Source of the DNA: Opitutaceae bacterium
GTDB taxonomy: Bacteria > Verrucomicrobiota > Verrucomicrobiia > Opitutales > Opitutaceae
Length of the DNA: 64,000 bases
Assembly: GCA_018402455.1 (NCBI GenBank)
Contig: JAGYIG010000001.1
Span: 1 to 64,000 of the forward strand
Reading direction: 5' to 3'
The translations under genes and the position numbers were made by a program. Position 1 is the first letter of the stretch. Every line of letters begins with the position of its first letter. A model generated the notes under the pieces. That model worked only from the letters and a program-made list of their open reading frames with translations, ran no database searches and was not told where the DNA came from. Shown in pieces: positions 1 to 64,000 of this stretch.

Positions 1-11
1 TCTCCCATGGC

Positions 12-31
12 CCCGGTTTCAATAAACCGGG
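12..31. repeat. Short perfect hairpin, REP-like
   Basis: Two perfect 8-bp arms (CCCGGTTT at 12-19 and AAACCGGG at 24-31) enclose a 4-base loop. There is no T-run on either side, so it does not look like an intrinsic terminator. GC-rich hairpins of this kind recur in this window (15592-15607, 42349-42399), which suggests a dispersed repeat family, but this is inference. Confidence 0.45.
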
Positions 32-50
32 CTACAGTTTTTCGGAATAT

Positions 51-95
51 GCCTGGGCTCGGCCTGAAATCGAAGGGCGCAATACAAGCCCAGGC
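51..95 (-). terminator. Possible hairpin after the Sel1-repeat gene
   Basis: A 9-bp perfect inverted repeat (GCCTGGGCT at 51-59, AGCCCAGGC at 87-95) starts five bases beyond the stop codon of the minus-strand Sel1-repeat gene. The 27-base loop is long and no clean U-run follows, so this is at best a weak or factor-assisted terminator. Confidence 0.3.
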
Positions 96-100
96 GCCAC

Positions 101-967
101 CTACTCCGCCTCGGGCGTTTTCGGGCCAATCGGCTTTGGCGTCGGCGGCGGAATCGCAATCGTGGGCGGCGTGATCGCAGGCGTGGAGAGCTGCGGGTCG
201 AAGCTCGGCATCGAGGGCACGCCGATGCTGGGTTTGAGGGAGGGAGCGGGGGCGATCACTGGTGTGGCGGGCTTGGCCACGGGCGGGGCGAGGTCGGCGT
301 CTTCGTCAACCGGCCCCATCGCGATCTCGGTCTTGAGTCCACCAAGCCGATTCACGGCATCGGCGATCCATTCCGGGCGTTTGCCTTGTATGAGTCGCTG
401 TTTGACCTGATCGACCGCACCGGGATCGGCGCCTAGTTCGGCCGCCAACATCAACCAGGCGAGGCCTTCCCGGTAGTCGCGTTTCACCCCGCGGCCACTG
501 ACCAGCATGGCGCCCACATTGTAGGTGGCTTCGGGGTGGTTGAGGTAGGCGGCACGCTCGTAGTATTCAAACGCGAGCTGGTGGTTTTCCGGCTGGCTGA
601 GCTGACCTTCGTGGTAGGCCTTGGCGACGCGGAAGAGGGAGTCGGCGTGATCGCTGAACGCGGCCTTTTGGTAAAACTTGAAGGCCTCGTTGGTATCCTG
701 CGCGACTTGATCGCCGACCTCCAACAGCTGTGCGTATTGAAAGCAGGCCAGGGCGTTGCCGGTTGCGGCGGCGGCTTTGAGCTCGGGAATGGTCTTCCAG
801 GTGGGCCCGTCGCTCGCGGTGGAGACGATCATGGGTGGCGCCACCAAGACCTCTTGGTCTTGGCGGGCGCCCAGGCTCAGCGCGATCCCTCCCCCCAGCA
901 GGAGGAGCAGGCCCCAGCGGGCCGGGGCGGGGCGGGGCGCGAGATTAATCTTCCTTGGCGGCGTCAT
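101..967 (-). CDS. Secreted or membrane-anchored Sel1-repeat (TPR-like) protein
   Basis: The protein has about 288 residues. A hydrophobic segment after a basic N-terminus (about residues 16-36) acts as a signal peptide or membrane anchor. The middle (about residues 55-200) holds Sel1-like repeats, with patterns such as [25 protein letters not shown] and [15 protein letters not shown]. The C-terminus is rich in proline and alanine. Sel1 repeats form alpha-solenoid scaffolds for protein-protein contacts; the partner here is unknown. Its start (ATG at 967, or GTG at 970) lies inside the 3' end of recA in another frame, so the two genes overlap by about 20 bases and may be translationally coupled. 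No enzymatic domain is visible. Confidence 0.8.
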
Positions 968-2024
968 CACCGGTCACGTCGGGGCCGCCAGTCACGGTCA
1001 CCTTCGCGTAGACTTGGTCCATGATCTCCTTGGCGAGTTCCGGTTTTTCCCGGATCGTGGCTTTGGCCGCGTCGCGGCCCTGGCCGATGAGGTCTCCGTT
1101 GTAGGAGATCCACGCGCCGCGCTTCTCCAGAATCTTGTGCTCGAGGCCGAGATCGATGACAGAGCCGCTGGCGGAGATCCCCTCGTCATACATGATATCG
1201 AATTCACATTCGGTGAACGGGGGGGCGACTTTGTTTTTGACGATCTTGAGCTTGGTGCGATTGCCGATGACCCGTCCGTCGGGTTGTTTGATCTGCTCAC
1301 GACGGCGAATATCCATGCGCACCGAGCAGAAAAACTTGAGGGCCCGACCCCCGGGAGTGGTTTCGGGACTGCCGAACATGACGCCGATCTTTTCCCGGAT
1401 CTGATTGGTGAAGATGCAGATGCACTTGGTCTTGCTGACCACCGCCGTGAGGCGCCGCATGGCCTGGGACATGAGCCGGGCTTGGGAGCCGACCGTGGCA
1501 TCGCCCATTTGCCCGTCGAGTTCGTGTTTGGAAACGAGGGCCGCGACCGAATCGATGATAATGACGTCGATGGCATTCGAGCGGATAAGGGTTTCGGTGA
1601 TGTTGAGGGCATCCTCCCCGGAATCCGGCTGGGACACCAGAAGGTCGTCGAGGTTTACGCCGACGACGCGGGCGTATTTGGGGTCGAGCGCGTGTTCGAC
1701 GTCCACGAACGCAGCGAGCCCGCCCCGGCGCTGAGCCTCGGCAATGACGCTGAGACAGAACGTGGTCTTGCCGGAGGATTCCGGACCGTAGATTTCCACG
1801 ATGCGGCCGCGGGGCAAGCCGCCGACCCCGAGGGCCAGGTCGATGGCCAGCGAACCGGTCGAGATGGTCTCAACCTTCATCCGATGGTTGTCGCCCAGTC
1901 GCATGATCGAGCCTTCGCCGAATTGCTTGGTGATGGCGCTGATCGCGAGGTCGACGTTCTGGCGGGCAGCGATTTCGTTGGCGGGGGCGGCAGCGGTGGT
2001 TTTAGCGACGGAAGATTTGGCCAT
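945..2024 (-). CDS. recA: Recombinase A
   Basis: RecA forms filaments on single-stranded DNA, performs homologous strand exchange and promotes LexA autocleavage. The 359-residue protein is of normal family length. The Walker A motif GPESSGKTT lies at about residues 80-88 and the Walker B strand [10 protein letters not shown] is clear; the later motif [11 protein letters not shown]-like segment is also present (as [15 protein letters not shown]). The start was set at the ATG giving MAKSSVAK; further upstream in-frame codons have no RecA character. The short alanine/aspartate-rich C-terminus is typical. The downstream Sel1-repeat gene begins within its last codons. Confidence 0.97.
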
Positions 2025-2241
2025 GGTGGGAAAAAGAAACGGTTGGAAGGGGGGAGGGTGGAAAAGAGCCAACGTGGTCCGCTGAACCTGACCGCGCAAG
2101 CGTGGACAGGATTCCCGCGCCGGAAATCAATCGCTCAGCCTCCCCGGCGGGTTTCCCGTCGGAGGTTGGCGGCGAACGGGAGTGGCGGTATCCGTTGCGA
2201 AAAACGGGCGGCGGCTCGGCGATAAAATAACGCAGCCTGCC

Positions 2242-3114
2242 CTAACAGGTCACATTCTTGCCCTCGCTGCCGAAGTGGGTGAGGCGCTCCTCGGGTGGCG
2301 CCTTGTGAATGTCATCCGGGGCGTAGTGAAATTGCAGGGCGCGGCGGCGCTTGGGCGACGTGTTGTGGGGGGTGCCATGGGGGAGTTTGCCGTCGAAAAA
2401 CAACAGGCCGCCCGGCGGCAGCGGCACCGCGACGGACCGGGTGCCCATGATCTCGCGGTCACAGATTTGCCAGTCCCGACGCTTGAAGTGCAGGATCGGA
2501 CCTTGGTGGCGTCCGGGCAGGATTTGCATGCAACCGTTTTCCACCGTGGCCTCGTCGAGCGCGATCCACACGCCGACCACGGGGGTGTCCAACGGGTAGT
2601 CGAAATAGGCATGGTCCTGATGCCAGGGTTTCTCGCGGCCGATGCGCGGCGGCTTGAGGAGGGCCATATCCTGAAACATCTCCGGGGTGCGGTTGTGCAA
2701 TAGCGTTTGGATGACCGCGAGCATCATGGGATGCTGGGAGATGGCCCGGAGGCGGGGTTCGGTGCCCTCGAATACCCCGAGTTTGCGCACCACGTCCATC
2801 CGCTCCTCCGGGCCCATCTCGGCGAGACGGTCCCGCGCGGACGCTTCGAACACCACGTGCTCGAAACCGGGGTGTTCCCCCATCAGTAGCGCGACAATAC
2901 CGTCCAAGGCCGCTTGCACCTCCGCGGGAGTGAACGCTTGTCGGACCGCGAGGTAGCCGTGCTCGCGGTAAAAGGCGACCTCCTCCGCTCCGATATCGGC
3001 GAGGGTTTCCACCCCATGGGCGTCTGCATGCGGATGATAAAGCGCAGGATCGTGCAACTCAGCGCCTTCATCGAAGAGCGCGTCGCCGGAGCGAAGGATA
3101 TTGGTGATGGTCAT
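2242..3114 (-). CDS. Phytanoyl-CoA dioxygenase (PhyH) family oxygenase
   Basis: A 290-residue non-heme Fe(II)/2-oxoglutarate-dependent oxygenase of the PhyH family. The iron-binding HxD is visible as WHQDH (about residues 164-168), and the distal histidine with the 2-oxoglutarate-binding arginine fits the GTPHNTSPKRRRALQFHY region near residue 250. The substrate is unknown; in this lineage many PhyH paralogues act on small secondary metabolites or sugars rather than phytanoyl-CoA. The ATG giving MTITNILRSG was preferred because the upstream extension looks non-coding. It is divergent from an AraC-type regulator, which probably controls it. Confidence 0.85.
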   Translation of the reverse strand: MTITNILRSGDALFDEGAELHDPALYHPHADAHGVETLADIGAEEVAFYREHGYLAVRQAFTPAEVQAALDGIVALLMGEHPGFEHVVFEASARDRLAEMGPEERMDVVRKLGVFEGTEPRLRAISQHPMMLAVIQTLLHNRTPEMFQDMALLKPPRIGREKPWHQDHAYFDYPLDTPVVGVWIALDEATVENGCMQILPGRHQGPILHFKRRDWQICDREIMGTRSVAVPLPPGGLLFFDGKLPHGTPHNTSPKRRRALQFHYAPDDIHKAPPEERLTHFGSEGKNVTC

Positions 3115-3218
3115 GGGGATAGGGGGAGAACGACGGTTGGCGGCGAGAGGCACTATAGCGGATGCGGCTGATTAGGGAATGGACGGGTCGGCTATTTATA
3201 TGCACTAATCCGATGTAA

Positions 3219-4058
3219 ATGGATCCAGAATGGGCGGATAACGTGGTCATTTCAGGGATTGGTGGTCGGGTGCGTTGTGAGCCGGGGTGGTCGCTGGGCC
3301 GTGGGTGGTCCGATCAATTGGCCGACTTTGACCTGTGGCTGGTGTGGTCGGGGCAGGGGACGATGCGGCTGACGGACCGGGAGATCCCCTTGCGGGCGGG
3401 CACCTGCCTTTGGATGCGCCCCGGGAGGCGGTATGAGGCGCGGCAAGATCCCCGGCACCGGCTGGGCGTGAGTTTTACGCATTTCAGGATTCGGGGCGAA
3501 CACGCCTTTGCGCCGCCCTTTGAGGTGGCTGAGGTCAGGTCGTTGGCCTACACGGCGGGAACCATGGAGGAGGTGATGCGCTGGAAGGACGCTGACCCCG
3601 CGTTGGCGGCCCGATTGTTGGGGGATCTGTTGCGGGTGCTGACCCGGGATCATGGGGCGGCGGATGGGCCCGGCGCCGTGCCGCCCACCACGACCGGGAG
3701 GCGGCGCGAGCAACAAATGCGGGCGCTGGCTGCTCGAATCGAGGAACAGCCGGGTGAAAATTGGCGGGTAAATGATATGGCCCGTCAGGTGGGGTTGGCG
3801 GCGGATCACTTTTCCCGGGTGTTCCGGGATGCCATGGGTGAACGCCCGCAGGCGTTTGTGCTTCGCAGCCGGATTACCCGTGCACAACAGCTTCTACTGC
3901 AAACAGATCTGCAGGTCGGGGAAATTGCCCCGTTGCTGGGATTTCGGGATGGCTTCTATTTTTCGCGTCAATTTAGAGCACTCTGTGGCGTGCCGCCGTC
4001 CCGTTACCGGCAACCGCTGAGCGAGCGGAAGCCCGATGAAGTTGAAAGTTCCGCTTGA
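3219..4058 (+). CDS. AraC-family transcriptional regulator
   Basis: The protein has 279 residues: an N-terminal cupin-like sensory half (about 1-150) and a C-terminal double helix-turn-helix (about 175-275). The second HTH carries the usual AraC signature in the stretch VGEIAPLLGFRDGFYFSRQF, followed by a GVPPSRYR end. It is transcribed away from the PhyH oxygenase with only about 105 bases between the two starts, a typical arrangement of a regulator and its target. The inducer cannot be read from sequence. Confidence 0.88.
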   Translation: MDPEWADNVVISGIGGRVRCEPGWSLGRGWSDQLADFDLWLVWSGQGTMRLTDREIPLRAGTCLWMRPGRRYEARQDPRHRLGVSFTHFRIRGEHAFAPPFEVAEVRSLAYTAGTMEEVMRWKDADPALAARLLGDLLRVLTRDHGAADGPGAVPPTTTGRRREQQMRALAARIEEQPGENWRVNDMARQVGLAADHFSRVFRDAMGERPQAFVLRSRITRAQQLLLQTDLQVGEIAPLLGFRDGFYFSRQFRALCGVPPSRYRQPLSERKPDEVESSA

Positions 4059-4118
4059 ATGCTCCTCGGACCGGCGTTTATTCCCGAAAATCTCTGTCCT
4101 GCTAAATCTTTCCGACTT

Positions 4119-4454
4119 ATGAACATCAAAGCATATCTTAAACCTCAATGCGGCTGGTCCAACGGCGTGCGTGCGATCATGACCAAATATGGTCTCAACT
4201 ACGAAGATATCGACATCATCAACGACCGCGACAACTACGCGGAGATGGTCCAGAAATCGGGTCAACCGCTGTCGCCCTGCGTGGAGATCGATGGGGTGAT
4301 GCTTGCTGATGTTTCCGGCGAGGAAGTCGAAAACTACATGTTGTCCAACGATCTGGTAAACCCCAGCAGTGCGGATATCGGCGTGGCGACCAACGCAGGT
4401 TGCTCCGATGAGGAGCATGCCAAAATGGCGCCCAAAACCATTCGGTTTTTCTAA
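4119..4454 (+). CDS. Glutaredoxin-like protein with CGWS site
   Basis: A small 111-residue thioredoxin-fold protein. The N-terminal motif KPQCGWSNGV places a CxxS-type (monothiol) site about 10 residues from the start, and a cis-proline loop appears as LSPCVEID. Family members reduce disulfides or glutathionylated proteins, and monothiol forms can carry Fe-S clusters. The start chosen (ATG before NIKAYLKPQC) gives the normal glutaredoxin N-terminus; upstream codons are not glutaredoxin-like. It lies directly before gltB, whose product contains an Fe-S cluster, but a terminator-like hairpin separates them. Confidence 0.8.
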   Translation: MNIKAYLKPQCGWSNGVRAIMTKYGLNYEDIDIINDRDNYAEMVQKSGQPLSPCVEIDGVMLADVSGEEVENYMLSNDLVNPSSADIGVATNAGCSDEEHAKMAPKTIRFF

Positions 4455-4482
4455 CCCGAGGCCCCGCCCCCTCAGTTTTCGG

Positions 4483-4515
4483 GCCGGTCCTCGCCTGTGG
4501 GAGACCGGCTTTTTT
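4483..4515 (+). terminator. Rho-independent terminator after glutaredoxin-like gene
   Basis: A 7-bp perfect stem (GCCGGTC at 4483-4489, GACCGGC at 4503-4509) is followed at once by six T residues (4510-4515). It lies about 30 bases past the glutaredoxin-like stop codon and 70 bases before gltB, so gltB probably has its own promoter. Confidence 0.7.
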
Positions 4516-4585
4516 GGGCGCGTGACGATCGCATCGGCGATCGGCGCGTCTCCTGCTCCCTTCCTGAATCCTACCTTCCTACGCC

Positions 4586-7500
4586 ATGGTCCGTCCCATT
4601 CCCTCCCCCCTTTACCATCCTGATCAGGAGCACGATGCCTGTGGCGTCGGGTTCATTGCCCGGATGACGGGTGAACGCAGCTACGAAGTCATCAATCGGG
4701 CGGTGGCGGCGCTCAAGGCGTTGGCCCACCGCGGAGCGATCGATGCCGACGCGATCACGGGCGACGGTGCCGGTATCCTCACCCAGATCCCGGTGGAGTT
4801 GCTGCGCGAGACCCTGGAAGAGCGAGGCAAGGTCCTCTTCAAGGATTCGGATCTCGGGGTGGGCATGGTGTTTTTGCCGGAGGAGGAATACGCCCAGGCC
4901 CACTGTAAAAAAATCGTGCGTGATGCCATCGAAGCCGAGGGGCTGGCCTGGCTGTGCTGGCGCGATGTCCCCACCGATGACTCCTGTCTCGGCCGCAAGG
5001 CGATTGATACGCAGCCCGTCATCGCGCAGGCCCTGATCGCGCGGCCCGACGCGTCCGACGACCATGAAATCACCGACGACGAGTTTGAGCGGAAAATCTT
5101 CCTCGCCCAGAAGACCATCGAGCGCACGGTCACGGTGGAAGGGATTGACGGCTTCTACATCTGCTCGTTCTCGTCGCGCACCGTCGTCTACAAGGGGATG
5201 CTCACCCCCCAGCAGATCCGGAAATATTTCACCGACCTGAAGTCACCGAAGTTCACCTCGGCCTTTGCCATCTTCCACCAGCGCTACTCGACCAACACCT
5301 TCCCGATGTGGCATCTGGCCCATCCCTTCCGGATGGTGGCGCATAACGGCGAGATCAACACCATCCGCGGTAACCGCAACCTGATGCGGGCCCGCGAAAA
5401 CTCCCCCAATCATGGCGTCTGGGGGGACCGCTACGACGATCTCAAGCCCTTGGTGCAGAGCGACGGCAGTGATTCGGCCACGTTCGACAACGCGCTGCAA
5501 CTGCTGACCCTCGGCGGACGCAATCCCCTGCATGCCGCCATGATGATGATGCCCCCGGCGTGGGAGACGGACGAAAATTTCAGCGACGAAGCCAAGGCGT
5601 TTTTCCGCTATCACGCGACCATGATGGAGCCGTGGGATGGCCCGGCGGCGATTGCGTTCACCGACGGCAAGGTCATCGGCGCTTCCCTCGACCGCAACGG
5701 GCTGCGCCCGGCGCGCTACAAGATTTACGACGACGGCTACGTGATCATGGCCTCGGAGGCGGGCCTGGTGTTTGATTTCCCCGGCAAGGTGGTCGAGGCG
5801 GGTCGGCTGGGTCCGGGCCGCATGATGGCCATCGACCTGACGGAACAACGCTTCTACCACGACGACGAGATCAAGGCGAAGTTCACCCAGAACCCGTTGT
5901 TCCAAAAGTGGTGTGACGAGCATCTGGTCAATTTGCACGGCTTCGCCGGCGACCCCCCGGCCAACGAGGCGGCGCCCGCCAACACCACAGCCGCCCAGAT
6001 TGCTTTTGGCTACGAGTCCGATGAAATCGAGATGGTCATGGCCCCGCTTGCCGCCGGAGCCGAGCCCACCGGGTCCATGGGCGAAGACACCCCGTTGGCG
6101 GTGCTCTCCCGGCGCCCGCGCCTCCTCTACAACTACTTCAAACAGCTTTTTGCCCAGGTCACCAATCCGCCCATTGATTCGATCCGGGAAAAGTCGGTGA
6201 TGTCCCTCTCCATGTTTCTCGGTGGACGGCTGGGATTGCTGGAGGAGCTCCCGAAAACGGCGGGTTTGGTGGAGCTGAAGTCACCGATCCTTTTCGACCA
6301 CGAGGTCGAAGCGCTGGACCAAATCGATTTCCTCCAAGACCGGGTGGTTCGCCTCTCCGTGCTCTTTGCCGCCGCGGCGGGTCCTGAGGCGCTCGAACCT
6401 GCGCTCAAGGCCCTGGCCGCCAAGGCGGTGGGCGAGGTCGCGGAAAACCGCGCCAAGATTCTCATCCTCTCGGACCGGGGCGTGAACGCCGATCAAGCCG
6501 CCATTCCCATGTTGCTAGCCGTCGGTGCGGTGCATCAGGAGCTGATTCGCGCGGGGGTGCGCGTGCGCTGCGACTTGGTGGCGGAGACGGGGGAGGCCCG
6601 TGAGGTGCACCAGATTGCCTGTCTGCTCGGCATGGGGGTCAACGCGGTGAACCCGTATCTCGCATTTGAGGTGATCAGCCAGCTCGCCCTCGAAGGCCAG
6701 GCGGGCCCGGATGTTGCTCCGGCCCAAGCGCGTCGTAATTATGAGACCGCCATCTGCGCCGGTTTGCGCAAGATCATGGCCAAGATGGGCATCTCCACCT
6801 TGCTCAGCTACCGTGGTGCTCAGATTTTCGAGGCCCTGGGCGTGTCTCATCAGGTCATCGACGATTGCTTTTTTGGCGTGCCGACGCCTATCGGTGGAGT
6901 CGGCTACCGGCAAATTGCGGAAGCCACCCTGATCCGCCACGCCAACGCCTTTCCGCAACTCGATGCGGCCGATCCGGATAATGCGGGCCAAGCGGCGGCG
7001 CCGGAGTTGAAGCCCGAGGGCTACTACAAGGTCAACAAGCGCGGCGAAGGCGAGTATCACGCTTGGAGCCCGAAGCTCATCGCCTCGATGAACAAGTTCA
7101 ACCGAGCGGGTGACTTCGAGGCGTTCCAACCTTGGAAAGAACAGGCCGATGACCACCAACCGGTGGCCCTCAAGGACCTCTTAAAAATCCGTTTCCCGGC
7201 CGAGGGCATCGCCATCGACGAGGTCGAGGCAATCGAAGACATCCGCCGTCGGTTCACCACGGCCGGCATGTCCATGGGGGCCTTGTCCAAGGAAGCCCAC
7301 GAAACCCTGGCCGTCGCGATGAACCGCATCGGCGGCAAATCCAACTCCGGTGAGGGTGGGGAAGACCCCGAGCGCTACTCGGTGCGCGAAAACGGCGACA
7401 ACGCCAACTCCGCGATCAAGCAGGTGGCCTCCGGCCGCTTCGGCGTCACCGCCGAATACCTGGCCAACGCCAAGGAAATTGAAATCAAAATGGCGCAGGG

Positions 7501-9160
7501 CGCGAAGCCCGGCGAGGGCGGTCAACTGCCCGGCCACAAGGTGTCGCCGATGATCGCCTCGTTGCGGTTCTCGGTGCCGGGGGTGACGTTGATTTCACCG
7601 CCGCCGCACCACGACATCTACTCCATCGAGGACCTCGCGCAGCTGATTTTTGACCTCAAGGAAGTGAACCCGCGGGCCAAGGTCTGCGTGAAGCTCGTGT
7701 CGTCCTCGGGCGTGGGCACGGTCGCCGCGGGGGTGGTCAAGGCCTACGCCGATGTGGTGCTGGTTTCCGGTCACGACGGCGGCACCGGAGCCTCGCCGCT
7801 GGCATCGATCAAAAACGCCGGTTCGGCGTGGGAGATCGGGGTGGCCGAGGCCCATCAGGTGCTCATGCAAAACAACCTGCGCGGCCGGGTGGTGCTTCGC
7901 ACCGACGGGGGCATGAAGTCGGGCCGTGACATTGTGATCGCCGCCTTGCTCGGGGCCGAGGAGTTCAATTTTGGCACCGCCGCGCTCATCGCGGCCGGTT
8001 GTGCGATGTTCCGCGTCTGCCACCTCAACACCTGCCCGGTCGGAGTCGCCACCCAGCGCGAAGACCTCCGCGCCAAGTTCCGCGGCAAGCCCGAAAACGT
8101 CATCAACTTCTTCAACGCCGTCGCCGAAGACGTGCGCCAATACCTGGCCAAACTGGGGGCGCGCACGTTGGAGGACGTGATCGGTCGGGTGGACTTGCTC
8201 GAGCAGATCGATGATCCGGCCAACGAGAAGACCAAGCTCATCAACCTCTCCGGGCTGCTCCACAACCCGGATCCGGCGGGGCAGATGGACCGCTTCCACA
8301 CCCGCGAGCGCAACGAGCGTTTCGGCGGCGAGGGTTCGCTCGACGAGGCCATCCTGCAGGAGGCCCGCGACGTCATCCTCGGCAAATCCGCCCGGCTGGT
8401 CGCCCGCTACAAAATCACCAATGTGAACCGCGACATCGGCACCCACCTCGCCGGTCAGATCGCTTACCAAAAAGGCAACGTCGGCCTCGAACCGGGCACG
8501 ATCGACCTCACCTTCACCGGTTCGGCCGGCCAGTCGTTTGGCACCTTCCTGGTGCGCGGCATCCGCCTGACCCTTAACGGTGAGGCCAACGACTATGTGG
8601 CCAAGGGCATGAACGGCGGCGAGATCATCATCCGGCCCAAACCATCCGAGTCCTTCGTCTGGCACCAGCAGTCCATCATGGGCAACACCTGCCTGTTCGG
8701 CGCGACGGGTGGACACCTCTTCGCCGCGGGCCGGGCGGGTGAACGTTTCGGCGTTCGCAATTCCGGGGCCACGGCGGTGATCGAGGGCGTGGGCGACCAC
8801 GGCTGCGAATACATGACCGGCGGCATGATCGTGGTCTTGGGGCCGACGGGCATCAACTTCGGCGCCGGCATGAGCGGGGGCCTCGCCTTCGTCTACGATG
8901 AAGCCGACACGTTCCCGCGCCGCATCAACCCCGCGATGATCGATGCCGAGCGTTTGAGCGACGAGGAAGAGATCGCCAGCCTCGCGCAACTGATCAGCGT
9001 GCACGCGACGCTCACCGGCTCACCTCATGCCCAAGACCTCCTCAAGGACTGGGATAACACGGTGAAGAAATTCTGGAAAGCCGTGCCCCATCCGCCCAAC
9101 CCGGAAACGCCCAAGTCGGTCTACCGCTTCGACGAGCAGGCCGCGCCGGCCTTGGTCTGA
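4586..9160 (+). CDS. gltB: Glutamate synthase large subunit
   Basis: The 1,524-residue alpha subunit converts glutamine and 2-oxoglutarate to two glutamates. The nucleophilic cysteine of the class II glutamine amidotransferase domain is Cys19 in EHDACGVGF, implying an 18-residue propeptide that is cleaved. A central domain and the FMN-binding synthase domain follow, with the 3Fe-4S ligands visible as C-x5-C-x4-C (Cys1139, Cys1145, Cys1150, in the VCHLNTCPVG region). The C-terminal GXGXG beta-helix domain is intact. No small subunit (gltD) is nearby in this window, so electrons must come from a distant gltD or from ferredoxin. Confidence 0.96.
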   Translation: MVRPIPSPLYHPDQEHDACGVGFIARMTGERSYEVINRAVAALKALAHRGAIDADAITGDGAGILTQIPVELLRETLEERGKVLFKDSDLGVGMVFLPEEEYAQAHCKKIVRDAIEAEGLAWLCWRDVPTDDSCLGRKAIDTQPVIAQALIARPDASDDHEITDDEFERKIFLAQKTIERTVTVEGIDGFYICSFSSRTVVYKGMLTPQQIRKYFTDLKSPKFTSAFAIFHQRYSTNTFPMWHLAHPFRMVAHNGEINTIRGNRNLMRARENSPNHGVWGDRYDDLKPLVQSDGSDSATFDNALQLLTLGGRNPLHAAMMMMPPAWETDENFSDEAKAFFRYHATMMEPWDGPAAIAFTDGKVIGASLDRNGLRPARYKIYDDGYVIMASEAGLVFDFPGKVVEAGRLGPGRMMAIDLTEQRFYHDDEIKAKFTQNPLFQKWCDEHLVNLHGFAGDPPANEAAPANTTAAQIAFGYESDEIEMVMAPLAAGAEPTGSMGEDTPLAVLSRRPRLLYNYFKQLFAQVTNPPIDSIREKSVMSLSMFLGGRLGLLEELPKTAGLVELKSPILFDHEVEALDQIDFLQDRVVRLSVLFAAAAGPEALEPALKALAAKAVGEVAENRAKILILSDRGVNADQAAIPMLLAVGAVHQELIRAGVRVRCDLVAETGEAREVHQIACLLGMGVNAVNPYLAFEVISQLALEGQAGPDVAPAQARRNYETAICAGLRKIMAKMGISTLLSYRGAQIFEALGVSHQVIDDCFFGVPTPIGGVGYRQIAEATLIRHANAFPQLDAADPDNAGQAAAPELKPEGYYKVNKRGEGEYHAWSPKLIASMNKFNRAGDFEAFQPWKEQADDHQPVALKDLLKIRFPAEGIAIDEVEAIEDIRRRFTTAGMSMGALSKEAHETLAVAMNRIGGKSNSGEGGEDPERYSVRENGDNANSAIKQVASGRFGVTAEYLANAKEIEIKMAQGAKPGEGGQLPGHKVSPMIASLRFSVPGVTLISPPPHHDIYSIEDLAQLIFDLKEVNPRAKVCVKLVSSSGVGTVAAGVVKAYADVVLVSGHDGGTGASPLASIKNAGSAWEIGVAEAHQVLMQNNLRGRVVLRTDGGMKSGRDIVIAALLGAEEFNFGTAALIAAGCAMFRVCHLNTCPVGVATQREDLRAKFRGKPENVINFFNAVAEDVRQYLAKLGARTLEDVIGRVDLLEQIDDPANEKTKLINLSGLLHNPDPAGQMDRFHTRERNERFGGEGSLDEAILQEARDVILGKSARLVARYKITNVNRDIGTHLAGQIAYQKGNVGLEPGTIDLTFTGSAGQSFGTFLVRGIRLTLNGEANDYVAKGMNGGEIIIRPKPSESFVWHQQSIMGNTCLFGATGGHLFAAGRAGERFGVRNSGATAVIEGVGDHGCEYMTGGMIVVLGPTGINFGAGMSGGLAFVYDEADTFPRRINPAMIDAERLSDEEEIASLAQLISVHATLTGSPHAQDLLKDWDNTVKKFWKAVPHPPNPETPKSVYRFDEQAAPALV

Positions 9161-9184
9161 CCGGGTTCTGTCCTTCGCTACGCC

Positions 9185-9649
9185 ATGGCCAAATCCACCC
9201 CCATTCCCGGATCCACGGGAGAAGTCCTCACCTGCCTGCCTTCGCCCTACCTCCCCCATGCGGCAACCGGTTTGCTGTATCTGCCGCGCATGATCGCGAA
9301 GTGCCGTTACGTGCAAAAACACGGCGCCATGCCGCCGAGCTACCGCAAGAACTACGGTCGGGGGCTGGACCGGTTCATCTCCATGCACCTCGGGGTGGAG
9401 CCCAAGCAGATCGAAGCGGCCGTGCACACCTCGGCCGATGACGCGGAACTCGATCAGAAACTGCTGGCCCTGTTTCCGACGGATGTGCGCGCGGCCGAGT
9501 GGAATCGGGAGTTGGTGCAAAAGGGCATGACGAAGGCGGGCCGCGAGTTTCTGGTCGAGGCCCTCACCAACATGGGTTGCGCTGACCGCGGCGACGAGAT
9601 CATCAGTGTCCCCGACCTGATGGACTTTGACGAAGGTCGCATCCGGTAG
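9185..9649 (+). CDS. DUF5069 family protein
   Basis: The 154-residue protein fits the DUF5069 pattern of a conserved N-terminal half (LPHAATGLLYLPRMIAKCR, then YGRGLDRFISMHLG) and a C-terminal helical tail. The function is not known. It starts 24 bases after gltB on the same strand and probably shares its transcript, hinting at a nitrogen- or amino-acid-related role, but that is inference from position only. Confidence 0.75.
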   Translation: MAKSTPIPGSTGEVLTCLPSPYLPHAATGLLYLPRMIAKCRYVQKHGAMPPSYRKNYGRGLDRFISMHLGVEPKQIEAAVHTSADDAELDQKLLALFPTDVRAAEWNRELVQKGMTKAGREFLVEALTNMGCADRGDEIISVPDLMDFDEGRIR

Positions 9650-9801
9650 GAGAGAGGGGGCGGCTCATCTCCAAGATCGTCAGCGTCGGGTCGGGCCGCC
9701 ACCGGGCAGGTCGCATGCGATGTCCCACGCGATGGAAATTTGCCCTCCTCTATTTTAGCGAGGGCGCGCCGATTGGTTTCCGGTGATGGGCCTTGCCGAC
9801 G

Positions 9802-9959
9802 CTCACGCGGCAGGAGGACGTGACGGTCGATCGGATCGCCGGGCTGGTGGCGGCGTTGGCCCTGCCGTGCGCGGACTCGAGTTGTCGGAGGCGCAGTACG
9901 AGAAGCTGATGTGGCGAAACACCAACCGGCTCTTCAAACTCGGACTGGCATCAGATTGA
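9802..9959 (+). pseudogene. C-terminal remnant of an amidohydrolase-family gene
   Basis: The gap between DUF5069 and the BNR-repeat gene (9650-9973) contains a decayed coding fragment. One frame reads LTRQEDVTVDRIAGLVAAL, then a frame change near 9875 leads into LSEAQYEKLMWRNTNRLF before a TGA at 9957-9959. The ending with a YEKLMWRNTNRLFKL pattern resembles the last helix of amidohydrolase_2 (TIM-barrel metal-dependent hydrolase) proteins. No catalytic part remains. Identification is by remembered family pattern and is tentative. Confidence 0.45.
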
Positions 9960-9973
9960 CGGGTCGCCGTCCC

Positions 9974-10981
9974 TCACCGCGGGGTGACCGTGAGGGGCAG
10001 GAAGCCGAGATCGTTGGTCAGGGATCCGTCGAGACCACCATCCTGCCAAGTCGCTCCGTCGTTGTCGCTAAAGACGAGGCCCTCTTCGAAGCTCGCAGCC
10101 CAGACGCGCCCGGGGTGATGGGGGTCGTAGGTCAGAGTCAGCACATTGGGGCTGGGTAGTCCGTCCGCGCGGTTCTGCCAGCTGGCCCCGCCGTCGGTGG
10201 AGGTCCAAACCCCGACGCCCCAACCGCCGACAGCCAGGTGGTTGGCATCGTGCGGATCGATGGCGCAGGCATAGAGGTTGGCGGAAGCCACCTCGGGCGC
10301 CGTGAGTTTCCAGGCGTTGCCGTCATCGGTCGACAGCCAGGCCCCCTGTCCCTCGGTTACGGCCAACCAGGTGTTCGGTTGATCAACCCCGCGGCGCAGT
10401 CGTAGCACGTGGGCCGAAGGCACCCCTTTGACCTGATGCCACCAATCCCCCCGGTCGGTGGTCACGAACAGGCCGCCCGCGGTCCCGGCGAGCAGGCGGG
10501 CGGGATTGGCTTCGTCCATCACGATGGTGCGGGAAAACCGTTCCGAGAGCCCGTCGTCAATTGAGGTCCAGCTGTCGCCGCCATCGAGTGAACGCAGGAG
10601 CCCCCAGCCGCTGCTAGCGTACACCTTTTGGCCATCGGTGGGGTCGATGACGAGGGCGGTCACGTCGCTTTCGCGCCAGCCGGTGACCAGGCGCCAGGAA
10701 TCGCCGCCATCCGTGCTGCGCACAATGCCGTTGCCACACGCCAAAAAGACGCGGGACGCATCGGCGGGATCCACCGCTGCGCTGGAAACCTGCTGGATCT
10801 TGGGGCCATAGGGGACCCAGCCGTCGTCAGGCAGGCGCACGAAGATGCCGGCATCGGTGGGGATGGAGGAGTTGCGCTGGGCCTTGGTGAAGGCCGCGGC
10901 GGTGAACAACACCGAGGTGGGTTCAGCCGTGAGACCGACGGCGAGAGTTGCGGTGGCGAGAAGGGAGGCGAAGCGTTTCAT
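9974..10981 (-). CDS. Secreted BNR/VPS10-type beta-propeller protein
   Basis: A 335-residue protein with an N-terminal signal peptide (MKRFASLLATATLAVGLTA). At least four repeats carry the S-T-D-G-G-x-S/T-W Asp-box pattern (IVRSTDGGDSWRL, LLRSLDGGDSWTS, VWTSTDGGASWQN, VFSDNDGATWQD). Such repeats build beta-propellers found in sialidases and sortilin-like proteins, but no sialidase catalytic residues can be assigned. Its ATG overlaps the stop codon of the upstream gene in an ATGA arrangement (10978-10981), so both are almost certainly co-translated. Likely periplasmic or extracellular. Confidence 0.78.
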   Translation of the reverse strand: MKRFASLLATATLAVGLTAEPTSVLFTAAAFTKAQRNSSIPTDAGIFVRLPDDGWVPYGPKIQQVSSAAVDPADASRVFLACGNGIVRSTDGGDSWRLVTGWRESDVTALVIDPTDGQKVYASSGWGLLRSLDGGDSWTSIDDGLSERFSRTIVMDEANPARLLAGTAGGLFVTTDRGDWWHQVKGVPSAHVLRLRRGVDQPNTWLAVTEGQGAWLSTDDGNAWKLTAPEVASANLYACAIDPHDANHLAVGGWGVGVWTSTDGGASWQNRADGLPSPNVLTLTYDPHHPGRVWAASFEEGLVFSDNDGATWQDGGLDGSLTNDLGFLPLTVTPR

Positions 10982-12903
10982 CGGGCGGTGGGGGAAACCG
11001 AGGTGGTAAGTTGGTTGGATTTGAAATCGAGGCGGCGGGTCTCTTGGCCGTGTTGCAGTTCCAACACATTTTCACCGCGCACCCCCTTCAGGAAGGGGCC
11101 TTCATAAAGTGGCCAGGCATCGTAGTCGATGGGCTCACCATTGATTCGGGGAGTCTGACCGTAGGTGCCCTCCAGCGTGGTGCCCGCCAACGTGGTGAAG
11201 CTCACGGCGACGGTGGGCTGCAGCGAAAACGTCAGGGGCAAGGCCTTGACCGCCGCCATAAATGCCGCGAACGACTCGAACTCATGTTCAGCGGCGAACT
11301 GGGCGATGTAGCCGTTGGTGGGCGATTCACTCACGTAGACCTGATGCCCCGTGCCCCACTCGTGGTGACCGGAGCTGATCCAGGCCCCGGCTCCGCCCGC
11401 GAGGAGTCCGGTCCAGTCGGTGGGGCGCCATTCGCCCGCCACGAAGGGCCGATAAGCAATGTAGGTGGTGCCACCTTGGGCGAAGATCCAACCGGAAGGG
11501 TCCTCCGTGCGGTTGACCAGATCCCGGGAGAAAAAGGTGTTGAGGTGCGGGAAGGTTGTGCCGGCCGGGATGTCATAAAGGCCAATGACCGTGGACTCGT
11601 GCTGAAACACCTGTTCGTGGGGTGACCCGCTCATGAGTTTGTCCGGGGAGTTGTAGTCGACCTTGGAGCGGGCGATCAGATCGACGACCGTATCCCACTC
11701 CGCGCCGAAAAACATCGTCCCCTCCAGCGGCGAGTAATAGGGGTGCAGGGCAAAAAACGTGCTGGCGATGCCGAGGGGTTTTTCTTCGTGCCAGTTCAAA
11801 CTCCAGGTCTGCTGTTGGATCGGCTGGAGCAGGCCCCCCTGAGTTGATCCGACCATGTAGTCCGCCGTCATGTAAGAGTATTTATAGACCTCCTTGGTGC
11901 GGTGGCCGGCGAGTTCGATCGACTCGGGACCGGCATGGCGCATGCGCCAACGGGTACGTTTGAGTTCCCGGTGCACGTAGGACTCCGAGCGGTCCGTGGC
12001 GATGCGTTGGAGGATCGTGGGAGGCGCGTAGCCGCTCAGTGCCACAATCAAGGCCGAGCCGTTGAGCTGCATCTCGCCCTGCCCCCACAGGAGCCAAGCT
12101 AAGGCCGACGAGGCGGCCAGGGCCGGTTGAATGGTGTGTTTGGGGTAGATCCGACTGTGCGCGCCGCCGTAGACCCCGCCGATGTTTTCCACCGCGAAGT
12201 CGGCGAGATCGATTTCGAGCATCATCTCGGCTCGGTGGCGGAGTTCTTTGTCCTCACACCACACCGCGAGCAGAGTCAGCGCGGAGACGAAGGGATCGAT
12301 GTAGTTGGGGGAGTCATACTCACCCCGACCATAGGCGGTGGTGATGCGGATCGATTCCAGCAAGTAGGCTTTGGCCTCGGCGCGGTTTTCAGCTGAAGTC
12401 TTGCCGTTGTACCACTCGGATCCCGGCAGGTCAGGCCAAACTTCCGCCGCCAGATAGATGCTGGCGTAATACATCAGCCAATGATTCTCGGTGTCGCCGC
12501 GGTAGGGGAAATAGGTCTTCCAGGCTTCGCGGATGACCGCCCAATCCTCAGGCGCAAGGTTGTCGCGACCGGCCTGCATCACCAAGACCATGGGGTACAT
12601 CCAAAACATGGCCCCCCGGGGTGATTCGGTCAGGGCGCGGAGCCGGCCCCGCGCCCATGCGAGGTTGGTGCCTTGGGCGAAGTTGACCGCCACATCGTGC
12701 AGCCCGCCGCGCTCAAGATTCGCGGGGTCGGTGCGTTCAAGGTAGGCCGCGATCAATTCCTGCCGGCGCTCCTGAAAAGCGGCGGCCAGCGGGCCATCGG
12801 TTAACGGAGCGGTTGGCGGGGTGGCGGCGAACAACGGTCCCGCCGCCAGTAAACCGACGATCAGGAGCCCGGGCACCAGACGAAAAGAAAAAGGGGATTT
12901 CAT
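10978..12903 (-). CDS. Large secreted protein of unknown function, likely alpha/alpha toroid
   Basis: The protein has 641 residues from the ATG giving MKSPFSFRLVPG, with a clear signal peptide ending near AGPLFA. The first half is helix-rich with tryptophan- and tyrosine-rich segments (ENHWLMYYASIYLAAEVW, SPNYIDPFVSALTLLAVW) like those of alpha/alpha-barrel glycosidases and polysaccharide lyases. The second half looks beta-rich and ends with a short beta domain, as in some polysaccharide lyases. I do not recognise a named family or catalytic residues. It is coupled by a 4-base stop/start overlap to the BNR-repeat protein, suggesting that the two act together outside the cytoplasm. Confidence 0.7.
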   Translation of the reverse strand: MKSPFSFRLVPGLLIVGLLAAGPLFAATPPTAPLTDGPLAAAFQERRQELIAAYLERTDPANLERGGLHDVAVNFAQGTNLAWARGRLRALTESPRGAMFWMYPMVLVMQAGRDNLAPEDWAVIREAWKTYFPYRGDTENHWLMYYASIYLAAEVWPDLPGSEWYNGKTSAENRAEAKAYLLESIRITTAYGRGEYDSPNYIDPFVSALTLLAVWCEDKELRHRAEMMLEIDLADFAVENIGGVYGGAHSRIYPKHTIQPALAASSALAWLLWGQGEMQLNGSALIVALSGYAPPTILQRIATDRSESYVHRELKRTRWRMRHAGPESIELAGHRTKEVYKYSYMTADYMVGSTQGGLLQPIQQQTWSLNWHEEKPLGIASTFFALHPYYSPLEGTMFFGAEWDTVVDLIARSKVDYNSPDKLMSGSPHEQVFQHESTVIGLYDIPAGTTFPHLNTFFSRDLVNRTEDPSGWIFAQGGTTYIAYRPFVAGEWRPTDWTGLLAGGAGAWISSGHHEWGTGHQVYVSESPTNGYIAQFAAEHEFESFAAFMAAVKALPLTFSLQPTVAVSFTTLAGTTLEGTYGQTPRINGEPIDYDAWPLYEGPFLKGVRGENVLELQHGQETRRLDFKSNQLTTSVSPTAR

Positions 12904-13033
12904 GAGCAGCCGGAAACTGGCGCACCCCGCGGGAAAGCGGAAGTGCAAGTGGCATGAAAATTAAATTACGTCGGTCAAACGTCGGGTCGGCGCGCCAGTT
13001 GACTGTGCCCGCGGGTGGGGGCACCTTCTGCTC

Positions 13034-14647
13034 ATGTCCAAGTCCAAATCTCCCGCGGTCGTGAAGGTCCGCCGGGCCACCCGCACCGATATCCCGGACT
13101 TGGTGGAACTCAATATTGCCGCCTACCCCAACCTCGCGGAAGACAACATCGTCTGGGGAGAGTCGCACCTGGCCAGCCACCTGCGCATCTTTCCCCAAGG
13201 CCAGTTTGTGGCCGAAGTGAAAGGCAGGATCGTGGGGGCCGCCTCCACCTTAGTGGTGAATATGGGGCCGGATGCCCTACGCAACCACACGTGGTCGGGC
13301 GTAACCGACAGTGGCTATTTCACCAACCATGACATCGCGGCGGACACCCTGTATGGAGCGGATGTCTACGTGCACCCCGATGCCCGGGGCCTCGGGGTGG
13401 GGGCGGCCTTGTATGACGCCCGCCGCAAGCTGTGCCGCAAACTCAACAAGCGCCGCATCTTGGCGGGAGGACGGCTGTGGAACTACCGGGAGCATGCCGA
13501 CAAGTTTTCCCCGCAGGAATACGCGGAACTGGTGGCCGCCGGGGAGATGCGGGATCTCGTATTGAGCTTCCAACTACGCGAAGGGTTTCAACTGCGGCGG
13601 GTCATGCCCAACTACCTGCAGGATCCCAACAGCCGCAACCACGCCAGCCTCATCGAGTGGCTGAACCCGGACTACAATCCGGAGAAATCAGGCGCCCGCA
13701 AGGTGCGGGTGGCGTGCGTGCAGTATCAGATGCGCGAGGTGACCTCTTTTGAGGAGTTCGCCCGCCAGGTGAACTACTTCGTGGACGTGGCGGCCGACAG
13801 TGACGCCGATTTTGTGCTCTTTCCGGAACTGTTTTCCGTGCAGCTGCTTTCCATGACCAAGACCAAGTCCCCACGGGAGGGGATGCGCCAGTTGGCCAAG
13901 TATGCGCCCCGACTGGTCAAGCTTATGAGCAAACTCGCGGTTCAATATGGGGTCACCTTGATCAGCGGAGGCCACCCCACCAAGGTCGGTCGGGAGCTGC
14001 GCAACGTCGCCAGCATCTGCCTGCCCGATGGCTCCGTGACCGAACAGCACAAACTCCACATCACCCCGAACGAGCGAAAATGGTGGGGCATCAGTGGCGG
14101 GCACCCCCTGCCGGTAATCGAGGCCCCCAATGCCAAAGTCGGCGTGTTGATCTGTTACGACTCCGAATTCCCCGAAGCCGCCCGTTACCTGGCCGATCAA
14201 GGGGCGGAAATTATCTTTGTGCCGTTTTGCACCAACGATCGGCAGGGTTACCTGCGCGTGCGCACCTGCTCGGCCGCGCGGGCGGTGGAGAACCAGGTCT
14301 ACGTGGCTCTCGCGGGCAACGTGGGTAACCTGCCCGATGTGGAAAACATGGACGTTCAGTATGGCCAGGCCGCCATTTTAACGCCATCAGATTTCATGTT
14401 CGCTCGCGACGGCATCGCGGCGGAAGCCGACTCCAACGAAGAAACCGTGCTCATCTGTGACTTGGACCTTGATGACCTCCATGAGGCGCGCGCGCTGGGC
14501 ACGGTCACGCCGCGACTGGACCGCCGGGAAGACCTCTTCCAAATGCAGACCCACTTGGTCCCCTTGCCCGCCGCCCAACCGGATGCGATCGGCCCGCTCG
14601 GATCCCAACGCGACTGGAGCAGGGAGCAGAACCCGGAGGGCGGCTGA
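13034..14647 (+). CDS. GNAT acetyltransferase / carbon-nitrogen hydrolase fusion
   Basis: The 537-residue fusion protein has an N-terminal GNAT domain (about residues 10-200, with the acetyl-CoA loop DARGLGVGAALYDARR) and a C-terminal nitrilase-superfamily domain (about 225-520). The nitrilase catalytic triad is visible: Glu265 (FPELF), Lys340 (EQHKLHI) and Cys374 (LICYDSEFPEAAR). This fused architecture is known in several bacterial phyla, but its substrate is not established. It probably hydrolyses a C-N bond of an amide and acetylates an amine. It is divergent from the 641-residue secreted protein gene. Confidence 0.9.
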   Translation: MSKSKSPAVVKVRRATRTDIPDLVELNIAAYPNLAEDNIVWGESHLASHLRIFPQGQFVAEVKGRIVGAASTLVVNMGPDALRNHTWSGVTDSGYFTNHDIAADTLYGADVYVHPDARGLGVGAALYDARRKLCRKLNKRRILAGGRLWNYREHADKFSPQEYAELVAAGEMRDLVLSFQLREGFQLRRVMPNYLQDPNSRNHASLIEWLNPDYNPEKSGARKVRVACVQYQMREVTSFEEFARQVNYFVDVAADSDADFVLFPELFSVQLLSMTKTKSPREGMRQLAKYAPRLVKLMSKLAVQYGVTLISGGHPTKVGRELRNVASICLPDGSVTEQHKLHITPNERKWWGISGGHPLPVIEAPNAKVGVLICYDSEFPEAARYLADQGAEIIFVPFCTNDRQGYLRVRTCSAARAVENQVYVALAGNVGNLPDVENMDVQYGQAAILTPSDFMFARDGIAAEADSNEETVLICDLDLDDLHEARALGTVTPRLDRREDLFQMQTHLVPLPAAQPDAIGPLGSQRDWSREQNPEGG

Positions 14648-14721
14648 ACGGGGGCGGCGCCTAAACTCGCGTTGCCGGACCGACTTGCCTTGGAACCATT
14701 CGCCTTTAAACCAGCCCCCTT

Positions 14722-15069
14722 ATGCAAAAAGGACAACGCGTCGTCTGCACCAACGACACCTTCTCGGTGGTGGTGCGCTCGATCTACGAACAACTGCCGA
14801 ACAAAGGGGAGACGTACACCATTCGGGACGTGTTTCTCGGTCGCGAAAAAATCGTGAAGGGCGGTGATTCGGCCACGGTCGGACTGCTGTTGGAGGAACT
14901 GCACAACCCGGCGGATCCGTTTCACGCGGACTCGCAGGAGCTCGGGTTTTCCTCCGAACGGTTTGCCCCGCTGGAAGAGCTGCCGCCGGAAGCTGCTTAT
15001 GCCTCCGCCGAGCAGGAACTCGAATTGGTGGGACCTGGACCAGGGCCCACGAAATGGGATATCCCCTAG
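14722..15069 (+). CDS. Conserved hypothetical protein, 115 residues
   Basis: A small acidic soluble protein beginning MQKGQRVVCTNDTF. The first 60 residues look like a compact beta-rich domain (VVVRSIYEQLPNKGETYTIR), and the last 50 are acidic and proline-rich (LEELPPEAAYAS, then LELVGPGPGPTKWDIP). No family is recognised. It follows the GNAT-nitrilase gene by 74 bases on the same strand and ends about 40 bases before the H1-like gene's terminator, with which it converges. Confidence 0.6.
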   Translation: MQKGQRVVCTNDTFSVVVRSIYEQLPNKGETYTIRDVFLGREKIVKGGDSATVGLLLEELHNPADPFHADSQELGFSSERFAPLEELPPEAAYASAEQELELVGPGPGPTKWDIP

Positions 15070-15111
15070 TGCCCGTGCCGCGCCGCCCGCGTGCCATGTG
15101 CTCCCCCTTCC

Positions 15112-15144
15112 AAAAAAAAGCAGCCGTCCCGAAGGACGGCTGCT
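15112..15144 (-). terminator. Strong intrinsic terminator of the H1-like gene
   Basis: Read on the minus strand, a stem of AGCAGCCGTCC pairing with GGACGGCTGCT around a 4-base loop is followed by eight T residues. This is a textbook Rho-independent terminator 25 bases beyond the stop of the H1-like gene. The plus-strand reading has no T-run directly after the stem, so it acts mainly in one direction. Confidence 0.9.
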
Positions 15145-15169
15145 GTGAGTTATTTTGGTGAAGTCTAAC

Positions 15170-15373
15170 TTACTTCTTTTTGGCCGGGGCCTTCTTAGCC
15201 ACCTTCTTGGCGACTTTTTTGACGGCCTTCTTAACGGCCTTCACCGCCTTTTTGGCCGGTGCTTTTTTCTTAGCGGGTGCCGCTTTCTTAGCCGGGGCCT
15301 TTTTGGCCGGGGCCTTTTTAGCAGGCGCCTTTTTCGTAGCAGCTTTCTTCACCGTTTTTTTGGCTTTTGCCAT
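15170..15373 (-). CDS. Histone H1-like lysine/alanine-rich DNA-binding protein
   Basis: The protein has 67 residues made almost only of lysine, alanine, proline and valine, with repeated KKAPAKKAPAKK units and a VKKVAKKVAKK tail. It resembles the C-terminal tail of eukaryotic histone H1 and bacterial Hc1/Hc2-type nucleoid proteins, so it probably binds DNA or RNA non-specifically and compacts the nucleoid. The ATG has a good Shine-Dalgarno sequence (TAGGAGACTACTATG). A long leader with a hairpin and a strong terminator imply a single-gene, highly expressed transcript. The low complexity prevents firm family assignment. Confidence 0.85.
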   Translation of the reverse strand: MAKAKKTVKKAATKKAPAKKAPAKKAPAKKAAPAKKKAPAKKAVKAVKKAVKKVAKKVAKKAPAKKK

Positions 15374-15448
15374 AGTAGTCTCCTATTTGGGGATCTTTGG
15401 GTTGGTTCTGATCTAACATCCGGTTGGTTGGAGAACCGCTCGGACATT

Positions 15449-15465
15449 TGGCGCACCGTGCGCCA
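15449..15465 (-). promoter_or_regulatory. Hairpin in the leader of the H1-like gene
   Basis: A perfect 7-bp inverted repeat (TGGCGCA, loop CCG, TGCGCCA) lies about 76 bases upstream of the H1-like start codon. It could be an operator or a 5'-UTR hairpin that affects mRNA stability. The 272-base gap between this gene and the lipoate-ligase-like gene is otherwise AT-rich near 15500-15590, where the promoter probably lies; I could not fix a convincing -35/-10 pair. Confidence 0.35.
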
Positions 15466-15591
15466 TGGGGTCTGAGCTTCCTTCACTCGTAATCAATTGC
15501 AAGTATCCAGTGCGGTTGGTTTACGAATTTATCAACGCTGAAAAATACCGCAAAACCCTGCGTAATCATAAATTGAATACGCCGATTTTTC

Positions 15592-15607
15592 GGCCGGCAA
15601 GCCGGCC
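15592..15607. repeat. GC-rich palindrome, REP-like
   Basis: GGCCGGC and GCCGGCC are separated by AA, forming a perfect 7-bp stem about 40 bases beyond the stop of the lipoate-ligase-like gene. On the minus strand the stem is followed by GAAAAATCGG, not a T-run. It is similar in style to other GC palindromes in the window and may be a repeat or a transcript-end stabiliser. Confidence 0.45.
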
Positions 15608-15645
15608 CGACACGTCGCCGACCCGAAACCTTTTTTGAATGTGCC

Positions 15646-16392
15646 CTAGCGTCGTGCCAGCCAGGCCTCGGAGGTATAGTTTTCGGCTAGCGCATCGACG
15701 GCGTCATCCCACGCCTCCGGCCACGGTTGGGGTTGCGGCGTTTCGTGCAACAGGTGACCGAGGCCTTCCACCAAACTCATTTCAAACGCGGCCCAATCAA
15801 TCGGTCCGACGGCGGTCCGCGCGAGCGACCCTTGGAAAAGCAGGCCGCGTTTGCCCCGCTTTTGAGCGGCGCCCGCCAGCTTTTCCCGAGTGTCCACGTG
15901 GATCACATCCGCCGGCTCCGCCCGGTTGAAACAAACCGCTGCCCCGGTGGTGGGCGGGGAAGAATCACCCGGCGGTTGGAGCACCGCCGGGCACCCCCAT
16001 GCGGTCAACGTGCGGGCGATGACGTCGTGCACCGCGGCGTAACTGACGGGCGCCGGGGCCGCGCCCAATTCGTGTCCGGGCGGGAGGACCAACGCATACG
16101 TCCAATCGTCGCGATGATCGACGAGGCCTCCCCCGGTGGGGCGGCGACACCACTCGAGGTCAGCCGCGGCCGGCCCCAGCTGGGTCGACACTTCGGCCAG
16201 GCGTTGGGCGTAGCCGAAGGTGACGGCCGGTCGGTGCCAACCATAGTGCCGCCACCGGGCATGGCTGGGATCGGGGTAGTGCTGCAGCATCAAGAAATCC
16301 GTCGCCATATTGGCGGCGGCGGAATCGGAACGGGTTGGCAACAGGTCCAGGGGCATGAAACGACAACGGGAACCGAATGGTTCAATGCCCAT
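15646..16392 (-). CDS. Lipoate/biotin protein ligase family protein
   Basis: The 248-residue protein belongs to the lipoyl/biotinyl protein ligase (LplA/LipM/BirA-fold) family. Characteristic features are the ATG-near motif SAAANMATDFLML, the RRPTGGGLVDH substrate-binding loop (about residues 83-93) and a lysine-rich loop KLAGAAQKRGKRGLLFQGS that matches the catalytic lysine region. It would transfer lipoate or octanoate to E2 subunits or GcvH; which one cannot be told. The ATG at 16392 overlaps the sixA-like stop by 11 bases, supporting coupling. An ATG at 16356 is an alternative start. Confidence 0.8.
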   Translation of the reverse strand: MGIEPFGSRCRFMPLDLLPTRSDSAAANMATDFLMLQHYPDPSHARWRHYGWHRPAVTFGYAQRLAEVSTQLGPAAADLEWCRRPTGGGLVDHRDDWTYALVLPPGHELGAAPAPVSYAAVHDVIARTLTAWGCPAVLQPPGDSSPPTTGAAVCFNRAEPADVIHVDTREKLAGAAQKRGKRGLLFQGSLARTAVGPIDWAAFEMSLVEGLGHLLHETPQPQPWPEAWDDAVDALAENYTSEAWLARR

Positions 16393-16885
16393 CGGGCAAA
16401 AACTCCGGCGAGAACTGCCAGGCTACCCGCCAGCGGGCGAGCCCCGTGTCGACGAAGTTGGCATCGCTGCGCCGTAGCGCGAGCACGGCATTCTTTTTAA
16501 AGTGAAACAAAGGCGGGCTCGCGTGCCCGGCCACCAACAGCGAAGCCAAGGCACTCAAATGCGGCTGATGTCCCACGAGGGCGACATCGTGCGTGGTCGG
16601 GTAGAGGCGCAACCTCTCGGCCATGATCGCCGGATCATCGAGCGGCAACAATCCGTCGGTTTCGACCAGCGCGATTTCCGGGTCCAGCTCGGTTATCAGA
16701 CCCGCCGCCGTGGCGAAGGCGCGTTGTAGGGGGCTGTGCCAGACCTGAGCGGGGCGAAGGCAGCCGTTGGCCTTGAAGAACCCCGCGGCTTGGTGGGTGA
16801 TTTTCCGCCCGCGTTCGCTCAAGGGGCGTTGGGCGTCGTCGGCGTGATCCAAGGCGTGGGCATGGCGGATCAAAAACAAGCGCAT
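16382..16885 (-). CDS. sixA: SixA-type phosphohistidine phosphatase
   Basis: The 167-residue protein belongs to the histidine phosphatase superfamily. The catalytic RHG-like motif appears as LIRHAHALDHA at the N-terminus, the second histidine fits the VALVGHQPHL segment, and PLSERGRKIT and SPLQRAFATA are typical SixA landmarks. SixA removes phosphate from histidine, for example on HPt domains or PTS proteins. Its location directly after a hybrid histidine kinase gene suggests a role in the same phosphorelay, although this is an inference. The start at MRLFLIRHAHA matches the family. Confidence 0.85.
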   Translation of the reverse strand: MRLFLIRHAHALDHADDAQRPLSERGRKITHQAAGFFKANGCLRPAQVWHSPLQRAFATAAGLITELDPEIALVETDGLLPLDDPAIMAERLRLYPTTHDVALVGHQPHLSALASLLVAGHASPPLFHFKKNAVLALRRSDANFVDTGLARWRVAWQFSPEFLPDGH

Positions 16886-16903
16886 GACCCGAGTGAGGCG
16901 CAA

Positions 16904-18465
16904 TCAGTCCTTGGCGTCGAGCAGGCTTCTGACTTCGAAGAGCAGGGAACTGAGGGCAAAGGGCTTGGGCAGCTGGACTTGGCGCTTGATCGGCAAACCG
17001 GCCATGGGCTCGCCCGCGATGTTGGGGATGCCCAGCACTCGGAGCCCCTGCTGGGCCCGATGGAGACGGCGCGCGAGCCTAGCCACCTCCCCATCCTCCG
17101 CCGTGGGGTCGGCGATCAGCAGATGGATGGCGCCCTTTAGACGTTTGATTTGGACGGCTGCAGTGGAGCAGCCACCGCAGGCGATGATCTCCATCCATCG
17201 GCGGCAAGGATGCCCTCGAGCATTTTGCGCACCGCGTCATCCGGTTCGATGATGAGCAGAGTCTCGCGGCCGCCGGTCACGGGTAAGGGGGCGAGTTTAC
17301 CGTGGACCGGATCGATCGGTTCTTTGGTCCGCGGCAGGTAGATCGCAAAGGTCGAACCCTGGCCGAGCTCGCTGTCAACGCGCACGTAGCCCCCACTCTG
17401 GGTGACCACGCCGTAAACCAGCGCGAGACCGAGGCCGGTGCCTTTCCCTTCGCTCTTGGTGGTGAAAAAAGGCTCGAAGAGGGTTTTGCGGGTTTCGGCG
17501 TTCATGCCGCAACCGTTGTCGGAGACCGACAGCAGGACGTAGTCACCGGGCTTGGGGTCGTTGGACCGGCGATGTTGGTCCGGGGTGACCACGGTGTTGC
17601 GGGTGCTCACGCTGATGCGTCCGCCTTCCCGAGTGGCGTCGCGGGCGTTTAATACCAGATTCAGAAACACCTGCTGCAGCTGCGTGGGATCGACGTGGAC
17701 ATTGCCCGTGTCCTCCGCGAGATCGATTTCCAGGGATCGATGATCCCCCAGGAGACGCGACAGAATATCCACGTGCTCCCGGACCAACCGATTGGGCTCG
17801 ATCACGCGCGGATCCATGGTCTGGCGGCGCCCGAAGGCGAGCAATTGGTGCACCAACACCGAGGCCCGGCGGCCGGCTTGGTGGATCTCCAACAACTCCT
17901 TGCTCACCGCGGAATCTTCGCCCAAGCGGTGATGCAGGATCTCGGTATAGCCGTTGATGATGGAAAGCAGGTTGTTGAAATCGTGAGCCACGCCGCCCGC
18001 CAATCGGCCCACCGCATCCAACCGTTGGGAATGCACCAGAGCCTCCCGCAGTTGGCGGTTTGCCGTGATGTCCCGATAGGTGATCATCAGCTGAGTGACC
18101 TCACCCTTCGCGTCAGTCAGCGAGCTGAGGGTCCAAGCGACGAAGATCAAATTCCCGTCTTTGCGTCTGAGATAGCCCTCGTGAGTCAGAGGGGCGGCGG
18201 CGGGCAAGCCTTTCATCCAGCGGCGCATGATCGTCAGGTCCTTGCGTTCGTTATGCAGCAAACCATGCGGCTGGCCCAACAGCTCAGCGGCTCGATAGCC
18301 CGAAATCTCAGCGAGAGCAGGATTGATGTGCTCAATCCTGAGCCCCTTCGGGCCGAAGTCAGGGTCGGCGATGATCACGCCCTCCGTCAGCCCCTTGTAA
18401 ACCCGCGAAAGCACGGTTGCACCGGGCGTGGCGCTGGCAGATGGGGTTGGGGAGGCAGTGGACAT
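16904..18465 (-). CDS. Hybrid sensor histidine kinase, receiver domain frameshifted
   Basis: A PAS domain (about residues 15-135) is followed by HisKA with the phosphoacceptor in [11 protein letters not shown] and by HATPase_c with N (LVLNARDAT), G1 (DNGCGM), F (FEPFFTTK) and G2 (GKGTGLGLA) boxes. A C-terminal receiver begins [16 protein letters not shown], but the frame stops at 17137; the rest ([14 protein letters not shown] through [14 protein letters not shown]) continues in another frame to a TGA at 16904. One extra G in the run near 17190 would restore ADGWEIIACGG. The receiver also has glutamate-proline-aspartate where an acidic pair is expected. No transmembrane segment is seen, so the sensor is cytoplasmic. 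It sits between pdxH and sixA on one strand. Confidence 0.85.
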
Positions 18466-18506
18466 GACGGGGTCGGGTGGGTAGGCCGGAGTGATCGCGT
18501 GGCCGG

Positions 18507-19145
18507 CTACGGCGAATAGCGGGTCATCTCCCAACCGGTTTTCGAGCGAACGTAGCGCAGGCGATCATGGAGCCGGCTGGGACGACCCTGCCAGAACTCG
18601 ACCGTCACCGGCAAGACCCGGAATCCCCCCCAGTGGGGTGGGGTGGGAATCGGGCCCTCGCCGAACCGCTTTTCGACTTGGCGGAGATTTTCCTCAAGGG
18701 CCTGCCGATGGGAAACCCGCGTGCTTTGGGCCGATGCCCAGGCCCCGAGCTGGCTGCTGCGGGGGCGACTGCGGAAGTAGTCATCGGTCTCCTCGCGAGA
18801 AATCCGGCTGACCTCCCCGCGCACGATCACCTGCCGTTCGAGGGCCAACCAAGGAAAAACCAGCGTCGCTCGCGGGTTGGTCGCCAGTTCCTGACCCTTG
18901 GTACTTTCGTAGTTCGTGTAGAAAGTGAAACCGCGGTCATCCACCCCTTTGAGCAAAACTGTGCGGGCAGACGGAAACCCGTCCGCACCGGCGGTCGCAA
19001 CGGTCATCGCGTTCGGTTCGACCAGCCCCGCTGCCTCGGCTTCGTGAAACCAGCGGTTGAACTGTTCGAAGGGATCACCGGCCATGCCTTCCTCGGTCAA
19101 ACCGGCGCGGGTATATTCTTGGCGAAGATGGGCTAAGTCAGGCAT
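18507..19145 (-). CDS. pdxH: Pyridoxamine 5'-phosphate oxidase
   Basis: The 212-residue FMN enzyme oxidises pyridoxine or pyridoxamine 5'-phosphate to pyridoxal 5'-phosphate. Family landmarks are MTVATAGADGFPSARTVLLKG, FYTNYESTKGQEL, RSRPRSSQLGAWAS and the C-terminal signature FWQGRPSRLHDRLRYVR, all in the expected order. The start at MPDLAHLRQEYT matches the usual N-terminus; longer upstream starts add no conserved residues. It ends 41 bases before the histidine kinase start on the same strand. Confidence 0.96.
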   Translation of the reverse strand: MPDLAHLRQEYTRAGLTEEGMAGDPFEQFNRWFHEAEAAGLVEPNAMTVATAGADGFPSARTVLLKGVDDRGFTFYTNYESTKGQELATNPRATLVFPWLALERQVIVRGEVSRISREETDDYFRSRPRSSQLGAWASAQSTRVSHRQALEENLRQVEKRFGEGPIPTPPHWGGFRVLPVTVEFWQGRPSRLHDRLRYVRSKTGWEMTRYSP

Positions 19146-19251
19146 CACGGGTAGGCCATGGATTCTTGCAGCCAGTTCGAGAGTGTCAAAAAGCAAGCTG
19201 ATACCGGTTAACCTAAAGGTAGCCTTACAACAATTTGACGCCCGGGGGCCG

Positions 19252-20091
19252 GTGCCGCTTGTTCAATGCACCTTGCCGCTACCATTGCTTTACGAATCAC
19301 ACTGCCACACCCCGCTCTGCCATCATGCTCAGGGGGAACCGCCCGAATACGCCGAGGCCGCCGTGGCGGCGGGCTTGAAGGGAATTATTTTTACCTGTCA
19401 CTGCCCGCTGCCAGATGAGCATAGCGCGTGGGTCCGCATGAGCCCCGGCGAATACGAGACCTACCACGCCATGATCGCGGCGACGCGCGAGGTGTTCGCG
19501 GACCAGTTGGACGTGCGTGCGGGCCTGGAAAGTGATTACTTTCCCGGAGTGGAGCCTTGGCTCGAAGAGCTGCATGCCAAGGTGCCACTCAATCATGTGC
19601 TGGGCTCGGTCCACCCTCAGGTGCCCGAATACCAGGACGCCTATTTCAACGGAGATGCATTCGCTTTCCAGCAGACTTATTTCGACCACCTGGCTCAAGC
19701 GGCCGAGACGGGGCTCTTTGATACGCTTGCCCATCCCGATCTGGTGAAAAATCTGTTCCCCGAACACTGGCGGTTTGACCTTATTGAGCCTTACGTCGCC
19801 CAAGCCTTGGATCGGATCGCGGCAACGGGGGTGGCCATGGAGCTCAACACCAGTGGTCGCCAAAAAACCATCCCGGAGATGAACCCCAGCCCCTCCATGC
19901 TGAGGATGATGCACGAGCGCGGGATTCCGGTGGTGCTGGGGGCTGATGCTCACGTGCCACGCCGAGTGGCAGAAGGGTATTCCGACGCCCTCGAAACCCT
20001 GCGCCAAGTAGGCTTCACCGAAATCAGTTACTTCCTGAACCGCGAGCGGCAGACCGTCCCGCTGGAAGATGCCCTCAACTCTCTAACCTAA
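19252..20091 (+). CDS. hisK: PHP-family histidinol-phosphatase
   Basis: The protein of about 279 residues has the PHP metal-binding motifs YESHCHTPLCHHA at the N-terminus, TCHCPLPD, LGSVHPQ, DTLAHPDLVK and the C-terminal VLGADAHVPRRV. This is the HisJ/HisK type that removes phosphate from histidinol phosphate in histidine synthesis, although related PHP proteins exist. There is no ATG near the conserved start. A GTG at 19252, preceded by a G-rich stretch, gives MPLVQCTLPLPLLYESHCH; a TTG at 19273 is the alternative. Its TAA stop overlaps the left arm of an inverted-repeat element. It is divergent from pdxH. Confidence 0.82.
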   Translation: MPLVQCTLPLPLLYESHCHTPLCHHAQGEPPEYAEAAVAAGLKGIIFTCHCPLPDEHSAWVRMSPGEYETYHAMIAATREVFADQLDVRAGLESDYFPGVEPWLEELHAKVPLNHVLGSVHPQVPEYQDAYFNGDAFAFQQTYFDHLAQAAETGLFDTLAHPDLVKNLFPEHWRFDLIEPYVAQALDRIAATGVAMELNTSGRQKTIPEMNPSPSMLRMMHERGIPVVLGADAHVPRRVAEGYSDALETLRQVGFTEISYFLNRERQTVPLEDALNSLT

Positions 20092-20185
20092 GGGGTCAGG
20101 CCGTTACTTGTTAATTCCTGTTGAAATCCCGCGATTTTTCCTCGGCCAACTGACCAAAAATTAACAACTAACGGCCTGACCCCTT
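20090..20185. repeat. 96-bp inverted-repeat element (MITE/REPIN-like)
   Basis: Two 25-base arms (20090-20114 and 20161-20185) are inverted copies with one mismatch, enclosing 46 bases. Each outer end is AAGGGGTCAGGCCGTTA. The left end forms part of the hisK stop codon and the right end lies five bases before the rlmN start, so the element makes up practically the whole gap. Terminal GGGGTCAG-type ends are, as I recall, seen beside REP-associated tyrosine transposases, so this may be a non-autonomous derivative; that link is inference. Confidence 0.8.
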
Positions 20186-20190
20186 CTCCG

Positions 20191-21294
20191 ATGTCTGCTG
20201 CACTCCTATCTCTGCTTGGTCTCACCCGGGGTGAACTGTGCGCGTTGGTCGAGGGGTGGGGGTTTAAACCTGTTCACGGCGGCAAGGTTTGGCGGCATAT
20301 CTTTTTGGAGGGCCGCACGGACTGGGAATCGATTGATGCGATTCCGGCGACGTTGGTGGATCGTCTCCATCAAGCGACTACGGTTGGGCGGTTGCCCATC
20401 ACCCGCGAAACCCATTCGACGGACGGGTTTACGCGCAAGTATCTCCTCGGGCTGAAGGACGGTCACCAAATCGAAACCGTGCTGATGCGCTATTCGGGCC
20501 GGGTCACTGCCTGTGTGAGTTCGCAGGTGGGGTGTGCGATGGGGTGCGTCTTCTGTGCCACGGGTCAGATGGGCTACACGCGTCATCTGACCACCGCGGA
20601 GATCGTGGCTCAGGCTTGGCATGTGGACCAGATTTTGCGGGCAACCGCCCCGGAGGTCCCGGTCCTGGCCGAAGTCGACCACGATTCCCCTCATCACCGT
20701 CACGAGCGGCTCCGAAACATTGTGCTGATGGGGATGGGCGAGCCGTTGCACAACTATGATGCGGTGATCAAGGCGACACAGATTCTACGCGAGCCGGGCG
20801 GTTTGGCGTTGGGGGCCAAGAAAATCACGCTGAGCACGGTCGGGGTGGTACCGGGGATCATTCGTTTGGCGGATGAGCGCCAACCGATCTACCTGGCGGT
20901 GTCGCTGCACGCCGCGAATCAGGAGCAACGGGCGGCGATCGTGCCGGTGGCAAAAAAATGGCCGCTGGATGAACTCATGGGGGCTTGCGCCTATTATGCG
21001 GAGAAGATGCAGCGCCGGATCTTCTTTGAGTGGACCCTGATTGAGGGGGAAAACGACCGTCCGGAGGACGCCCATGCCGTGGGTGAACTGCTGCAACGCG
21101 TGCCCGGTCAGGTGAACCTGATCCCCTTGAACCCCACCACCGGATACGGGGGCCAGCCCAGCGACAACGCGGCGGCCAAACGGTTTCAATCGATTCTGGC
21201 CGACTACGGGCTGCCCAGCACGGTCCGCCAGCGACGGGGCATCGACATCGCCGCCGGGTGCGGGCAGCTGGCGACCTCGGATGACTCCGGGTGA
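20191..21294 (+). CDS. rlmN: 23S rRNA (adenine2503-C2)-methyltransferase / tRNA A37 methyltransferase
   Basis: The 367-residue radical-SAM enzyme methylates A2503 of 23S rRNA and A37 of some tRNAs. The radical-SAM cysteines are Cys115, Cys119 and Cys122 (CAMGCVFC). Family motifs LMGMGEPLHNYD, KITLSTVGVVPGI and VNLIPLNP are present. A C-terminal cysteine (DIAAGCGQL) corresponds to the methyl-carrying cysteine. A short insert rich in histidine and acid residues (about 150-172) precedes the GMGEP motif. Its leader is the inverted-repeat element, so translation could be affected by that hairpin. Confidence 0.95.
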   Translation: MSAALLSLLGLTRGELCALVEGWGFKPVHGGKVWRHIFLEGRTDWESIDAIPATLVDRLHQATTVGRLPITRETHSTDGFTRKYLLGLKDGHQIETVLMRYSGRVTACVSSQVGCAMGCVFCATGQMGYTRHLTTAEIVAQAWHVDQILRATAPEVPVLAEVDHDSPHHRHERLRNIVLMGMGEPLHNYDAVIKATQILREPGGLALGAKKITLSTVGVVPGIIRLADERQPIYLAVSLHAANQEQRAAIVPVAKKWPLDELMGACAYYAEKMQRRIFFEWTLIEGENDRPEDAHAVGELLQRVPGQVNLIPLNPTTGYGGQPSDNAAAKRFQSILADYGLPSTVRQRRGIDIAAGCGQLATSDDSG

Positions 21295-21368
21295 AACGGA
21301 GCCATCCGGCCCCGCGCCCCACCCACGCTCGCGGAGCTACCCCGCCGGATAGAGCCGAGCGACCAAGC

Positions 21369-22424
21369 TCACGGGCCGGCGCGGCGACCCCTGACCGCCG
21401 CGGCGAGGGTATCGAGCACTGGCAGGGTTTTTTCCCACGCCAGGCAGGCGTCGGTAATGCTGCGCCCGTAGACCAGGGGGTCCGTATCCAGTGATTGGCT
21501 ACCGCCGATCAGGTGACTTTCCAGCATGACCCCCGCGATGGTGGCATCGCCGCTCCGGATCTGTTCGCCCAATTCGTCAGCCACCAGGGGTTGGCGTTCG
21601 GCGTCCTTGCCGCTGTTGGCGTGACTGCAGTCCACCATGACAAAGGGCGGCAGATTCTGAGCGTTCAGCAGTTGCCGCGCCTCCATAATGTGGGCAGCCG
21701 AAAAGTTGGGCCCATCAGACCCCCCGCGGAGCACGAGGTGGGTCTCGGGATTTCCCGAGGTGCCCATGATGGCGGGTGCGCCTTCTCTGGTCAGGGAGGG
21801 GAACCAGTGGGGCTGGGCGGCGGAGCGGATCGCGTCGATGGCGACTTGGAGGTTGCCGTCGGTCCGGTTCTTGAATCCAACCGGCATCGACAGCCCCGAG
21901 GCCAATTCGCGGTGCACCTGACTCTCAACGGTGCGCGCGCCGATGGCCCCCCAGCTGATGGCGTCGGCGTAGAATTGTCCGAGGGTGGTGTCGAGGAACT
22001 CGGTGGCGATGGGCAAGCCTTGGCCGGCGATGTCAACCAGCAGTTGTCGTCCGCGGCGCAGGCCTTGGTTGATCTGGTAGGAGCCGTCTCGTTCGGGGTC
22101 GTTGATCAGGCCCTTCCATCCGACCACGGTGCGGGGTTTTTCAAAGTAGACCCGCATGACCACCAACAGATCGGTGGTGTGCTGGACGGCGGCCACCTTG
22201 AGCAGCTTGGCGTAGTCGAGGGCAGCAGCCGGATCATGAATCGAGCAGGGACCAACGATGACGAGCAGGCGGTCGTCTTCCCCGCGCATGATGCGGGTGA
22301 TCGATTGGCGGGCGTCGGCCACTTCGTCAGCGAGGGCGTCGGGCAGGGGGATCTCCTCGGCGAGCAGGCCGGGGGCGATCAGGGGTTTGGTGGCGCGGAT
22401 GCGTAAATCAGCGGTTTGGGACAT
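21369..22424 (-). CDS. aroF: 3-deoxy-7-phosphoheptulonate synthase (type I DAHP synthase)
   Basis: The 351-residue enzyme joins phosphoenolpyruvate and erythrose 4-phosphate in the first step of the shikimate pathway. Typical AroF/G/H motifs are VGPCSIHDPAAALDYA, MRVYFEKPRTVVGWKG, GARTVESQVHRELASGLSMP, RGGSDGPNF and DCSHANSGKD. The start at MSQTADLRIRATKPL matches family length. The isozyme class (Phe-, Tyr- or Trp-sensitive) cannot be told from sequence, so the symbol is generic. It converges with rlmN. Confidence 0.95.
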   Translation of the reverse strand: MSQTADLRIRATKPLIAPGLLAEEIPLPDALADEVADARQSITRIMRGEDDRLLVIVGPCSIHDPAAALDYAKLLKVAAVQHTTDLLVVMRVYFEKPRTVVGWKGLINDPERDGSYQINQGLRRGRQLLVDIAGQGLPIATEFLDTTLGQFYADAISWGAIGARTVESQVHRELASGLSMPVGFKNRTDGNLQVAIDAIRSAAQPHWFPSLTREGAPAIMGTSGNPETHLVLRGGSDGPNFSAAHIMEARQLLNAQNLPPFVMVDCSHANSGKDAERQPLVADELGEQIRSGDATIAGVMLESHLIGGSQSLDTDPLVYGRSITDACLAWEKTLPVLDTLAAAVRGRRAGP

Positions 22425-22531
22425 GAGCAATTTGCGAACGTGAAAGGCGGAGTTGCGCTTGGCAAGGAGGCGAATCCGTCGCCCGCCCACGCTCGGTTTG
22501 GTGCGGCCGGAAGCGGCTACCCTGCCACGTG

Positions 22532-23881
22532 CTAGGGCGCAGTCAGGCGCTCGCGGGCTTGGCGGACCCAGTCGGTCTCCGTCAGCTCAGGTAGGGGCGT
22601 ATCGACGCCGATTTTTTGGCGCCGGGCGGCCAGCGTCAGGTGGGCCAGGGCAGCAGCCGAGGTCGAGTCGGGGTCAACCAAGGGTTGGGGCAGGTCGGCG
22701 AGCTGCTCGCGGGGCAACACCGATTTTTCGACCAGGAAGGCCGACAAGGACGCCCCAAGAGTATCGATCCAAGTGAGCGGCCGGGGGGCGGGCTCGAAGG
22801 GCAGGCCGGGGCCTTCCTGGCATTCAAAATACGTGCGGAGGTGCTGGTGAAGGTCGCTGAGGACCTGGTCGGCGTTGCCGGGGGTCCACCGCACTTCGAA
22901 CGTCTTGCGCTCCCGGAAGCCCTTGATCTCCCACAGCCGCAGGGAAAGGTGAAAATCTCCACCCCCTTCTCGCAAGTCACCGGTGACGACATAGTCGATG
23001 GGGGAGCCGGAGGTATCGATCAACTGGCGGATATTGTCGGCCGTCCAAGCGGCGGGGAAGAGCATATAGTGCTGCTGTCCCAGCATACCAACCGCGGTCA
23101 GGGTGGTGTATTGGGGGGAGAAGTAGAGTGAATCGGCCAGCCACAGCGGGATCCCGCGGGTGAGGCGACCGAGGGCCTCCTCGGGTTGCGGGCAGAGGCG
23201 CTCTAGGTCGTCGTGCTCGGGCAGGGTGAGTTGGGCGAAGGCGACGGTCTTGGCCTTGGGATTCTTCTGCGGCAGGAGCCCGGGGAGATCCTCGATGCCG
23301 TAGGCCCAGATGGGTTTGCTGATGGTCACGAGGTTAACACTGGTGGCCGGGCCGGAGCTCTTGTTGTGCTTGTTGGACACCATGATCTCGCCGATGGCGT
23401 TGGAAAACCCCCACAGTCGGTCCTCCAACTCGGGTTTTTTGAGGGCGAACAGGAGATCGAGCACATGTTGCGCGGCCTCGGGGTTGCGGAGGGCCAGATA
23501 AGCCTGGAGCAGGTTGATGCCGGTGGCCGGGCCATGGCGCTCGGCGTCGTAGCGGGGGGCTATGAGCTCGGGAATCGCGGCAACGTGACCGGTTGAGCCG
23601 AGATCTCCGGAAATCCGCACCAGCACATCGGGCCGTTCTCCCGCTGGCGACGAGAGGATTTCCTCATAAATTTCTCGGGCGCCATCGATATTGCGCAGCT
23701 CGAGCTGTTCGAACGCGGCCTCCAAGCGAGGGGCCACGGGACCGGGGTCCGGCGCACTTGCCGGGGACGGAGGAGGGGGGCTGGTCTGCTCCGGGCCCGG
23801 GACAGGCGGGGAGCCTTGTGGCGGGTTGGACGAAACGGGCCGGGGAGTGGATTTGCCTAGCAGGCGGTCGAAGAATCCCAT
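22532..23881 (-). CDS. Conserved hypothetical protein with TPR-like N-half
   Basis: The protein has about 449 residues starting MGFFDRLLGKST. A proline-rich linker (about 15-50) precedes a helical repeat region (LEAAFEQLELRNIDGAREIYEEIL, then INLLQAYLALRNPEAAQHVLDLLFAL) that resembles TPR-type solenoids. The second half (about 200-440) is a globular mixed domain with no recognised motif. The leading GFFDRLLGK is common to several bacterial soluble helper proteins. Function unknown. It lies 107 bases upstream of the DAHP synthase start on the same strand. Confidence 0.7.
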   Translation of the reverse strand: MGFFDRLLGKSTPRPVSSNPPQGSPPVPGPEQTSPPPPSPASAPDPGPVAPRLEAAFEQLELRNIDGAREIYEEILSSPAGERPDVLVRISGDLGSTGHVAAIPELIAPRYDAERHGPATGINLLQAYLALRNPEAAQHVLDLLFALKKPELEDRLWGFSNAIGEIMVSNKHNKSSGPATSVNLVTISKPIWAYGIEDLPGLLPQKNPKAKTVAFAQLTLPEHDDLERLCPQPEEALGRLTRGIPLWLADSLYFSPQYTTLTAVGMLGQQHYMLFPAAWTADNIRQLIDTSGSPIDYVVTGDLREGGGDFHLSLRLWEIKGFRERKTFEVRWTPGNADQVLSDLHQHLRTYFECQEGPGLPFEPAPRPLTWIDTLGASLSAFLVEKSVLPREQLADLPQPLVDPDSTSAAALAHLTLAARRQKIGVDTPLPELTETDWVRQARERLTAP

Positions 23882-23940
23882 GACGAGGTTGAAACCCACC
23901 CGACCGGCCCAAGGCGAGTGGTTTTAGAGATCTGGGCTCA

Positions 23941-24096
23941 TTAACTGGCCTCCCAGCCGGACGGTGGCTCGAGCGGGGGGTGGGGCGCGGGCCGCTCGCG
24001 GGGGGCCGGATCATCACAAAAAATCACCGCCGCCGCGATATCGTGGGAGCAAATACAACAAACGGAGAGCCAAAAGGCGTTTAAAAGGCGGGACAT
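23941..24096 (-). CDS. Possible small protein, 51 residues
   Basis: The 428-base gap between 23881 and miaB holds one small reading frame that starts MSRLLNAFWLSVCCICSHD and continues into a proline-rich tail. The N-terminal half is hydrophobic enough for a signal peptide or single membrane span. There is no clear Shine-Dalgarno sequence and no recognised homologue, so this may be chance. The rest of the gap (24097-24309) is AT-rich around 24110-24155 and probably contains promoters for the flanking genes. Confidence 0.25.
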   Translation of the reverse strand: MSRLLNAFWLSVCCICSHDIAAAVIFCDDPAPRERPAPHPPLEPPSGWEAS

Positions 24097-24309
24097 AGTG
24101 GGAGTGAAACCATGCAAATTGCCTGCCACTTTTATGAAAATTATCAATTTAAACTGTCGGCCGACCCCCTTCGAGCCGCGCCCGGCCGGCCCCGGCCCAC
24201 CGTTCGACGGACCGGAAACCACGTCAGCGGACCCGGAGCGCCGCGCACGCGGCGGGGCTTTCCCGTTTGACGCTACTCCCCGTCCCTCTAGGCAGGAACC
24301 TTACGAGTC

Positions 24310-25674
24310 ATGAACCGCGTCTACATCAAGACCTACGGCTGCCAAATGAACGTCCGCGACAGTGAAGCGGTGGCGGCGATGCTGCGCGGACGTGGTTACC
24401 GCATTGTCGACTCCGAACAGGACTGTGACATCATGCTCCTGAACACCTGTAGCGTGCGCGATGCGGCGGAACAAAAAGCCCTCGGCAAGGCAACCTACGT
24501 CTCCCACCGCAAGAAAAAGAACCCGGACTTTGTTTTGGGGATTCTCGGCTGCATGGCGCAGAACCGGGGCGAGACGATTTTGGCCCAGCTGCCGGATGTG
24601 GACCTGATTGTGGGCACCCAGAAATTTCACCAAGTGCCGGATTACTTGGACAACCTCGCCGCCGCCCGCGCCGCCGGAGTGCCGGTGGGCCAATCCATCG
24701 TGGACATCGACGAAGAGGCGGACTCCCAGAACACCATTCGCGATCACCTCGAAACGGATGAGCCGCAGGTCAGTGCGTTCGTTTCGATTCAACAGGGCTG
24801 CAACATGTCATGCCACTTCTGTATCGTGCCAAAAACCCGCGGCGACGAGCGCTCCCGGCCCATGGAGGACATCGTCACGGAATGCCGCAATCTGGCTGCT
24901 CGAGGCGTCAAGGAAGTCACCTTGTTGGGGCAGATCGTGACCAGCTATGGCCGCCGCGACTACCGGCACACCGACGGTATTTCACCCTTTGTGCAGTTGA
25001 TTGAAAAGGTGCACGAGATCGAGGGCATCGAACGTATCCGCTTCACCTCGCCCCATCCGCGAGGCTTCAAGCAGGACCTGGTGGAAGCCTATGGCCGCCT
25101 GCCCAAACTCATGCCCTACGTGCACCTGCCCATGCAAAGTGGCAGCAACCGCATCCTGCGCGCGATGAACCGCCCGTATTCTCGCGAACGCTACCGGGAG
25201 ATCGTGGATGCGCTGCGCGAAGGGACGCCGGACATGACGTTTTCGACCGACGTGATCGTGGGCTTCCCCGGGGAAACCGAGGAGGACTTTGCCGACACCA
25301 AGGAGCTGTTTCGCGCCTGCAATTTCGACATGGCCTACATCTTCAAATACTCCATCCGCACCGGCACGGTCGCGGAGGAGCTGGACGATCAAGTGTCGGA
25401 TCAAGTGAAGGAACGTCGCAACCAGGAGTTGTTGGACATCCTCCGGGAGAACTCCGGCCGACGGAACCGAAGTCTGGTCGGCACGCAGCAACAGGTGTTG
25501 ATCGAGGGTCCGGACAAAAAAGGCCTGCACTTCACCGGGCGCACCCCGGGCAACCGCGTGGTGATTTTGGATGCGGACCCCCGCTTGGTCGGGCAGATCG
25601 TGACCGTCGACATCAGCCGTGCCACCGTCAGCACCCTCTACGGAGAATTGGTATTGGAGGGAGTCGCGGGGTAG
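24310..25674 (+). CDS. miaB: tRNA-2-methylthio-N6-dimethylallyladenosine synthase
   Basis: The 454-residue methylthiotransferase modifies A37 of tRNAs reading UNN codons. The N-terminal UPF0004 domain carries the first cluster's cysteines (YGCQMNVRDSE at Cys11, LLNTCSVRD, LGCMAQ). The radical-SAM cluster cysteines are Cys164, Cys168 and Cys171 (GCNMSCHFCIVPKTRG). A C-terminal TRAM domain (about 380-450) completes the normal architecture. The spacing pattern fits MiaB rather than MtaB or RimO. Confidence 0.96.
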   Translation: MNRVYIKTYGCQMNVRDSEAVAAMLRGRGYRIVDSEQDCDIMLLNTCSVRDAAEQKALGKATYVSHRKKKNPDFVLGILGCMAQNRGETILAQLPDVDLIVGTQKFHQVPDYLDNLAAARAAGVPVGQSIVDIDEEADSQNTIRDHLETDEPQVSAFVSIQQGCNMSCHFCIVPKTRGDERSRPMEDIVTECRNLAARGVKEVTLLGQIVTSYGRRDYRHTDGISPFVQLIEKVHEIEGIERIRFTSPHPRGFKQDLVEAYGRLPKLMPYVHLPMQSGSNRILRAMNRPYSRERYREIVDALREGTPDMTFSTDVIVGFPGETEEDFADTKELFRACNFDMAYIFKYSIRTGTVAEELDDQVSDQVKERRNQELLDILRENSGRRNRSLVGTQQQVLIEGPDKKGLHFTGRTPGNRVVILDADPRLVGQIVTVDISRATVSTLYGELVLEGVAG

Positions 25675-25713
25675 GGTCTTGGCCTCCCCGTCCCGGCCAT
25701 CCGCCATCCGCCA

Positions 25714-26183
25714 TCTTTCTTCTTCCTCTTTATCCTTCTCTTTCTCTTCGTCCTACAATGCGTCGCCGTTTCGATCACGAAAACCTGCAGGTTTACCAGT
25801 ATGCGGTGAAGTTCTGTGCTTGGGTGACACCTCTTCTGGAATCCATTCCCAGCAAACTGTCGGCGAAAGATCAATTGGATCGGGCATCTACCAGCATCGT
25901 TCTCAACCTCGCGGAAGGAAACGGAAAGAGGACGTATCCAGATCGTTCCCGATATTTCGATATTGCTCGGGGATCGGGAGTCGAATGTGCCGCTTGCCTG
26001 GATGTGTTGGTGGCAAGAAATGCCATTCAGACTGAGCTCGCCGAAGGGGGGAAATCCCAGTTCATTGAGATTGTCTCCATGATTGGCGGACTGATGGCTC
26101 GATTTGCGGGCGAAGGCCGAGTGGAAGAGGAGCAGTCAGGTTACGGTGAGGAGAAAGAGAAGGATAAAGAATAAGGAGAAAGA
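25714..26183. mobile_element. IVS-like cassette: four-helix-bundle gene between 36-bp terminal inverted repeats
   Basis: The left arm (25714-25749) is pyrimidine-rich and the right arm (26148-26183) purine-rich. They are inverted copies matching at 32 of 36 positions, with a 20-base perfect core containing CTTTATCCTTCTC. The enclosed 470-bp unit contains only the four-helix-bundle gene, whose start is 9 bases inside the left arm and whose stop lies within the right arm. In 23S rRNA, intervening sequences with similar proteins are bounded by inverted repeats that form a stem. Here the unit lies outside rRNA, between miaB and a membrane-protein gene. Confidence 0.7.
25758..26174 (+). CDS. Four-helix-bundle protein (23S rRNA IVS / S23 family)
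   Basis: The 138-residue protein belongs to the four-helix-bundle family found in 23S rRNA intervening sequences and related to the Avd accessory protein of diversity-generating retroelements. Hallmarks are the start FDHENLQVYQYAVKF, the helix with RASTSIVLNLAEGNGK and ARGSGVECAACLDVL. It probably forms a small oligomer that binds nucleic acid; the exact role of the family is unknown. The charged C-terminal tail (GEEKEKDKE) and the stop codon are encoded by the right inverted repeat. This is evidence that gene and repeat travel as one unit. Confidence 0.88.
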   Translation: MRRRFDHENLQVYQYAVKFCAWVTPLLESIPSKLSAKDQLDRASTSIVLNLAEGNGKRTYPDRSRYFDIARGSGVECAACLDVLVARNAIQTELAEGGKSQFIEIVSMIGGLMARFAGEGRVEEEQSGYGEEKEKDKE

Positions 26184-26225
26184 CTCGCGCCGCGGTTTCT
26201 CTTTCTTCGGTATATCGACCCACCC

Positions 26226-26783
26226 ATGACGCTCTTCTCCGCCACCCTTCTCACCGGACTTCTCGTTCTCGCCCTTGGGGTGATGGTGACACTCCCGAAC
26301 TCGGCGGTGGTGACATCCATCAAACGCTTTCCGCGGTCGCGACGTATGGCCTACCTGCTGTTCTCGGTGGGGGCGGTTTGGTTCTTGTATCGGATCGCGC
26401 ACCTCTCGGCGGCCGACTTCGGAGATTTCAAAAAACCGTTGTTCATCTTCTTTGCCCTGGTGGCCATCGCGGCGTTCAAATTCGTGCCCGACTTTCTGGC
26501 GGTGCGGGGGGCGTGCATTCTCGTGCTGTTGGGAGCCTCTCACCTGCTCGAGCCGGGCTACATGGTTTGGGAATATGGTGAACTGACCGACCTCGGTCGG
26601 ATTTATTGGTATAAAATCGCGGTCTTCATCGCCGTGGCATTGGCGATCTATCTGGGAGCATCGCCGTTTCGGCTGCGCGACTTTTTGGAATGGCTTTATC
26701 GCAAACCCGGGCGCGCGCAGATTTTCGGGGGAGGGCTCGCGCTCTACGCTCTGCTGATCACGGGCGCGGCGTTCACTTACTAA
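26226..26783 (+). CDS. Small polytopic membrane protein
   Basis: The 185-residue hydrophobic protein has about five to six predicted membrane segments (roughly 5-22, 40-58, 66-86, 88-106, 128-146 and 162-180). Short basic loops (KRFPRSRR, YRKPGRA) lie between them. No known transporter or enzyme motif is seen. It ends 9 bases before gmk and is probably co-transcribed with it. The function is unknown. Confidence 0.72.
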   Translation: MTLFSATLLTGLLVLALGVMVTLPNSAVVTSIKRFPRSRRMAYLLFSVGAVWFLYRIAHLSAADFGDFKKPLFIFFALVAIAAFKFVPDFLAVRGACILVLLGASHLLEPGYMVWEYGELTDLGRIYWYKIAVFIAVALAIYLGASPFRLRDFLEWLYRKPGRAQIFGGGLALYALLITGAAFTY

Positions 26784-26792
26784 GTCCAAGCG

Positions 26793-27398
26793 ATGACGAA
26801 AGACGCTGCAAAAAAACCGGTTTTGCTGGTGTTGGCCGGCCCGGCGGGCTCAGGCAAAACCACCCTGTGCGAGCGGATGGTCGCCGAAGCCGATGACTTT
26901 TCCCGGGTGGTCACCAGCACCACCCGGGAACCCCGACCAAACGAAGTAAACGGGCGTGACTACCACTTTTTCTCCGCTGAGCAGTTCGACCAGAAAGTCG
27001 CGGAAGGCGCCTTTCTCGAGTGGGCCTGGGTGCATCGCAAAAATCGTTACGGCACCTTGGCTTCGTCCGTGCTGCAGCCCTTGGCCGAAGGGCAAAGCCT
27101 CATCATCAACGTGGACGTTCAGGGAGTGGAAAATTTCCGTCGCGCCGCGCGGGAAAACCCGTTGCTCGCCCGGCATATGGGCACCGTTTACATTGATGTG
27201 CCCATCCATGAGCTACAGGAGCGCTTGGCCGGTCGCGGCGAAACAGCCGAAGAGATCGCCCGCCGCATGGTCACGGCCGAAAAGGAGCAGCAGGAGCGGG
27301 AAAAATTTGATCACGTGATCACCAGCTCCAGCAAGGAGGCCGATTTTGCCGCCCTGCAACAAATCTGGCAGACTGTCGCAAAAGGGATCATTCCGTAA
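26793..27398 (+). CDS. gmk: Guanylate kinase
   Basis: The 201-residue enzyme phosphorylates GMP to GDP with ATP. The P-loop is GPAGSGKTTL (about residues 16-25). The GMP-binding segment STTREPRPNEVNGRDYHF and the FLEWAWVHRKNRYGT segment follow, as in the family. Lid-region residues (RLAGRGETAEEIARRM) are present. It lies directly upstream of the class II ribonucleotide reductase gene, another nucleotide-supply function, separated by 197 bases with putative NrdR sites. Confidence 0.95.
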   Translation: MTKDAAKKPVLLVLAGPAGSGKTTLCERMVAEADDFSRVVTSTTREPRPNEVNGRDYHFFSAEQFDQKVAEGAFLEWAWVHRKNRYGTLASSVLQPLAEGQSLIINVDVQGVENFRRAARENPLLARHMGTVYIDVPIHELQERLAGRGETAEEIARRMVTAEKEQQEREKFDHVITSSSKEADFAALQQIWQTVAKGIIP

Positions 27399-27509
27399 GG
27401 GGCTGCTATGCCAAAAGGCTCGGTTCCGCTTGAGCGGGGCTGATGGCGCCGCAAGCGAAAAAAAACGCGTCAAAACAAGATCTGCGCAAGGAACAGGTTT
27501 GCGCCGGTA

Positions 27510-27557
27510 GCACAATATGTTGGGGTGTTGTGCTCGTCGATACACTACGGGTGGTGT
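27510..27557 (+). promoter_or_regulatory. Tandem NrdR-box-like sites upstream of nrdJ
   Basis: Two imperfect 16-base sites resemble the NrdR consensus ACACWATATATWGTGT: GCACAATATGTTGGGG at 27510-27525 (12 of 16 by eye) and ACACTACGGGTGGTGT at 27542-27557 (about 11 of 16). They are separated by 16 bases, so equivalent positions are 32 bases or three helical turns apart, the spacing known for NrdR-controlled operators. They lie 39-86 bases before the nrdJ start. Each box alone is weak; the spacing is the main support. Confidence 0.6.
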
Positions 27558-27595
27558 CCGCGACCCTCCTACCTCTTTAGCTTCACGTTTTCGTC

Positions 27596-29719
27596 ATGTC
27601 CGCAACTTCCACGTCTTCCGCAACTTCCGTCTCCTCTTCCGCAGCCTCTGATCGTCCGAAACGTCACGGTGAGAATGGGCTGGAGGACTACATCGCGATC
27701 TCGCGTTATGCCCGCTATGATCCGGCGAAGCGGCGCCGGGAGTCTTGGTCCGAGGCGGTTGCCCGCGTGCGGGACATGCACCTCGGGCATTACGCGGAGA
27801 CGTCCTTGCGGGACGTGGCGGCTGAGGCCCTGCAAGCGGGTGAGATCGATGCCGCGGTGATCGCCAGGATGGGTGCGTTGAGTTCCTTGCATGAGGCGAT
27901 CAACGACGCGTTTGCGGCGGTGGAGCGAAAGCGGGTGTTGCCCTCGATGCGCAGCCTGCAGTTTGGCGGCGAGGCGATCCTCAAAAAGCACCCTCGAATC
28001 TACAACTGTGCCTTTCTTCACGTGGATCGGCTGGAGGCGTTCCGGGAGAGCCTTTACCTGCTGTTGTGTGGGTGTGGGGTGGGGTTTTCGGTCCAAACCC
28101 AGCACGTGGCCAAGCTGCCGGTGCTGGCGCCGGCGCCGGCGGACGATGCGCGCCGTTCGCTGCACGTCATTGCGGATACCATCGAAGGGTGGGCGGATGC
28201 GCTGCATGCCTTGATGGTGGCGGCGGTTGAGGGCCGGCGGGTGAAGTTTGATTTTTCCGAGATTCGGGCGGCGGGCGCGCCGTTGCGCACTTCGGGAGGC
28301 AAGGCCCCCGGGCCGGAACCACTGATGCACACCTTGGACAAGGTGGAGCATATCCTGCACGCCGCGGCGGGTCGCCAACTCAAGCCCATTGAGGCGTATG
28401 ACGTGTTGATGTGGGCGGCCAAGGCAGTGCTGTCCGGGGGCATTCGGCGGTCGGCCACGATTTGCCTCTTCTCGGCTCATGATGAGGAGATGGGTCAGGC
28501 CAAGACGGGCAACTGGTTCGCCACGCACCCTCAGCGGGCGGCCAGTAACAACTCGGCCGTAATCGTGCGCTCGCAGGCGACCCGGGCGCGGTTCGATCAT
28601 TTGTTTGAGGCTCAGAAACAGTTCGGGGAACCCGGGTTCTACTTTGTGGAGAACGCGGATTATGGGGCCAATCCCTGCGTGGAGATCGGACTGAATCCCA
28701 AGCTCAAACTCACCGGGGACACGATCGCGGCGTTGCGCAAGATGGGTCATAACGGCGGTCTGCGGGAAGGCGATGTGTTGTCGGGGGTGCAATTCTGCAA
28801 CCTGACCACCCTATCGGCGGCGGCGGCGGAAAGCCCCGCCCGCTTCTACGAGCTGTGCGCCCAGGCGGCGCTGATCGGCACCCTGCAGGCGGGCTACACC
28901 GACTTCTCCTACCTTTCCCCCGTCTCTCGGCTGATCACCCAGCGCGAAGCGTTGTTGGGCGTCTCCATCTGCGGAGTGCTGGACCGTCCCGACGTGCTGC
29001 TCGACGCCGACGTGCTGCGCACGGGGGCGGAGGTGGTGAAGGCGGTCAATCTTGTCGTGGCCCGGGCCATCGGCATCAACCCCGCCGCGCGCACCACCTG
29101 CGTGAAGCCGGAAGGCACCGCCAGTCTGTTGCTGGGGACGTCGAGTGGCCTGCACCCGCACCACGCGGTGCGGTATTTTCGCCGCGTGCAGTCCAACAAG
29201 CTGTGCCCGGTCTACAACCACTTCAAAAAGTCCAATCCCCACATGGTGGAGGAAAGTGTTTACGATCCGCACGGTCGCACCGAGGTCATCACCTTCCCGG
29301 TGGAAGGCCCGGAGTTTGGGATTTATCGCGATGACATCGATGCGATCACGCATCTCGACTACATTCGGCAGGTGCAGGTCAATTGGGTGCAGGCGGGTCG
29401 GCGGCACGAGGACCACTCCCCGGGACTGCACCACAACGTCTCCTGCACGGTCACGGTCCGCCCGGATGAATGGGATGCCGTGGCCGAGCGCATTTGGGCC
29501 AACCGGGATTCGTTCACGGGCATTGCGTTGCTGCAGGATGCCGGGGACAAGGCTTATGCGCAGGCTCCCCGGGAGGCCGTGGCCACGACGGCGGATATCC
29601 AGCGCTGGAACCAATTGGGCTACAATCCCGTGCGCTACACGGAGCTAATGGAGGACGAGGACATCACCGAATTGAAGCAGGTGATCGCCTGCGCGGGCGG
29701 GCAGTGCGACCTGCATTGA
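27596..29719 (+). CDS. nrdJ: Adenosylcobalamin-dependent (class II, monomeric) ribonucleotide reductase
   Basis: The 707-residue protein reduces ribonucleotides to deoxyribonucleotides using a cobalamin-generated thiyl radical, without oxygen requirement. It resembles the monomeric NrdJ/RTPR type: LLLCGCGVGFSVQ, then the NPCVEIGLNP motif with the radical cysteine Cys361 and Glu363, SSGLHPHHAVRYFRRVQ, and a C-terminal redox pair CAGGQC (Cys699, Cys704). The serine/threonine-rich first 18 residues look disordered. NCBI-style names sometimes call this family a fused protease/RTPR. The last 27 bases form the start of a 219-bp direct repeat. Confidence 0.93.
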   Translation: MSATSTSSATSVSSSAASDRPKRHGENGLEDYIAISRYARYDPAKRRRESWSEAVARVRDMHLGHYAETSLRDVAAEALQAGEIDAAVIARMGALSSLHEAINDAFAAVERKRVLPSMRSLQFGGEAILKKHPRIYNCAFLHVDRLEAFRESLYLLLCGCGVGFSVQTQHVAKLPVLAPAPADDARRSLHVIADTIEGWADALHALMVAAVEGRRVKFDFSEIRAAGAPLRTSGGKAPGPEPLMHTLDKVEHILHAAAGRQLKPIEAYDVLMWAAKAVLSGGIRRSATICLFSAHDEEMGQAKTGNWFATHPQRAASNNSAVIVRSQATRARFDHLFEAQKQFGEPGFYFVENADYGANPCVEIGLNPKLKLTGDTIAALRKMGHNGGLREGDVLSGVQFCNLTTLSAAAAESPARFYELCAQAALIGTLQAGYTDFSYLSPVSRLITQREALLGVSICGVLDRPDVLLDADVLRTGAEVVKAVNLVVARAIGINPAARTTCVKPEGTASLLLGTSSGLHPHHAVRYFRRVQSNKLCPVYNHFKKSNPHMVEESVYDPHGRTEVITFPVEGPEFGIYRDDIDAITHLDYIRQVQVNWVQAGRRHEDHSPGLHHNVSCTVTVRPDEWDAVAERIWANRDSFTGIALLQDAGDKAYAQAPREAVATTADIQRWNQLGYNPVRYTELMEDEDITELKQVIACAGGQCDLH

Positions 29720-29911
29720 TCCGGCACTCCCCCGCCCGTTCCGCTCCGCCGCGGGGACGTGGCCCGACCGGTCGCAGCAGCCCTTAACGGGTCAGGTTGC
29801 CTCCCGTGAGGCTTAGCCCCGTTACATCCAGCCAACCCGCCCGAGGGCGTTCGTCGCTCATGGTCGTGGTTCACATGACGTCTTCCAAGGTCAGTCCCGC
29901 GACATGGCGGG
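29693..29911. repeat. Direct repeat copy A (219 bp): nrdJ tail plus GH28 tail
   Basis: This copy matches 34589-34808 with six substitutions and one single-base indel, in the same orientation. It begins inside the last nine codons of nrdJ and continues through a minus-strand C-terminal piece of a GH28-type gene (stop codon TAA at 29784-29786). Identity ends sharply at 29911. Since nrdJ is intact here, this is the copy in the original nrdJ context. Confidence 0.9.
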
Positions 29912-30146
29912 GAATTGCTGGAGGCCAACCGCAGTGAGCGACGTCATCCAGATCCCCTTCCTCGAGGGTCTTGGCGATACCTCGTGAGTTCGTGCTTCCG
30001 TTCCGAGGATGGGTTCAGTGTTCCTCAAAGTCGCCAGCGAGGTTTGCCATCACCGTTGCCGACGTGGGCTTTTTAGATCGCCGCGTGCGGGAGACTTACT
30101 GGTCCGATTTCCACGGGTTCAGCTCTGCCCGGGCTGGCGGCCCTAC
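29912..30146. other. Non-coding gap before the AraC-type gene
   Basis: These 235 bases follow the end of repeat copy A. I see no coding frame with family resemblance, no hairpin with T-run and no repeat. The sequence probably contains the decayed end of the inserted segment and the transcript end of the AraC-type gene. Confidence 0.4.
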
Positions 30147-31031
30147 TCAGCGGAATTTACCCCGGGCGCCGGAGGGGGAATGGCCGGTGCGTTTCTTAAA
30201 AAAGCGGGAGAAGTAGAGGGGGTTTTCGAACCCGCACTCGGCGGCGATTGTCTGAACGGGGAGGGTGGTTTGCGCGAGCAGCTGGGTGGCCTTGCGCAGG
30301 CGCAATTCAAGCAGATAGGCAACCGGGGCCATGCCGACTTGCGCGGTGAAATGACGGCGGAAGGACGTGTGGCTGATGCCCTGTTCCCGGGCGAAGGCCC
30401 GACTGTCGAAGGGTTGGGCAATCGACTCCAGCATCCGGTCGCAGGCGCAACGGATGCGGGTCTGATGCCGCGACGTTGCCCGATCATCCGCGTGGGTTTG
30501 GAGATGCAATTGGACCAAAATTTCGAAGATCTTTGCCGCGATTCGTTCCCTGCAACCGTAGGACTCGCGGCGCGCCAAGTCGCACGCCTCGGTGAACAGA
30601 TACTGCATCTCAGGCTGCAGTCCGATAGGATGCACGGGCTCTCGGGGAGAAAAATGATGGCGGATGATGTTGCTGGCGTGGGGGCCGGTAAATCCGATCC
30701 ACCATTCATCCCAGCCGGTTGCTGGATTGGGGTGGTAGCGGTGCCGCACGCCGGGAAACAGGAGAAACATTGAACCGCGCTTGATTACCCGGGCGCCACT
30801 CGGTTCAGACCAAAATTCCCCCTCTCCCCCGGAAATGTAGATGACTTGATACTCATCGAGCACCCGCCCGGTATTCTGGTTCAGCGTGTAGCTTTCCGGG
30901 TGTTTAAAAGGCGGGTAGGGATGCCCGGGGGAAATTTTCGTGTAGCCGAGGTCGGTGGCGGTAATGCCCCAGTGCTCGAGTCCGGCATGGGGGGACAGGT
31001 AACGCTGGAAGGCTTGAAGTTGGCCGGACAT
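30147..31031 (-). CDS. AraC-family regulator of the rhamnose/sugar cassette
   Basis: The 294-residue protein has an N-terminal cupin (AraC-binding) domain, with SGGEGEFWSE and LLFPGVRHRYHP as typical cupin strands, and a C-terminal double helix-turn-helix (about 195-290) ending with VQTIAAECGFENPLYFSRFF. It is divergent from the rhaT-like gene with 119 bases between, so it likely activates that operon in response to a deoxysugar such as rhamnose or fucose. The inducer is inferred from neighbours only. Confidence 0.88.
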   Translation of the reverse strand: MSGQLQAFQRYLSPHAGLEHWGITATDLGYTKISPGHPYPPFKHPESYTLNQNTGRVLDEYQVIYISGGEGEFWSEPSGARVIKRGSMFLLFPGVRHRYHPNPATGWDEWWIGFTGPHASNIIRHHFSPREPVHPIGLQPEMQYLFTEACDLARRESYGCRERIAAKIFEILVQLHLQTHADDRATSRHQTRIRCACDRMLESIAQPFDSRAFAREQGISHTSFRRHFTAQVGMAPVAYLLELRLRKATQLLAQTTLPVQTIAAECGFENPLYFSRFFKKRTGHSPSGARGKFR

Positions 31032-31086
31032 GCGATGGGGCTAATTGGATATGGACAAAAAGTGCATGTTAAAGGTCACCCGGTCC

Positions 31087-31115
31087 ATTCCAATCAGTGC
31101 CTGTTCCGCTATAAC
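31087..31115 (+). promoter_or_regulatory. Possible activator-dependent promoter of the rhaT-like gene
   Basis: A good -10 hexamer TATAAC lies at 31110-31115, 36 bases before the start codon. The matching -35 position (ATTCCA, 31087-31092, 17-base spacing) fits the consensus poorly, as is usual for promoters that need an AraC-type activator. No AraC-binding direct repeat could be fixed. Confidence 0.3.
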
Positions 31116-31150
31116 TATACGCTCCCCCGTTTGACCCCAATATCCCTGCG

Positions 31151-32194
31151 ATGGTTGCCCTCGGCGTTTTGCTTCATCTCATCGGCGGTTTTGCCGCCGG
31201 TAGTTTTTATCTGCCCCTGAAGGGTATCCGGCAGTGGTCCTGGGAAAGTGGTTGGCTCTTCAACGGCTTCTTTTCCTGGATCGTGGCTCCGGTGGTGATC
31301 GGTGTCTTCACCGTGCCCCTGCTGGGGAGCACGCTGATGGACGCCCCCCCCATTGCGCTGTTCTGGACCTTTGTTTTTGGGGTGCTTTGGGGGATTGGTG
31401 GGCTGACGTTCGGATTATCGGTTCGTTACCTGGGCCTGTCTTTGGGCTACGCGGTGGTCCTCGGCTTCTGTGCGGCCTTTGGCACGCTGATCCCGGCGAT
31501 CCATGATGGCACCATCGGGGCGCTCCTCACCACCTTGCCGGGCTGGGTGGTGTTGGCTGGTATTGGGGTCTGTCTCTTGGGCATTGGGCTGTGTGGCTAT
31601 GCGGGTCACTTGAAAGAGGCGGGCCTGACGCGGGAGGAAGAGGAGAAGCAGGAGTTTCGTGTGGGCAAAGGACTGGTGGTGGCGGGTTTCTCCGGCGTTA
31701 TGAGCGCGTGCATGGCCTTCGCGTTTGCCGCCGGCAAACCCATTGCCGAAACGGCGGCCGAGAACGGCACCCAACCGATTTGGGTGAACAGCGCCGTGTT
31801 GGTGGTGATTCTCATCGGTGGTTTTGTGACCAACGCGGTCTGGTGTGGCTACCTGATGGTGCGCAACCAGAGCTGGCGGGACTTTACCAATACAAGCAGC
31901 CCGCTTTCTCGAAACTATGCCTTGGCGGCACTCGCGGGCGTCACCTGGTATCTACAGTTCATGTTCTACGGCATGGGTTCGACGAAGATGGGGGCGTATG
32001 ACTTCACCAGCTGGACCCTGCACATGTCCTTCATCATCATCACCAGCAACCTCTGGAGCCTCTACCTGCGGGAATGGCAGGGCGCGGGCAAACGCACCAC
32101 GGGTATTCTCGTGGCGGGCATCCTGGTCATCACGCTTTCCACCGTCCTGATTGGCTTGGGCAACTACCTCCAAGCGACGGCGGTTGCCTCCTGA
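31151..32194 (+). CDS. rhaT: L-rhamnose/proton symporter family transporter
   Basis: The 347-residue polytopic membrane protein has about ten membrane segments and RhaT-family landmarks: SFYLPLKGIRQWSWESGWL near the N-terminus, IGGLTFGLSVRYLGLSLGYAV, and FMFYGMGSTKMGAYDFTSW in the last third. RhaT imports L-rhamnose with a proton. It is followed 68 bases later by a sugar isomerase gene and is divergent from an AraC regulator, so the trio forms a small sugar-uptake operon. Substrate could be rhamnose or a similar deoxysugar. Confidence 0.9.
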   Translation: MVALGVLLHLIGGFAAGSFYLPLKGIRQWSWESGWLFNGFFSWIVAPVVIGVFTVPLLGSTLMDAPPIALFWTFVFGVLWGIGGLTFGLSVRYLGLSLGYAVVLGFCAAFGTLIPAIHDGTIGALLTTLPGWVVLAGIGVCLLGIGLCGYAGHLKEAGLTREEEEKQEFRVGKGLVVAGFSGVMSACMAFAFAAGKPIAETAAENGTQPIWVNSAVLVVILIGGFVTNAVWCGYLMVRNQSWRDFTNTSSPLSRNYALAALAGVTWYLQFMFYGMGSTKMGAYDFTSWTLHMSFIIITSNLWSLYLREWQGAGKRTTGILVAGILVITLSTVLIGLGNYLQATAVAS

Positions 32195-32262
32195 TCGGAC
32201 GCGGGCGAAGCGCGAGGCCCCCGCGTGCTTTGGACTGACTCTCACTCCCAGATAACCATGTT

Positions 32263-33669
32263 ATGAAAACCGGCATCTTCTCCATTGGCTTGGATACTTA
32301 TTGGCCGCAGTTCGAGGGACTGCGGGAAAACCTCAGCGGCTACCATGACCAGATCTGCGAACGGATTGCCGGGATGGAGGTCGCCATGGTCGATGCCGGC
32401 ATGGTGGACAGCGTGGAGCGGGCCCACGAAGCCGCGGCGTTGTTTAAACGGGAAGATGTCGATCTCATCTTCCTGTTCATCTCAACCTACGCACTGTCTT
32501 CCACCGTGTTGCCGGTGGTCCAGAAAACCAGGGTCCCGGTGGTCATGCTGAATCTGCAGCCGGTGGCGCAGTTGGACTACGGGGCCTTCAACGCCTTGGC
32601 GGACCGCGGCAAGATGACGGGCATTTGGCTGGAGCACTGCCAGTCCTGTTCCGTACCCGAGTTGGCCTGCGTCTTCAACCGGGCGGGCATCGACTACCAC
32701 GTCGTGACCGGCTACCTGCAGGAGGACGAGGCCTGGCAGGAGATCGCGGACTGGGTGGACGCCGCCAAGGTGGCGGCCGGAATGCGCGATAACCGCGTGG
32801 GGGTTCTCGGCCATTACTACGGTGGCATGCTCGATGTTTACTCGGACATGACTCAACAGTCGGCCGCCTTCGGCAACCACTTCGAGATTCTGGAAATGTG
32901 TGAATTGGCCGATTTGCGAAAGACGGTTTCCCCGGAGGAAATTGCGGCCAAGACCGCAGAGTTCACGGGAAAATTTGAGGTGTCCGAAGAATGTGAGCCC
33001 TCCGAAATCGAGCGCGCCGCCAAGACCTCGGTGGCGCTCGACAAGCTGATCGCCAACCACCGACTCGGTTCAATGGCCTACTACTACGAGGGCACCGGTG
33101 AGTATCAGGACATCGTAACGTCAATCATTGCCGGCAACACGCTGCTGACGGGTCGCAATGTGCCCGTGGCCGGCGAGTATGAGATCAAGAACGTGCAGGC
33201 CATGAAGATCTTGGACCTGTTGGGCACGGGAGGGTCCTTTTCTGAATTCTACCTGTCCGATTACGTGGACGATGTTGTTTACCTGGGGCACGACGGTCCG
33301 GCTCACTTCGCGATTGCGGAGGGGCGGGTGGGGTTGGTGCCTTTGCCGGTCTATCACGGCAAGCCCGGCCAGGGGCTGTCGATTCAAATGACGGTGCAGC
33401 ATGGGCCGGTGACGCTGCTTTCGGTGGTGCAACGCGGGGATGGCTCGGTCCGGTTGCAGGTGGCAGAGGGCGAATCGGTGCCCGGCCCCGTTATGCAGAT
33501 CGGCAACACCAACAGTCGGTATCGTTTCAGCATCGGCGCCAAGGCCTTCATGAACGATTGGTCCAAGGGAGGCCCGTCCCATCACTGCGCCATCGGCGTA
33601 GGACACGTGGCCAACAAGATTGAAAAACTTGGAGCGCTGCTCGGGTTGGAAGTGAATCGCGTCTGCTAG
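32263..33669 (+). CDS. L-arabinose/L-fucose isomerase family protein
   Basis: The 468-residue protein has the fold and landmarks of the arabinose/fucose isomerase family: LYFIST-like strand LIFLFISTYALSS, NLQPV, the LGHYYGGMLDVYSD segment and the C-terminal FMNDWSKGGPSHHCAIGVGH, which supplies a metal/substrate histidine in AraA-type enzymes. It probably interconverts an aldose and a ketose after uptake by RhaT. Real L-rhamnose isomerase belongs to another family, so the natural substrate is open (L-arabinose, L-fucose or a relative). Confidence 0.87.
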   Translation: MKTGIFSIGLDTYWPQFEGLRENLSGYHDQICERIAGMEVAMVDAGMVDSVERAHEAAALFKREDVDLIFLFISTYALSSTVLPVVQKTRVPVVMLNLQPVAQLDYGAFNALADRGKMTGIWLEHCQSCSVPELACVFNRAGIDYHVVTGYLQEDEAWQEIADWVDAAKVAAGMRDNRVGVLGHYYGGMLDVYSDMTQQSAAFGNHFEILEMCELADLRKTVSPEEIAAKTAEFTGKFEVSEECEPSEIERAAKTSVALDKLIANHRLGSMAYYYEGTGEYQDIVTSIIAGNTLLTGRNVPVAGEYEIKNVQAMKILDLLGTGGSFSEFYLSDYVDDVVYLGHDGPAHFAIAEGRVGLVPLPVYHGKPGQGLSIQMTVQHGPVTLLSVVQRGDGSVRLQVAEGESVPGPVMQIGNTNSRYRFSIGAKAFMNDWSKGGPSHHCAIGVGHVANKIEKLGALLGLEVNRVC

Positions 33670-33673
33670 AAAA

Positions 33674-33922
33674 ATGAAGCCCCCGCTCTTTGGATTACTC
33701 AGCGCACTTCTCAGTGGCCCTCTGCTCTTTGGCCTCTCCCGTCCCGGAACGGAATTTCCGATCTATCAATTCCCGACCGATGCAATTCCGCGGATCGATG
33801 GCCAGACCGACGACTGGGCGCAGGTGCCGGAGACCTATGTGGTGGGCACGGACGAACTTTGGGACAGTTCCGGTTTATTTGAAGAGACCCGGCCAGAGAG
33901 CTTGGATGTGGGCTTACGCTAA
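33674..33922 (+). pseudogene. Truncated start of a secreted sugar-binding protein
   Basis: A signal peptide (MKPPLFGLLSALLSGPLLFG) and the opening of a CBM9/DOMON-like domain (PRIDGQTDDWAQVPETYVVG) are present, but the frame ends after 82 residues at LDVGLR. Full-length relatives would be several hundred residues. It starts 4 bases after the isomerase stop, so it was once the last gene of the sugar operon. The break is close to the end of the inserted segment. Confidence 0.6.
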
Positions 33923-33990
33923 AACCCCTTTGCTCACTCGATTGACTCGTGGTTTGATCCTACTCTGGGCGGAAGATGAATATGCGTCTC

Positions 33991-34588
33991 TTATCGGGAG
34001 TCGGAGGGGTGGGCGCTGAGGGCGTCAGCGATGAGGGCTGAGTTGGAAATGGCACCCAAGCCCCATTGGGCACTTTCGTTGGTGGACACCCAAGCGGCCT
34101 CGTCGACGGGGTTGAGCACCGCCGGTCCCTCCACGAGTCGGGTATCAAGTCGGTGCGCCCGGCCGTTCCTCGAATCGCCCAAAAATTCTTCGGCGGCACG
34201 GGCGGCCAACTCCGGATCACGCATCGTCACGGCGGCATAGGCAGTGATGCGGGAATGGGAGGTCTGGAACCCCGGAGGGGAAAAGTTCTCGCCCAACTCC
34301 CGGTCGAGCACTTCCCGCGGAGCATTGCAGAGCATGCAGTAGCGCAACCACGCTTCCTTGAACTCCGGAATATCGAAAAGCTCAATCAGCTCAGCCACCA
34401 CTTCCGGCAGGCCAAACATGATGCTCAAGTGCGATGCCATCGGAGGTTCATCCTCAGGTGGGGTCATGGCCTTGGTCTCCGGGTCGAACCAAAACCGGTT
34501 GGTGAAGAACCCCCACCTGGCATTTCCAATGGCGCGCATGCGGTTTTCGATCCAGGTCCGATATTTTGGGTCCCCGGTGCGCTCCCAG
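33991..34588 (-). pseudogene. C-terminal fragment of a probable alpha/alpha-barrel glycosidase
   Basis: About 198 residues remain, from ERTGDPKYRTWIENRM to the stop at 33991. The pattern of tryptophan/arginine-rich helices (RTGDPKYRTWIENRMRAIG, FGLPEVVAELIELFDIPEF) resembles secreted six-hairpin glycosidases or lyases, but the family cannot be fixed. The 5' part is missing: the frame runs directly into repeat copy B, so that its present N-terminus is an antisense reading of the nrdJ tail (MPDQCRSHCPPA). It is therefore a rearrangement product without a proper start. Confidence 0.6.
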
Positions 34589-34808
34589 GCGGGCGGGCAG
34601 TGCGACCTGCATTGATCCGGCACCCCCCCCGCCCGTTCCGCTCCGCCGCGGGGACGTGGCCTGACCGGTCGCAGCAGCCCTTAACGGGTCAGGTTGCCGC
34701 CCGTGAGGCTTAGCCCCGTCACATCCAGCCAACCCGCCCGAGGGCGTTCGTCGCTCATGGTCGTGGTGCACGTGACGTCTTCCAAGGTCAGTCCCGCGAC
34801 ATGGCGGG
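34589..34808. repeat. Direct repeat copy B (220 bp): nrdJ tail plus GH28 tail
   Basis: The second copy of the repeat at 29693-29911, 4.9 kb away and in the same orientation. It begins with the 27-base nrdJ tail, here without any nrdJ gene, and continues without interruption into the rest of the GH28 fragment. This shows that the GH28 sequence at 34681-35419 once lay directly behind nrdJ. The two copies differ by six substitutions and one indel. Confidence 0.9.
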
Positions 34809-35419
34809 CAAACAGTCCCGAGGTCGGCAGCAGGCCGAACATACTGGGCTCGGGATAGGCCCGGGGCCGCTCCGGCACGCCGGCGAGATCGGCGGACCGG
34901 GGTCCGGTGATCCCGGGCTCATCTGTCCGCAAAAAAACGGGTTCACGTGCGGTATCGCCTGCCGCGCGACGTCGGCCCGGGTCACGCCACCGCCGGTTGC
35001 CACCCCAATCCGTTGCAGGGTCAGGTCGCGCAGGGGGTGCCCCGGCAGCCCTTGCAGGATCATCGGGAAACGGCCGTCGACGCCCCGGGCGCGGACATCG
35101 CGAATCGTGACGCCTTGCAAGGCTCCCACTGGGGTGCCGACCGGACCGCGGGCCCGGTGACCCAGCAGCAAAAAGATCGCGGCGTTGGTCACGTCGGTCA
35201 TCTCCAACCGCTCGGCGATCACGTCGGTGATCACCCCACCATCGACGGTCTCCAGCGCCAACCCGCGGGAGCGTCGGAAAACACAATCACGGATCCGGAT
35301 GCGGCGAAAATCGCCGTTGGTTTCCGTGCCGATTTTAATGCGCCCGGTGGGCCCGTCCTGATCCGGGGCTTGCCGGGTGAGGGTGCCGTAGGAGCCATCC
35401 AAAACCGAACCGACGTCCC
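34681..35419 (-). pseudogene. Broken GH28 (polygalacturonase-like) gene fragment
   Basis: One minus-strand frame reads GRIKIGTETNGDFRRIRIRD, RGLALETVDGGVITDV and FLLLGHRARGPVGTPVG, typical of the right-handed beta-helix of GH28 polygalacturonases/rhamnogalacturonidases. Another frame supplies the end (AYPEPSMFGLLPTSGLFARH, then TGLSLTGGNLTR and TAA at 34681). The frames are separated by about 90 bases that match neither, near 34920-35000. The 5' half, with the catalytic aspartates, is missing: the sequence is cut at 35419 where the next gene ends. It cannot be functional. Confidence 0.75.
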
Positions 35420-35848
35420 TTAGTTCGAGGAGGGGGCCAGCAATCGTTCGAAGGCGACTTCGAAGGTCTGTTGGTTGGCCGGATGGTATTCCCCCACGAG
35501 TCGATTGGTCGCCGGATCGTATCGCAGCAGGTAGTAAGCGCCCTGGTAGCCGGTATCGTTGAGACGGATACGCAACTGGAGCACCCCGCCGCCATAGATC
35601 CATTGGGCGGACTCCACGTGGATGGGGCGGGGATTAAAGTAAGCGGCTTCAAGCCGACCGTCTTCGCCGATGGATTTGATTTGGATCACGTAGCCGCCAT
35701 CGGGTCGGCGCCACTGGCCGCTCAAGACCTCACCGGAGGTCAGGGTGGGGTTCTCCGCGGGCGGGGGGGCCTCACGTGCGGGGATCCCGGGGGCGGCCAT
35801 GGCCAAAGTGAGGGTGACAGTAAGCAGGATTTTGAGCAGATGGGACAT
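35420..35848 (-). CDS. Small secreted protein of unknown function
   Basis: The 142-residue protein starts MSHLLKILLTVTLTLAMAAPG, a signal peptide. The mature part (about 30-142) is a compact beta-rich domain: SGEVLSGQWRRPDGGYVIQI, AYFNPRPIHVESAQW, GAYYLLRYDPATNRLVGEY. I recognise a recurrent short domain of planctomycete/verrucomicrobial secreted proteins but no function. It is divergent from the sulfatase gene. The stop codon coincides with the truncation point of the GH28 fragment. Confidence 0.7.
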   Translation of the reverse strand: MSHLLKILLTVTLTLAMAAPGIPAREAPPPAENPTLTSGEVLSGQWRRPDGGYVIQIKSIGEDGRLEAAYFNPRPIHVESAQWIYGGGVLQLRIRLNDTGYQGAYYLLRYDPATNRLVGEYHPANQQTFEVAFERLLAPSSN

Positions 35849-36064
35849 GGCGAAAAGGGCGGGTTTTTTCAGTCGAAGCGCGGAGCATGAGGGATCAGCT
35901 TCGCGCCATGCGATTACCATTGTGGTCGATCCCGTGGCTCCAAGCTCTCTTTGTGGCAATCTGCCCGAGCCCGCTGTTCCGTGGCCAAGCCAACCCCTCC
36001 GCCGGGGCGCAGAACTAGCGGTGCAGCGAAACGTTGCCCTTGCCGTCCTCTCTTTTTTCACCCC

Positions 36065-37480
36065 ATGCGACTCCCTCGATTCTTAACCGGCCTCCTCGTT
36101 TTAATCTCTGCGGGAGGCACCCGCGTGATCGCGGATCCGCCCAACGTGCTGTTCATCGCCATTGATGACCTCCGCAACGATCTGGGTGTCCTTGGGGTGG
36201 CTCACGCGCAGACACCGCATCTCGACCGGCTTGCCCAATCTTCCCGGCTCTTTTCGCATCACTATGTGCAGGTGCCCACTTGCGGTGCGTCGCGGGCGGC
36301 GTTGCTGCGCGGCCGCTATCCGCATGAGCCGGTGTTCCTGAGTAACAACGCGATTCGCGAGACGTCGGACGCATGGGCGGCGGTGAGTATGCCGGGTTGG
36401 TTCAAGCATCAAGGCTACCGGACCTACTCGCTGGGCAAGATCACCCACTACCCGGGTGGACTGACCGGGGGAAATTGGAACGCTCCACCGGAGGAAATAG
36501 CCGGAGTTTGGGATCGGGTTTGGCTGCCCGATTCGCCGTGGGAGCACGCGCGGGGAATGATGCACGGTTACGCCAACGGGTTGGCTCGCGACCGGGGAGT
36601 GAGTTTGGCTTGGGAGGCGTTCGATGGCCCCGACGACGCGTATCCCGATGCCTGGGTGGCTAAGGAAGCGATTGCCCAGCTCGCCACCCTGCAGGCCAGC
36701 GATGAGCCGTGGTTCTTTGCGGTGGGATTCTTCAAACCCCATCTGCCACTGGCGGCGCCAAAATCTTGGTTTGACCTGCACGCCCAAACGGATTTCCCGC
36801 CCCCGCCCGTGGCGGCCGATGCGTCGGAAAGTCCGGGCTGGCATGACAGCGGAGAGTTGCGGGGCAACTACGGGTCGGCCGGCCGGGAAATCCTCGAGGA
36901 TGAGGCCTACGCCGAGGACTTGAGGCGCGCCTACGCGGCGGCGACCAGCTATGTGGATCATCAGGTGGGCCTCGTGCTTGAGGCATTGGAGGCATCGGGT
37001 ATGGCCGACGACACAATCGTGGTGGTGTGGAGTGATCACGGCTTCCAATTGGGCGAACACCATATGTGGGCGAAGCATACGTTGTTCGAACAGGCGCTGC
37101 GCTCGCCGTTGATGATTCGGCACCCGGGACTGAGGGATCCGGGAGTGGTGTCGGGGGTGGTCGTGGAGACCGTCGACATCTTTCCCACGCTGCTGGACCT
37201 GTGCGGTTTGCCCCTGCCGGATGCTTCCCTGGATGGGAGGAGTCTGGTCCCGCAGTTGGTCGATGCGACCGCCGAGAGGGGAAGGCCGGCGCTGGGCTTC
37301 TGGCGGGAACATCGATCCGTGCGGGATGAGCGTTGGCGCCTGATTGTGTATCCGGCCACGGACGATCGACCCGAAGCCGTCGTCGAACTCTTCGACATGG
37401 CAAACGATCCCCATGAGCTGGAGAATGTGGCCGCTCAACATCCAGCGGTGGTCAGCCGACTACGCCGGGCCATCCGGTGA
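36065..37480 (+). CDS. Secreted sulfatase (iduronate-2-sulfatase-like)
   Basis: The 471-residue protein has a signal peptide and type I sulfatase features: NVLFIAIDDLRNDLG with the metal-binding aspartates, and the formylglycine motif CGASR with Cys73 (C-x-A-x-R form, used by several S1 subfamilies). Further landmarks are KITHYPGG, FFKPHLP and the second metal site VVVWSDHGFQLGEH. It removes sulfate from a sulfated sugar; similarity in arrangement to iduronate-2-sulfatases (S1_7) is my impression only. It needs an anaerobic or FGE-type maturase encoded elsewhere. Confidence 0.92.
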   Translation: MRLPRFLTGLLVLISAGGTRVIADPPNVLFIAIDDLRNDLGVLGVAHAQTPHLDRLAQSSRLFSHHYVQVPTCGASRAALLRGRYPHEPVFLSNNAIRETSDAWAAVSMPGWFKHQGYRTYSLGKITHYPGGLTGGNWNAPPEEIAGVWDRVWLPDSPWEHARGMMHGYANGLARDRGVSLAWEAFDGPDDAYPDAWVAKEAIAQLATLQASDEPWFFAVGFFKPHLPLAAPKSWFDLHAQTDFPPPPVAADASESPGWHDSGELRGNYGSAGREILEDEAYAEDLRRAYAAATSYVDHQVGLVLEALEASGMADDTIVVVWSDHGFQLGEHHMWAKHTLFEQALRSPLMIRHPGLRDPGVVSGVVVETVDIFPTLLDLCGLPLPDASLDGRSLVPQLVDATAERGRPALGFWREHRSVRDERWRLIVYPATDDRPEAVVELFDMANDPHELENVAAQHPAVVSRLRRAIR

Positions 37481-37692
37481 GGGCTGGCGGGCTTTGCGTC
37501 CAACACCGACGGCACGGCCCACCCGCCGCACCGGGCTCAGTGCGGGCGGCTACGGTTGGTCTGGGGAAGTTGCCGCCGACGTCGCCGACCCGGGGGATCC
37601 CATCACTTGTTTCGATGACGAGGAACTGGGCGCGGAGGGCTCGTGGGGTTTTGGTCGTCAGGTGGAACGAATGCCCTTTTAAGTCAGGGATC

Positions 37693-38634
37693 GTGAAAAT
37701 CACCCCCTCCCTTTTTGTCGTTGGCTGGCTCTGCGTCAGTCCTCTGCTTGCGGCCGACCTCTTGCTCCAGGAAAATGCGGACACCCTCACCATTCTGGCA
37801 CCCACCGGGCCGGTGCTCACGTATCACAAGACGGAGGTTCCGCCCCCGCCGGGAGAGTCGGCGTTGTATCGGCGCAGTGGGTTCATTCATCCCCTGCATG
37901 CGCCCAATGGCGATGTCGTGACTTCGATCCATGCGCCTGACCACGTCCACCACATGGGGGTTTGGCATGCTTGGGTGAAGACCAAGTGGAACGGCCGGGC
38001 CCTTGATTTTTGGAATCTCAAAGCCGGTCAGGCCACGGTTCGGTTTGTCGACGTGGTGGACCGGAAGGAGGCGGGCGAAGCGGTGGGCTTTGCCGTGCGG
38101 CAGCAGCAGGTGGCGTTGGCGGATGGGGACCTGCCGGAGACGGTGATCTTGGAGGAAATTCTGGACGTTACGGCGGCGCAGCAGGACGGCGTTAACCTCA
38201 TCGATTACACGGTCACCCAATCGAATGCATCAGATCATCCGCTGGAGCTCCCGGCCTACCGTTACGGGGGTGGTATCGCTTATCGCGCGCCCGATGGCTG
38301 GGGGGAAAGTCGCAACGCTTACCTCACCTCCAAGGGATTGGATCGGACGGAGGGCCACGCCACGCGCGCGGAATGGGTGGCAATGCACGGTCCGACGGAA
38401 TCCGGGGAGTCGACCGTGGTGATCATGAGTCACCCCTCCAATCATGATTCGCCCCAGCGCGTGCGCATTTGGGAGAAGGGGAAGGTTTTCTTCAACTACG
38501 TCCCGGCCCAAGAGCATGCTTGGCAGATCGAGCCCGGGGAAACGATAACCCTGCGGTATCGGCTGCTGGTCTTTGATCGGGCGGTCGAGCCGGAGCTAGT
38601 CCAGTCCTACTGGCGACTTTATGCGGGGCAATAG
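37693..38634 (+). CDS. DUF6807 (PmoA-like) family secreted protein
   Basis: The protein has about 313 residues from a GTG start giving a signal peptide (KITPSLFVVGWLCVSPLLAA). Conserved segments SGFIHPLHAPNGDVVTSIH, DHVHHMGVWHAWVKT and SHPSNHDSPQRVRIWEKG are typical of DUF6807, often labelled PmoA although unrelated to methane oxidation. The histidine-rich DHVHHMG motif suggests a metal or sugar site. The role is likely in carbohydrate processing, as the family is common in sugar-degradation clusters. It follows the sulfatase after a 212-base gap without features. Confidence 0.8.
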   Translation: MKITPSLFVVGWLCVSPLLAADLLLQENADTLTILAPTGPVLTYHKTEVPPPPGESALYRRSGFIHPLHAPNGDVVTSIHAPDHVHHMGVWHAWVKTKWNGRALDFWNLKAGQATVRFVDVVDRKEAGEAVGFAVRQQQVALADGDLPETVILEEILDVTAAQQDGVNLIDYTVTQSNASDHPLELPAYRYGGGIAYRAPDGWGESRNAYLTSKGLDRTEGHATRAEWVAMHGPTESGESTVVIMSHPSNHDSPQRVRIWEKGKVFFNYVPAQEHAWQIEPGETITLRYRLLVFDRAVEPELVQSYWRLYAGQ

Positions 38635-38729
38635 CCAAACCGTCCGCGGCGGTGGTCGAGCCGCGGCCGATCCCGGACGGATGCGGATGCGCCCCGCCGT
38701 CCGGGTTGGCGGCAACCGAATGAAAGGGA

Positions 38730-39401
38730 CTAAGGCAGTTCCTTGATGCGGAGGTCTTTCCAGCGGACCAAGCTCTTCTCTCCGGAGTGCACCTGCAGGC
38801 CGAAGAAGCCCTCGAGGGTGTTGTGCTCTTCGTCGGTATCCACGAAATGGACACGCAATTCGCCGTTGAACCAGATCTTGGTGACGTTGCCCTCACAGAG
38901 GATGCGGACGTCGTTCCATTCCTGCCAGTGGGTGAGCCGTTGGCCCTGGGCGGTGAAGGCCGCCTGGCCCTGTGGATCGGCGGAGTGAGGTTGGAGCCAC
39001 ATGCGACGTTGTTCGTCGTAGAGGCCGCCGGACCAAGCGCGTTCGGGCCGATCACAGTGTTCACATTGGTAACCGAAGACGCGGCCGTTTTCGCCGGGGC
39101 GCTGCAATGCCCGAAACATCATGCCCGAGTTGCCCTCGATACGCTGGTAGGAAAACCGCAGGTCAAAATCGGTGTAGGTGCGCTCGGTGCGCAGGAAGGT
39201 GTTGCTTTGAATATTCTCGCCGTAGCCGACGATCATGCCGTCCTCGGCTTTGAAACTGCCGGTGCCGCCGACCACACGCCAGCCATCGAGGGACTGGCCG
39301 TCAAACAGCGGCACAAACCCTTCCTCGTGATGAGCGGCTTGGCTCGGGGCCAACAGGGTGAACAACAGGGAGGGCAGCAGGGTCAGTCGCAGGGTTTTCA
39401 T
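38730..39401 (-). CDS. DUF1080 (3-keto-disaccharide hydrolase-type) secreted protein
   Basis: The 223-residue protein has a signal peptide (MKTLRLTLLPSLLFTLLAPSQAA) and one DUF1080 domain: FVPLFDGQSLDGWRV at the start, then FDLRFSYQRIEGNSGMMFRA, WNDVRILCEGNVTKIWFNGE and GFFGLQVHSGEKSLVRWKDLRI at the end. The fold is a concanavalin-like jelly roll. Some members hydrolyse 3-keto-glycosides. It is on the same strand as the TIM-barrel isomerase gene upstream, with 74 bases between them. Confidence 0.9.
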   Translation of the reverse strand: MKTLRLTLLPSLLFTLLAPSQAAHHEEGFVPLFDGQSLDGWRVVGGTGSFKAEDGMIVGYGENIQSNTFLRTERTYTDFDLRFSYQRIEGNSGMMFRALQRPGENGRVFGYQCEHCDRPERAWSGGLYDEQRRMWLQPHSADPQGQAAFTAQGQRLTHWQEWNDVRILCEGNVTKIWFNGELRVHFVDTDEEHNTLEGFFGLQVHSGEKSLVRWKDLRIKELP

Positions 39402-39475
39402 GAGTTTTCGGGGGGACACGGTGCCTGTTTCACGCGGAGCCGGCAAGGAGGTTTGGCTGGAGCAACTCCTCCGAA

Positions 39476-40264
39476 TCAGGGTAACCGTTGCTCGTGTGAT
39501 TCGATCAGTCGGATCAGCGTCTGCGCATCCTCGGCGAGCTGCTCCGGCGAGTCGTCGCGCACGAATTCCAGCATCAGGGCGCGGGTCTCCCCCGCGGCGG
39601 GTTCCGCCAGTTGCAGGAAACGTTGCCAGGTGGCGAAGGCGTCGGCCAGTGGGCGCCGTTCGATGCGGTCCCCGTCCCAGTCCCAGTGGAAGACGTGCAA
39701 ATGGGAGAGGGCGGGTTTTAACCGCTCGAGCACGGCGGCGGAGTAGTCGGCTGACTGCTGATTACTGGTCTGCCAGTAGAGTTTTACGTTCGGGTGGTCC
39801 ACGGCTTGAATCAGGGCGAGGGCGGAATCGGGATCATCCGTGAGCGTGTTGGCGTGGTATTCGATGGTGATGCCGACGCCGGCCTCCGCCGCGATCTGGC
39901 CGATGCGTTTCAGGTCGGCGGTGATGCGGGCGCGGTCCTCTGCCGGGGTCGCGGCGGAGCCCTTGGTCCCGGCCCACACGCGGATCAGAGGCGCTCCGAG
40001 AGCTTGGGCGCTGGCGAGCACATCGCCGAACTCGGGCTGATCGGCCGTGGCGTCACAGCGGTAGTAGGAACCGTAGGCGGCGACGGTCAGGCCGGCCAGT
40101 CGGGTGGCCTCACCCACGCGGGTGGCCGTGGGGATGTCCCCGTGCGGCACGTGCACGTCGCCCCCCCATTCGAGGGCCAGCAGGCCGTTTTGCACGCACA
40201 GATCGATGATCTGGTCGGCGGTCAATTGACGAAAGGTTACGGAAAGGAGGCCGGGAAGATACAT
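39476..40264 (-). CDS. Sugar phosphate isomerase/epimerase (AP endonuclease 2-type TIM barrel)
   Basis: The 262-residue protein has the xylose-isomerase-like TIM-barrel signature: LALEWGGDVHVPHGD, LIRVWAGTKGS, ITIEYHANTLTDD, and the late HLHVFHWDWDG and LMLEFVRDD segments with metal-binding residues. The family isomerises or epimerises sugars or inositols. It is upstream of the DUF1080 gene, forming a likely two-gene operon for modified sugars. Exact substrate unknown. It is divergent from the FAD oxidoreductase gene. Confidence 0.85.
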   Translation of the reverse strand: MYLPGLLSVTFRQLTADQIIDLCVQNGLLALEWGGDVHVPHGDIPTATRVGEATRLAGLTVAAYGSYYRCDATADQPEFGDVLASAQALGAPLIRVWAGTKGSAATPAEDRARITADLKRIGQIAAEAGVGITIEYHANTLTDDPDSALALIQAVDHPNVKLYWQTSNQQSADYSAAVLERLKPALSHLHVFHWDWDGDRIERRPLADAFATWQRFLQLAEPAAGETRALMLEFVRDDSPEQLAEDAQTLIRLIESHEQRLP

Positions 40265-40335
40265 GAACGCTGGAGGTAAGGGTTGTGGTGGTGGCGCCGA
40301 GATGGAAGCGTTTCTTGAGTCCGGTCCACGGTATT

Positions 40336-42313
40336 ATGAGTCGCGCGGTTTCACCTCTCCAAGAACTTGAATGTGACCTCTTGGTTGCCGGGGGAGGCAT
40401 GGCTGGAGTTTGCGCGGCGTTGGCGGCGGCGCGATTGGGCCTTCGCGTTATTCTTTGTCAGGATCGCTCCGTGCTGGGGGGCAATGCCTCCAGCGAAGTG
40501 CGGATGCACATCGTGGGGGCGACGGGGTTACGTGGTGGAGTCGCGCTGGAAACGGAACTGCGCGAGGGCGGGATCATGGAAGAGATCCGGCTGGAGCTCG
40601 CCGTGTACAACCCGCAGCGCTCGGCGTCGGGGTTTGATTTGGTGCTCTACGACAAGTGCCGGCGGGAGCCGAATCTGGAACTGATGCTCAATACGGTGGT
40701 GGATGGCGCGGAGGTGGCTGACGACCGGATTCAATCCGTCTTCGCCACGCGGGCCTCCACCGAAGACCGGTTTCGCATCACGGCGCAGGTGTTCGTAGAT
40801 GCCACGGGTGACGGTCGTGTGGGCGTTGAGGCCGGGGCGCCGTTTCGACAGGGCCGCGAAGGCGCCGACGAGTATCACGAGCAGTTGGCGGGGCCGGTGG
40901 CGGACCACAAGACCCTTGGCTCCACCATCATGTTTCAGGCGCGTAAGCACGACCGTCCCATGCCGTTCGTCGCCCCGCCGTGGGTGCGCAAGTTCAAGGA
41001 GAGCGACTTCAAATTGCGTCCTTATGGCCAGCCCGGCTCCGACCTCGGTTTGGAGTATGGCTACTGGTGGGCCGAGTGGGGGGGCTGTTTGGACACGCTC
41101 AAGGACAACGAGACGATCCGGGATGAACTGCTGGCGATCACGTTGGGCGTTTGGAATTACGTGAAGAATGAGTCCGCGCTGGACGCGTCGCATTGGGCGC
41201 TGGAGTGGTTTGGGTTTCTCCCGGGCAAACGCGAGAGCCGCCGGTTCGTGGGGCAACATGTGCTGACCGAGGCCGAGGTGCTGCACTCGAAACCGTTTGG
41301 CGATGCCATCGCCTACGGGGGGTGGCCGATCGATACCCATCCGCCCGAAGGCGTGGACGCGCCCGAACTCGCTCCCTGCACGCAACACCACCTGCCGTAT
41401 TTGTATGGCATCCCGCTGCGCTCGTGTGTGGCGACCTCGCCCGTCAACCTGATGTTTGCGGGCCGTAATATTTCGGCGACTCACATCGCGTTTGCGACCA
41501 CTCGCGTGATGGCCACCTGTGCCGCGATCGGCCAAGGGGTGGGCACAGCGGCCGCGCAGGCGATCGCGGCCGGAATCACGCCGGGCGAGTTGGCGCGGGA
41601 TCCGGACCAGTGCGCTCGGCTGCAGCAGCAACTGCTGCGGGATGATTGTTACCTGCTCGGGGTGCGCCATGCGGACGAGGCCGATTTGGTGCGGCAGGCG
41701 GATCAGATTGTGGCCTCCAGCCACCAGCCCGGAGCCGAGCCGGACCAGATCAGGAGTGGTCAGACCCGATCCGTCCACGGCAAGGAGCGGCCGGCGCCGC
41801 ATCAGTGGGGGGCGAATCTTTGGGATGAGGGGTTGGCCGAGCCGGGTGGTCAGGATGCGCCGTGACGCAGGCTCCCGGCCGGGTCCGCGCGTCCGTTCAA
41901 GACCAACCCGCCTGCACCGCTGGATGAGCGATCCGGAGAAAGCGCTGCCCGCCTGGATCGAAGTGCGGTGGGCGGAGCCGGTGGCGATTCGAACCGTGCA
42001 GGTGGTCTTCGATACGGGGCTGCATCGGTTGCTCACCCAATCCGGGGCCGACGGCTACACGGCCAAGATGCAATGGGGCCGCCCGCAGGAAGAAACGGTG
42101 CGCGACTACACCGTGTCAGTGGGCGGAGATGCCGCCGAAAAAATCGTGGTAACCGGCAACTATCAGCGGATGCGTCGGCACGCATTGGCCGAGCCCATCC
42201 TTACAAATTCACTGCGCATCGAGGTCACGGCGACCAACGGCTTGGACCACGCGCGGATTATGGAGATTCGGGCTGACGGGCCAGATGACGGGTCATGCAG
42301 AACGCTTGGTTGA
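40336..42313 (+). CDS. FAD-dependent oxidoreductase, frameshifted near the C-terminus
   Basis: The N-terminal 500 residues form an FAD_oxidored-type flavoprotein: the dinucleotide-binding motif GGGMAGVCAALAAARLG, VLGGNASSEVRM, DATGDGRVGVEAGA and the late LMFAGRNISATHIAF segment. The first frame stops at 41865. Another frame carries on with LHRWMSDPEKALPAWIEVRW, VVFDTGLHRLLTQSGADGYT and TNGLDHARIMEIRADG, ending at 42313, a discoidin-like domain that normally ends such proteins. So a frame change lies between about 41800 and 41920. Either sequencing error or recent inactivation. Possible substrates are sugars or amino alcohols. Confidence 0.8.
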
Positions 42314-42348
42314 TGAAAGGAACTCCGAAACTCGTCGTGTATAAGAGT

Positions 42349-42399
42349 AGTGCCGTGCTTCAGACAGGCACTCCGAAACGCCGGCTGAAGCACGGCGCT
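42349..42399. repeat. REP-like palindrome
   Basis: Two 15-base inverted arms, AGTGCCGTGCTTCAG at 42349-42363 and CTGAAGCACGGCGCT at 42385-42399, differ at one position and enclose 21 bases. It sits between two convergent genes (the flavoprotein tail and the DapA-like gene). The lack of a T-run and the unequal loop fit a REP/REPIN-type repeat better than a terminator. Confidence 0.6.
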
Positions 42400-42423
42400 A
42401 CGTTCCCGGAAAAGTGTTCGGCA

Positions 42424-43335
42424 TCATCGGTCATCTGTCTGCTTACGCGTGAACCAGCCGGCGGGGGCTTCGGCGCAGAATTTATCAAACACCGCATCGG
42501 GCACGCTGGAGTAGGGGGGGAGCAGCCGCAGGGGAAACTCGGGCATGAGCATTTTGAGGTGCATCTTGTCGTAAGCCCCGTCGATGTGGGCACCAGTGGA
42601 GGCGACGTGGGCCCGGAGGACCTGATGGGCGGCTTTGATTTCCGCGAGCATCTCGGCGAGGCGTTCTCCGCGCGCCGCGTAGAATTCCCGGGCGTAGGCC
42701 GGCTTGCCGGCGGTCATCGCGGTGATGAATCCGCACTCAAACTCATCGCGGAGCGCGGCGTAGCCGAACTCCACAGCGAACAGCTGGAGCGCGGGCGCGG
42801 CGGTGACAATTTCCCGCAGCAGTTCGGGTTCCCCGCCCATTTTGATCGCGACGAGGTTGGGCCACCGGGAGGCCAGTCGCGCGTAGTCCGTGCCCCGCAG
42901 CACCCGTTGGGCGCGAGGCAGATTGTAATGCAGGAATCGACAATCGGGGAAGGCCCCGCAGGTGGCGGCGAAGAACCGGTCGACCTCGGCATCGGTGAGC
43001 GGGCCCCAGGAAGGGAGTGAAATCTGAAACTCGCGAAAACCCAGGGTGCGCGCGTGAGCGATGCGCTCGACGATGGTGCCAAGCGACAGGCTGATGACCC
43101 CGATCATCGGCAGAGCTTCGGGCGGCAACGCCTCGTTAAATAGGCGGATGATGTGCTCGAATTGCCGGTCGGTGACCGCGTATCCTTCGCCCGCAGTGCC
43201 AAAGAGATAAACATGGGGCGTGAGCTCCGTGGCGATTCGGGTCACCGCCTCCTGAAACAAAGGCGCGTCGAGCTGAAAGTCCTCATCCCAAGGCAAGCAG
43301 ACGGTCGCCAACAGGGCCGGCGGATAGCGTTTCAA
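42424..43335 (-). CDS. Dihydrodipicolinate-synthase-family aldolase
   Basis: The 303-residue protein is a DapA/NanA-type TIM-barrel lyase. The Schiff-base lysine is Lys165 (LVAIKMGG) and the partner tyrosine Tyr137 (FLHYNLPR); the pyruvate-binding GTAGEGY segment lies at about 46-52. The start is a TTG at 43335 that overlaps the stop of the PhyH gene as TTGA, so translation is coupled; no better start exists before the conserved LLATVCLPWDEDF segment. It probably cleaves or forms a keto-acid sugar derivative instead of making lysine. Confidence 0.85.
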   Translation of the reverse strand: MKRYPPALLATVCLPWDEDFQLDAPLFQEAVTRIATELTPHVYLFGTAGEGYAVTDRQFEHIIRLFNEALPPEALPMIGVISLSLGTIVERIAHARTLGFREFQISLPSWGPLTDAEVDRFFAATCGAFPDCRFLHYNLPRAQRVLRGTDYARLASRWPNLVAIKMGGEPELLREIVTAAPALQLFAVEFGYAALRDEFECGFITAMTAGKPAYAREFYAARGERLAEMLAEIKAAHQVLRAHVASTGAHIDGAYDKMHLKMLMPEFPLRLLPPYSSVPDAVFDKFCAEAPAGWFTRKQTDDR

Positions 43336-44306
43336 GCACAGACCTCCCGGGTGCCATCCCAGCGATGGAAGGTCTGGGCTTGGGCATCGCCCGCCAGTTG
43401 AGCCCGCGCCTCGAGCCAGGAGTTGGCCCACGCCGTGGCGTCGTGCAGTTCGGAGGCCGGATGCGCCCGACTGCGGGCGACGAAGCCGGGGAAGGCGCTG
43501 CGGCCGGAGGGCTGGTGGGTCGGGTTGTAGCGGAGATCGAAACTCCACCTGATCCGGTTGCTCTGGTTGGGCAAGGAGGAGTGGCAAGTGCGGCGGTGCA
43601 TCAGGAGCAGATCCCCCCGCGCCATGGGCAGGGCCACGGCCGCTTGTTTGGCCAACAATTTGTCCGGGATCCCAAACCCGGCGCCGCCGAAAGGGCAGTG
43701 ATCGATGACGCCCTGACGGTGACTCCGCGGAATCACGGCCAAGCAACCCGACTCCACGGGCGCGTCCCACAGGGGAAACCACACGGTGATCATCTCGGTC
43801 TCGTCGGCCTCGGGCTGGGTGACCCCACTGTCCTGATGCCAGGGGGTGACTCCTTGCAGGATGTTGCCGGCCGCATCGCGAATCGCGCGGGCTTCCGGTA
43901 GCTTCAAGCGAACGTGTTGAATCGGGTTCGCGTAGATCTCCGGCCCGATCAGTTCCTCGATCAAATCGAGGAGACGCTCATGCCGCAGAAGGTTGAAGAC
44001 GGCGGGACCGGTCCAGATCGGGGTGTCGGCCTGAATGTTGCGTTGGGGCAGACTGAAGTCGAACGACTGCGCGTGGATCCGACCGCTCTCCTCGCAGATG
44101 CGAATCAAGCGTTCACTGAAATCAGCGTCGGCGTGGGTGGACTTGATTTCGCCCGCCACCGCCAACCGCTCGGCCAATCGAACGAGCACGCCCTCATACT
44201 CCGTGATGATCGGATCAAGGTCGGCCCCGGGATCAAAAAAGTCGCGGAGGACGAGATAGCCCTCGTCGTCGAATTGGGAGCGTTGTGCTTCGCTGAGACA
44301 GGACAT
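43332..44306 (-). CDS. Phytanoyl-CoA dioxygenase (PhyH) family oxygenase
   Basis: The 324-residue protein is a second Fe(II)/2-oxoglutarate oxygenase: the HxD motif is TPWHQDSGV and the distal part has HRRTCHSSLPNQSNRIRWSFD. Start at MSCLSEAQRSQFDD is typical for the family. It is translationally coupled to the DapA-like aldolase (TTGA overlap), which suggests a two-step route in which a hydroxylated product is cleaved by the aldolase. Substrate unknown. It is divergent from the acetylesterase gene. Confidence 0.87.
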   Translation of the reverse strand: MSCLSEAQRSQFDDEGYLVLRDFFDPGADLDPIITEYEGVLVRLAERLAVAGEIKSTHADADFSERLIRICEESGRIHAQSFDFSLPQRNIQADTPIWTGPAVFNLLRHERLLDLIEELIGPEIYANPIQHVRLKLPEARAIRDAAGNILQGVTPWHQDSGVTQPEADETEMITVWFPLWDAPVESGCLAVIPRSHRQGVIDHCPFGGAGFGIPDKLLAKQAAVALPMARGDLLLMHRRTCHSSLPNQSNRIRWSFDLRYNPTHQPSGRSAFPGFVARSRAHPASELHDATAWANSWLEARAQLAGDAQAQTFHRWDGTREVCA

Positions 44307-44514
44307 GGTCGGAGGGCCCGGGCGGTGGGTGGTGGTAGTTTCCAGCCGTGAGAAGAGCAAGTTCTGAGGTTCGAGGCCCCGCAAACTTCCTGGGTCGCTC
44401 GGCGCCGTGGAGAACCAGGAAAACTGTTAGACCGGATACCGAACGCGATCGGCTGCTGAGCCCTTGCCTCGGGATTGGCGGTTGCGGCAACGTGACGCGG
44501 CTCGAGAGTCGCCC

Positions 44515-45357
44515 ATGCCCCGCCCCCCTTTACTCTTATTTGCCGTGGTGCTTTTGGCCGCCACCGCCGCCAGCGCTCAAGACCCCAACTTTCACGTCTA
44601 TCTCTGTTTGGGCCAGTCCAACATGGAGGGTTTTCCGGGGATTCCGGAAGAGGATAAATCCGGCGTGGATCCTCGGTTTCAGGTCATGGCCGCCGTGGAG
44701 TTTCCCGAGCTCGGGCGCGAGCTCGGCCGGTGGTATCCGGCGAGGCCGCCGTTGTGCCGGGCCGACTCGGGGTTGAGTCCGGCGGATTATTTTGGCCGCA
44801 CCCTGGTGGCTCAACTGCCGGCCAAGGTCAGGGTGGGGGTGGTGAGCGTGGCGGTGGCGGGAGCCAGGATTGAGGTGTTCGACGAGGCCCGCCGTGCGGA
44901 CTACGTGGCGACCGCCCCGGACTGGATGCAGCCGATAGTCGCGGCTTACGACGGCAGTCCCTACCAGCGTCTCGTGGCCATGGCCCAGCGCGCCCAACAG
45001 GATGGCGTGATCAAAGGCATTCTGTTGCATCAAGGTGAATCCAACACCGGCGATGCCTCCTGGCCGATGCAGGTGAAGGGCGTGTATGAAAATTTGCTCC
45101 GCGATCTCGGACTCACGGCCACCGCGGTGCCCCTGTTGGTGGGTGAACTGGTGGCGGCCGACCAAGGCGGTAAGTGTGCCAGCATGAATGCGCTCATCGC
45201 CACGCTGCCCGAGGTCATCCCCACCGCCCATGTGGTCTCATCCGCCGGCTGCCTGGCCCGATCGGATGGCCTGCACTTCACCCCGGAAGGGTATCGCCGC
45301 CTCGGCCGCAATTACGCCCGCGCCATGCTACCCCTCCTTGCCTCTGCCGCGGACTAA
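44515..45357 (+). CDS. Secreted SGNH/sialate-O-acetylesterase-type esterase
   Basis: The 280-residue protein has a signal peptide (RPPLLLFAVVLLAATAASAQ) and the SASA/CE6-type landmarks: LCLGQSNMEGFP with the nucleophilic serine, LLHQGESNTGD, and DGLHFTPEGYRRLG with the catalytic Asp-x-x-His. Such enzymes remove acetyl groups from polysaccharides (xylan, sialic acid or pectin). It is followed 69 bases later by another secreted esterase on the same strand. Confidence 0.9.
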   Translation: MPRPPLLLFAVVLLAATAASAQDPNFHVYLCLGQSNMEGFPGIPEEDKSGVDPRFQVMAAVEFPELGRELGRWYPARPPLCRADSGLSPADYFGRTLVAQLPAKVRVGVVSVAVAGARIEVFDEARRADYVATAPDWMQPIVAAYDGSPYQRLVAMAQRAQQDGVIKGILLHQGESNTGDASWPMQVKGVYENLLRDLGLTATAVPLLVGELVAADQGGKCASMNALIATLPEVIPTAHVVSSAGCLARSDGLHFTPEGYRRLGRNYARAMLPLLASAAD

Positions 45358-45426
45358 CCTCTCGGCTGGCGCCCGATCAACTGCTGCTAATCGGGCGGCC
45401 TCAACTCCCCACCCCCAAGTTCATTT

Positions 45427-46359
45427 ATGAAAACACCGCTCCTCGTCAGCCTTCTCCTCACCCTTGTTTCCGTCGGCCCTGCTTGGGCTCAGGATGGCAC
45501 CATCTATCCGCTGGAGGCCCCGGATGAGCCGGGCGCGATCGTCCTCGGCACCGGCGGAGTCGAGGGTCAGACCGCACCTGAAACCTGGTTCCGCCAATGG
45601 GGGGACCCCATGGCGCGCAACATCTCCACCGCGACCCTCACTCCCGTGCTGCCGGACCCGGACAAGGCCAACGGGGCCGCCGTCCTGGTGGCCCCCGGAG
45701 GGGGCTTCCGGTGGTTGTCGATGGGCAATGAAGGCTGGGAGGTGGCCCGGGCCTTGGCCGATCGTGGGGTCGCGGCCTTTGTGTTGAAGTATCGACTCCA
45801 GCCCACGCCGGAATCGCTGGAGGCATTCAAGGACTCGATGAACCGTACGTTCGCCGCCGCGGCGCAATCCACGGACGGGGAGGATGCCGCCCCGCCGCCC
45901 CGCCTGCGCTGGGATCTATCCAACCAACTCGAAGATGCCGAGGCGGCTTACGCTCTCATTGTGGAGCGGGCCACCGAGTGGGGCGTCGATACGGACCGGT
46001 TGGGTATGATCGGGTTCTCCGCCGGGGCGGGCCTGACGATGCACAGCACCCTTCACTCCACGAAGATGGACCTCGCCTTCATTGGTCCGATTTACGGTGG
46101 CATGGGACCGGTGGAGGTGCCGGCGGGCGCTCCTCCCATGTTTGCGGCGATTGCGAGCGATGACTTCTTGTTTCAAGGCCAGTTTGGGGTGATCGAATCC
46201 TGGTATGAAGCGGGGGCTCCGGTTGAGTTTCACCTGTATCAGAACGGCGGTCATGGCTTCGGTCTCGGCAATCCCGACCGCACCAGCAACCGCTGGTTCG
46301 ACGCCTTCATGTATTGGCTAGAGGTCAACGACTTTCTCCAAGCTGCGAAGACCGATTAG
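45427..46359 (+). CDS. Secreted alpha/beta-hydrolase (acetyl esterase-like)
   Basis: The 310-residue protein has a signal peptide (MKTPLLVSLLLTLVSVGPAWAQ). The alpha/beta-hydrolase core shows the oxyanion segment VLVAPGGGFRWLS, the nucleophile elbow GFSAGAG and the catalytic histidine in NGGHGFGLG. Similar proteins are annotated as endo-xylanase-associated or acetylxylan esterases. With the neighbouring SASA esterase and sulfatase it fits removal of side groups from a plant or algal polysaccharide. Confidence 0.87.
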   Translation: MKTPLLVSLLLTLVSVGPAWAQDGTIYPLEAPDEPGAIVLGTGGVEGQTAPETWFRQWGDPMARNISTATLTPVLPDPDKANGAAVLVAPGGGFRWLSMGNEGWEVARALADRGVAAFVLKYRLQPTPESLEAFKDSMNRTFAAAAQSTDGEDAAPPPRLRWDLSNQLEDAEAAYALIVERATEWGVDTDRLGMIGFSAGAGLTMHSTLHSTKMDLAFIGPIYGGMGPVEVPAGAPPMFAAIASDDFLFQGQFGVIESWYEAGAPVEFHLYQNGGHGFGLGNPDRTSNRWFDAFMYWLEVNDFLQAAKTD

Positions 46360-46403
46360 GCGGTCGGGAGGGGACTTAACCAGCGGTCATTCCGCAACGC
46401 GTT

Positions 46404-46428
46404 GGCTTCCGCCCACCAGGCGGAAGCC
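46404..46428. terminator. Strong hairpin between convergent genes
   Basis: A perfect 10-bp stem (GGCTTCCGCC at 46404-46413, GGCGGAAGCC at 46419-46428) with a 5-base loop lies between the ends of the esterase and gnd genes. There is no T-run on either strand, so it may end transcription weakly in both directions or be a REP-type repeat. Confidence 0.4.
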
Positions 46429-46505
46429 TCACCGGTATTTATCTGCGGAGCCAATCGGACTCCGCTTCCAATCGGGCATAGAACGAAGAACGCTCCGGGA
46501 CTTGC

Positions 46506-48008
46506 TTATGCCTCGAGCTGGGGGCGCTTCGGGTCGGGCCAGTCGATGTGGAAGAACTTGCCGCGGGGTTGGTCGAGGCGCTCGTAGGTGTGGGCCCCGA
46601 AGTAGTCGCGTTGGGCTTGCAGCAGGTTGGCTGGAAGGCGGGCGCTGCGGTAGCCGTCGTAGTAGGCGAGGGCACTGCCGAAAGTCGGGGCCGGGATGCC
46701 GTATTCGGCGGAGAGGGCCACGACTCTGCGCCAGCTGTCCTGGGCAACTTGAATCGTCTGGTTGAAGTAAGGATCGAGCAGGAGGTTGGCCAACTTCTTG
46801 TCGCGCTGGTAAGCCTCGGTGATCTTTTGGAGGAAGGCTGCGCGGATGATACAACCGCCGCGCCAGATCTGGGCGATTTGGCCGAAGTTGAGCTTCCAGC
46901 CGTATTCGTTTTGCGCTTCGCGCATGAGCTGGAAACCCTGGGCGTAGGAGCAGATTTTTGAGCAGTAGAGGGCGTCGCGAATCGCGGCGATGAGGTCCGC
47001 TTTGTCGCCGTTGAATTTTTTCTTCGGGCCTTTGAGGATCTTGGCGGCGGCGACGCGCTCGTCTTTGATGGCGGAGAGGCAGCGGGAAAAGACGGATTCG
47101 GCGATGGTCGGGGCGGCGATGCCCATGGTGAGTGCACTGTTGGCGGTCCACTTGCCGGTGCCCTTCTGGCCCGCGGTGTCGAGCACCACATCGACAAAGG
47201 CTTTGCGGGAGGCCGGATCCTTTTGCTGCAGGATGTCGGCGGTGATCTCGACGAGGAAGGAGTCGAGAGCGCCCTCGTTCCACTCGGCGAAGATTTCGCC
47301 CATCTCCTTGGCCTTCAAGCCGAGCAGGCCCTGCATCAGGTCGTAGGCCTCACAGATCATCTGCATGTCGCCATATTCGATGCCGTTGTGGACCATTTTG
47401 ACGTAGTGGCCGGCTCCGTTTTCGCCGATGTAGGCGGTGCAGGGGACGCCGCCCTTGACGGGTTTGCCGGGAGCGGCGCCTTCCAAAGGTTTGCCGGTCT
47501 TGCGGTCGACCTTGGCGGCGATGGCTTTCCAGATCGGCGCGAGTTCCTTGAAGGCTTCCTTGTCACCACCGGGCATCAGGGACGGACCGAAGCGGGCGCC
47601 TTCCTCACCGCCGGACACGCCGGAACCGATGAAGCGCAGGCCCTTGGCCCGGAGCTCTTTTTCCCGGCGAATGGTGTCGGTCCAGAGCGCGTTGCCGCCG
47701 TCGATGATGATGTCGTTTTTATCGAGCAGGGGCACGAGACCGTCGATGACGGCGTCGGTGGCGCGGCCGGCTTGAACCAAGATGATGATCTTGCGCGGAG
47801 ACGAGAGGGACTTGACGAACCCCTTCAGCGTCTTGCTGCCCACCACGCCACCCGGCGTGTCGGGGTGAGCGGACACAAAGGCGTCGGTCTTGGCCGTCGT
47901 GCGGTTGTAGACCGAGATCTTGAAACCGTGATCGGCGATGTTGAGGGCGAGGTTTTGACCCATGACGGCGAGGCCGATGAGTCCGATGTCGGAGGAAGCT
48001 TTGGGCAT
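46506..48008 (-). CDS. gnd: 6-phosphogluconate dehydrogenase (decarboxylating)
   Basis: The 500-residue enzyme converts 6-phosphogluconate to ribulose 5-phosphate, CO2 and NADPH in the oxidative pentose-phosphate pathway. The NADP-binding start [21 protein letters not shown], the signature [33 protein letters not shown] and the C-terminal [13 protein letters not shown] are all present. Length is a little above the 470-480 typical. It stands near pntAB, so both NADPH-related systems are close together. Confidence 0.97.
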
Positions 48009-48129
48009 GGCGAGTCCCTAACGTGGCACAAATCGGGACCCGATGACCAACCCGAAATACGCAAACGGATTGTCAAATTCCGCAGGCCGTCGTGGCGCTC
48101 GCGCCGAAGGGGGCGGCGCCGACAGAGCG

Positions 48130-48405
48130 TCAGTTAAACGATCCCTTACTCGGGAAGAAGGGGGCGATAAGGTTGATGTAGGGCGTCAGGAAAGCTGGCT
48201 CGTTGCGTTCCCAAATCCACTGGAAGCCGACGGTGGTCACGACCACGACGATGATCATGGTCAGCACCATTTTATTCATCCGGGCGGCATTTCGCACCAG
48301 CATGATCGCGATCCAGCCGCCAACGATGAAGATGACCGCGTTGATCCAGAACCGAGCAGGCACGGCTTGCAGCTTTTCCAAAGTGGTGGTGGCGAGAAGC
48401 AACAT
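48130..48405 (-). CDS. Small membrane protein with two spans
   Basis: The 91-residue protein begins MLLLATTTLEKLQAVP. Two hydrophobic segments (about residues 22-41, FWINAVIFIVGGWIAIMLV, and 47-66, VLTMIIVVVVTTVGFQWIW) are separated by a short basic loop. The C-terminal part (ITPYINLIAPFFPSKGSFN-like) is amphipathic. The family is not known. It lies between gnd and the divergent 359-residue conserved protein, which it faces head to head across about 115 bases. Confidence 0.6.
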   Translation of the reverse strand: MLLLATTTLEKLQAVPARFWINAVIFIVGGWIAIMLVRNAARMNKMVLTMIIVVVVTTVGFQWIWERNEPAFLTPYINLIAPFFPSKGSFN

Positions 48406-48519
48406 GAGTCGGTTTTTACATTGGTGGGGCGCTGCTGCACAGACGAGGGAAAAGGGAATCTGGCAAGCGGTTTGACGCTTTATTTGCCAACGCGGGATTC
48501 GGGCTGCAGGATCCGCGAC

Positions 48520-49599
48520 ATGGCCGATGACTCTCGTCCGCAGCTTAAAAAACCCAGCTTCAAGATCAGTGAGAAACTGCTCGAGTATTTGCGTCTCCAC
48601 CGGCGGGAGCGGCCCTTGCCGGTGACGTATGATCGGCTGAATTCCTTTGAGGAGTCGTGTCCGCTCAACGACGAGCACGGCAAACCGACGTTGTGGGACA
48701 GCGTGATCTACAACCGATTGGAGATGGGGCCGCTGCACGATGACCTCAAGCGGGTCTACGCGTTGCTGCGCACGGCGGGAGACACCTCGGTGCTGCAGCA
48801 CGTTTACGTGGATCGCATCGACTATTGCGGCTTCGGCAACTCCGCTCCGTTTCGGATCCGGATCGTGAATGCCTACAACGACAACGCGGATTACTTCTAC
48901 ATCAAGAAGGGGGATGCTTCCCGGGTTTACGGGCTTGAATTGGAGCACCTGCTCTCGCCCAACCGGATGAACTATTTCACCTGCGGCAACTCGCTGGTGG
49001 AGGAGCACGTGGCGGGCATCCCAGGCAACGTGTTCATCGACAACTGGTTGCAGCGTCCCAAGAGCGAGCTCAACCCCGTGCGCGTCGCCAAGGAGTTGGT
49101 GAAATTTAATGAACGCTGCTTCATCCGTCTCCTCGGGGACATGCGCAGCTATAATTTCGTGATGGTGGTGACCCCGGACTTTGAAGGTGCGCAGTTGCGG
49201 TTGCGGGCCATGGATTTTGATCAGCAGAGCTACGAAGGTCGGATGAATTTCTATCGACCGCAGTTCTTCCCGGAAAACCGATCCTTTGCCCTCTACTGTA
49301 TCAAGCACCTGCGGCCCGAAACCGCGCACCAGTATCAACGCGAGGAGCAGGTCGCGATTCTGCACCGCGCGGCGATCACCGAGGACAAGCTGGGCAGTTT
49401 GCTCGAAGCAATGGCGCAGGATCAAATCGCCCCGATGGAGCACCGGGTGGAGCTGCGGCAGGCGCTGGCGGAGCACTTCAAACGCGATGCCTACCTGCAG
49501 TGCCGAACGATGGGCGAGCTGGTGCGCGAGAACCTGGAAACGATTCGGCTGACCATGGCCACCGCGCCCCAGGGGACCCGCCCCCCGATCCTGGAGTGA
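48520..49599 (+). CDS. Conserved hypothetical protein, 359 residues
   Basis: A soluble protein from MADDSRPQLKKPSF to the end PPILE. Conserved-looking segments include PLNDEHGKPTLWDSVIYNR, LQHVYVDRIDYCGFGNSAPF, LEHLLSPNRMNYFTCGNSLVEEHVAGIPG, IRLLGDMRSYNFVMVV and AMDFDQQSYEGRMNFY. The run of charged and aromatic residues with RLLGDMRSYNF and MDFDQQ recalls distant kinase-like phosphotransferases (possible HxDxxxxN and D-F-D pattern), but this is only an impression and no nucleotide-binding loop is certain. Function unknown. Confidence 0.65.
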   Translation: MADDSRPQLKKPSFKISEKLLEYLRLHRRERPLPVTYDRLNSFEESCPLNDEHGKPTLWDSVIYNRLEMGPLHDDLKRVYALLRTAGDTSVLQHVYVDRIDYCGFGNSAPFRIRIVNAYNDNADYFYIKKGDASRVYGLELEHLLSPNRMNYFTCGNSLVEEHVAGIPGNVFIDNWLQRPKSELNPVRVAKELVKFNERCFIRLLGDMRSYNFVMVVTPDFEGAQLRLRAMDFDQQSYEGRMNFYRPQFFPENRSFALYCIKHLRPETAHQYQREEQVAILHRAAITEDKLGSLLEAMAQDQIAPMEHRVELRQALAEHFKRDAYLQCRTMGELVRENLETIRLTMATAPQGTRPPILE

Positions 49600-49778
49600 A
49601 AGGGTGAGGCGCGGCCCCACCCTCTGGTAGGCCGGCACAACCCGCGGCGCGAAACGGGTGAGGTCGGAAAATGTTAATGTCGTCCGCCGGACTGCCTGAT
49701 CACTTCAACGCCGTGACTCCATGCGGTTCGGGGACGTCGGGCGCGGCGGGTTGGAACCTGGAACCGATAGCCCGGGGA

Positions 49779-51194
49779 TCACGCCTCGGCGATGGCTTTG
49801 AACTCGCTGACCACGCCCTGCAGCGAGGCTTTGGCGTCGCCGTAGAGCATGCGGGTGTTGGGCAGGAGGAAGAGTTGGTTCTCGATCCCGGAAAAGCCGG
49901 CGCCCTTGCCGCGCTTGAGGCAGATCACGGTATGGGCCTCGTGGGCCTTGATGATGGGCATACCGTAAATGGGGGAGCTCTGGTCGCGGGCGGCGGCGGG
50001 GTTCACCACGTCGTTGGCGCCGATCACCACGGCGACATCCACCATGGGCATCTGCGGGTTGATCGAGTCCATTTCCACGAGCTGTTCGTAGGGCACGTTG
50101 GCTTCGGCCAGGAGCACATTCATGTGACCGGGCATGCGCCCCGCGACGGGATGGATGGCAAAGCGCACCTCCGCGCCATTGTTCTCGAGCATTTCGGCGA
50201 GTTCGCGGACGACGTGCTGGGCTTGGGAAACCGCCATACCGTAGCCGGGGACGATGACCACGTTGCGGGCGGCTTCGAGGACCGCGAAACTGTCTTCGGC
50301 GGAGATCGGTTTCAACTCCCCCTCGATCGTGCTGCCCTCGCCTCCGGCGGCGGCGCCGTCGGAGCCAAACCCGGAGAACAGGACGTTGGCGAGGGACCGG
50401 TTCATGGCCTTGCACATGATGATGGTGAGGATCACGCCGCTGGTGCCGACGAGACAACCCGCCACGATCAGCACGTTGTTGAGGATGACAAAACCCGCGG
50501 CGCAGGCGGCGAGGCCCGACAGGCTGTTGAGCATCGAGATAACGACCGGCATATCGCCGCCGCCGATGGGCATGACCATTGTGATGCCTAGAATGAAGGC
50601 GATCGCGAGGCAGGCATAGAACGCGTTGGTGCCCATGCCGGGCGCACCGCCGTTGATGACGTAGAGCCCGCCGGCGACGACCAACCCCAGCACGAGACCG
50701 CCGTTTACGATCTGCTGACCCCCGAACAGAACGGGCTTGCCCGAGAGCTTGCCGGAGAGTTTGCCGAAGGCGTAGAGGGAGCCGGTGAAGGTGATGCCGC
50801 CGATGAAAACGGCGAGGAAGATGACCGTGCCGGTGAAGGTGGAACTGGCTTCACCACCGGCTAGGGTCTTGGCGTATTCCGCCCAGCCGACGAGAAGGGA
50901 GGCGAGGCCACCGAAGCCGTTGAGCAGTGCGACCATCTCGGGCATCGAGGTCATCTTGATGAGTCGGGCGCAGGCGAGTCCGATTACGGCACCGACTCCG
51001 AGTCCGACCAAAATCCACTGGTAGCTGACGACTTCTTGAGCGAACAGCGTGACCACCACCGCCAGCAACATGCCGAGGGACGAGATCAGGTTGCCGCGGC
51101 GGGCGGTGGATTGCCGCCCGAGCATCTTCAAGCCGAAGATGAACAGAATCGAGGCGACGATGTAGGCGAAGTTGATCAGGGTCTCCACGTTCAT
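49779..51194 (-). CDS. pntB: NAD(P) transhydrogenase subunit beta
   Basis: The 471-residue beta subunit consists of about nine membrane helices (1-260) and a C-terminal NADP(H)-binding domain III (about 290-470), with VPGYGMAVSQAQHVVRELAE, HPVAGRMPGHMNVLLAEA, VIGANDVVNPAA and VICLKRGKGAGFSGIENQLF. It couples hydride transfer between NADH and NADP to proton movement. Its ATG overlaps the stop of pntAB (ATGA at 51191-51194), so the genes are translationally coupled. Confidence 0.97.
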   Translation of the reverse strand: MNVETLINFAYIVASILFIFGLKMLGRQSTARRGNLISSLGMLLAVVVTLFAQEVVSYQWILVGLGVGAVIGLACARLIKMTSMPEMVALLNGFGGLASLLVGWAEYAKTLAGGEASSTFTGTVIFLAVFIGGITFTGSLYAFGKLSGKLSGKPVLFGGQQIVNGGLVLGLVVAGGLYVINGGAPGMGTNAFYACLAIAFILGITMVMPIGGGDMPVVISMLNSLSGLAACAAGFVILNNVLIVAGCLVGTSGVILTIIMCKAMNRSLANVLFSGFGSDGAAAGGEGSTIEGELKPISAEDSFAVLEAARNVVIVPGYGMAVSQAQHVVRELAEMLENNGAEVRFAIHPVAGRMPGHMNVLLAEANVPYEQLVEMDSINPQMPMVDVAVVIGANDVVNPAAARDQSSPIYGMPIIKAHEAHTVICLKRGKGAGFSGIENQLFLLPNTRMLYGDAKASLQGVVSEFKAIAEA

Positions 51195-51499
51195 TGCGAA
51201 CCCTCCTCCTTTTTACCGGCGCCCTTTTTCTTGAACATGCCCAGCATGCGATCGGTCACGAGGTAGCCCCCGATGACGTTGATGGTCGCCAGCGCCACGG
51301 CGGTGGTGCCGAGTACGGTGGTGAGGGTGGAGCCGTGGTCGGCGCCGGCCGCCAGCAGGGCCCCGACGATGGTGATACCCGAGATGGCGTTCGAGCCCGA
51401 CATCAGCGGGGTGTGGAGTTGGGAGGGCACCTTCGCGATCAGCTCGAAGCCGAGGAAGGCCGCGAGCACGAAGATGAAAAGGAGGAGCATCAATTCCAT
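51191..51499 (-). CDS. pntAB: NAD(P) transhydrogenase membrane subunit alpha-2
   Basis: The 102-residue protein with about three membrane helices corresponds to the membrane half of the alpha subunit; the alpha subunit is therefore split into two genes as in many bacteria (for example Rhodospirillum). Landmarks are FLGFELIAKVPSQLHTPLMSG and NAISGITIVGAL, with NVIGGYLVTDRMLGMF before a lysine-rich tail. Confidence 0.94.
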   Translation of the reverse strand: MELMLLLFIFVLAAFLGFELIAKVPSQLHTPLMSGSNAISGITIVGALLAAGADHGSTLTTVLGTTAVALATINVIGGYLVTDRMLGMFKKKGAGKKEEGSQ

Positions 51500-51532
51500 G
51501 GTGAGGAGAGGAAGGGAAAGAACGGCGTTGGG

Positions 51533-52672
51533 CTAGGCGGAGGAAGGGGTAGCGAAGCGGGGGTGGACGATGGCGCCGTCATGGGTGATGAGGGAGCCTT
51601 GCATGATTTCGTCCTCGCGGTTGAGCGGCAGCGACTTGGTTTCGTCGTCCCAGAAGTGGGTGATCCAGGCGGCAAAGTTGGCGGCGAGCACCTGGGTCGC
51701 ATGGGTGGCGACGGTGCATTCCAGCAAGGGGTGGCCCAAAATCGTGACGCCATTGGGCGTGGTGATGTCCTCCCTGGCCACGGCTCCCTCGACGTTGCCG
51801 CCGGTCTCCAGCGCCAGATCGACGATCACGCTGCCGGCCTTCATGCCTGCGACCATGGCGGCCGTCACCAAGGTTGGCGCCTTCCGGCCAAACACCTTGG
51901 CGGTGGTGATCACGATGTCGGCTTGAGCGCAGACTTTCGCCATGCCGGCCTGTTGTTTGGCAATTTGTTCGGGGGTGAGTTGTTGGGCGTAGCCACCGGC
52001 GGTCTGACCGGTGTCACCGAGGTCGATTTTCACGAACCGGGCACCGAGGGATTTGACCTGCTCCTCCACCACGGGGCGGGTATCGAAGGCTTCGACGCGA
52101 GCACCCATCCGCTTGGCCGTGGCGATGGCCTGCAGGCCCGCCACTCCGGCGCCGATGACAAATACCCGGCATGGCATGATGGTGCCGGCGGGCGTCATCA
52201 TCATCGGCAGGGCGCTGCGCACGCGGGCGGCGGCCTGCACCACCGCGGCGTATCCGGCGAGACTGGCCTGCGAACTGAGGGCATCCATTTTCTGGGCCAG
52301 CGTGGTGCGGGGAATCATTTCCAAACTGACCGCACTCACCTTGGCGGCGGCGAATTTCGCCAGGAGTTCCGTCTCGTTGAACGGATCGAGAAAGCTTAGG
52401 TGCACGGCCCCCGGCTTCAGGGCGGCGATTTCGTCGGCGGTGGGCTTCTGCACGCGCAGCACCAGATCCGCGGTGGCCAGGGCGGCGGCCGGATCGGCTA
52501 CGATCTCCACGCCGGCCTCCCGATAGTCCGCATCGGCATACCTGCTGGCGAAACCGAGTCCCGCTTGGGCTTGGAGGGTGAGGCCGAGTTTAGTGAGGGC
52601 GGCGGCGGTAGTGGGGGTGAGCGCGGCGCGCAGCTCGCCGGGAGAGGATTCAGCGGGGACGTAGCAAATCAT
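51533..52672 (-). CDS. pntAA: NAD(P) transhydrogenase subunit alpha-1, NAD-binding
   Basis: The 379-residue soluble domain I binds NAD(H). It resembles alanine dehydrogenase: RVQKPTADEIAALKPG, the nucleotide-binding VFVIGAGVAGLQAIATAKRMGA, then VEAFDTRPVVEEQVKSLGARF and DIVITTAKVFGRKAPTLVT. First gene of the pntAA-pntAB-pntB operon. The 34-base gap to pntAB and the ATGA overlap between the other two genes make co-expression clear. Confidence 0.96.
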   Translation of the reverse strand: MICYVPAESSPGELRAALTPTTAAALTKLGLTLQAQAGLGFASRYADADYREAGVEIVADPAAALATADLVLRVQKPTADEIAALKPGAVHLSFLDPFNETELLAKFAAAKVSAVSLEMIPRTTLAQKMDALSSQASLAGYAAVVQAAARVRSALPMMMTPAGTIMPCRVFVIGAGVAGLQAIATAKRMGARVEAFDTRPVVEEQVKSLGARFVKIDLGDTGQTAGGYAQQLTPEQIAKQQAGMAKVCAQADIVITTAKVFGRKAPTLVTAAMVAGMKAGSVIVDLALETGGNVEGAVAREDITTPNGVTILGHPLLECTVATHATQVLAANFAAWITHFWDDETKSLPLNREDEIMQGSLITHDGAIVHPRFATPSSA

Positions 52673-52776
52673 GGCACGTGGGTAGGAAGACCGGGAAAGG
52701 GCTGATCACACCCGGGACCCGGCGGAATCTCAATCCCGAACATGGGGCATTTTTTGGCGAGTTTCTCTCCTGCTCC

Positions 52777-53461
52777 TCAATCGCTCCACGCGCGGTCAAG
52801 GAGGGGAAAGAAAGCTTCGGGGTGCAGGTGGGGCAGGGTGAAGGAAGCCCCGGCCTGCCGGAGGGCGGCTTGTTTGGTCCCGGTGCCGAGAAATGGGATT
52901 CCCAGAGCCTGAGTGGCCCGAAAGTCCCAGGTCCCGTCGCCCACATACACGGTCTCAGCTAGGGGGCGTCCGGCGCGCTCGGCCGTCAAGGCGATGGTGC
53001 TGGCCCGGGTGGGCCGATCGGAGCTCGTGGCCATCGGCAGCCCTGCCCTGGAATGCCGGCGGCATCCAGGCCACGGGAGCAATCGACTTGGTCCAGTCGC
53101 CGGTGGCGATGCCATGGTCGTAGCCGCGGCGATGGAGTTCCGTGAGCAGTTCCACCGCCCCATCGGTCGCGAAGAATGCAGTGGGCGTTTGGCGGATGCG
53201 GGCGGCCAGCAAGTCGGCGTAGGTTTCGGCGATGCGCTGGATGACGGGCAGGGGTTCCCCTTCGCCCGCCTCGGTCAAAGCCGCGTGGATCACCGCATGG
53301 CCGGTCACATCATCGAGGCGGTCAAAGAGGCCGAAATCCAAATCCCTGCCGGTGACCTGTTGGTAGGCCTCGCCGAAGGCTTGCCAGTCGTTGGGTTCAC
53401 CCCCGACGAGGGTGCCGTCGACGTCGAAGATGATGAGGGGGAGGGGAGAGGCGTTGCTCAT
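52777..53461 (-). CDS. HAD-family phosphatase, apparently frameshifted twice
   Basis: The first frame starts MSNASPLPLIIFDVDGTLVG (HAD motif I DVDGT) and runs through GIATGDWTKSIAP. A second frame supplies LDAAGIPGQG and a third LPMATSSDRPTRAS, then the motif-IV-like TVYVGDGTWDFRATQALGIP to TGA at 52777. Together these give one normal HAD protein (about 228 residues). Both shifts fall between about 53045 and 53080 and each would be repaired by one base in a short G or C run (CCCTG, GGGGCTG), so sequencing error is likely. Its ATG overlaps the moaE stop (ATGA at 53458-53461). Confidence 0.75.
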
Positions 53462-53916
53462 GAATTGTCGGGCGGCGAGGGGGCGGCCGCAAAGTCGCCT
53501 TTCGTGGCGCAGTTGATCCAGATGGAGGTGCCCGAGGCGTAGTGCTCTTTCTTCCAGATGGGCACCCGGGCCTTCAGCTCGTCGATAATAAAACGGCAGG
53601 CGTCGAACGCGGGGCCCCGATGGGCGGCGGCCACGCCCACCCACACGGCCAGGTCACCGATCTGCAGGTGACCGACGCGGTGAACGGCTTCGGCGGCGAG
53701 CAGGTCGAATTTCCCCTGCGCTTCGGTCAGAATCCGGTTGCCCTCGGCCTCGGCGAGCTGGGCGTAGGCCTCATACTCGAGCGAAGCCACGGCCTGCCCC
53801 TCGTTGTGGTTGCGCACCCAGCCCTCAAACGTGGCGCAGGCCCCGGCGGCGGGGAGGTTCAGGGCGCTCGCTTCGATGGTGGGTGCAATCGACTCGTGAC
53901 AGATCCGAAACTTCAT
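53458..53916 (-). CDS. moaE: Molybdopterin synthase catalytic subunit
   Basis: The 152-residue subunit converts cyclic pyranopterin monophosphate to molybdopterin with sulfur from MoaD. Motifs ATFEGWVRNHNEG, VASLEYEAY, VHRVGHLQIGD, VAAAHRGPAFDACRFIIDELK and VPIWKKEHY are typical, including the conserved basic residues of the pterin pocket. It follows moaD by 4 bases and overlaps the HAD gene start. Confidence 0.96.
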   Translation of the reverse strand: MKFRICHESIAPTIEASALNLPAAGACATFEGWVRNHNEGQAVASLEYEAYAQLAEAEGNRILTEAQGKFDLLAAEAVHRVGHLQIGDLAVWVGVAAAHRGPAFDACRFIIDELKARVPIWKKEHYASGTSIWINCATKGDFAAAPSPPDNS

Positions 53917-53920
53917 GGGC

Positions 53921-54163
53921 CTAACCGCCGGCGACCGGGGGAATGAAGACGAGGGTGTCGCCGTCTTTGACCGGGGCGGGCCAGGGGGCGAACTCGCCGT
54001 TGATGGCGACGCGGAGTCGATCGACGGGCAGGGTGAAACCGTGTTGCCCCTGCAGCGTGCGGTAGAGGGTTTCGGCGTCGGGGGCGTCGGTGGTCAGGGT
54101 TTCCCGGTCGGTCCCGCGTTGCTCGCGCAGGAGGGCGAAATAGTGGAGGTGGAGATGTTTCAC
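53921..54163 (-). CDS. moaD: Molybdopterin synthase sulfur carrier subunit
   Basis: The 80-residue ubiquitin-like protein ends in the required Gly-Gly (FIPPVAGG), which becomes a thiocarboxylate. The central DGDTLVFIPP is a MoaD signature. The start is a GTG that overlaps the moaC stop as GTGA, indicating coupled translation and a fixed ratio with neighbouring subunits. Confidence 0.93.
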   Translation of the reverse strand: MKHLHLHYFALLREQRGTDRETLTTDAPDAETLYRTLQGQHGFTLPVDRLRVAINGEFAPWPAPVKDGDTLVFIPPVAGG

Positions 54164-54675
54164 GACTCGTATTCCGCCGCCGGATCGATTTCGGCCGCTT
54201 TGAAGTCGGCCTTGCCGCCCCGCTTTTCGAGCAGTCGGGTTTCGCGGATGATGATGTCGGGTGAGACCGCCTTGCCCATGTCATAGAGGGTCAAGGCCGC
54301 GACAGTGGCGCCGGTGAGGGCTTCCATTTCGACGCCGGTTTTTGCGGATACGGCGACGCGGCAGTGGATCTCGATCTCGATGGAGCCATCCGGAGCGAGC
54401 GCCCGGGGATGGAGCTCCACCGAACAGTCCTCCATTGGCAGCGGATGACACAGCGGAATCAGGTCGCTGGTGCGTTTGGCGGCCATCACCCCGGCGAGGC
54501 TGGCAGTTTGAAAGACGGGGCCCTTCTTGCCGACAATTTCGTGGCCGGCCAACAGCCGGGCGAGCGCGGGCGGCAGTTTGACGACGGTCAGGGCGTGCGC
54601 GGTGCGCCGGGTGATCGGTTTGCCGCCGACGTCGACCATCTGCGGACGGTTCTTGTCATCCAAGTGCGAGAGCAT
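54160..54675 (-). CDS. moaC: Cyclic pyranopterin monophosphate synthase
   Basis: The 171-residue enzyme makes cyclic pyranopterin monophosphate from the MoaA product. Landmarks MVDVGGKPITRRTAHA, KRTSDLIPLCHPLPME and GVEMEALTGATVAALTLYDM carry the active-site lysine, histidine and aspartate positions. Start was set at MLSHLDDKNRPQMVDV. It lies 52 bases after moeA on the same strand and overlaps moaD. Confidence 0.96.
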   Translation of the reverse strand: MLSHLDDKNRPQMVDVGGKPITRRTAHALTVVKLPPALARLLAGHEIVGKKGPVFQTASLAGVMAAKRTSDLIPLCHPLPMEDCSVELHPRALAPDGSIEIEIHCRVAVSAKTGVEMEALTGATVAALTLYDMGKAVSPDIIIRETRLLEKRGGKADFKAAEIDPAAEYES

Positions 54676-54727
54676 GTTCCGAGTTTGGATTTCGGATTTA
54701 CGAATTACGATTTCCAAATCGGTGTTT

Positions 54728-55942
54728 TCAAATCCAACGCCAGAATCGGGCGGCGGTGCCGGCGAGGAAATCGGTCTGGTCGGCGGGGAGTTCGACAAAT
54801 CCGTCCGTCGCCAGCAGGCCGCCCAAATCGCCGGAGGTATTAAAAGGCGCGGGATGGGCCGTGCGGGCTCCCGCTGGGTCCGACTGCAGGCGCACCGGCA
54901 ACATGAAGCTGAGAGGGCGTTCGAAGCGGAAGGGCTGTCCCAGTGGCACCATTTCGGGCCCAGCGGGAACGGCTCCGGCCATCTGGCGCAGGGCGGGGAG
55001 CACGTAGCGGTGCAGACAAATGTAGGTGGAGACGGGATTGCCGGGGAGCGCAAAGACCGGCGTGCGGCGCGGAGTGGTGCCGAACCACATGGGCTTGCCC
55101 GGCCGTTGGGCAATGCCCCGCAGGTGCTCGGTGGCGCCCAGTTTGGCGAGGACCGTCGGAAGGTGGTCCCGTTTGCCCTTCGACACGCCGCCGGTGAGGA
55201 TGGTGACGTCAAATGAGGCCAGAATCTGGCGCATCGTCGCCTCGATTTCGGGCGGATGATCGCGGAGATGGAAGCGTTGGACGCGGCTCACCAGCTGGCT
55301 CTGGCACAGCGCGGCGCGGAGGGCGTGGTCGTTGGATTTGCGAATTTGGTGGGGAGCCAGCGAGACGGTGTCCACTTCCATCAGCTCATCGCCGGTGGCC
55401 ACCACGGCCACGGCCGGTCGGGCCGATACGCGGAGGCGGGAAGCTCCGACGGTGGCGGCCACCGCAATCTCCCGGCCGGTGATGAAGGTGCCGGGGGCGA
55501 TCAGCGCGGTGCCGCGCGGAAAGTCTGAGCCCTCGCGGTGCACATTCTGGCCGCTCTCACAGAATACGCCCTCCCGCAGGCGCACCCGTTGGTCGTCCTG
55601 TTCGGTGTCCTCGTAGGGGACGATGGCATCCGCTCCAATCGGCAAAGTCGCCCCCGTGGCAATCTCGATGGCGGTTCCCGGGCGGGTCATCTCCTGGGCG
55701 ATCATCCCGGCGGCTTGGTAACCGGTGATGGCCAGCGGCGCCCGCGGATTGGCGATCAGATCGGCTGAGCGCACCGCAAAGCCATCCATGGTGACCCGGT
55801 CAAAGGGGGGCAGGGGCCGGTCCGTGACGATGCGCTGACGGGTGACCCGGCCGTGGGCGTGCTCGATCGCGCAGTCCTCGGTTGGGAGGGTGGGCAGGTG
55901 TCGGGCGATGATGGCGGTGGCTTCGGCGGGGGTGAGCAGCAT
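54728..55942 (-). CDS. moeA: Molybdopterin molybdotransferase
   Basis: The 404-residue enzyme inserts molybdate into adenylated molybdopterin. Typical segments are GRVTRQRIVTDRPLPPFDRVTMDGFA, GATLPIGADAIVPYEDTE, VAVVATGDEL, TILTGGVSKGKRDHLP and FALPGNPVSTYICLHRYVLPAL. The start MLLTPAEATAII fits the family; long upstream reading frame is not conserved. First gene of the minus-strand Mo-cofactor operon moeA-moaC-moaD-moaE-HAD, divergent from moaA with 121 bases between starts. Confidence 0.96.
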   Translation of the reverse strand: MLLTPAEATAIIARHLPTLPTEDCAIEHAHGRVTRQRIVTDRPLPPFDRVTMDGFAVRSADLIANPRAPLAITGYQAAGMIAQEMTRPGTAIEIATGATLPIGADAIVPYEDTEQDDQRVRLREGVFCESGQNVHREGSDFPRGTALIAPGTFITGREIAVAATVGASRLRVSARPAVAVVATGDELMEVDTVSLAPHQIRKSNDHALRAALCQSQLVSRVQRFHLRDHPPEIEATMRQILASFDVTILTGGVSKGKRDHLPTVLAKLGATEHLRGIAQRPGKPMWFGTTPRRTPVFALPGNPVSTYICLHRYVLPALRQMAGAVPAGPEMVPLGQPFRFERPLSFMLPVRLQSDPAGARTAHPAPFNTSGDLGGLLATDGFVELPADQTDFLAGTAARFWRWI

Positions 55943-56063
55943 GGTGGGAACTCGCAGAATCAGGGAGGAAAATCGGCGCGGCCCCAAGGTCAAATCCGCG
56001 GTCGCGGAGTTTGACCACCGCAGAGTTGTGTCCTGCCCGAATCCGGGCAAGGAGTAGCCCCTC

Positions 56064-57086
56064 GTGTCTGTTTCCTCACCAATCGATACCCTGGGCCGTC
56101 CCCTGCGGGACCTCCGCATTTCGGTGACCGACCGGTGCAATTTTCGTTGCCCCTACTGCATGCCCAAGGAGGTGTTCGGCGCGGACTACGCGTTCCTGAA
56201 GGACCCGCAACTCATGTCGGCGGATGAGCTGGTGCAGATTGCCCGGGCGTTTTCGCGACTCGGGGTGACCAAGTATCGTTTAACCGGGGGCGAGCCCCTG
56301 CTGCGCAAGGATCTGGTCGACATTGTGCGGCGGCTCAAAACAGAGGTAAAGGCCCCTGAAGTCGCGTTGACGACCAACGGATGGTTGTTGGAGCGGTATG
56401 CGGCGGAGCTCAAGGCGGCGGGGTTGGACCGACTCAATGTGTCGGTCGACTCGCTCGAGGCCGCGACCGCGGGTCGGATGAATGGCCTCGGTTTCGACTC
56501 CGCGCGGGTGCTGCGGGCGATCGATGTCGCCGGGGAGGTGGGATTGCCCGTTAAAATCAACATGGCCGTTCAGCGGGGTTGCAACGACCACGAAATCGAG
56601 TCCATGGGGGCGTATTTCAGGGAACGGCGGCTCACCCTGCGCTTTATCGAGTTCATGGATGTGGGCAGCACAAATGGCTGGGTCGAAAGCAAGGTGCTGC
56701 CGGCTCAGGAGATCGTGGACCGGATTAACCGCCAGTGGAAGATTGAGCCGGTGAGCCCGGCCTATCGCGGCGAGGTGGCGGCACGCTACCGCTACGTGGA
56801 CGGCGCGGGCGAGATTGGGATCATCGCCTCGATCACCGAGCCCTTTTGTCGGGACTGCCATCGCGCCCGCCTCTCGGCCGACGGGAAACTCCACACCTGC
56901 CTTTTTTCGGCACTGGGTTGGGATATATTGGGCAAGTATCGGGAAACCAATGATCTGGAAGGGCTGACCCAGTATTTGGCCAAGCTCTGGCTCGCCCGCG
57001 GCGATCGCTATTCCGATGAACGGGCCGAGCGCGGTGCCGCTGAAGATGGACCCGCCAAACCTGAGATGAGTTACCTCGGGGGCTGA
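56064..57086 (+). CDS. moaA: GTP 3',8-cyclase
   Basis: The 340-residue radical-SAM enzyme starts Mo-cofactor synthesis by cyclising GTP. The SAM-cluster cysteines are Cys25, Cys29 and Cys32 (DRCNFRCPYCMP). The second cluster region is FCRDCHRARLSADGKLHTCLF, with three cysteines. The chain ends in Gly-Gly (SYLGG), which in MoaA is catalytically important. Divergent from moeA, so the two Mo-cofactor transcripts probably share control in the short gap. Confidence 0.96.
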   Translation: MSVSSPIDTLGRPLRDLRISVTDRCNFRCPYCMPKEVFGADYAFLKDPQLMSADELVQIARAFSRLGVTKYRLTGGEPLLRKDLVDIVRRLKTEVKAPEVALTTNGWLLERYAAELKAAGLDRLNVSVDSLEAATAGRMNGLGFDSARVLRAIDVAGEVGLPVKINMAVQRGCNDHEIESMGAYFRERRLTLRFIEFMDVGSTNGWVESKVLPAQEIVDRINRQWKIEPVSPAYRGEVAARYRYVDGAGEIGIIASITEPFCRDCHRARLSADGKLHTCLFSALGWDILGKYRETNDLEGLTQYLAKLWLARGDRYSDERAERGAAEDGPAKPEMSYLGG

Positions 57087-57170
57087 AGGCATGCCGGCCC
57101 GGCACTAGGTAGAAATACCCCTGCTTATCCACTTGCGGGGCTTAGGGTATAGACCCTATTTTGGTCGCTT

Positions 57171-60100
57171 ATGTCGTCCTCCCTTTTCCGGCCTCTCCTC
57201 ATCGGCGCCCTCGCGGTGGCTACGGCGGGCTATGCGCAGGTGGTTTCGGAGAGCTTCCGCAACGCGACGACGACGAATCCCGATTGGGTTTTTTCCGGTA
57301 ATACTTACACGCCGAATCTGACCAGCGGGACCATCGACCCGGTCGGTGATGGCTGGCTCAGGCTGACCTCCACCGGAGGAAATCAAGCCACCAGCGCCTA
57401 CCTCAACTCCGCGTTCACCGCGGCGGGGGCCACCGTGTATGCGTCCTTTGAATACGCAACCTGGGGCGGTAACGGCGCCGATGGGATGTCCTTTTTCTTG
57501 TTTGATGGCAGCACGTCGTTTGCGGTCGGCGCTCCCGGTGGCTCGCTGGGCTATGCCAACCGCAATGCCGAAGCTGGCATGGCGGGCGGTTACATCGGCG
57601 TCGGCATAGATGAATACGGCAACTTCTCCTCCTCCAGCGAAAGCAAAACGGGCGGGTTGGGGTCCGGGTTGACTCCCGATGCCATTGCGGTGCGCGGTTC
57701 GGCCGCCTCAGGCTATGCGTTTTTGGGTAGCAGTGGCACGTTGGCCACCTCCATCGACACGCCCAACGTGGGCACCCGGCCCTCGGTCGTGAATGAAGTG
57801 CAGATTCTCCTCACCGCGACCAATCAGCTGACGGTGACGCTGCAGCAGGGCGGCACCAATCCGCAAACGGTGCTGCAGATGGACCTGTCCGCCTACACCC
57901 GTCCCGAAACCTTGAAGCTCGGCTTTGCGGGTTCCACCGGTGGCCTCAACAACATCCACGAGATCCGCAACGTCGAGGCGTCGACGATTGTGGCCAGCCT
58001 GTGGGACAACCAAGGCGACAGCACGTGGGGCAACAATAACAACTGGGATCCCAGCGTGGTGCCGACCATCGGAGCCGACATTCTCTTCGACAACACCAAT
58101 GTCTCCGTGGACCAGACGATCGACGTCGGAGCGGATCGCGATGTGCGGTCGGTGTCCTTCGACGCGCCGTTCGACTACACGCTGAACAACAACTCCATCA
58201 CCTTCGATGATCAGGGCGTGGCGGGTTTCTCGGGCATCGCCGCTTCCCAAACCAGCGGCACGGGCGACCACACCGTCAATTCCGATCTCATCGCCAACAA
58301 CGACATCACCATCCGCAACAACAATGACGGCGCGTTGACGCTCACCGGCGATTTGAACTTGCAGGCCAACGACGTGACCTTCGACGGCACCGGCGCCCTG
58401 ACTTCGGACAGCGGGGTCATCTCGGGCACGGGGGGGGTCGTTAAAAACGATTCTGGCACCGTCACCCTGTCCGGCGCCAATACCTACTCCGGCGGCACGG
58501 AGATCAACAACGGCACCCTCAACGCCAACAATAACAACGCGCTCGGCACCGCGTCGGTGGAACTCGCCGGCGGCACGCTGGGATCCACCAATGGGTCCTC
58601 CGTGGGTAACGCCATTTCGGTGACGGGCGATTCCGGTTTCGATGGCATCACCACCACCGGCACCATCACCCAGACCGGGAACCGCACCGTGGATCTCAAC
58701 GACGCCACCCTGGCGGGGGCCTACAACATTGGGGGTAACACCTTCACCACCGAAGTGGGGGGTGACAGCACCATTTCTGGCGTAATTTCCAACGGCAGCC
58801 TCACCAAGGAGGGTGCTGGCACCCTCACCCTGTCCGGCGCCAACACCTACGCCGGCAACACCACGATCAACAACGGCACCCTGGCCTTGGGCGCGGATAA
58901 TGTCATCAGCGACTCGAGTGACGTGCTGATCGGCAGCAACGGCACGTTCGATCTCAACGGCAACTCGGAGCGCATCGATGACCTCCAAGTGTTGGGCGGC
59001 GGCGCCACGCTTGACTTTGGCTCCACCCCCGGCGCCAACGAATTTCTCTTCGGCACCTATACGCCGCCCCCCTCCGGGGTGCTGGTGGTCAATAACTGGG
59101 AGGAAGGCGTCGACCAGTTTGCCACCCGGATCAACAATCAGAATGTCAGTTCCATGTACCTTTCCGGTTACGGCGTGGCCGAACAAGTGGGCGGCTTGGT
59201 TGCGGTGGGGGCCCTGGGCAACGGCTACCTGATCACCCCCGTCGCCGTGCAATACAAGGAATGGGACGGCAGTTCCAACAACCGTTGGTCGGTCAACAAC
59301 AACTGGACCTCGCCCGGCGAGCCGACAACCACTCAAGTCGCGCTCTTCGGTGACTTGGGCGTCGGTCGTCCTAACGTTGATTTCAACCAAACCGATACCA
59401 TTGCCGGCATCCGCTTTGATACCGATGCCACGGTCAACTACAACATCACGAGCGGGAACCGCGACCTCACGCTGGCGGGTGCGGTCCCGTTCATCCAGCA
59501 ATTCAGCGATTTCGATCAACGGATCGCGATGGATGACCTGTTGCTGGGCAACAACACCGTGGTGGACATCACGGGAGACGGCGATTTGACCATCAATGCC
59601 GACATCAGAAACTCCGGCGGCTCCCGCTCTCTCATCCGCGACGGCGTCGGTTCGGGCAAGTTGATTCTTGACGGCAACGACAACAACTACTCCGGCGGCC
59701 TCTTCGTCAACAAGGGTATCGTCCAAGCCCAACATTCCACGTCGCTCGGCACTGGCACCGCCAATGTCGCCGACGGTGCCACCCTCGAATTTTCGGGTTC
59801 CTTTGGCACCATAAATGAGAACATCAACGTGACCGGATCCGGCGTGGGCGGCTTCGGCGCCCTCCGTAATGTATCCGGAAACTCCACCCTCTCCGCCACC
59901 ATCACCGCCACCGGCGACACCAAGATCACCGCGGATGCCGGTGCCACCTCCAACTACACCGGTAACATCACCGGCTCCAACGTTGACCTCACCCTTGGCG
60001 GGGCCGGCGCCCTCAACATCGATCGGATCACCACGGGCACGGGCGGCGTCACCGTGGAGGCCGGCACCACGACCTTCCAGAGCGGCGATGCCAACACCTA

Positions 60101-62591
60101 CACCGGGCTCACGGAAGTGACCGGTGGCCTGCTCTCCCTCAACAAGAACGATAATGTGGTCGCCATCGGCACCGGAGGCGCCGCCCTCAGCGGGTCGGGC
60201 ACCCTGCGGCTCGACAGCAACAACCAGATCAATGATGCTGCCGCCATCGCCCTCGCGGACACCGCCACGTTTGATCTCAACGGCTACACGGAACGCGTCG
60301 CGCAGATCGACAGCATCAGTGCGGATACCGTCATTGACCTCGGCAGCGGCGGTGACCTCACCGTCGGCGCCGCTTCAGTCATCTATTCCAATTACGAAGG
60401 CCAGATCACGGGTGACGCGGCCAGCACCTTCAACGTCGATGGCCTCGGCACAGTATATCTCGGCGGGGACAACTCCGGTATGGCCGGCACCTTCAACGTC
60501 GACACCGGCACGCTCAATGTCCGGGGCAATGACAACGTGCTCGGCACCGGCGATGTCGTGATTGATGTCGGGGCCAGTCTCCAAATTCAAGGCGGCATCA
60601 GCACCAGCCCCTCCAGCGTCACCCTTGGCGGGACGGGGACGACGGGCAACGGGGCGATCCAAAACCTTTCCGGGGACAACCGATTGGCGAGCGACTTCAC
60701 GCTGACGGCGGACACGACGATCATTGCGGACAGCGGGACGCTGCGGTTGGGGGCGGATGCGAACGGGTCGGTTTACGAGTCGGGCAACCAGATGGCGCTG
60801 GGGGCGAACGACCTGACCCTGAGCGGGGCGGCTGACACGGTGCTGCGCGCGGACCTGACGGGCACAGGCAACCTGATCAAAGACGGGGACGGCACATTCA
60901 CAATGGCCAACGGGACGAACTCGTGGACGGGTGACACGCTGATCAACGACGGCGAGATGATCCTGGCGACCTATTACAACGACGCGCCGGGAGTGGGCCC
61001 GCTGGCCGACTTCGGGATCCGTGGAGACATCACGGTGGGAGACGGCAGTGAGACGGCGGGCACGGCGCGCCTGATCTTTGGGACCAACGAAGCCGGCGGG
61101 GTGGAAGACTTTTCGAACATGCTGGCCGGGGGAGTGAACCTGACGGTCAACTCCGACGGCACGGTGGACACCCAAGGGCACACCGCCTACGTGCAAAACG
61201 TGACGCTGGACGGCGGCTCGATCAACGCGGACAACAGCGGTTCAACGGGCAACAACCTGTTCGTCACCGGCGACATTAGCTCCACGAGCACCACGCAGAT
61301 CGCCACGATCGACGGCAAACTGGACTTCAACGCGGATGCGACCAAGACGATCGACGTCGCGGCCGGATCGACCCTCGACATCAACGCCCGCGTGCAAAAC
61401 GGCGGGTTCGAGAAGACCGGCGACGGGACCCTGATCCTCTCGGGCTCCAACACCTTCACCGGCCAGGCGGACATTTCCGCCGGGATCGTGCGCATCGACA
61501 ACAACAACGCACTGGGGGCGAGCGCGGGCTCCACCAACGTGGACACCGGCGCACAACTGCAACTCGACGGGGTGGACGTGGCGAACGAAGCGCTGACCCT
61601 CAACGGCTCGGGCATCAGCGCGGACGGCGCCCTGCAAACGGTGACCGGCTCGGGTTCCAACAGCTGGGGAGGGAGCGTGACGATTGCCTCGGCCTCGGAG
61701 ATCCAAACCAACAGCGGCTCGACCCTGGCGATCTCGGGCAACATCACCGGGTCCGGCCAAACCGTGACCTTCGACTCGATTGGGGACACGACGATCTCGG
61801 GGACGAACACGTTTTCGACCCTCAACAAAAACGGCGCGGGTAACCTGACGGTGACCACCGGGACGAACACGATCGCCACGGCGAACGTGAACGCGGGCAC
61901 GCTGACCCTGGGCACGAGCAACATCCTGACCGACGCGCTGGACCTGAACGTGGGAGCGAGTGGCACCTTTGTGATGGGTCCCGGGATCAATGAGACGATC
62001 GACCAGTTCGACAGCGCGGGCACCCTGGACATCGACGGGATCCTCACGATGAACGGCGGGACGATCTCCGGGGGCACGGGCGCAGGTTCGACCGGGGAAC
62101 TTATCCTGACGGCCGGCAACACGCTGAACATCACCAGCGATTACGACTTTGGCGGCACGTTGGAACTGACCGCCGGCACCACGCTGGCCCTCTCGGGAGA
62201 CGGATCGCAGATCGACTTTGGCACCCTGCGGGTGACCGGAGACACCGTGATCGACTTTGGCGCCGGCGAGGCGATTGAGTTTAATCTGGGCGCGCTGGAG
62301 ATCGCCTCCGGAGTCACCATCACGGTGAACAACTGGATTAACTACCAAGACCTGTGGACGACGGGGTCCTTCACCGGTGGCTTTGGCGCGGTGACGATCG
62401 ACGAACGCGATAACAACACCGCCCAGATCACCTTCACCGGGTTTGGTCCTTCGGACACCATTTGGCTGACCGAAGACTTTGGCACCAACGAGATCACGGT
62501 ACCGGAGCCCTCGAGCTACGGAGCGATTCTGATGGGCTTTGGCTTGGCTGCCTGGACCCTCCGCCGTCCCCGGCGCATCCGTAAAGGGTGA
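57171..62591 (+). CDS. Giant surface protein: L-type-lectin-like domain, beta-strand repeats, PEP-CTERM anchor
   Basis: The 1,806-residue protein has a signal peptide (to about 22), then a legume-lectin-like domain (about 25-270) recognised by ADGMSFFLFDGSTSFAVG and GGYIGVGIDEYGNFSS. From about 430 to 1720 many autotransporter-associated beta-strand repeats follow, such as GTVTLSGANTYSGGTEINNG and GTLTLSGANTYAGNTTINNG, forming a long beta-helix. The C-terminus VPEPSSYGAILMGFGLAAW then RRPRR is a PEP-CTERM sorting signal, so it is processed by an exosortase and put on the surface or in extracellular polymer. It has no autotransporter barrel. Likely an adhesin or matrix protein. Base use changes from about 60620 on (more ACG/GGG codons). 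Confidence 0.9.
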   Translation: MSSSLFRPLLIGALAVATAGYAQVVSESFRNATTTNPDWVFSGNTYTPNLTSGTIDPVGDGWLRLTSTGGNQATSAYLNSAFTAAGATVYASFEYATWGGNGADGMSFFLFDGSTSFAVGAPGGSLGYANRNAEAGMAGGYIGVGIDEYGNFSSSSESKTGGLGSGLTPDAIAVRGSAASGYAFLGSSGTLATSIDTPNVGTRPSVVNEVQILLTATNQLTVTLQQGGTNPQTVLQMDLSAYTRPETLKLGFAGSTGGLNNIHEIRNVEASTIVASLWDNQGDSTWGNNNNWDPSVVPTIGADILFDNTNVSVDQTIDVGADRDVRSVSFDAPFDYTLNNNSITFDDQGVAGFSGIAASQTSGTGDHTVNSDLIANNDITIRNNNDGALTLTGDLNLQANDVTFDGTGALTSDSGVISGTGGVVKNDSGTVTLSGANTYSGGTEINNGTLNANNNNALGTASVELAGGTLGSTNGSSVGNAISVTGDSGFDGITTTGTITQTGNRTVDLNDATLAGAYNIGGNTFTTEVGGDSTISGVISNGSLTKEGAGTLTLSGANTYAGNTTINNGTLALGADNVISDSSDVLIGSNGTFDLNGNSERIDDLQVLGGGATLDFGSTPGANEFLFGTYTPPPSGVLVVNNWEEGVDQFATRINNQNVSSMYLSGYGVAEQVGGLVAVGALGNGYLITPVAVQYKEWDGSSNNRWSVNNNWTSPGEPTTTQVALFGDLGVGRPNVDFNQTDTIAGIRFDTDATVNYNITSGNRDLTLAGAVPFIQQFSDFDQRIAMDDLLLGNNTVVDITGDGDLTINADIRNSGGSRSLIRDGVGSGKLILDGNDNNYSGGLFVNKGIVQAQHSTSLGTGTANVADGATLEFSGSFGTINENINVTGSGVGGFGALRNVSGNSTLSATITATGDTKITADAGATSNYTGNITGSNVDLTLGGAGALNIDRITTGTGGVTVEAGTTTFQSGDANTYTGLTEVTGGLLSLNKNDNVVAIGTGGAALSGSGTLRLDSNNQINDAAAIALADTATFDLNGYTERVAQIDSISADTVIDLGSGGDLTVGAASVIYSNYEGQITGDAASTFNVDGLGTVYLGGDNSGMAGTFNVDTGTLNVRGNDNVLGTGDVVIDVGASLQIQGGISTSPSSVTLGGTGTTGNGAIQNLSGDNRLASDFTLTADTTIIADSGTLRLGADANGSVYESGNQMALGANDLTLSGAADTVLRADLTGTGNLIKDGDGTFTMANGTNSWTGDTLINDGEMILATYYNDAPGVGPLADFGIRGDITVGDGSETAGTARLIFGTNEAGGVEDFSNMLAGGVNLTVNSDGTVDTQGHTAYVQNVTLDGGSINADNSGSTGNNLFVTGDISSTSTTQIATIDGKLDFNADATKTIDVAAGSTLDINARVQNGGFEKTGDGTLILSGSNTFTGQADISAGIVRIDNNNALGASAGSTNVDTGAQLQLDGVDVANEALTLNGSGISADGALQTVTGSGSNSWGGSVTIASASEIQTNSGSTLAISGNITGSGQTVTFDSIGDTTISGTNTFSTLNKNGAGNLTVTTGTNTIATANVNAGTLTLGTSNILTDALDLNVGASGTFVMGPGINETIDQFDSAGTLDIDGILTMNGGTISGGTGAGSTGELILTAGNTLNITSDYDFGGTLELTAGTTLALSGDGSQIDFGTLRVTGDTVIDFGAGEAIEFNLGALEIASGVTITVNNWINYQDLWTTGSFTGGFGAVTIDERDNNTAQITFTGFGPSDTIWLTEDFGTNEITVPEPSSYGAILMGFGLAAWTLRRPRRIRKG

Positions 62592-62600
62592 GCGCCCGCG

Positions 62601-63485
62601 TCATTCGCCCGCGATCCGGGCTGCCAGTTGGCGTAGCCTTGCGCGGAGCGGTTCGCCGCGTTCGCTAAAATTGCGCTGGAGCTGCTCGTAAATTTCCCGC
62701 CCGGCGCGGGTCTCCACCTTAATGGGCTCATACCCCAACTCCTTGAGATCATAAGGGCTCGCCCGCATATCGACCTCGCGGATGTCCCGTGCGAGCACGA
62801 AGCAGTCGAGCAGCAGCGAGCCGGGGGTGTAGGGGTTCAGTTTATAGGCCCACTTATAGAGGTCCATGTTGGCGTGCAGGCATCCGGGTTGCTCGAAATC
62901 GATGGTGGTCTCCCGCGTGGGTTGCAGACGGTTCAAGGGGCGCGCCGCCGGGGTGAAAAAACGAAAGGCGTCGAAGTGACTGCAGCAGCCCGGGCCCTGC
63001 TCGACAATGGCGGCGAGATCATCAGGCGCGAATCGCAGGGGGTGGGCCTGATGGCGGATTTCCTCCGGTGATTGCCGATAGACCATCGCCCATTCATGCC
63101 ACCCGAAGCATCCAAAGAAGGCGGGTCGATTTGCCGTGGCTTCCAGATAGGCGCTCAACCAACCGGCGAATTCCCGGCGCTGCGGGAGGGGATGCTCCCA
63201 GTCCACCGCCACGCCCTCCGCGGTTGCCCGATACTCGGGCCAGCGCAGAAACGCTCGGGCTTCCTCGCCCGCCAGCACCACATCGGGTCCCGGATGCCAA
63301 CGCCGCAGGCGTCCGGGGCGCAGGGAGTAGTAGTTGAACAGGAAGTCTTCCACCGGATGGGCCTGACCGCGAGCGGCCCGTTCACGGTGATCACCAATCA
63401 GTTCATCCACCCGCTGCTCATGAGCCTGTTTCCGCTCCTGCCAGTCGGAGAGGGGGAGAAGCCGGGGTGAAATTGAGAGGGGCAT
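62601..63485 (-). CDS. Conserved protein, sometimes labelled 3-methyladenine DNA glycosylase
   Basis: The 294-residue protein has conserved segments HPVEDFLFNYYSLRPGRLRRWHPGP, FFGCFGWHEWAMVYR, LRFAPDDLAAIVEQ, CSHFDAFRFFTPAARPLN and ELGYEPIKVETRAGREIYEQLQ. I remember similar proteins in Actinobacteria with the label 3-methyladenine DNA glycosylase, but no helix-hairpin-helix or Mpg motif is visible, so the label is doubtful. Histidine- and aromatic-rich motifs (GCFGWHEWAMVY, CSHFDAF) suggest a metal- or nucleotide-binding enzyme. It converges with the surface-protein gene. Confidence 0.65.
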   Translation of the reverse strand: MPLSISPRLLPLSDWQERKQAHEQRVDELIGDHRERAARGQAHPVEDFLFNYYSLRPGRLRRWHPGPDVVLAGEEARAFLRWPEYRATAEGVAVDWEHPLPQRREFAGWLSAYLEATANRPAFFGCFGWHEWAMVYRQSPEEIRHQAHPLRFAPDDLAAIVEQGPGCCSHFDAFRFFTPAARPLNRLQPTRETTIDFEQPGCLHANMDLYKWAYKLNPYTPGSLLLDCFVLARDIREVDMRASPYDLKELGYEPIKVETRAGREIYEQLQRNFSERGEPLRARLRQLAARIAGE

Positions 63486-63500
63486 CGGAGCAGGCGGCGA

Positions 63501-64000
63501 CTACCGGCGCAGCATCAGCTTGCGCACCCCCTCGATCGGGGGCTGGGGGAGGGGGCGCAACGGAAGCGGAGTGCGGGGCAACAGGATTTCGATCACGGTT
63601 GCGTGGGTCATGATCGGACCGGTGAGGCCGGCCGCCAGCTCGTCGAGCGGAGTGGAAGGAAACAACCGGGTCGCGACTGCGGTGGCCAGTTCCAACAGGG
63701 GCAGGGCGGACGCTGTCACCATGTTCATGGCGGTTTCGTCGCCCTCCGTCGCGAGATGCAGCACCCCGGGGGCCAGGGAGGCCACGATCTTGTTGGGCGC
63801 CGGGTTTTGGTAGAAATACCGGGGCAGGGCCGCTGTATCAAATAAACCGATACTCTCGCCGTGGTCCTTGATGAGCTGACCGATCCGGGTGGGCTTGGCC
63901 CAGCCTTGCAGCTCCAACAGGCCTTGGGCGATGGCTCGGCGGCCCAAATCATAGCCGCTGCCGGGATCGCCGAAGCGCCACCCCAGGCCCCCGGCATAAT
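63501..64000 (-). CDS. BadF/BadG or N-acetylglucosamine-kinase-type ATPase (partial)
   Basis: The gene runs past the window end, so its 5' part is missing. The visible part (about 166 residues) contains the ASKHA-fold landmark GLGWRFGDPGSGYDLGRRAI, followed by the helical lid and IVASLAPGVLHLATEGDE. BadF/BadG/N-acetylglucosamine kinases of this family phosphorylate amino sugars or activate radical enzymes; the GDPGSG motif fits the GlcNAc-kinase branch. The C-terminus ends IEGVRKLMLRR. Confidence 0.75.
   Translation of the reverse strand, partial: YAGGLGWRFGDPGSGYDLGRRAIAQGLLELQGWAKPTRIGQLIKDHGESIGLFDTAALPRYFYQNPAPNKIVASLAPGVLHLATEGDETAMNMVTASALPLLELATAVATRLFPSTPLDELAAGLTGPIMTHATVIEILLPRTPLPLRPLPQPPIEGVRKLMLRR

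Follow-up and report, generated by a model that had tools for sequence, protein, structure and literature searches.

The window, by which we mean the whole 64,000-nt stretch of DNA analysed, carries between two protein-coding genes a small gene enclosed by a pair of inverted arms (Table 1). The nearest named relatives of the genome were Opitutae and Opitutaceae records, and judged by these matches it probably belongs to Opitutaceae. A repeat search returned the arms as two 36-nt segments, complementary at 32 of 36 positions (89%) and spaced by 398 nt, which reproduces the inverted repeat described in an earlier note on this DNA. Its claim that the right arm encodes the end of the protein was also borne out, since that arm contains the stop codon TAA (26172-26174) and the codons for the final residues of the EEKEKDKE tail. 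The arm score of the gene was 28, compared with 13.5 for the 99th percentile of dinucleotide shuffles of its clade.

Table 1. Features of the array-flanked gene and its neighbours (window coordinates).
Feature	Position	Strand	Description
Upstream flank gene	24310..25674	+	Putative miaB (name from the earlier note)
Heptamer array	25696..25715	+	GCCATCC, 2.9 copies (TRF); directly 5' of the left arm
Left arm	25714..25749	+	Pyrimidine-rich degenerate hexamer array, consensus TCTTTC
Four-helix-bundle gene	25758..26174	+	PF05635/TIGR02436; 138 aa; clade with 6-nt units
Right arm	26148..26183	+	Left arm inverted; carries the last codons and stop of the gene
Downstream flank gene	26226..26783	+	185 aa; without Pfam match

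The arm array was reported by TRF with a period of 6, 5.7 copies and 75% matches, and our own period call for the arms was also 6 (z6 4.7, z7 2.3); the 7-nt unit of STRR, the cyanobacterial heptanucleotide arrays, was not found in them. Orthologous left arms were recovered from relatives' loci alongside the left arm of the window. When the RNA of 25690-26210 was folded, a check that the earlier note had proposed, the two arms were base-paired to each other (z -2.84, -194.1 kcal/mol), and 2 of 100 shuffles did equally well or better. We did not find promoter or terminator motifs in 25600-26300. At this site hexamer and heptamer units meet, the GCCATCC array (25696-25715) abutting the hexamer arm.

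The encoded protein

The window gene matched PF05635 (E 4.4e-21, 75.5 bits; curated cut-off 33.8) and TIGR02436 (E 1.1e-17, 64.2 bits; curated cut-off 24). PF05635 was the only Pfam match of the gene between the arms, and no transposase, such as an insertion sequence or RAYT would carry, was found there. The AlphaFold2 model (mean pLDDT 83.4) has four helices and a poorly ordered tail that is partly encoded by the right arm. Its best matches in PDB were Xcc0516 (2gsc) and BT_0352 (2rld), followed more weakly by Avd (4dwl, 8ub7), with 14-15% identity in the fold alignment. That the family includes Avd, as had been claimed from the letters alone, agrees with this match and with the homology mentioned in PMC10053308. 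A five-fold assembly of the family is known from the title of the Xcc0516 paper cited in the same article (PMC10053308), and the title of 8ub7 places Avd in the ribonucleoprotein of diversity-generating retroelements (DGR). Purifying selection acts on the protein: the median pN/pS was 0.16 in 27 orthologue pairs that are 80% identical or more, with saturation of synonymous sites in many of these pairs. We know of no established function for the PF05635 family except that of Avd.

Matches to PF05635 were present in 78 of the 115 genomes sampled in the phylum, and in 71 of them exceeded the curated cut-off. The window genome has five such genes over the cut-off, only one of which, that of the window, belongs to the clade described below as the window's.

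Inverted arms across the gene family

After removal of duplicates, short flanks and partial matches, 183 of 214 genes were retained, and a single branch of the protein tree (support 100) divides them into the window's clade (91 genes) and a sister clade (92). Inverted flanking arms exceeding the 99th percentile of dinucleotide shuffles were found in 78/91 and 64/92 genes, respectively, and in 0/86 and 0/92 when the same test was applied 500 nt away; 13/91 and 28/92 genes had no arms above the threshold. The start of the right arm precedes the stop codon in 65 of the 75 scored loci with 6-nt units and in 23/64 of the sister clade.

Similarity is greater between the two arms of one locus than between arms of different loci. 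Across 99 loci (7 with short flanks, L117 and 6 duplicates having been left out), own arm pairs scored 22.0 on average and cross pairs 12.1, which none of 10000 permutations equalled; the own pair was the strict best in 27/99 rows and among the top five in 47/99. The same holds among copies within a genome: own arms scored 15.2 against 8.0 for those of other copies in G133 (10 copies; 0/10000 permutations), 16.3 against 7.9 in G160 (7 copies; 2/10000) and 15.0 against 7.0 in G157 (5 copies; 88/10000). Among loci at one site, the cluster that includes the window (33 loci) gave 24.6 for own and 19.9 for cross pairs (0/10000), with own pairs above the row mean in 25/33. The excess was weaker in a second cluster of 14 loci (22.8 and 20.5; 39/10000) and was not significant in a third of 5 loci (16.2 and 11.7; 761/10000). 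The stop triplet is mirrored in the left arm of 17 of the 33 loci with aligned cover, compared with 10/373 for same-phase neighbours, a test that carries supporting weight only, as the alignment itself is biased toward such matches; taken singly, stop positions were matched less often (76/99) than other arm positions (913/1019). The arms within a locus evolve in concert. The proposal that repeat and gene form one evolving unit is supported by the 78/91 genes with arms in the window's clade, by the own-pair results (strict best in 27/99, 0/10000 permutations) and by the occupied and empty plasmid sites described below.

Unit length follows the protein clade

Flank autocorrelation revealed that the arms are arrays of short units, a feature that had been overlooked when the arms themselves were correctly described. 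Using z of at least 4, a lag of 6 was found in 55/86 genes of the window's subfamily, and a lag of 7 in 35/97 other PF05635 genes, with periods of 8 in 8/97 and of 9 in 1/97. Gene bodies gave 0/183 at either lag, and far flanks 4/181 at lag 6 and 1/181 at lag 7. The genes of period 8, for instance L160 and L166, lie outside the window's subfamily.

For placement on the protein tree we used a looser call, by which the period was clear in 117/183 genes (71 six, 46 seven) and unclear in the remaining 66/183, which were not counted. The 117 genes require one change of period, on one branch (support 100) that holds 71/71 of the sixes and 0/46 of the sevens; a second tree program gave the same relation of clade and period. 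The relation is also seen in the noncoding left flank alone, where lag 6 was found in 47/91 genes of the window's clade vs 1/92 of the sister clade, and lag 7 in 39/92 of the sister clade vs 1/91 of the window's. Sequence 3' of the stop codon gave 32/91 vs 1/92 for lag 6, and 29/92 (sister) vs 2/91 (window's) for lag 7.

Host lineage fails to explain the period, because the window genome holds both classes (one gene called 6, four called 7), and because the 6-nt protein clade occurs together with 6-nt arms in loci labelled Planctomycetota (L079), Desulfohalobiaceae (L113) and Thiocystis (L116), two of these three labels being those of metagenome bins. Unit length, 6 or 7 nt, tracks the protein clade whatever the host. 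On the purine strand the 6-nt unit has the core ANGANN (A 0.94, G 0.92, A 0.92 over 69 loci, many of them orthologues). No 7-nt consensus was seen beyond letter make-up, its 3.33 bits being barely above the maximum of shuffled units (3.30).

History of the window site in Verrucomicrobiota

We find that insertions are old and vertically inherited, at sites that differ between lineages. Both flanks were common to 270/285 protein pairs at 70-80% identity and to 17/1874 at 50-60%; since pairs at 70-80% identity so often keep both flanks, movement must be rare. Thirty-three loci, including that of the window, have both flanks in common, and the window copy is thus one of vertical inheritance with losses rather than a recent hop.

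The comparison of occupied and empty sites that the earlier note had called for was run on the Opitutaceae. The downstream gene was matched in 39 genomes, and loci were obtained for 30 of these; two (L226 and L234) showed no upstream gene and were not counted. Among the 28 evaluable sites, the cassette is complete at 8, truncated at 1 and reduced to a lone right arm at 1, and 18 are empty, including that of one genome of the same genus. By eye, some of the empty gaps contain heptamer arrays without the gene, inverted in L213, L235 and L236 and single in L215, L220 and L224. In L211, also read by eye, the right arm stands alone between the flank genes, an apparent deletion remnant.

Other loci bear on how copies relate to each other. 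L160 and L166, from one genus and with 88% protein identity, are alike in DNA only across the gene and into the first part of the right array. Two copies lie 2.3 kb apart in one genome, the first sharing 32 identical left-arm bases with the copy in a relative that corresponds to the second (L203, L132). A candidate recent duplication in G112 (L018 and L035) was identical over all 3387 nt, and was removed as an assembly duplicate.

Plasmid loci and occupied and empty sites

In the arm count we used 14 of 40 matching plasmid records, from cyanobacteria, Azospirillum and Gemmatirosa. Ten of the 14 loci have inverted arms (score of at least 17); in the other four no inverted arms rise above background, and two of these four have same-direction arrays. 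In L248 and L251, read by eye, the arrays left and right of the gene share one orientation instead of being inverted. The only plasmid match of the window-clade protein was weak (40% identity over half the query). Neither clade was found in phages: the sister-clade protein had no phage match, and the window-clade alignment had no relative among viral contigs, where 32 stretches met a pattern and none was related.

Four sites in Nostoc, all with sister-clade cassettes, allowed occupied and empty states to be compared. The tidiest is that of L246 and L282, which align to the empty L276, L277, L278 and L280 with 91-92% identity outside gaps; the insert begins and ends no more than a few bases from the arrays (the left junction of L277 aligning less neatly), and the empty relatives are without arrays. 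The other three sites show further changes at the junctions. Compared with L272 and L273 (95%), the occupied L242 also lacks some tens of bases found in the empty sites; the insert of L279 extends about 11 and about 35 bases past the arrays relative to L280 (92%); and in L239, compared with L283 (85%), the arrays stand at the edges of the insert and the empty site contains roughly a dozen additional bases. Consistent target-site duplications were not found. That both states occur for sister-clade cassettes on Nostoc plasmids supports the view that repeat and gene evolve together; at the window site, where 33 loci have both flanks in common, the cassette is old and did not arrive by a recent hop.

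Arrays also occur there around DNA other than the gene. At the site of L242, L274 has gene-less arrays flanking other DNA. A four-helix gene that is whole in L246/L282 is split in L281 by a unit (941-1122, about 180 nt) that has inverted heptamer arrays close to its ends. A query comprising most of this unit and some gene sequence matched 92 places on 43 plasmids, and 26 plasmids had one place covered to at least 80%. Three more copies of this type (L284, L285, L286), read by eye, have the same array ends and different flanks. The right junction of the L281 type reads GATAA in all four copies read. Two plasmid loci of cyanobacteria (L238, L248) have the four-helix gene between cas6 and cas4 of a CRISPR locus, and in L239 the cassette lies between two ribonucleotide reductase genes and is missing in the Calothrix plasmid L283.

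Heptamer arrays and the gene found apart

We counted heptamer arrays in one 400-kb stretch from each of six genomes, and found 10 in G126, 14 in G218, 0 in G203, 12 in G114, 0 in G201 and 2 in G196. A strict coupling of gene and array per genome was looked for and not found: G114 has its 12 arrays (L287-L306) and no PF05635 match in the genome, and G203 has eight matches, one of them in its 400 kb, and no strong heptamer array there. Inverted partners, defined by a score of at least 14 within 700 nt, were seen for 3/10 arrays of G126 and 7/14 of G218, where the gene is present, vs 0/12 of G114, where it is absent (Fisher p 0.015), in a comparison that spans three Opitutaceae genomes and is too small to lean on, two of the three arrays of G126 being one pair counted twice and 3/36 arrays having reached 14 in a distant control.

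Comparison with rRNA intervening sequences and other known systems

The nearest known kind is the intervening sequence (IVS) of 23S rRNA with its S23p/IVP gene, to which the window cassette is alike in gene family and in having terminal inverted repeats around the gene, and unlike in place and array structure: it lies outside a 23S rRNA gene, between protein genes, and its arms are arrays, as are the 6- and 7-nt arms of the family (PMC4990558 for the IVS). The earlier note had gone further, suggesting a small mobile or RNA-processed element that had spread out of or into rRNA. Neither a link to rRNA nor a retention of the arms for pairing in the sense RNA was supported. No Rfam match, rRNA included, was obtained in 18 loci, L001 among them, and an rRNA origin was rejected on this ground; the window copy stands between protein genes. 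Among arm mismatches, sense G.U did not outnumber A.C beyond chance expectation of parity in either set (69 vs 68 in 75 genes; 83 vs 131 in 61 sister genes), which argues for copying at the DNA level or a constraint from the protein, not for a selected sense-RNA stem.

Tandem arrays of 7-nt units, many of them intergenic, have been described in cyanobacteria, in Xanthomonas (GGGAATC) and in Beggiatoaceae (TAACTGA); in contrast to these, the window's clade has 6-nt units. According to PMC4692102, the Xanthomonas heptamers are often inverted pairs (70 cases in Xcc). Those of Nostoc PCC 7120 are described as seldom paired and as missing from its plasmids, and the TAACTGA repeats as 169 direct sets and one indirect (PMC4692102, PMC4679880), which speaks against simply uniting these arrays with our cassettes; the same texts link heptamers to polymerase slippage as a proposed cause, and the terms "four helix" and "S23" are absent from the portions available. 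Among the titles and abstract openings of the open-access literature searched, none links the PF05635 family to tandem arrays.

REPINs and RAYTs resemble our cassettes in that scattered inverted repeats go with a protein family, a different repeat group lying next to each protein gene (PMC3116915). They differ in that RAYTs are tyrosine transposases, whereas the window protein is a four-helix bundle and its repeats are arranged in tandem. The Avd protein of diversity-generating retroelements has the same fold as the window protein (4dwl, 8ub7); among the ORFs read in 20000-32000 we saw no reverse transcriptase and no template or variable repeats.

Discussion

We consider it probable that the feature is an array-ended cassette, in which a PF05635 gene sits between inverted tandem arrays and the protein acts, presumably by binding, on its own repeats. 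Nucleic-acid binding by the PF05635 protein is likely by analogy, because of the five-fold assembly and of the place of Avd in the DGR ribonucleoprotein. The protein may bind the array in its DNA or its RNA form, with a protomer, or a fixed contact, for each unit. Nucleocapsid proteins make such a fixed contact per protomer. With it, one clade would keep 6 and the other 7, so that the geometry of the protein would set a "rule of six" or a "rule of seven" and hold both arms in one sequence class. Binding could protect, pair or help to move the cassette. Movement would be rare and would depend on an enzyme from outside the cassette, be it a nuclease, a transposase, a reverse transcriptase or host recombination; we recognised no cutting or joining enzyme in the cassette. 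The gene-less array elements would be non-autonomous derivatives. The window site holds an old copy, vertically inherited and often lost, with its protein under purifying selection. Several results weigh against this reading: the genes without arms above the threshold (13/91 and 28/92) or with an unclear period (66/183), the mismatch of gene and arrays in G114 and G203, the four plasmid loci that have no inverted arms, the weaker excess of own pairs in the two smaller site clusters, the missing heptamer consensus, the rarity of movement, the altered junctions at three of the four Nostoc sites, the want of a consistent target-site duplication, and the published pairing of the Nostoc PCC 7120 and TAACTGA repeats.

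Other explanations account for part of these data. The arrays could be ordinary simple repeats produced by slippage and made alike on both sides by template switching, with the gene a chance passenger, which we regard as unlikely. Heptamers have been tied to polymerase slippage in print (PMC4692102, PMC4679880), and three sampled genomes of Opitutaceae contain gene-less arrays, the gene itself being absent from one of the three; however, the empty relatives at the L246/L282 site are without arrays, and the period tracks the protein clade both within one genome and across phyla. The inverted partners of 10/24 arrays in the two genomes with the gene vs 0/12 in the one without point the same way, with a double-counted pair and few genomes. 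Quite unlikely, in our judgement, is an RNA-processing element like the rRNA IVS, whose arms would be kept so that the transcript folds into a stem cut by RNase III. It would agree with the pairing of the arms in the folded window RNA (z -2.84) and with the Coxiella IVS, whose 28-bp terminal stem is cut by RNase III in vitro (PMC4990558), but a stem does not require units of fixed length, 6 or 7 nt, in step with the protein clade, and both the arm mismatches (G.U 69 vs A.C 68 in 75 genes, 83 vs 131 in 61) and the absence of Rfam matches in 18 loci speak against it.

We hold it to be very improbable that the gene is a domesticated host gene with a function in the cell, its arrays regulating translation or mRNA stability. 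Purifying selection (median pN/pS 0.16), the 33 loci at one site, and a right arm that begins before the stop in 65/75 six-nt loci (23/64 in the sister clade) would all suit such a gene, but it is missing in many relatives (18/28 sites empty), its sites differ between lineages, and the sister clade is also on plasmids.

Returning to the array-ended cassette, the rule that joins protein clade and repeat length connects the PF05635 family with the published heptanucleotide arrays of bacteria. We suggest, tentatively and with some doubt, that the four-helix IVP proteins are repeat readers with a footprint of six or seven nucleotides, and that their arrays, including at least part of the cyanobacterial and Xanthomonas heptamers, may be the ends of unrecognised mobile DNA that these proteins build, pair or move, the gene-less arrays being its non-autonomous members. 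If the protein binds its own unit length, this would supply a class of repeat-ended mobile DNA with both protein and mechanism, and would make hypotheses on how rRNA intervening sequences arose testable.

Elsewhere in the window, the scan returned one other strong short-range hairpin, a 27-nt inverted repeat (AAGGGGTCAGGC...) at 20090-20116 and 20159-20185, which we take to resemble a repeat of the REP/RAYT type.
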